This document shows, piece by piece, positions 1 through 24,544 of a DNA stretch of 24,544 bases. The notes under the pieces are model-generated. The model was not told the origin of the DNA and did no database searches. It saw only the letters and a list, made by a program, of their open reading frames with translations. The DNA comes from Haplosporangium gracile (Eukaryota > Mortierellomycota > Mortierellomycetes > Mortierellales > Mortierellaceae): assembly GCA_015499985.1 (NCBI GenBank), contig JAAAUF010000638.1:1-24544 (forward strand), read 5' to 3'. The position numbers and the translations under genes were made by a program. Each line of letters opens with the position of its first letter. The stretch's first letter is position 1.

Positions 1-51
1 GATAATTTTGTGCTCGATTAAATACATTTCAATTCATTCAGCGTGAAATTG

Positions 52-88
52 GAATTCGGTCGATTTACTAATGGAATCGTCCGAATTC
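52..88. repeat. Short imperfect hairpin around EcoRI-like GAATTCGG arms
   Basis: Arms 52-65 and 75-88 are reverse complements at 13 of 14 positions (one T/T mismatch at 60/80), separated by 9 nt. The outer eight bases are GAATTCGG and CCGAATTC. It could be a transposon-end remnant or a chance hairpin in AT-rich DNA. Confidence 0.5.
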
Positions 89-178
89 AAAAAAATTCGC
101 GGTACAAAACGAAAATGCTAACCGAGAAAATTCCATGGAGAACAAAGCGCACGCCGCACTTTTAGAGTTTCCTCCAAA

Positions 179-269
179 GATGTGAGAACAGGTCAATCTT
201 TGGCCAGTTAGACCAGTTTTAGTCCCTTTTTTGACCTGATCATCCCAAATATTGACCTGTCCTCACATC
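179..269. repeat. 91-bp foldback element with 25-bp near-perfect inverted arms
   Basis: Arms 179-203 and 245-269 are reverse complements at 23 of 25 positions, with a 41-nt spacer. The arms start GATGTGAG and end CCTCACATC; both carry the core ACAGGTCAAT or its complement. No open frame lies inside and no clear target-site duplication is visible. This is compatible with a small MITE-like remnant or a structured regulatory site upstream of the gene at 541. Confidence 0.6.
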
Positions 270-540
270 AGGCCAGGTCTCTGGTTTCCTGCTCTTAAAG
301 TGCAGCAGAGAGCAAAAGTACCCCTCTTTTTTTTCTGTCTCTGTGCTTTTCTTTTTGTTTTCCTGCTATTCGCGAACCTCCCTCCTCTTTCTTCTTTTCA
401 CCTCATAACCACTCCTCCCGTTTGCCTCTTCGTCTGCGCTTATCCTACTCCTGACTATTAACTGCCCCACCCCAACATCAACCCTCAAGGAACCTTAGTC
501 TTCAAGCACTCTTAATTTCAACCAACCTCAACGTGTGGCA

Positions 541-1236
541 ATGGGCAGTCCTGAATCGCCTACGGCTGCCATTATCATTGGAATCTTCGGAGTATTCATC
601 ATCATCGTTGGGGGCCTCTCCTTTTACTTCTACAAGCAAGAGCAGAATAAACGCGCCACTCAGTCTTCTATTACCCCGGACCATCCTGCCTTCAAGAATC
701 AGGGCATCAACAATAGTATCGTCACTCATGCGCAACAGCCTGGACAAAATGGAGGTGCATATTACTATCAGCAACCAGGAAGCAACAAGCCACCTACCAC
801 GATCTTGCCTATGGCTTCAGTAGCGCCACAGCAGCAGTCCATACAGGAACAGATGCAAGGAATCCAGTTCTCGAGCCATCCCCGTCCCAACTTCGTTACC
901 ACTGCCCATGGAGGAGAACCAGAGATCATTAATTCATCAGAGCCGCCTTCAGGAGCTCCAAGAACACCCCAAACACAATGGCAACCTACACCATTCATTC
1001 CACCAACATGTCCATCTGACAGTCCGGGCATACCCTCTCCGAGACCCCATGCAAGCCACTCGCCCATCGTAGCCGTCGTTTCGAGTGCTGCGGCTGAATC
1101 GCCACGCGACCCGCAGAAAGAAATGTCTCATAGAAGCCTATCCTCCTCTAAGCCCTTGCCTGCTCTACCCCCAATCCCCCGCAACACCAGACTCAGCCCT
1201 GGAATTGGATCCCCACATACTATTTTGACCACTTAG
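541..1236 (+). CDS. Single-pass membrane protein with proline-rich cytoplasmic tail
   Basis: The frame encodes about 231 residues from the ATG at 541 to TAG at 1234-1236. Residues about 10-31 form one strongly hydrophobic segment (AAIIIGIFGVFIIIVGG and following), ended by a positively charged stretch (YKQEQNKR). The rest is low-complexity and rich in Pro, Ser, Gln and Thr. Near the C-terminus KPLPALPPIPR fits a class I SH3-ligand pattern ([RK]xxPxxP). There is no signal peptide and no extracellular domain, so it is either a short signal-anchor protein or the last exon of a longer receptor-like gene. The CT-rich leader just upstream favours the first reading. The family is not recognised; a role as a membrane scaffold is only inferred. 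Confidence 0.6.
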   Translation: MGSPESPTAAIIIGIFGVFIIIVGGLSFYFYKQEQNKRATQSSITPDHPAFKNQGINNSIVTHAQQPGQNGGAYYYQQPGSNKPPTTILPMASVAPQQQSIQEQMQGIQFSSHPRPNFVTTAHGGEPEIINSSEPPSGAPRTPQTQWQPTPFIPPTCPSDSPGIPSPRPHASHSPIVAVVSSAAAESPRDPQKEMSHRSLSSSKPLPALPPIPRNTRLSPGIGSPHTILTT

Positions 1237-2170
1237 AACCGAAAACATATAGATGAGACACACCTTCAATAATGCATGATACCTCGAGACATTGTAATGC
1301 ATAATAATATCTTTCTCTCTGTTCGTTGGTGTGCACTGCGTTGAGGGGGTTTAGGAGTTGTCGAGATGGAGTGAGGGACAGCCCAAGCAAAGACATGAGG
1401 CTTCCGTTCCGGTAATGCCGGCGGCTCGAAAGAGAGGACAGCACCCGACTTCGCAATTCATGAAATAACGCAAACCTTCACTAACAGCAGTGAGGGAAAA
1501 CTATCATTCTCAAATTTGTCAGTAGTAAGAAACACCATGAGAAAAGCGAGAAATAGAGCCGTTGCATTTATGTGTGCAGGCATTGGTATGACTCAGAATG
1601 CCAAGTATTCTGAAACTAACAAGTGTACCCTAAAATAAGAAATAACTTTCAGCGCAGCTGGTCTTGTCAGACAGCATAAGGTAATACCATAACACTACAA
1701 CACTAAGTACTAATGAGTCCCCTATGCTTTTCTCGGCAAAGCAGCGCAGCCCTAACAAAACAAGTTACAAAAGGGTGCCTTTTAGGTCAAGCCGTGGATA
1801 CAATGCATGGAGGATCATCGAGTTCGAGACTACATTCCATTATTTTGGAACTTGTGTAAACTATAAGTGAGTCTGGTTTGCTTAGTCAAATGTCACCCAC
1901 TTCTAGGGACAGTTCTCATGTTTTTTTGTACATCATTATAAATGGAGGGAATGAACATAAATCTTAGTTCACTATTCATCCTTCCTTTTCTCTTATCTAT
2001 CCTTCTCACCTCTTAGCTTTCTCATTCTCACGATCTCCTTTTTTTTCCCTCTGGATTTTCTCATTTACATTCTCGTTTCCCGGAAACAAAAAACACATCA
2101 TTGTCACCCATTTCTACATTCCCTTATGTCATTCCTTTCCAAGTCTCAAGTCGCTTGACGCGCTACTTGA
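1237..2170. other. Intergenic region, no gene seen
   Basis: No reading frame here has coding character. From about 1976 to 2100 the strand is CT-rich, like the leaders of the intact genes, so it was probably the promoter of the decayed amidohydrolase that follows. A short pair of units resembling the 21-bp array of 6284-6650 occurs at about 1879-1910. Confidence 0.5.
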
Positions 2171-2946
2171 GCATTTCTTGCCCTCTCCTTTGCAGTCTCG
2201 GTTTACGCCCAACCTATCGATGAACCCGTCATCTCCGACTCACATACTACAGCCGCAGCAGCCAAGAAGGAATCCTCAATCCTCCTCAAGGGCGCCACCA
2301 TCATCGTCTATGACGACAAGAAGAACAAGCTCGATATCATTCGCGGGGGATCCCTTCTCATCATCAATGACCATATCGCCGATGTCGGCAAGAAACTCAG
2401 CACCCCCATCCCCGAGGGAACCGAGGTCGTCGATCTTACTGGCAGCATCATGACCCCTGGATTCATCGATACTCACAAGCACTCCTGAGAGCACCTCTTC
2501 AAACATTGGGACTCAACGTCCTCTTTGACGAATATTTCTACAAGTTCTTGGATATTTTCAAGATCACAACCCGGATCAACGCCGATGACTCGTATATCTC
2601 AATATTAATGTCCCTGGCCGACTCGTTGGACGCGGGTATTACATCTGTGCTCGACCACACTCATGGTACTTTCACACCCAAGCATATTGATGCCATGTTG
2701 AAGGCTCATATCGACAGCGGCGCCCGTGTCTGGAATTGTTACAGTGTTGCACAAATTGCCTCGACCAGAGGAGGCAAGTTCAGTCTCGATTACAATGGAG
2801 GAGAACTCGGTGGATGGAAGTGCAGTCAGTTGGAACAGTTGGCGGAGGAGGCGTCCTGGGCCGATGGTAGGGTTCAGCTTGGTCTTGCTTGGGATAGTGA
2901 AAGAGATGAAACCGAGATTAAATACGGCTTTGACAAAGCAGCTTAA
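2171..2946 (+). pseudogene. Decayed secreted amidohydrolase (chlorohydrolase/deaminase-type)
   Basis: The frame from 2171 reads a signal-peptide-like core (AFLALSFAVSVYA), then a metal-dependent amidohydrolase N-terminus: ATIIVYDD, IMTPGFIDTHKH with the metal-binding HxH pair. Three defects are visible. No in-frame start codon precedes the signal peptide (TGA at 2168-2170). A TGA at 2486-2488 stands where the family usually has a Trp after HKHS. Between 2498 and 2502 one base is missing, so the frame shifts by one and continues as QTLGLNVLFDEY to TAA at 2944-2946. The product stops after roughly 250 codons, well short of the usual 400-500, and no later domain follows. The reading frames otherwise match the family closely, so inactivation looks recent. 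Substrate cannot be told. Confidence 0.8.
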
Positions 2947-3564
2947 GCGTTTAATTGTTTATTTTTTTCGTTTTTTTATTTATTTCTTTTTGTTTATTGG
3001 TATGGCTGCTTGTTGTGAATAAACTATGCGACTGCATTGTTGCGGTCCTGATCTCCCTTTTTGTTTCACCCGCTCACCTTTTTCCCCAGTGTGGCGATGT
3101 GGCTTAATTGGAGCTGTTGCAGAAGGGTAAGGTTCGTAGGCAGGATTGTAGGGTAGCTGTAATATCCTCAACCGGCAGCGAATAAAGAGACTACGAGTCT
3201 GTGGTGCACCAAAGAAACACTTGCCAGTTCAGCTACTCTGTCTCTCTGCAATACGTGAAAAGAGACGAGGAGCAAGCAGGCGATCTACAAATACTAAAGT
3301 AAAGGTGCGACTTACTAGACTACAGAGACATCATCGTATCTGGATAAAAGGGGCAATGATTTTGTGAACAGAGCAAACTCTAATTTTTGCCACCGTTTTT
3401 TTAAGAGCACGAAAAAAAAAAGAAATAACGCCCTTTCTTGTTTTCTTTTCTTCACTTTTCACACCTCATTCTTTTTCTCCTACTCCCACTTTCTCCTTCT
3501 CCTTCCCTCCCTCTCTCACTCTTTCTTCACCCCTCTCTCCCTTTCCCCCCGCTCGTCCAAAATC
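2947..3564. other. Intergenic region, promoter of the F-box gene
   Basis: Low-complexity T-rich sequence follows the pseudogene, with a possible polyadenylation signal AATAAA at 3018-3023. From about 3430 to 3560 the plus strand is almost pure pyrimidine, which ends just before the ATG at 3565. The frame stays open upstream of this ATG, back to about 3364, but the CT-rich composition looks like leader rather than protein. Confidence 0.5.
3018..3023 (+). terminator. Possible polyadenylation signal of the amidohydrolase pseudogene
   Basis: AATAAA lies about 70 nt after the last codon of the decayed gene. It suggests the 3' end of the original transcription unit was close by. Confidence 0.35.
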
Positions 3565-5853
3565 ATGCACAAAAGGTTCCTAGACCTCCCAGAGCTCCTC
3601 GCCCAAGTAGGCTCCTACCTCCACCCAACCGACCTCTTTGCCTGCATCCTCGTCTCCCGCGCCTTCCACCACACCTTCATCCCCCACCTCTGGAACACCA
3701 TCGACGATTCTACAGAACCCTGGGTCTCCATTCTCCGCGTCCGTCGCCGGTGCACCCGTTCTTACCTTGCTTCTTTACTGCCCAAGGATCCGGCCAAAGA
3801 TCGTGACTGGTTATTCGCTACTTTCAAAAAACATGGACACCACATTCGACATCTCAGGATCCAGTTCTTGGTCGTCTTGCAGGCTGTTAGTGAGGGAGGG
3901 TCGTGTAAAGGGTTGAAGAGTTTAGTGGTCAAGCTTGGGAGGTATGCGGAGGAAGCGCCTAATCATGTGCATCAACCTCAGCCAATTCTTCTGTTTCCGC
4001 CCCCATTGGCTGGGCAAGGAGGGGCTGGTGGACAGGTTGGCGAGGTTGGTGGATTTGGTATTCCTGCGCCGGCTGTTCTTCTTCCTATGCCTGCTGGAGG
4101 TGATGTTCAGGCTGAGGCTGAGGGTGGGACAGGGGCAGAGGTTGCTACTCCTGGAGGATTTGGTAACGCTGTTCCCATTGCTGCTCCTGGAGGTTTTGGT
4201 GTGGCAGCCCTTGCTGCTGCTGGCGGGTTGTTTGGCGCTGCTCCTGCTCTTGTTCCTGCTCCTGGAGGATTGTTTGGTGCTACTCCTGCTCCTCCTGCTC
4301 CTCCTGCTGCTGGATTTGGTGGATTTAGTTTCAATGCGCCAGCACCTCCAGACCCCATCATAGAACTGTCGGAGCCAATGTTTCCTAATTTTCTCACAGA
4401 AGCCGACATTATTCCGAAGCAGTTGATCTCATCTAAAACTGTTCAGTCGATAAAGGCAGTAGCGGAATACGAGTGGATCCTCACACAACACCTGTGGCAT
4501 CTTGTCAGGACCAACCCAGGGCTCGAACAATTCGACACTTTCAAACGCTATTCGGTGGGGTTTGTACCTGTCTCAGCCGACTTTGCTTATGCAACACTGC
4601 GATCGCTGAGACACCTTAAGGTCCTGGACGGTCGGTGTCGTTTCGAAAAAGTCGAGTTTTGGAAGCTCTGGAGCTGTCTTCCCGCTGGGATCGAGTCTCT
4701 CTCGGTCGATTGTTCAGTCTTCCCTTTACCCGACCCACTGCCAGAGGTCAACAATTTGAGCTTGCGAGTCTTGAAAGCAAGAGGAACGATGGCCTTTTTG
4801 GATTCAAAAGAATCGACGACCCTCAATGGACTTCTCACGCTGCTTGGCATTTTTTCGAACCTGGTGTATTTGAAAGTGGGTCAGGTCCAGCTGAATCCCA
4901 GCAGTTCGTTAGACCCGAGCTTTATTCCGATGCCGCTGGCTTCCCTGGGAGGACAGTTTCTCAAGAGACTCGATGCAATTGTGGATGACTGGGACACCAT
5001 TCTTCGATACATCCCCAGTATTGCAGATTGGGTAAATGGGACGGAGCTATTGGAGGGCGATGTGTCACTTTTGGCGAAGCGGTTTCCTAGGCTAGAGTCG
5101 TTCAAGGTGATTCATAGGGCATGGGATGTTGACGAGTTGGTATATCCACGCGCAGAGAACGACCCCACCAACCAGTTCCTAGCCACCAACAGTCATCTCC
5201 GGAAGTTTGACAGTATTAAGAACTATATCAGGGTGGATGAGATGCTGAGGTTGCCATGGACATGTATGGGACTAGAGTGGCTAACGTGCAGGATTGTTGG
5301 AGTCGATCGGCTGAAGGAGAAAGAGGAGGCTGCGGTAGCTAAGGTGATGGTACCAGACTACTCAACAGAGCTGACAGAGGAGGAGACGAGGGCGGTCGAA
5401 AAGTTTCACCGGTGCCGTGCTCAGCATTATGGAGTGTATGATCGATTGGCCAGTCTGACGCGTCTTAAGCACCTGGATTTGGGATTTGAGAACCGAAACG
5501 CATGGGAATACAAGGGAGGAAATCATTACATCGGAGAGGACGGGGAGAGGTATCTGGAGTATTCAGAACCGACTTTCGACACCCTGGAGTTGACACTCGA
5601 GTCTGGACTGGGTCGATTGGTAGCGCTGAAAGATCTGGAGATGTTTGGGTTTGAGTGTATTAACCACAAGATTGGCAAGGCCGAGTTGGACTGGATGGCC
5701 AAGAGTTGGCCCAAGTTGATGTTGATGTATGGTCTGAACAAGGAGCGGCTGATGTACATTGAGTACGACAAGAAGCGGATAGAACTGCGCAAGTACTTTA
5801 AACGATTGCGACCGGAGGTTGTGCACGATAGCTTGTTTGAGGACGACATCTAA
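3565..5853 (+). CDS. F-box protein with an FG/GLFG-like insert
   Basis: The intronless frame gives about 762 residues from ATG 3565 to TAA 5851-5853. Residues about 5-48 match an F-box (LDLPELLAQVGSYLHPTDL ... SRAFHHTFIPHLWNTI), which in known proteins binds Skp1 and recruits substrates to SCF ubiquitin ligases. Residues about 140-262 are a low-complexity Gly/Ala/Pro segment with repeated GGFG and GLFG units (GGLFGAAPA, GGLFGATPA, GFGGFSF). The remaining ~500 residues have leucine-rich, LRR-like spacing (for example LRSLRHLKVLDG, LASLTRLKHLDLG), as in large fungal F-box families. The start is placed at MHKRFLDLP because the upstream open part is pyrimidine tract. The substrate is unknown. Confidence is high for the F-box and moderate for the LRR reading. 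Confidence 0.85.
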   Translation: MHKRFLDLPELLAQVGSYLHPTDLFACILVSRAFHHTFIPHLWNTIDDSTEPWVSILRVRRRCTRSYLASLLPKDPAKDRDWLFATFKKHGHHIRHLRIQFLVVLQAVSEGGSCKGLKSLVVKLGRYAEEAPNHVHQPQPILLFPPPLAGQGGAGGQVGEVGGFGIPAPAVLLPMPAGGDVQAEAEGGTGAEVATPGGFGNAVPIAAPGGFGVAALAAAGGLFGAAPALVPAPGGLFGATPAPPAPPAAGFGGFSFNAPAPPDPIIELSEPMFPNFLTEADIIPKQLISSKTVQSIKAVAEYEWILTQHLWHLVRTNPGLEQFDTFKRYSVGFVPVSADFAYATLRSLRHLKVLDGRCRFEKVEFWKLWSCLPAGIESLSVDCSVFPLPDPLPEVNNLSLRVLKARGTMAFLDSKESTTLNGLLTLLGIFSNLVYLKVGQVQLNPSSSLDPSFIPMPLASLGGQFLKRLDAIVDDWDTILRYIPSIADWVNGTELLEGDVSLLAKRFPRLESFKVIHRAWDVDELVYPRAENDPTNQFLATNSHLRKFDSIKNYIRVDEMLRLPWTCMGLEWLTCRIVGVDRLKEKEEAAVAKVMVPDYSTELTEEETRAVEKFHRCRAQHYGVYDRLASLTRLKHLDLGFENRNAWEYKGGNHYIGEDGERYLEYSEPTFDTLELTLESGLGRLVALKDLEMFGFECINHKIGKAELDWMAKSWPKLMLMYGLNKERLMYIEYDKKRIELRKYFKRLRPEVVHDSLFEDDI

Positions 5854-6283
5854 TTTAGCGCATGTTTGTTGTTTACTTTTCCTTTCTGTAGGAGTTTTTC
5901 TGTTCCTCTTCAAATTAATAACTTAGTGGCGTTTTTTACCTTTCTTTTTGTCACCATTTTTGCTCTGTTGCTGGCAGCATTAAAATTTGAATATGTTTTT
6001 TCTTTCTTGGTCACTTGTGATAGCTTTTATTTCTTGCTGAAAGGAATAACTGACGGACAAAAATATCGCGTTTCGTTGCCTTGCACTCATTTGATGTGCA
6101 CACATTGGGTGCATTCATTTGCTCAGCATTCCTTTTGCTCTGGACTCATTCCTCTACCATTTTTTCCTACGTATTCTATGCTATTCTATTTTTTTTTTCA
6201 ACCCTGGTTTCACATGGAATATAATTTTTCACAAAAATCATTCGACTATTGAACACGTACTGAATGCACACCACGCGCGTCGC

Positions 6284-6650
6284 CACTTAATATCAAGGCA
6301 TCCTTACTTGGTACAAAATGTTCCTCACCTAGTATAAAAGGCAGACCACTTAGTGAAAGGTCACCCACTTAGTTTAAATGACGGATCGCTGAGTAAAAAT
6401 GACCATTTATTTAGTGTAATGTGCTCTCACCTCGCAAATGGCCAGTCGTTTATTACAAAAACTTTTCTATCCTAGTAGAAATGGCCAAATCACCTGGTAT
6501 AAAAGTCTCCTCCACCTAGCATGGTTCCCCCACACATTCCCACCCAGCAAAATGGCCATCTAACTTAGCAAAAAGGCAGCTTATTCGGTGTAAAATGTGT
6601 CTCACCTATTCACACGCGCTTCCACCTTATAAAATGACCAACTCACTCGT
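6284..6650. repeat. Degenerate ~21-bp tandem repeat array, about 18 units
   Basis: Units begin (with CAC or a variant of it) at 6284, 6305, 6326, 6347, 6366, 6387, 6408, 6428, 6447, 6469, 6491, 6513, 6541, 6562, 6582, 6603, 6623 and 6644. Spacing is 19-22 bp except one of 28. The eye-derived consensus is CACYTAGTRTAAAATGGCC plus about two variable bases. Individual units keep CACCTAGTATAAAA, TAGTGTAATG, CAGCAAAATGGCCA or CCTTATAAAATGACCA. The frames are closed, so it is not coding. It is an old, diverged minisatellite or a cluster of binding sites. Confidence 0.8.
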
Positions 6651-8024
6651 GCCGAGATGAAAAAAGTGAGGGTTATGTTGTCGCTTGTTACCTTTCATTT
6701 TTCTCCCCTATGTGAGTATGCCTGTGTGACATGAATAGGGTCGGTCACCTTCCTTGCTCAATTTTTTTTTTCGCGCAATTTCCTCTCTCACCCTTTTTGT
6801 AGACTGTGTCGACAACAACATTTTTTCCTTCTCCGCTCATCCTTTCACACATTCCCTCTTTAGACTCTCTCTCAGCCCTTTTTGTGCTTGGTCTCGTGAA
6901 GGCGAATTGGGCAAGAGGCGTCGTTCTAGGACTAGTCTTTTTGTCGTCCTTGTTGCTGTTGTTGTTAATGTAACTTACGGTCAAAAATAGAGAGAGGCAG
7001 AGGCAGAGAAAGAGAGATGAAGGCCAGAGAAAAGGAGCGAGAAGAGGATTAGCCATCTCGACACAAAAAGTGTAAAAATAAGAAATGATGAATGGAGCGA
7101 CAGAGTAAGAGACGGGAAAGGGCTCTCTTTTCTTCCCTTGGGACTCAGCCGCCATACCCCAATCCCCTCGTTGGCCTTCCTGCCCTTACTATCCCCCTTC
7201 CTCTCTCTGCCTTTATTTTTTCCTCAGAGCAAAAATAAACAAAGAGAAACTAAAAATGAAATAATAATCATCCAAGAGAGGAAATGAAAGGGTCATCTGT
7301 CCATTCCTGCCATTCACGCCGCTCATCTTTTACGGAAAAAAAGGATTTTTGTTGGCGCCGAATTCCAGAAAAAGACACCCCTTTAGTTGCTCCTAAGCCT
7401 GAAAATAAATGAACAGCTAGACTGACACACACTCATACGCATGCACAGAACACATAAGCACAAATACACCCTCGCATTATCGTTCGAAACTCCCTCTCCC
7501 TTCCCTCTCTCTGAACACATCTTCTGGGAAGGTGAGGCATCCCTCTCCCTTTGCCTGTCGAAGCTGTTTGTGTCAAGGGAGGGAGAGCGACAAGCGCATT
7601 CTCCAAAATGAAATAAACCTTCAATCTGTCTTTCTTATTGCTAATTACTGTAGCCCTCTAATCTTTCATCCGCGTAAACAAAAAAGCAAAATTTTAAAAA
7701 AAAAAAACCAAACCCTGGGCGCCCAAACTGAACGGTCAACTGTTTTTTGTTAGCATTTAGTGGACGGGGATAAACAATGAGGGTTGAGAAAAAAAAAAAA
7801 AAAAAAAATGAGCAGCTGGACAAATAAGTCTTCCATTTTCAGAAATAAGCCAGTCTTTAACATGAGAGCAGCAAGCTGGCGCAGATGGATTAGGGTAGGC
7901 CTGGGTGTGTTGGACAACCTTTTTATTACTGGTGGATCGAAACAGTCTATGAACAAGTCATTTATCGATAGCTCGTGTCGTATCATCGAGCCTAGTCTGC
8001 AGCCATATCGTTGTGCTCTTGTTA

Positions 8025-8057
8025 TTGTTGTTGTTGTTGTTGTTGTTGCTGTTGTTG
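8025..8057. repeat. TTG trinucleotide microsatellite
   Basis: Eight TTG units run from 8025 to 8048, followed by CTG and two more TTG. It lies in non-coding DNA about 435 bp before the secreted-protein gene. Confidence 0.85.
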
Positions 8058-8492
8058 ATGGCGCTCTATCTAGTCTATAGGACAAGGTTGGTTATTTTTA
8101 ACCTCATAGCTATATCCATTATCCATAGAGGGGTCCAGGCAGGTGCAGAGTCTTTGGTCCCGTCTTGTTGTCCAGGGTTTTTTGTTTGTTTAAATAGAGA
8201 GGGGGTCAATTCAACGGGCTTCCCCTCTTCTTTTTTTGTTTCATTCCCTTTCCTTCAACCGACTCTCATTTATCTTCTAGGCACCCCCTCCCTTACTTTT
8301 TTCCCTTTACAAGTAAACACAACAACCCTTCTCCTTTCTTCCCTTCTTCCTCTCTTCCTGTCTTCTCTTTCTCTCATCTCTTCATAACTTCCTCCAACGC
8401 CTTGACCCCTCACTCCTCCTCCGTCCTCCCACTTTACGCACCACCCCCTTCTTACCCTCATTCATCGATCTAAGCTCCAATCACCAACCATC

Positions 8493-9503
8493 ATGTTCAT
8501 GAAAGCCTTCGCCTCGCTCGCCCTTCTGGCAGCACCCCTCCTCGTCAGTGCCTACGAGCCCGTGACCTGCCAAAAGAACGCCACCCAGAACATCATCACC
8601 TCCATCACCTCCGCCGATGACTTCTGTACCATGCTCCCCGGTTACGGAGTCTACCCCGTCGCCCCCAACGAAGGTTGTGCCTCTGTCTACTGTTACGGCG
8701 CAGCCTCGAAACTCGGACCCCCCATGCCCAAGGGGTATATCCTTTCTGCCAACTATGCAGTCTCGCCCAACAACTCGTATGTCCAGGTGACGGGTTGTAT
8801 TGATTCCACAGTGTGGGGCCAGAACCCTACCGATGAAGGTGGTCAGATGGATTCGCATGGATGGCCTTATAGCTGTCAAGGATGGAAGAAGTTTGTTTCG
8901 TTGATCGAGCCTGCTTCCAACACTTATTGTATTCGTTGCTGTTCTGAGGACAACAACGTTGACTGCAACACCAGTAAGTTTTTTTTTTTTTTTTTGCTGT
9001 TTGCTATGAATGTTGTATGCTGTGTGAATTGGACAACACGAAAGTAAGTTGACCCAAACTCACCATATCCCTCTTTCTATCCTTCCCTGTCTTGTCTCTC
9101 TCTTTCCCCCTCCATCCCAACTCTCTTTGCAGGCATCTCGACAAAGGGCTGCTGGAACGTTGTCCCCGGCCTGTACCAAATGGCCGACGGATCTGTTTGC
9201 GCCCCTCCCTCAGGCTCCAACGTCACCGCCGTCCCCACAGTCATCAGCCCTACCATGGCCGCCCCCACCACCGTCTCTGGCGGTGCCACCGTCCCTGTCA
9301 CTACTGGTGGCGCCGGTGCTGTCCCTACCGGTGGAGCCGGTACTGGTGGCAGCGGTTCCAACGGCAGCGGTGCTTCGACCCCTAAGCCCACGGTCAGCAG
9401 TGGTAACAGCACCAACGGTGCTGGTCGTGGGTTGGTCTCTTCCCCTGTTGAGGTTTTGGGTGCCCTTGCTGCTGTTGCCATTGTCTTTGCCGTTGGCCTT
9501 TAA
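8493..9503 (+). CDS. Cys-rich secreted protein with GPI-type C-terminus
   Basis: Two exons, 8493-8973 and 9133-9503, encode about 283 residues. The intron 8974-9132 has donor GTAAGT, a T17 tract near its 5' end and acceptor TTTGCAG; the junction codon is A|GC (Ser). Residues 1-20 are a signal peptide (MFMKAFASLALLAAPLLVSA). The mature domain to about residue 185 carries 12 cysteines, an even number that suits disulphides, with landmarks DDFCTMLPGYG, GCASVYCYG, WPYSCQGWKKF, YCIRCCSE and KGCWNVVPGLY. A Thr/Ser/Gly/Ala-rich linker follows, then a hydrophobic C-terminal tail (VLGALAAVAIVFAVGL) typical of GPI anchoring at the plasma membrane or cell wall. The Cys domain is not a family I can name, so its function is unknown. 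An AATAAA lies at 9664. Confidence 0.85.
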
Positions 9504-9663
9504 AAAGGAATCTTCAATATCATTTTGAAGCAATTGCCAAAATAGAGGGGAAGAAAAACAAAAAAGAATTGAGAGGAAGAGAGCTATTTCCGCCTCTTCT
9601 TCACCTTTTCTCTCCCTTTCTTCCTTCCACTGATCGATTCTATAAGATGACATGTCTCTCAGT

Positions 9664-9669
9664 AATAAA
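9664..9669 (+). terminator. Polyadenylation signal of the Cys-rich secreted-protein gene
   Basis: AATAAA sits about 160 nt after the stop codon at 9501-9503. Confidence 0.55.
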
Positions 9670-9962
9670 TGAAAAAAAAAAAGCAAAATAGCCCACGCAT
9701 TGTGTGTACAGGGTGTGCAGGGTGTGCGGGCAGGAGAAAGAAAGGGCTGTTCGTTTTACACAAGGAGCAACCGTCCTCCGAAGAATTGACAACGGGTAAA
9801 CCTCGAATCGACTCTGCAAGTCTAAATCGGGCTGGTGGAAAAAATGTCCATTTGTGCATATTTCACCATAAATGAAGTTTGTTTTCTTTGCTGCTCAAAA
9901 GAAAAACAAGCCCAGATGCATAACTGCTTAAAACAGGGCAAGCGAGCTAACAAAAGAAAGAT

Positions 9963-9974
9963 TTTATTTTTATT
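9963..9974 (-). terminator. Double polyadenylation signal of the IFRD gene
   Basis: Two adjacent minus-strand AATAAA hexamers (TTTATT on the plus strand at 9963-9968 and 9969-9974) lie about 125-135 nt after the stop codon of the minus-strand gene. Confidence 0.5.
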
Positions 9975-10098
9975 GCATTCGATGAAGAATAAAGATTGGA
10001 TGTATGAAGAATGGAGTGAGGAGAGAAAAGAACACTATGAACAGTACCAGTGTTACGTGAGAAAGAAAGAGACAAAGAAGAAAAGCACCCATGGCTCT

Positions 10099-12313
10099 CT
10101 AGTCGTCGTACTTGTTATGGTTGCGCTCCTTCTTGCGCTGAACTTGCCGCATCTTGGCCATCTCGGCATTGAGATACTTGCGATCGACTTTATCGAGTTG
10201 CTCAGCCTTGGCATCTTCCGCGTCCGCATAAATCCCCAACGACGATGAGGGCCTTGATCCGGCACGTGACCCAGCCTTAGATCCTGATTGCGAAACCGCT
10301 GCTGCTGCTAGCCGTGATCCAGAAGTGAAGGTTCCGCTCGCGGCCTGTGTAGGCGAGTACAAGATAGCCGTGCTGGGTAAGATGGTGTGGATCATGGTGT
10401 TGTGCACAAAATGCGTCTGAAGACCCGATGTCAAACGATCCCGCAGGTAATGAAGTTGCAAAATCTCGACTATTGTACGAGTACAGTTAGCAAGCAACGT
10501 CGCATTAGTAATGCTTGCCTTTACACATAATCACAAACGACATCGAAAGGAGCAAAACAGCAAACAACTTACCCCATCCATCAAAATCGACGTCATAATC
10601 CCTCAACTTGAGGGACTCAGTTGGACGCTCCTGCTCTTCAACACTCTTCAAAATATCTCGGAAAGCCGAACGACCTGCAGACCGCTCCTTCTTGCTGCGA
10701 TGACGACTCGAGTCTGTCGACAAGGATCCCAAGGCTGCCACAAGTCCGTCCAGATCATCATACCGGAAATCTCCTGTCACTTCCTCCACGTCCTCTGGGT
10801 CATCATCGTTATAGGTCTCGTTCTCCTCCTCGTCAGAAATGTCTCCATCGTCACGCTGGCGCTGGTAGTTGCCCAGAATCTCGAGCATCACTGCAATGGT
10901 CTCGCCCGCAGCGACACGGACCTCCACCGTAGGGTGTTCTAACAGAGACTTAGCTGCAGGGATCATCTGGTTGAAGATTCGTCGTGCCTGCATTGTGATG
11001 GGCTTGGGTCCTAAGCTTGGGAAAACACCTGCATAGAGAACACTGAATGATTCGAGTGCCGCAGTCAAGGTCTCGCTATTCTGCGAAGCGTTTGCCGAAG
11101 CACCTGAAGAGAGGGCAATGTCGGCGAAAAAGTTGAGGAGTTCGTACGTGGGCAGGTGAGAGGGCTGAGGCGTAGACGAAATGAAGCACGCTGTTCCTAA
11201 CGCATAGATACACTGGAAAAGAGAATAGTAGAATGTATCGCCGCAGTATGCATTAATAATAGAAGTAATAGTATGCCACAGCTATATAGGCCACCTTGTT
11301 TCGAACATTTCCTTGCTCAAGTATAATGCGTCCGCAATCCGAGCAAACATTGTGTTCCACGGCCATGCGAATAATATTGCTCCATGCAGGTCCTTGCTCA
11401 GAAATAATCAGTGTTCTGTGTCATGCTGCAGTAGTAGCTGCTAATAGTCTGAGAGGTGTACTTACAGCAGCCTTGACCTCAGTCGATTCGTGGTTGGTGA
11501 TGGTGTACTTGAGCAAAGGAGCCAGGTCTGTAAACATCTTTTCGTCATCTTCACCAATGGTTATGAAAACGAGCGATATGGCTAAAAAAGAAAGTCATGA
11601 CATCATTCCAGAAAAATTAACAAAGATTAGCTATCACTTGTCAGAGTTACCGAGACATGAATCCATGTTCCAACAGCGCGGAAGTCGAAATCCAGTCAAT
11701 AGAGAGAAAGAAAGAAAGCCAATCGTCGTGGTCAGACTGCGGTACGGTACATACCTTCTGCGGCAAGGACACACTCTCTAGGACCACCCTTCTTGATACT
11801 CTTCTTGAGGAGATCCATCAAGTCGTCACGTTGTGAATTCAGAACATCCGCTGTAAAGTGCTGGGAGGTGAGATCGACCAGCTTCTTCAATGCAGCCTCG
11901 CGCGTGCTACCAATGTCCGTGTAGGAAAAGAGGAGCGTGTGAATATCACGTAGCCCCCAAGCGAATAATGAGTACACACGACTTGATATATTCAATGCGA
12001 TTAGAGTTGACTGTTCTTACCTGCTTCGCTTCTCGTAGAGCTCCTCGATGGTGTCCTTCAACTGTGACTCCCAGGTGAGTTCAGCATGGTTACGGTTGTT
12101 GTTATCATCGTCATCATCAAAGTCGTCGTTGTTGTTATCGTGGTCATTGTCACTTTCTTCGTTGTCCGAATTTGCGCGTGATCCGACTCTGGAGCCTGCG
12201 CGTGAGTTGGGGCGCGAGTTTGTGTTGGCGACACGGTCGAGGTTCTGCTGTTTCTTCTTTGAGACGGTCTTTCTTGACTCGTTGCCGGGAGTCTTGTTTG
12301 CGTACATGGACAT
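10099..12313 (-). CDS. Interferon-related developmental regulator (IFRD) family protein
   Basis: Six exons on the minus strand: 12313-12021, 11906-11755, 11581-11466, 11396-11295, 11212-10573 and 10469-10099. Together they encode about 557 residues (523 if the fourth exon is skipped). The start MSMYANK follows ACAACC. After a Ser/Arg/Gly-rich and Asp/Asn-rich N-terminus comes the HEAT-like IFRD domain: STREAALKKLVDL, KKGGPRECVLAAEA, FITIGEDDEKMFTDLAPLL, CIYALGTACFISS, LESFSVLYAGVFPS, HPTVEVRVAAGETIAVMLE. The IFRD C-terminal region follows (ILQLHYLRDRLTSGLQTHF) with a basic tail (RKYLNAEMAKMRQVQRKKER). Human IFRD1/2 associate with ribosomes, particularly inactive ones; a similar role here is inferred. 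The gene faces away from the UPF0145 gene across 548 bp. Confidence 0.85.
11295..11396 (-). other. Candidate cassette exon of the IFRD gene
   Basis: This 102-nt segment is open in the frame of its neighbours and has phase 0 at both ends. Inclusion or skipping therefore both keep the frame. Its 34 residues run from QGPAWSNIIRMAVEHN to VCSDCGRIILEQGNVRNK, with a CxxC pair absent from the usual IFRD core. The introns on each side would be 69 and 82 nt. The donor after it is GTGGCC, weaker than the other donors. Skipping joins EVKAA directly to CIYALGTACF, which is the spacing expected from the family. Confidence 0.5.
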
Positions 12314-12861
12314 GGTTGTATTGTTTGTTGTTTGATGAGTGGGAGGGTGAAGTGTGAGAAGTGAAGTGTGGGAGTGAAAGGAAAGGAATGAAGAACAAAA
12401 AAAAGACCGAGAGTACATATGTGTCCAAAGAAAAAATGTGAGACTTGAGACGCAGTCACGCACACATGAAGGAGCGAGTGTTAAGGCTACTGCGGTCTGG
12501 CCCTATTCCATTGTTCGCATGTATAAAATATCGTGGAAGTAAAGGTAGGAGTGTGCATGTATGTAATACATGCGCAATGGTTTGTTTTGGTTTGGGTTGT
12601 TAATCGTTTCTGTCCTTCCTCCTTCACGTCCTAGAATACCGTTCAATTCCTGGCTGCAAGAGGACAGCCCCCGAAGGTAGGAAAAAAAAACATTTATGGC
12701 CGGCAAAACGTTTGAAGAAAGCAAGTGTTTCGCCTTTGCACAACTTCACATTTTTTTTTTTCCTTATTTTTTTCCCTTATTTTTTTTTTTTTTTCATTCT
12801 TCCTTCTCTCATTCTTTACTCTTCCTTCCCCACTAACGACTACTCTTATCGCTCACATACA
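12314..12861. promoter_or_regulatory. Divergent promoter region between the IFRD and UPF0145 genes
   Basis: The 548 bp between the two start codons serve both genes. The plus strand has T-rich tracts at about 12750-12795 followed by a CT/A-rich leader before the ATG at 12862. On the minus side a leader ends in AATACAACC before the ATG at 12313. A TATAAAA occurs at 12522-12528, but its distance (about 330 nt from the plus ATG) makes its role uncertain. Confidence 0.5.
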
Positions 12862-14030
12862 ATGGCTCAACCCGTCCGCTCCGTCGACCGTCGCTTCACC
12901 ACAACTGCATTCGAGTTCCCTGGTTATTTCATTGCTCAGGCCCATGGAGTCGTTCGCGGGTAAAAACACATTCGCGCTCATCCAGGACCAACAACCGCCT
13001 TGGCAACATACTCACACCCTCTGGACCGCGCACTAATCACGATTTCGCTCTCTCTTCGTGCTCCACTCTTCCTTTGACCACCGTAGTATCACAGTGAGAA
13101 ACCCTAACGTAAGTTTAGCTCTTCTCTCACACGAGGACACAAACGTCCCAGCATACGAATTTGTTCTTACTCCAACTGCTATAACCCTGCCTGACGCTTC
13201 AGTTGCATTATTTTCGCATTGACACTATAGGCTGGCAAAGCATTCGTTGGTGCCTTTGCCTCACTTGCCGGAGGAGAGAGCTCGACTTACATCGAGATGG
13301 CCGAGAAGGCTCGTGAGAGGGCATTCCTGAGAATGCTTGAGCACGCTGCCGCTGCTGGTGGAAACGGTAAGTTGCTGTTCTTTCTCTCTCGCTGTTATGC
13401 CATGCAGGATAAGGTTTCGACTGCTCATTTTGTCCCAAAAAAGAAAGAAAGTGTCGCTCACTAAAAAATAACCAACTCCAACCTTGCAACTTACTTCGTT
13501 CTTTAGCCGTCATTGGTGTTGAGTTTACTGGTCAAGAGATTATTCAGGTACATTGTTCATCCGTTTTGTTTTGCACCTGTGCAGCAATGCTTTCTTCGCG
13601 ATCGTTGTTCAATTGATGCTGTTATTTCACCTCAGCCTAACCGTCGCTTTGCTTTGCTTTGCTTTGCTTTGCTTTGTGACATAGGGGTAAATACATTTGC
13701 TGTGGATATTTTAGGCTGGAATAGAAACGAAACACGACTACAGGACACGACCAAAAGTACAATGGCGCACTTCAAGGATAAAAGACGTATTGACATTTTC
13801 GTTCAATTTATATTCATAGAATGACTGAAGTTATGGCGTACGGAACTGCCGTTACCTTGGTTCCCCTCCAGCAGCAGGCCCCCCAACAGCCCGTCATGCA
13901 GCAGCAGCAGCAGCAGCAGCAGCACGTTATGCAGCAATCTCCCCAGCAGCCCATGTACAGCCCCGTTAGCAGCCCCTATGGTCAGCCTCAGCATCAGCAT
14001 TTCAGCCCTGCTCTCCCTCCCAAGAACTAA
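12862..14030 (+). CDS. UPF0145/YbjQ-family protein with polyglutamine tail
   Basis: Exons: 12862-12959, 13087-13108, 13231-13366, 13507-13547, 13685-13686 and 13820-14030, giving about 169 residues. The core matches the UPF0145 (DUF74, YbjQ) family, annotated as putative heavy-metal-binding and known as small pentameric proteins mainly in prokaryotes. Motifs are FPGYFIAQAHGVVRG, AFASLAGGESSTYIEMAEKA, RERAFLRMLEHAAAAGGNAV, IGVEFTGQEIIQ and GMTEVMAYGTAV. After the core, about 60 residues are Gln/Pro-rich with eight consecutive Gln. Exon 2 is only 22 nt. The exon carrying GG (13685-13686) is inferred: exon 4 ends in phase 0 and the last exon needs two more bases to read MTEVMAYG in frame. The biological role of this family in fungi is unknown. 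Confidence 0.8.
13646..13675. repeat. (GCTTT)6 pentanucleotide repeat inside an intron
   Basis: Six perfect GCTTT units, followed by GTGACATAG. They form the polypyrimidine tract directly before the acceptor of the proposed 2-nt exon. A branch-point-like CTAAC lies just upstream at 13637-13641. Confidence 0.85.
13685..13686 (+). other. Proposed 2-nucleotide microexon (GG)
   Basis: The sequence around it is CATAG|GG|GTAAAT: an acceptor with a strong pyrimidine tract, two bases, then a good donor. The upstream intron is 137 nt (13548-13684) and the downstream one 133 nt (13687-13819), matching the other introns of this gene (127, 122, 140). GG plus the A at 13820 makes a Gly codon, giving IIQ-G-MTEVMAYGTAV, the family's usual spacing and residue. 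Without it the frame meets a stop three codons into the last exon. Confidence 0.65.
13899..13922 (+). repeat. (CAG)8 encoding polyglutamine
   Basis: Eight pure CAG codons in the last exon of the UPF0145 gene. Further CAG-rich codons flank it, so the tract is likely length-variable between strains. Confidence 0.9.
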
Positions 14031-14440
14031 AATCTCAGGATACCGTTCACTCGATCGATCGAATACCACATAGGAGGATGAATTCATCCAAATAAATAAT
14101 AACTAATATGCATGACAGACTGATTGTCTATGAAAGTTACGAAGAAGTGAGCTGTATCATTGACTGTTTCCTTGGCTCATTGGCAAGGCTTTGGCGTTGG
14201 GGGAATATTGGCAAAGACGCTCGCAGAGATCGACTTTACATGTTGGGCTGTTTCTTGTGTGTCTGTTCAAGAAAGGGCCTGTTCTTTTTTTTTCATTTTT
14301 TTTGTAGGGTTCTCCTAATAAAGTGGAGAAGCATCACGTGGTCCATAAACGTCACGGGTCATTGGAGGATTTCCAATTTTTTTTTTTTTTTTTTTCAACT
14401 CCTTTCCACACTTCACTCCCCCCTCATACACACACCCTCA
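14031..14440. other. Intergenic region before VPS35
   Basis: It contains a TCGATCGATCGA palindrome near 14051-14062, the UPF0145 polyadenylation signal (14091-14096) and the VPS35 promoter. The latter ends in a T17-18 tract near 14380-14397 and a CT/CA-rich leader. No gene is seen. Confidence 0.5.
14091..14096 (+). terminator. Polyadenylation signal of the UPF0145 gene
   Basis: AATAAA lies about 60 nt after the stop codon at 14028-14030. Confidence 0.6.
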
Positions 14441-17400
14441 ATGGCGACCCCAACACCATCCGCAGAGGACCAAGCAAAGCTCCTGGAGGATGCTCTAACC
14501 GTCGTCAAGGTCCAGTCCTTCCAAATGAAGCGCTGTCTCGTAAGGACCTTCTTTTCTCTTCTCTTCCCTTCATATCATTCACTCGCTCGCCCACTCATCT
14601 ACCTCCAAGACACCTTTCCGACGCACTTCATACAACAGAAAGCGGGAAAAGAAAATACATAATGGGTCTAGTTGGCGGCCACGATGCACATGCAAAAGCA
14701 AGCATGACCAACCTCACCCCCCTTCCCTCGTCCCACTTTTTTCGTCCACCTTCACCATTTTTATATATTCTCAAACTCCCCTTTTTTTGCGCTTGACGGG
14801 GACTCGCGCATCTGACCTCCAGCGCAATGTACCTGCTGACATCCTTCATTTTTTTTCTCATAATGGTTCTAGGACAACAACAAGCTTATGGACGGCTTGA
14901 AGCACTGCTCCACCATGCTCTCCGAGCTGCGAACCTCCAACTTGACACCCAAGAACTACTACGAACTTTGTAAGTGGCTCTTATCTTTGTTGCATGATCA
15001 ACCAGGCTGCTGGCTACGTCCGTTCGCATCCAGAAACCAGTAATCCGGGAACCTTTCCAAAAATAATGTTTTGGCGCCAAGCAACCGACCGTATCACTTT
15101 CTAACATTTTTCTTTTCCCTTGGCTTGGCTTTTGCAGATATGGCCATCTTTGACGCCCTTCGCCACGTCACCACTTACCTCAAGGAGGCTCATCAGAGCG
15201 GGAGACATCACTTGGCTGACCTCTACGAATTGGTTCAATACGCAGGAAACATTGTCCCCCGTCTCTACCTCATGGTCACCGTTGGAAGCGTCTACATGGA
15301 AATGCCCGACGCCCCCGTCAAGGAGATCATGCGCGATATGATGGAAATGACGCGTGGAGTCCAGCACCCTACTCGTGGTTTGTTCCTGAGATACTACCTC
15401 AGCGGACAGACCCGCAACGGTCTCCCCTTGGGCACTGAGGATGGGTAATTGTTATATTGCTTTCTTGAAGGGTCATTGTTTTTCCTGAAAAAAAGGTCTT
15501 TTTTGTGTTCGGGATTGGTTCACTAATATGCTTAAGCTTCTTTTGTGATGGTGTCAATAGACCTGAAGGAAACATTACAGACTCGATCCAATTCATCCTT
15601 ACTAATTTTATCGAGATGAACAAGCTGTGGGTTCGTCTTCAACACCAGGGTCACTCTCGCGAGCGCGAGAAGCGTGAGATGGAGCGCAAGGAGCTCAGGA
15701 TTCTTGTCGGTACCAACCTCGTTCGTCTCAGTCAATTGGATAGCGTCGACTTGCGCGTCTACCAGTCGGTATGTGTCTTCTACATTTATAGGAGGTGGAC
15801 GGTTGCGATGTTGATCCAGGCATGCATGCGCATAAACATTTTTCTGCAATGTTTTCAAAACAAACTCTCACGGTATGAGCACTTGCCTTCGTTCATCCCT
15901 GATAGACGATTTTGCCTAGCGTTTTGGAGCAGATTGTCAGCTGCAAGGACGTGATCGCCCAGGAATACCTTATGGAAGTCATTATTCAAGTAAGAGCCAC
16001 TTTTCAAAATAACTCCTATGCGTATATATAATATGATGCCTTCAGAGTGATTGACTATTATCTTTATTGCTACTGAATATGCACTAGGTTTTCCCTGACG
16101 ACTTCCACTTGCGCACTTTGGGACCATTGCTCTCTGCCACTGCTCAATTGCATCCAAAAGTCAACGTCAAGCAGATTGTTATCGCTTTAGTTGATCGACT
16201 TGCGGCCCACGCTGCCAGAGAGGCTGATAGTAACGATGATGACGAGGAATCAGAGGCACCAGCTTCGCCCAAGCCTGCATCTGTCAAGGCCGAAGGCGAG
16301 GAGGAGGAGGAGGCAAAGGAGGGTGATGCAGAGAACGAGAACGAGGAGGCCAAGGAGACCGAGGAAGGCGAGGAGGGCGAGGCCAAGGAGGCTGAAGGCG
16401 AGGCTGAAGGCGAGGCTGCTGCTACTGAGGAGCAAGCCACCCCCGCCCTCAAGCCTCCCAAGGTCCGCAAGATTCGCGGTATCCCTGAGGATGTTAAGCT
16501 CTTTGAGATCTTCTGGGGCAAGATTGTTGAGCTTGTCAAGGTATACTATTTTCAATTGGTGGCGTTAAATTTTTAACACTTTCAGCAAAACCAAGCTCCT
16601 GGGTCTAACTTCCCTTTTTTTTCCAAAATGGCTGCGTTGACTTTGGCATGGGTAGTTCCGCCCTGACCTTTCGATTCAGGACATCACTGCTCTGTTGGTC
16701 TCGTTGATTAACTTGTCATTGAGCTGCTACCCCGACAATCTTGGGTATGCCGACCAGGTGCTTGGATTCGCCAAGGAGAAGACCGTCGAGTACAACGAGA
16801 GCCCCGAGCTTCAGCACAAGGACACTGTTGCCAACCTCCAGAGCCTTCTCATGGCACCCATCCAGCACTACCCCTCCATCCTCACCCTCTTGGAGCTCAC
16901 CAACTTTACTCACCTCCTCGCCCTTCAGCCCTACCCTACTCGCCGTGCTATCGCCCACGCTGTTGTCGGGTCAGTTTTGAAGAACGAGACCATCCTCAGC
17001 ACACCCGAGGATGTGAATGGAATCTTGGAGATCTGCGCGGTCATGGTCCGTGACCAAAAAGATGGAGGCCACAACTCAAGTCCCTTCCGAAGCACTCGCA
17101 GCAATCGCAACGAGAGCGGCAATGTTGATCTCGAAGAGTTTGCAGAGGAGCAAGGTCAGCTGGCCCGCATCATTCACCTGTTCAAGAGCGAGGACGCAGA
17201 TACACAGGCTGCTATCCTTTCTGCAGCCAGGAAGCAGTTTGGCGATGGTGGCGAGCGTATCCGTTACATGTTCCCTCCATTGGTGATCCAGGCTGTCAAG
17301 TTGGCTCGTCGCTTTAAGAAGTTGCAAGATCAGGATGAGGGATGGGAGAAGAAGTGCTCGACCTTGTTCCGATTCATCCACCAGGTCATCTCTATTCTTC

Positions 17401-18249
17401 ACAGCAAGGTCGATAACTCAGAAGTGGTCTTGCGTCTGTTCTTGTTGGCCGGTCAGAGTGCTGATGAGTGCGGATTCGAAGATATCTGCTACGAGTTCTT
17501 TGTTCAGGTACAGTCTGCAGCCCCTTTTGAACTTTCAAACAACACAGAGTGAATTGAAATGGGCAATCAAGACTGACCAATTGAAATCTATGTTTTCTTT
17601 CTCCTTTATTTTTATCTAGGCGTTTACTATCTACGAAGAATCTATTTCCGAGTCCAAGGCTCAGTTCCAGGCGATTACGTTGATGGTTGGAACTCTTCAG
17701 ACGACGTCATGCTTCAACGTTGACCATTACGATACCCTTATTACCAAATGTGCCCTTCATGGGGCGAAGCTGTTGAAGAAGCCCGACCAGTGCCGTGCCG
17801 TGTATACATGCAGTCATTTGTGGTGGGGCACGATGATTGTGAGCCAACAGGAGGATGGAGAGGAGACGGCACAGCCTTACCGCGACGGCAAGCGTGTTTT
17901 GGAGTGTTTGCAGAAGGCGCTCAAGATTGCGGACTCGTGTATGGACTCTGTGACAAACGTTGAGCTGTTTGTTGAGATTCTTAACCGGTACATCTACTAC
18001 TTTGAGAAGCAGAACGAGGCGGTGACGGTTAAGTACTTGAACGGATTGATTGAGTTGATCAACAACAATTTGAGCAACATGGAGAATCCGGACCAGCATC
18101 CTCCTTCGTCCAACTCGTCATCGTTGCTCGAGAATGACCCTGCCCATATCTCGGAGTATGTCATGGCGCACTTCCGCAACACCATCTACCACCTTGAGCG
18201 TCGCAAGAACACTGGCGACGAGAAGTATGCTGAGCTTGATGCTGCCTAG
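14441..18249 (+). CDS. VPS35: Vacuolar protein sorting-associated protein 35 (retromer core subunit)
   Basis: Eight exons: 14441-14539, 14873-14969, 15138-15444, 15561-15768, 15906-15989, 16088-16540, 16680-17507 and 17620-18249. They give about 901 residues, between the human (~796) and yeast (~944) proteins. VPS35 is the alpha-solenoid core of retromer, which binds VPS26 and VPS29 on endosomes and returns cargo to the Golgi or cell surface. Hallmarks: [18 protein letters not shown], the PRLYL motif at residues about 106-110 (VPS26 contact), [30 protein letters not shown] sequence (here [17 protein letters not shown]), [19 protein letters not shown], and the C-terminal helices through [11 protein letters not shown] Glu/Ala-rich acidic insert fills residues about 308-390. 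The first intron (333 nt) is the longest. All junctions keep frame and family spacing. Confidence 0.95.
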
Positions 18250-19617
18250 ACTTCTTTGCCTTTACTTGTAGTTACTCTTTTTCATATTCGTTTGCGCTTT
18301 TTAACCAAAAAAAAAACAACAGACAAACAATGAATCAATATCTTCCCTTGAGCAGAGCGCCCAATTTCCAGCTTGACTGTGTGCAATACATATACATCTA
18401 CTGCTTGCTGCATGTAGTGAGCATACAAACTCATCGTTTTTTCCTCTTTTGTGTGCGCAAAAAAAAAAAATCGATTTTTGTGGGCAGTGCGTGTGTGCGA
18501 CCGAGTATGGGTGATGTCCGACCTGAGTCAGCAGTTAAAAAAAAAAAAATTTGACCACAGGGGGTGGAAAAAGCGAAAGTGAAATCTGTGAGATGTGTGG
18601 GAGGGAGCGAGTTAGGGTGTGTCGTGTCAGCCCAGCCCGCCCCTTTTGATTTGTCTGTCTGAGAGAGGGCAGTCAGCAGAGCAAGAGCAAAAAGAGAGGG
18701 CCATACATATGCGAGATGTCTTTTTGCGCTGTTTTTTCGTCTCTTTTCTCACTCTCACTCCCACTACTCACCCTACCCCTCCTCTAAGGTAACAAACTAC
18801 ACCCATACATACATACGTTTCGAAAACACACATACATAACAAAGGAAGTCCGCTACCTGCTGCTACTCACTGCTAACTGTTGGAGACAAAGTGAGAGGGA
18901 AAGGGAAACAGCCAACCACCACCACCACTTCCACTTCCACCGCACCCAAAAAAGAGCCCCTTGTTATTCTTGACAACCTAGGCTACGCGACCATACTCAT
19001 GAACCCATCCATCATCCATCTCTTCTCTCCTTCCCTTCCATCCCCCCTCACAAGAGGAATTTCATTCCCATCATCCCCCTTTCGTTGTATTCATTCCCGC
19101 AGTTTTTCTTGTTTTCTTTTGAACGACGGATACACTTTCGGCTTCACTGCCTTTTCTTTTCCATTATTCTATTTGGTCGCTTTGGGTTGTTCTCCGTCGT
19201 CTTTATCGTGTGGATTGATATACTATATGTGATGAAACACTGGTGGACCGTGACGCCTTGAATGATAGATGGCCATATCAGTTTCGCCGTGAGGAAGGAA
19301 AACAACGAGGAGAAACGCACGCTTTGGTTCTCGCGTGATGGATCGGGCTTTCGATAAATAAGCCAGACGAGTCGTGGCGGCATAAATAACAACACTGCCG
19401 GTACTTTGGTCCGTCTTTTTTTTTTTTTTTTTTTTCAAACCAGCGCGCGTAAAGGACTCATTGCCATGAACTTTGGCTAGACAAAGCAAATACAAGCTCA
19501 TTACGCAATAAGCAGGATTCTCTCTTCCTATCTCATTCGATATCTCGCTTTCAGATCATATATCTAACCTGGCAGCCTCCTCTTCTCTGATCAAATAGAA
19601 ACAAAAACACATACACA
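18250..19617. other. 1.4-kb intergenic region, no gene seen
   Basis: The 5' half holds the VPS35 3' region with several A-tracts (18307, 18460, 18538). The 3' half holds CT-rich stretches, short CATA repeats near 18805-18840, a T20 tract at about 19418-19437 and the leader of the HMG-box gene. An open frame at 18891-19232 lacks an ATG and has no recognisable motif. Confidence 0.5.
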
Positions 19618-20344
19618 ATGCCAAAGGTTGTCAAGAAAGAGACTAAGGTCTCAAAGCGCGGCGCAAAGAACGAGGAGGTCAAGCAGAAGAAGAAGAAGAG
19701 AGCCAAGAAGGACCCCAACGCACCTAAGAACCCTCTCTCGGCTTACTTGCTGTTCTGTAACGACCATCGTGACAGTATCAAGGCTAAGAACCCCGATGCA
19801 TCTTTCGGTAAGCAACCAAGATGAAGGAAAATGGAAGAAAGAACAAGGAAGAAGGACAGGAACAGTGCCTTCATGCCATGACTCATGGACTACCTGTGTC
19901 TTTTGTTGGTCTTTTGGTCGAGTAAATGTGTTGGTAGCTGACCCCATTTGTCCACTTTTGTCTATATTGCAAATGACCAATAGGTGCCATTGGACGCCTA
20001 CTCGGAGATATGTGGCGTGGCTACTCTGACGCTCAGAAGGCTGTATGTCCTGTTCTTTTACCCCGGATTTTTTTTCTGTGTTTTTGGTGGCAAAATGAAA
20101 GCCGCTTTTTCAGTCAACGGAAAACTCCTTTTTGGATATTTTTTCGGCTTTTCGGTCAACTCACTAATACGTTTTTTTTTTTTTTTTTTTTCATTCTTGT
20201 TGCTGACATTCATATTAGCCTTACAACGCCAAGCACGAGAAGGCTAAGGCCAAGTACGCCCAAGAGAAGGCTGCTTATGACGCCAAGAAGTCCAACGGTT
20301 CGGATGATGATGATGATGAGGATGAGGAGGACGAGTCCGAGTAA
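19618..20344 (+). CDS. HMG-box (HMGB/Nhp6-like) chromatin protein
   Basis: Three exons, 19618-19807, 19984-20042 and 20219-20344, encode about 124 residues. HMGB/Nhp6 proteins bind and bend DNA without strong sequence preference and assist chromatin remodelling and transcription in the nucleus. A Lys-rich N-terminus ([18 protein letters not shown]) leads into one HMG box: [60 protein letters not shown]. The C-terminus is a short Asp/Glu tail, longer than in yeast Nhp6 and more like animal HMGB. The introns are 176 nt each; the second ends in a T20 run. The third exon encodes the acidic tail by a GAT/GAG run. A polyadenylation signal follows at 20513. Confidence 0.92.
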
Positions 20345-21193
20345 AGCGGAGCAGGGATGTTTTTCTGATCTCTCTTTTTTTTTATCACTCGCGAGGAGAT
20401 TTTTCTCGGTACTCAGCTACGTTTGTTGAATGCACAGTCTGTATTTTCTTCATTTTTCTGTTGGTTCAAAAATGAGCGATCCAGAGAAACTTGTACCATA
20501 GCGAAGGCTTTTAATAAAGCAAATTCTTTCTTTTCTTCTTTTCTTTTCTTTGGTCGTGAATGCGATTAAGTCTTGAGTGTAATACTATGCTATGCAGGGC
20601 TTTGCTTTTGCTCCTGTCGAAGTTGAAGGTGAGAGAAAGAAACCGTGTTGTGCTGGAATAGCTGCTATATGCCTCGAGAGAGTGGGTCATGATGTTTGTT
20701 CGTGTGAGATGGAATTTCGGATGATGGACCCTCATAACTCAGGCAAAGGGTCTCTCCTACGGGTCTTTCACTCTGTATTTGCCAGCCGTTTCTCCTTTTA
20801 GACGCATTGCGATGATGATGATGACAATGACGATGATGACCTATTTTTTTTTTTTGGTCCCCTTCGATAGAAGAAAGAAACCATTGCTCTAGAAGTAATT
20901 GTCCCACATGCATGGTATCTCGCTTTTGCAAACAAGATCTCGTTCGATCAAGGCCGGACACTAACAGTCACGGAAGTTGCATGCGGGGCACAACTTTCAC
21001 GCGGTTCCTTTTCTTTTTTTATTCTTGCATGTCCTCTTTTCTTGTCCATACTTTACATTCACTCCTTTACTCCCTACTTCCTCATAATCTCCCTTCTCTT
21101 TGTATTCTATCTCTCATCCAGACACAAACAACCGCAACTACAGCCACCCACAACCAACCAACCAACCGCATATACACCTATCACAACTACAAT
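20345..21193. other. Intergenic region between the HMG-box and malonyl transferase genes
   Basis: It holds the HMG-box 3' region, a GATGAT-rich patch at about 20810-20840, and a CT/CA-rich leader before the ATG at 21194. The malonyl transferase frame stays open upstream to about 20912, but that part is leader-like, not protein-like. Confidence 0.5.
20513..20518 (+). terminator. Polyadenylation signal of the HMG-box gene
   Basis: AATAAA about 170 nt after the stop codon at 20342-20344. Confidence 0.55.
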
Positions 21194-21909
21194 ATGGCTT
21201 GCTCAACAGTCCGCTCCGTTATGGTCGATAAGGCCACCGGCACTCCCATCGCCGCCACCATCTCAAGGCTTATCCCAAGACAGACCACCGCCCAAGCTAC
21301 ATCTACTGTCCCTCGTCTCATCCCTACCGCCACCTTTTCTTCTTCATCAGAATCACATTTCACGACCTCTTCTTCTTCAGCTCCACAGCCGGACGATTTG
21401 AGGGTACCACTGGCGTTCAACAGTGTCTCAAGCACAACCACCGCCACTACAGCATCTACGACGACACCTATCTCTGCTAACGCTTCAACAAAGACCATTC
21501 CTGTCGCACCCCGGCCGCGGTTTATTCCCCGAAACAGGAGATCATTGGTACACAGTTACAGCTTTACATGTGCTACCGCTCTCGGTTTTTTGTTGTTATA
21601 ATTGTTGTGCTTGTTTGTTTGTAAGCTGCGTAGCTTAAAGAAAGAATCGTTTTTCTAATCGATCAAAAAATCAATGACTCTTTTTTGTCCTTTTGGGGAC
21701 GCATTTATAGACATCCACAGGTGGTGATAGTTCCAATTGGGCGATTCTCTTCCCAGGTACGACTTTTTTTTTTTCTTTGCCCAGCGCAACTCAAGCACAT
21801 CTTTTCTTGTTTTGCTGCTCTTCGTTCATTCTCTTATTTCACAAGGAAAATTTCTGCCAATTACAATTTATGTGGATGTGTGTGTGATGTGCATGTCCTT
21901 GTTCCTCGT

Positions 21910-21946
<37 letters not shown>

Positions 21947-24516
21947 GTAAGAGAGCGACAAAGTAACGAGTGAAAAAAAGGGATGATGTTGATGATGGCT
22001 CATAAACAACAAGGGAGAACAGAACCCAAATGACGAAAAAAGAAAATTATGGGGAAGGCGTGTGTGTGTATGTAAGTGTGTGATGCGGTGGGTAAGTGGT
22101 TACCCGACGCTTTTCAAGAATGTGGTGACACTTTTGTCAGTCATCATTGACAGGGAGAACCAAACACAACAACAGAACAGGCCGGACAAACAGGGATTAG
22201 AGCGAAAATTTATTTTATTTGGGTGACGAACACGAGGGAAAGGAAGGGGCATGCTCACTTTGGTCTAAACTTATCACTTTAACATAAAGAGAAGTAAAAA
22301 AAAGAGGGTTCATGAGCGACTGGGTCGTCAAGTCAACAACGACTACAACGACAACAAAGGAAAGAAGTATGAGTGAATGTGAAGAGGGAAACGTGGGTTC
22401 TAAAAGAGGTCAACCGGGAGTTTGAACCTAGTCTGCCTCAACAAGCCCTTTTCACACACACACACGTACGTACACAAGAATGGCTGTTAATTGACAGGCA
22501 TTACCCACGGGGTACTGTACTCTCTGGCGATATAATAACCATACAATGAGTGGATGAACGGCCGGCGTGAGCTTTGCCGTTTTATTTTTTCCACATTCCC
22601 CACCCCCAAAAATATACACTCCTCTTCTCTCTCGCACTCCGTGTGCAGACTGTTGGAAATCAAACAATTCGTGCGTTCTGTTGCCATCCTCTGGGAATAT
22701 CGTGCCGAAATATTCTCACGATCGCTCTCTTGTTCTACAAACTCCGGCGGCGTTTTTTTTTCTTTCCTCTGTGCTTAATCCTTTCTATAGTGCTACCCCA
22801 CCTTTTTTCTGCAATCTAATTTTCCGTGGATGTGTTTTCAAATGCTGTCTTTATGACATGACACCACACACTTTTCATGCTTCATCAATTGCAGAAGGGG
22901 AGGGGTCAAAGAGAGAATAAGCATGAATTGAACACATACAGCAAGGAGTAGGAAACAGGGATGGAACGGGCTGAGGCAATCATATCATACTCTTAAGAAG
23001 AAACCTTTTTGATCCTTACTGTTTTTTCATTTTTCGCAATTCTCACACGTAGGTCAAGGCTCCCAGTTTGTTGGGATGGGCAAGGACCTGTACGACACTT
23101 ATTCTGTGGCACGACAAGTTGTTGACGAGGCCGACGACGCATTGGGAGGCACACTGAAACACGTCATGTTTGAAGGATCACAGGAGGACCTCACACGGAC
23201 AGAGAACGCGCAACCAGCCATCTTGACCACATCAATTGCAATGCTAAGAGTCCTTGAAAGCGAACGTGGATTCAAGATTGAAGAGACTTGCAAACATGCA
23301 CTGGGTCACTCGCTGGGAGAGTACTCTGCACTTGTTGCCACCAAGGCGGTCACTTTGCATGACGCTGTCAAACTTGTGGTAAGTATTCTGTTTCAGATGA
23401 TGCATGCGAGAAGGCGTATTTTTTCCTCTTTTTTTTTTTTTATTTGTTTTGTTTTGTTTTGTTCTTATTTTGGAACACATGCGGTAGAAAACTAGGGTTT
23501 CCTTGGCTCACCATCTTCTTTTTATGTCTTGGGCATGTTTTCCTCGTGCTTTTTCTAGCGACTCCGCGGACAGGCAATGACAAAGGCAGTGACAAACAAA
23601 GGAACGACGGCCATGTCTGCCTTAGTGGTGCGTGCCGACAAACTGGAATCTCTAGTGACAGCAATGGATGAGATCAAGGTGTCATTACCGGCTGGCGAGG
23701 TAGCCGAGATTGCCAACATCAACAGCGTAAGGATCACCAACCATTTCGATTTTGCTCTATGTGGAGTGCAGTATTACATCAATTGGAGGGTGTTACTTCG
23801 TGAATGCAGTTCGGAAACTAACTTTTTTGCAACTCAACAAACGGTCTTTTTTACAAATAATAGTCTTTCCAGGTGGTCATCAGTGGAACTGTTCGTGGAG
23901 TTGATCATGCGTCCAGGATGCTACAGGCAAAGAAGATTGCCGCTCGCGCTGTTGATCTTCCTGTCTCGTAAGTGGCCAAGAAGGTGTTTTGAGAACTGTA
24001 CTTGGAAACAGTTGACAGAAGAGGTGTACTGCGGAGCGGGAAAAGCATGTTTACTGACAGGCTTCTATCCCTTTTTATATTGCTGTACATATAGGGCGCC
24101 TTTCCACTGCAGTTTGATGCAGCCGGCGGCGGATGAGATGAAGGTCGCTCTCAAGGATGTGCACTTTCAGAAACCAGTGATCAATGTCATTTCTAATGTC
24201 ACCGCCAAGCCCGTAAGTTCGAGTCAACAGGCTGCAAGCGGGAACGACAATTGGATGTTAGATGTCAATGCGCCTTTTGCAATCATGAAAACATGAGAAA
24301 CTAACCAGATTGTCATTTTTCTCGCGAGAACTTATAGATTACGAGAGTGGAGGATATCTCGGACTTGTTGGTGCGGCAGGTGACAGGAACTGTTCAGTGG
24401 CACACGAGCATAAAATACCTGCACGATCAGGAGAATGTGCACGACTATATCTCGCTGGGACCAGGAAAGGTCTTGGCCAATCTCCTCCGCAAGGAATACC
24501 CACTGGACTTTGTGAA
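21194..24516 (+). CDS. MCT1: Malonyl-CoA:ACP transacylase, mitochondrial type, cut by the window edge
   Basis: Seven exons visible: 21194-21547, 21711-21756, 23053-23378, 23559-23726, 23864-23967, 24095-24212 and 24338-24516, about 431 residues; an eighth exon must lie outside (donor GTAAGT at 24517). The enzyme moves malonyl from CoA to acyl carrier protein for mitochondrial fatty-acid and lipoate synthesis. The first ~118 residues are Ser/Thr/Ala-rich with Arg and few acids, as in a mitochondrial presequence. The FabD/MCT domain follows: WAILFPG|QGSQFVGMGK across the second intron, QPAILTTSIAML, nucleophile GHSLGEY (Ser about 220), RLRGQAM with the substrate Arg, NINSSFQVVISGTVRGV, and APFHC with the catalytic His (about 337). 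Intron 2 is 1296 nt, about ten times the usual. FAS-type megasynthase context is absent, favouring the stand-alone mitochondrial enzyme. Confidence 0.88.
21757..23052 (+). other. 1.3-kb intron 2 of the malonyl transferase gene
   Basis: Donor GTACGA follows the codons for LFPG and acceptor CACACGTAG precedes GTCAAGG, restoring LFPGQGSQF exactly in frame. The interior holds a (TTG)12 repeat (21910-21945), GT-rich stretches near 22060-22085, a short CA run near 22455 and no conserved reading frame on either strand. Confidence 0.7.
21910..21945. repeat. (TTG)12 microsatellite in intron 2 of MCT1
   Basis: Twelve uninterrupted TTG units. It is the longest pure trinucleotide tract in the window and likely polymorphic. 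Confidence 0.9.
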
Positions 24517-24524
24517 GTAAGTCC

Positions 24525-24544
24525 TTTTTTTTTTTTTTTTTTTT
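24525..24544. repeat. Poly(T) tract at the right edge
   Basis: A run of about 20 T ends the window inside intron 7 of the malonyl transferase gene. Similar T-runs occur within introns at 8980-8996 and 20172-20191. The window edge may coincide with an assembly break at a homopolymer. Confidence 0.6.

Follow-up and report, generated by a model that had tools for sequence, protein, structure and literature searches.

How can the fourth coding exon of the gene described here be joined to its last one, when the last exon is two bases short of the conserved reading frame? The gene lies in the window, by which we mean the whole stretch of 24,544 nucleotides that was analyzed, representing contig C782 of a 37.5-Mb assembly of Haplosporangium gracile (Mortierellaceae). 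Its product is a UPF0145/YbjQ protein (PF01906), with exon 3 scoring 33.2 bits in a profile search of the genome (cut-off, 23), and has been deposited as BGZ47_009327 (P0001). An earlier note on this DNA had read exon 4 as ending in phase 0 at CAG/gtacat (here and below, slashes in sequences mark splice sites) and the last exon as running from an A at position 13820, with direct joining giving Asn-Asp-stop. Re-reading returned the same boundaries, and exon 4 joined straight to the last exon translates as IIQ-ND-stop. The layout of the gene, with the exon that we propose, is collected in Table 1. Its first three introns measure 127, 122, and 140 nt, and exon 2, with 22 nt, is also a microexon. 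In the surroundings, the open frame at 16109-16576 matches Vps35 (PF03635) and that at 23076-23495 an acyl transferase domain (PF00698), while scanning the window for Rfam families and tRNAs returned no match.

Table 1. Exons and introns of the UPF0145/YbjQ gene, in window coordinates; exon 5 is a prediction.
Feature	Position	Strand	Remarks
Coding exon 1	12862..12959	+	UPF0145/YbjQ gene, MAQPVRSVDRRF...GVVRG; from translation and homologues
Coding exon 2, 22 nt	13087..13108	+	junctions agree with NCBI model P0001
Coding exon 3	13231..13366	+	
Coding exon 4, 41 nt	13507..13547	+	terminates ATT ATT CAG, phase 0
Intron 4, 137 nt	13548..13684	+	gtacat...catag
Proposed exon 5, GG, two nucleotides	13685..13686	+	the paralogue has this core at L016 1463-1462 (minus strand)
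Intron 5, 133 nt	13687..13819	+	gtaaat...catag
32-nt segment, exon in NCBI model (KRNTTTGHDQK)	13725..13756	+	judged to be intron
Last coding exon	13820..14030	+	A/ATGACTGAAG; the A completes GGA (Gly); ends with TAA

The answer that the sequence very strongly suggests is that the 272-nt interval between the two exons holds an exon of only two nucleotides, GG, between two introns that would be spliced sequentially. This is the exon that the earlier note had put forward after finding catag/GG/gtaaat and a (GCTTT)6 tract in the interval, with the remark that the introns so created resemble the others of the gene in size (122 to 140 nt). We located both elements, the tract at 13646-13675, and the intron sizes are as given there. 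Both introns have complete GT and AG ends and branch-point matches. The branch-point consensus is CTAAC; intron 4 carries this motif at 13637-13641, about 45 nt from its 3' end, and intron 5 the weaker match TTGAC at 13790-13794, about 27 nt from its 3' end. In either intron, no other AG lies between the match and the acceptor, and the donor of intron 5, GTAAAT, agrees with GTAAGT in five of six bases. Splicing via GG yields a complete protein of 169 residues with IIQ-G-MTEVMAYGTAV at the junction, and the predicted mRNA would read ATT-CAG-GGA-ATG (Ile-Gln-Gly-Met). GG is therefore needed for the reading frame and the conserved protein, and, as expected of an ultra-short microexon, it is flanked directly by canonical AG and GT, both here and in the paralogue described below. 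That IIQ-G-MTEV is the usual form of UPF0145 proteins, as had been claimed, is borne out by 54 further listed homologues: 48 of them match the junction motif, with Gly (42) or Asn (6) before [MVI][TN]EV, and six have no match.

The same arrangement recurs in the gene of another H. gracile protein from this class, deposited as BGZ47_007254 (P0025) with the junction IIQ-VRDRSK-MTEV; the last exons of this gene lie on contig C556. The DNA reads CAG/gtaagag...caatag/GG/gtaagttc...gtaacag/A ATG ACC GAA, with introns of 166 and 129 nt, and splicing via GG gives TGQEIIQ-G-MTEVMAYGTAV. Identity between the two genes amounts to 71% over exon 4 and to 83% over the opening 60 nt of the last exon, whereas the alignment scores of their introns 4 and 5 are on a par with those of shuffled sequences (z = -0.13 and 0.14, respectively). 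Since the same AG/GG/GT stands in both genes between introns that can no longer be aligned, and next to exons that can, the core seems to have outlasted its surrounding intron sequence. This comparison of DNA covers two genes of one genome, with the C556 gene read in its last exons.

The deposited residues VRDRSK are the product of a donor 17 nt into the intron of the C556 gene. This raises the alternative that splicing runs from a donor further downstream, inside intron 4 (GTTTTG at +20 in the window, GTGATA at +17 on C556), directly to the last acceptor and so inserts a few residues. Solutions of this kind exist in frame, and P0025 itself carries the residues of the +17 donor. The donors concerned are poor matches to GTAAGT, however, the residues that they add differ between the paralogues, and the positions that they bypass, namely, the CAG/gtaaga and CAG/gtacat donors and the shared AG/GG/GT core, would be left unexplained; we thus consider such alternative donors highly improbable. 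An enumeration of single introns points the same way. Donors (GT or GC) were allowed as far as 150 nt beyond exon 4, and AG acceptors in a range reaching from 150 nt upstream of the last exon's start to 60 nt downstream of it. Within these limits, 11 solutions are in frame in the window and 3 on C556, and none of them places one residue between IIQ and MTEV.

How readily might the core of the proposed exon arise by chance? In first-order Markov resamples of the window interval (20,000 resamples), YAG/GG/GTRA occurred in a fraction of 0.0007 and YAG/NN/GTRA in 0.025. The corresponding fractions for the C556 interval, 0.0013 and 0.020, provide the fair estimate, since the C556 gene was read only after the motif had been fixed. 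We also enumerated all middle exons of up to 120 nt with an AG acceptor, the correct phase, and an open frame, lying no closer than 40 nt to either end of the interval. With GT donors, there are two candidates in the window (GG and the 32-nt segment of Table 1) and five on C556; with GC donors allowed as well, there are 5 and 12. The candidates other than GG (one and four with GT donors, four and eleven with GC donors included) have no member in common, and GG is the only middle exon among those enumerated that both genes share. Among the GT-donor candidates, it is also the only one that combines a branch-point match with an acceptor at the first AG.

The one GT-donor competitor in the window is the exon of the NCBI model, in which 32 nt replace the Gly by KRNTTTGHDQK. 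The earlier note had been right that this segment exists and that it would add about ten residues; it had placed the start at about 13735, some 10 nt too far downstream. Several observations speak for this exon: it fits phase and frame, splicing the window with it reproduces P0001 letter for letter, and 9 of its 11 residues are identical in P0006 from L. schmuckeri. On the other hand, its acceptor, aatag, has no branch-point match free of an intervening AG, its donor, GTACAA, shares only three of six bases with GTAAGT, and nothing corresponding to it occurs among the candidates on C556. In most other class I models (see below) the insert is a different one or absent, and the PF01906 profile scores P0001, with the insert, at 88.9 bits and P0004 from L. 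elongata, without it, at 99.1 bits. The further claim that the insert would fall within a conserved strand did not hold up against the predicted structures. AlphaFold models P0004 (mean pLDDT, 82) with the Gly in a tight hairpin turn between strands 86-98 and 101-115, and in its model of P0001 (mean pLDDT, 76.5), the added residues form a loop between the strands, suggesting that the turn could accommodate them. The predicted structures therefore carry no power of their own to exclude the insert, and it is the sequence evidence that decides between GG and the 32-nt segment, making it very unlikely that the NCBI model is correct here. Both deposited H. gracile models, BGZ47_009327 and BGZ47_007254, probably misrepresent this junction, each in its own way.

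We compared 91 fungal clusters from the listings of two protein searches (the best 120 of 812 and the best 120 of 269 matches). Of these, 67 belong to class I, the class of the window gene and its C556 paralogue, and 23 to class II, and one row, P0079, is a chytrid outgroup. In a tree calculated on the part before the junction (102 columns, 41 open forks), class I, with its 67 rows, is held together with an SH-aLRT value of 99; class II denotes the 23 rows that remain besides the outgroup. The proteins of the two classes behave very differently at the junction. Among the class I clusters, 7 of 62 have a single residue there, vs 21 of 23 in class II (Fisher, P = 5.5e-12, a value that overstates the difference, as the clusters are related by descent). 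The 62 include a partial record that ends before the junction (P0125) and omit two Actinomortierella (P0023 and P0033) and three Calcarisporiella (P0057, P0061, and P0062) rows, each of which has a single Gly; if these are counted, the class I figure becomes 12 of 67.

Several of the other class I models break down at the junction in ways that resemble traces of the same layout. Five models stop right after [QE]-G (P0054, P0055, P0058, P0065, and P0074), which would fit GG/GTAA being read onward as GGG TAA. Two continue with G-Y-I (P0042 and P0048), consistent with GG/GTAYAT, and three hold a longer insert with Gln-Gly at its end (P0002, P0003, and P0068), consistent with CAG/GG/. P0060 terminates with N-D, the product to be expected if GG is skipped. 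A clean single Gly is found in four clusters (P0004, P0012, P0014, and P0019), and P0004 equals the GG product of the window across its first 124 residues. Counting against a GG exon, three models have Arg instead of Gly (P0011, P0017, and P0075); perhaps an acceptor two bases upstream restores the frame there without a 2-nt exon, with Arg encoded as AGA, or these models are wrong. All these species are represented by predicted proteins, from which their splice sites are deduced, whereas conservation at the level of DNA refers to the one paralogue in the same genome. Within this scope, a missed GG exon likely explains many of the discordant Mortierellaceae models, all of one conserved family and all at the same junction. 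Together with its recurrence in the paralogue and its standing as the only phase-compatible option shared among those enumerated, this argues for the GG exon of the earlier note. It would also be conceivable that the gene is decaying and that a productive splice is absent, as the stop after direct joining might indicate. Yet conservation of the protein in numerous species and the recurrence of the core in another gene make decay very unlikely, the least credible of the alternatives weighed here.

The class II genes bear on how a GG exon could have come about. Two of them lie on contig C867 of this genome, in tandem and with similar flanks repeated (L006 4000-7160, minus strand), and each has one junction intron, of 109 and 105 nt, ending tag/GAA ATG ACT. 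The phase-0 intron is thus common to the two classes, whereas a second one, starting after another two bases, has been seen in class I only. We tentatively prefer a gain of this second intron in class I over its loss in class II. Whether intron 5 could be a copy of intron 4 was considered as well; z-scores of 1.96 and 2.33 over shuffles for the two genes are too weak to support a duplication.

As to how the proposed exon would be spliced, introns 4 and 5 would leave one after the other, each recognized as a short intron, because an exon of two bases is too small for the splicing machineries of its two introns to be bound simultaneously. Either order of removal would work. Since AG forms the end of exon 4 as well as of intron 4, the context of the next donor, AGGG/GTAAAT, is the same before and after the removal of intron 4. 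A failed step would lead to a nearly immediate stop, as IIQ-G-stop if intron 5 is kept (the translation of the retained intron) or as IIQ-N-D-stop if GG is skipped, and incomplete splicing would therefore yield no full protein. It is tempting to go further and to speculate that GG is an ancient, obligatory exon and the smallest known in fungi, present in at least two paralogues throughout the Mortierellaceae, spliced in a strictly sequential manner, and serving as a checkpoint of splicing fidelity or as a truncation switch; we regard this wider proposal as tentative and, taken as a whole, somewhat doubtful. Phrase searches of open-licence literature found no 2-nt exon in print. If true, a conserved fungal exon of this size would test the spliceosome, beyond plants, on splice sites two bases apart, and the AG/GG/GT layout would provide a sequence signature for finding further ultra-short exons that have been missed.

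The closest parallels among known systems are single-nucleotide exons of plants. According to the respective reports, a constitutive 1-nt exon has been proven in APC11 of Arabidopsis (PMC4674806), and another was reported for VPS55, whose paralogues in flowering plants fall into a clade with the exon and a clade without it (PMC8831610). The latter report also describes that a read mapper could not place reads over the 1-nt exon unless the junction was annotated (PMC8831610). As described for these exons, GG would be ultra-short, essential for the frame, flanked by complete introns, and missed or replaced in annotations, and its apparent confinement to class I resembles the distribution of the VPS55 exon over paralogue clades. 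In contrast to them, it has two bases rather than one and belongs to a fungus, and while theirs were shown by RT-PCR (for APC11 also with reporter constructs), GG is predicted from sequence. Very short coding exons are on record for fungi too, as exemplified by the 20-nt microexon of Trichoderma Xlr2, described as glucose-regulated (PMC11121469), and by P450 exons of Phanerochaete as short as 6 bp (PMC1184071). These are three to ten times longer than GG, and inclusion of GG is predicted to be obligatory, whereas that of the Xlr2 exon responds to glucose. With stwintrons, as they are described (PMC5639578), the locus shares a fungal host gene and a pair of neighboring introns that would have to be spliced consecutively. 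However, the splice elements of each intron are complete and uninterrupted by the other, and after the removal of intron 4 the next donor would read GG/GTAAAT, so that two bases stay in the mRNA. A likeness to recursive splicing in its published description (PMC6224609) lies in the fact that removal of intron 4 would bring exon 4 to within two bases of the next donor. Unlike in that system, both introns are short, and the layout in both genes is AG/GG/GT rather than a splice site of zero length, with the two nucleotides kept as coding sequence.
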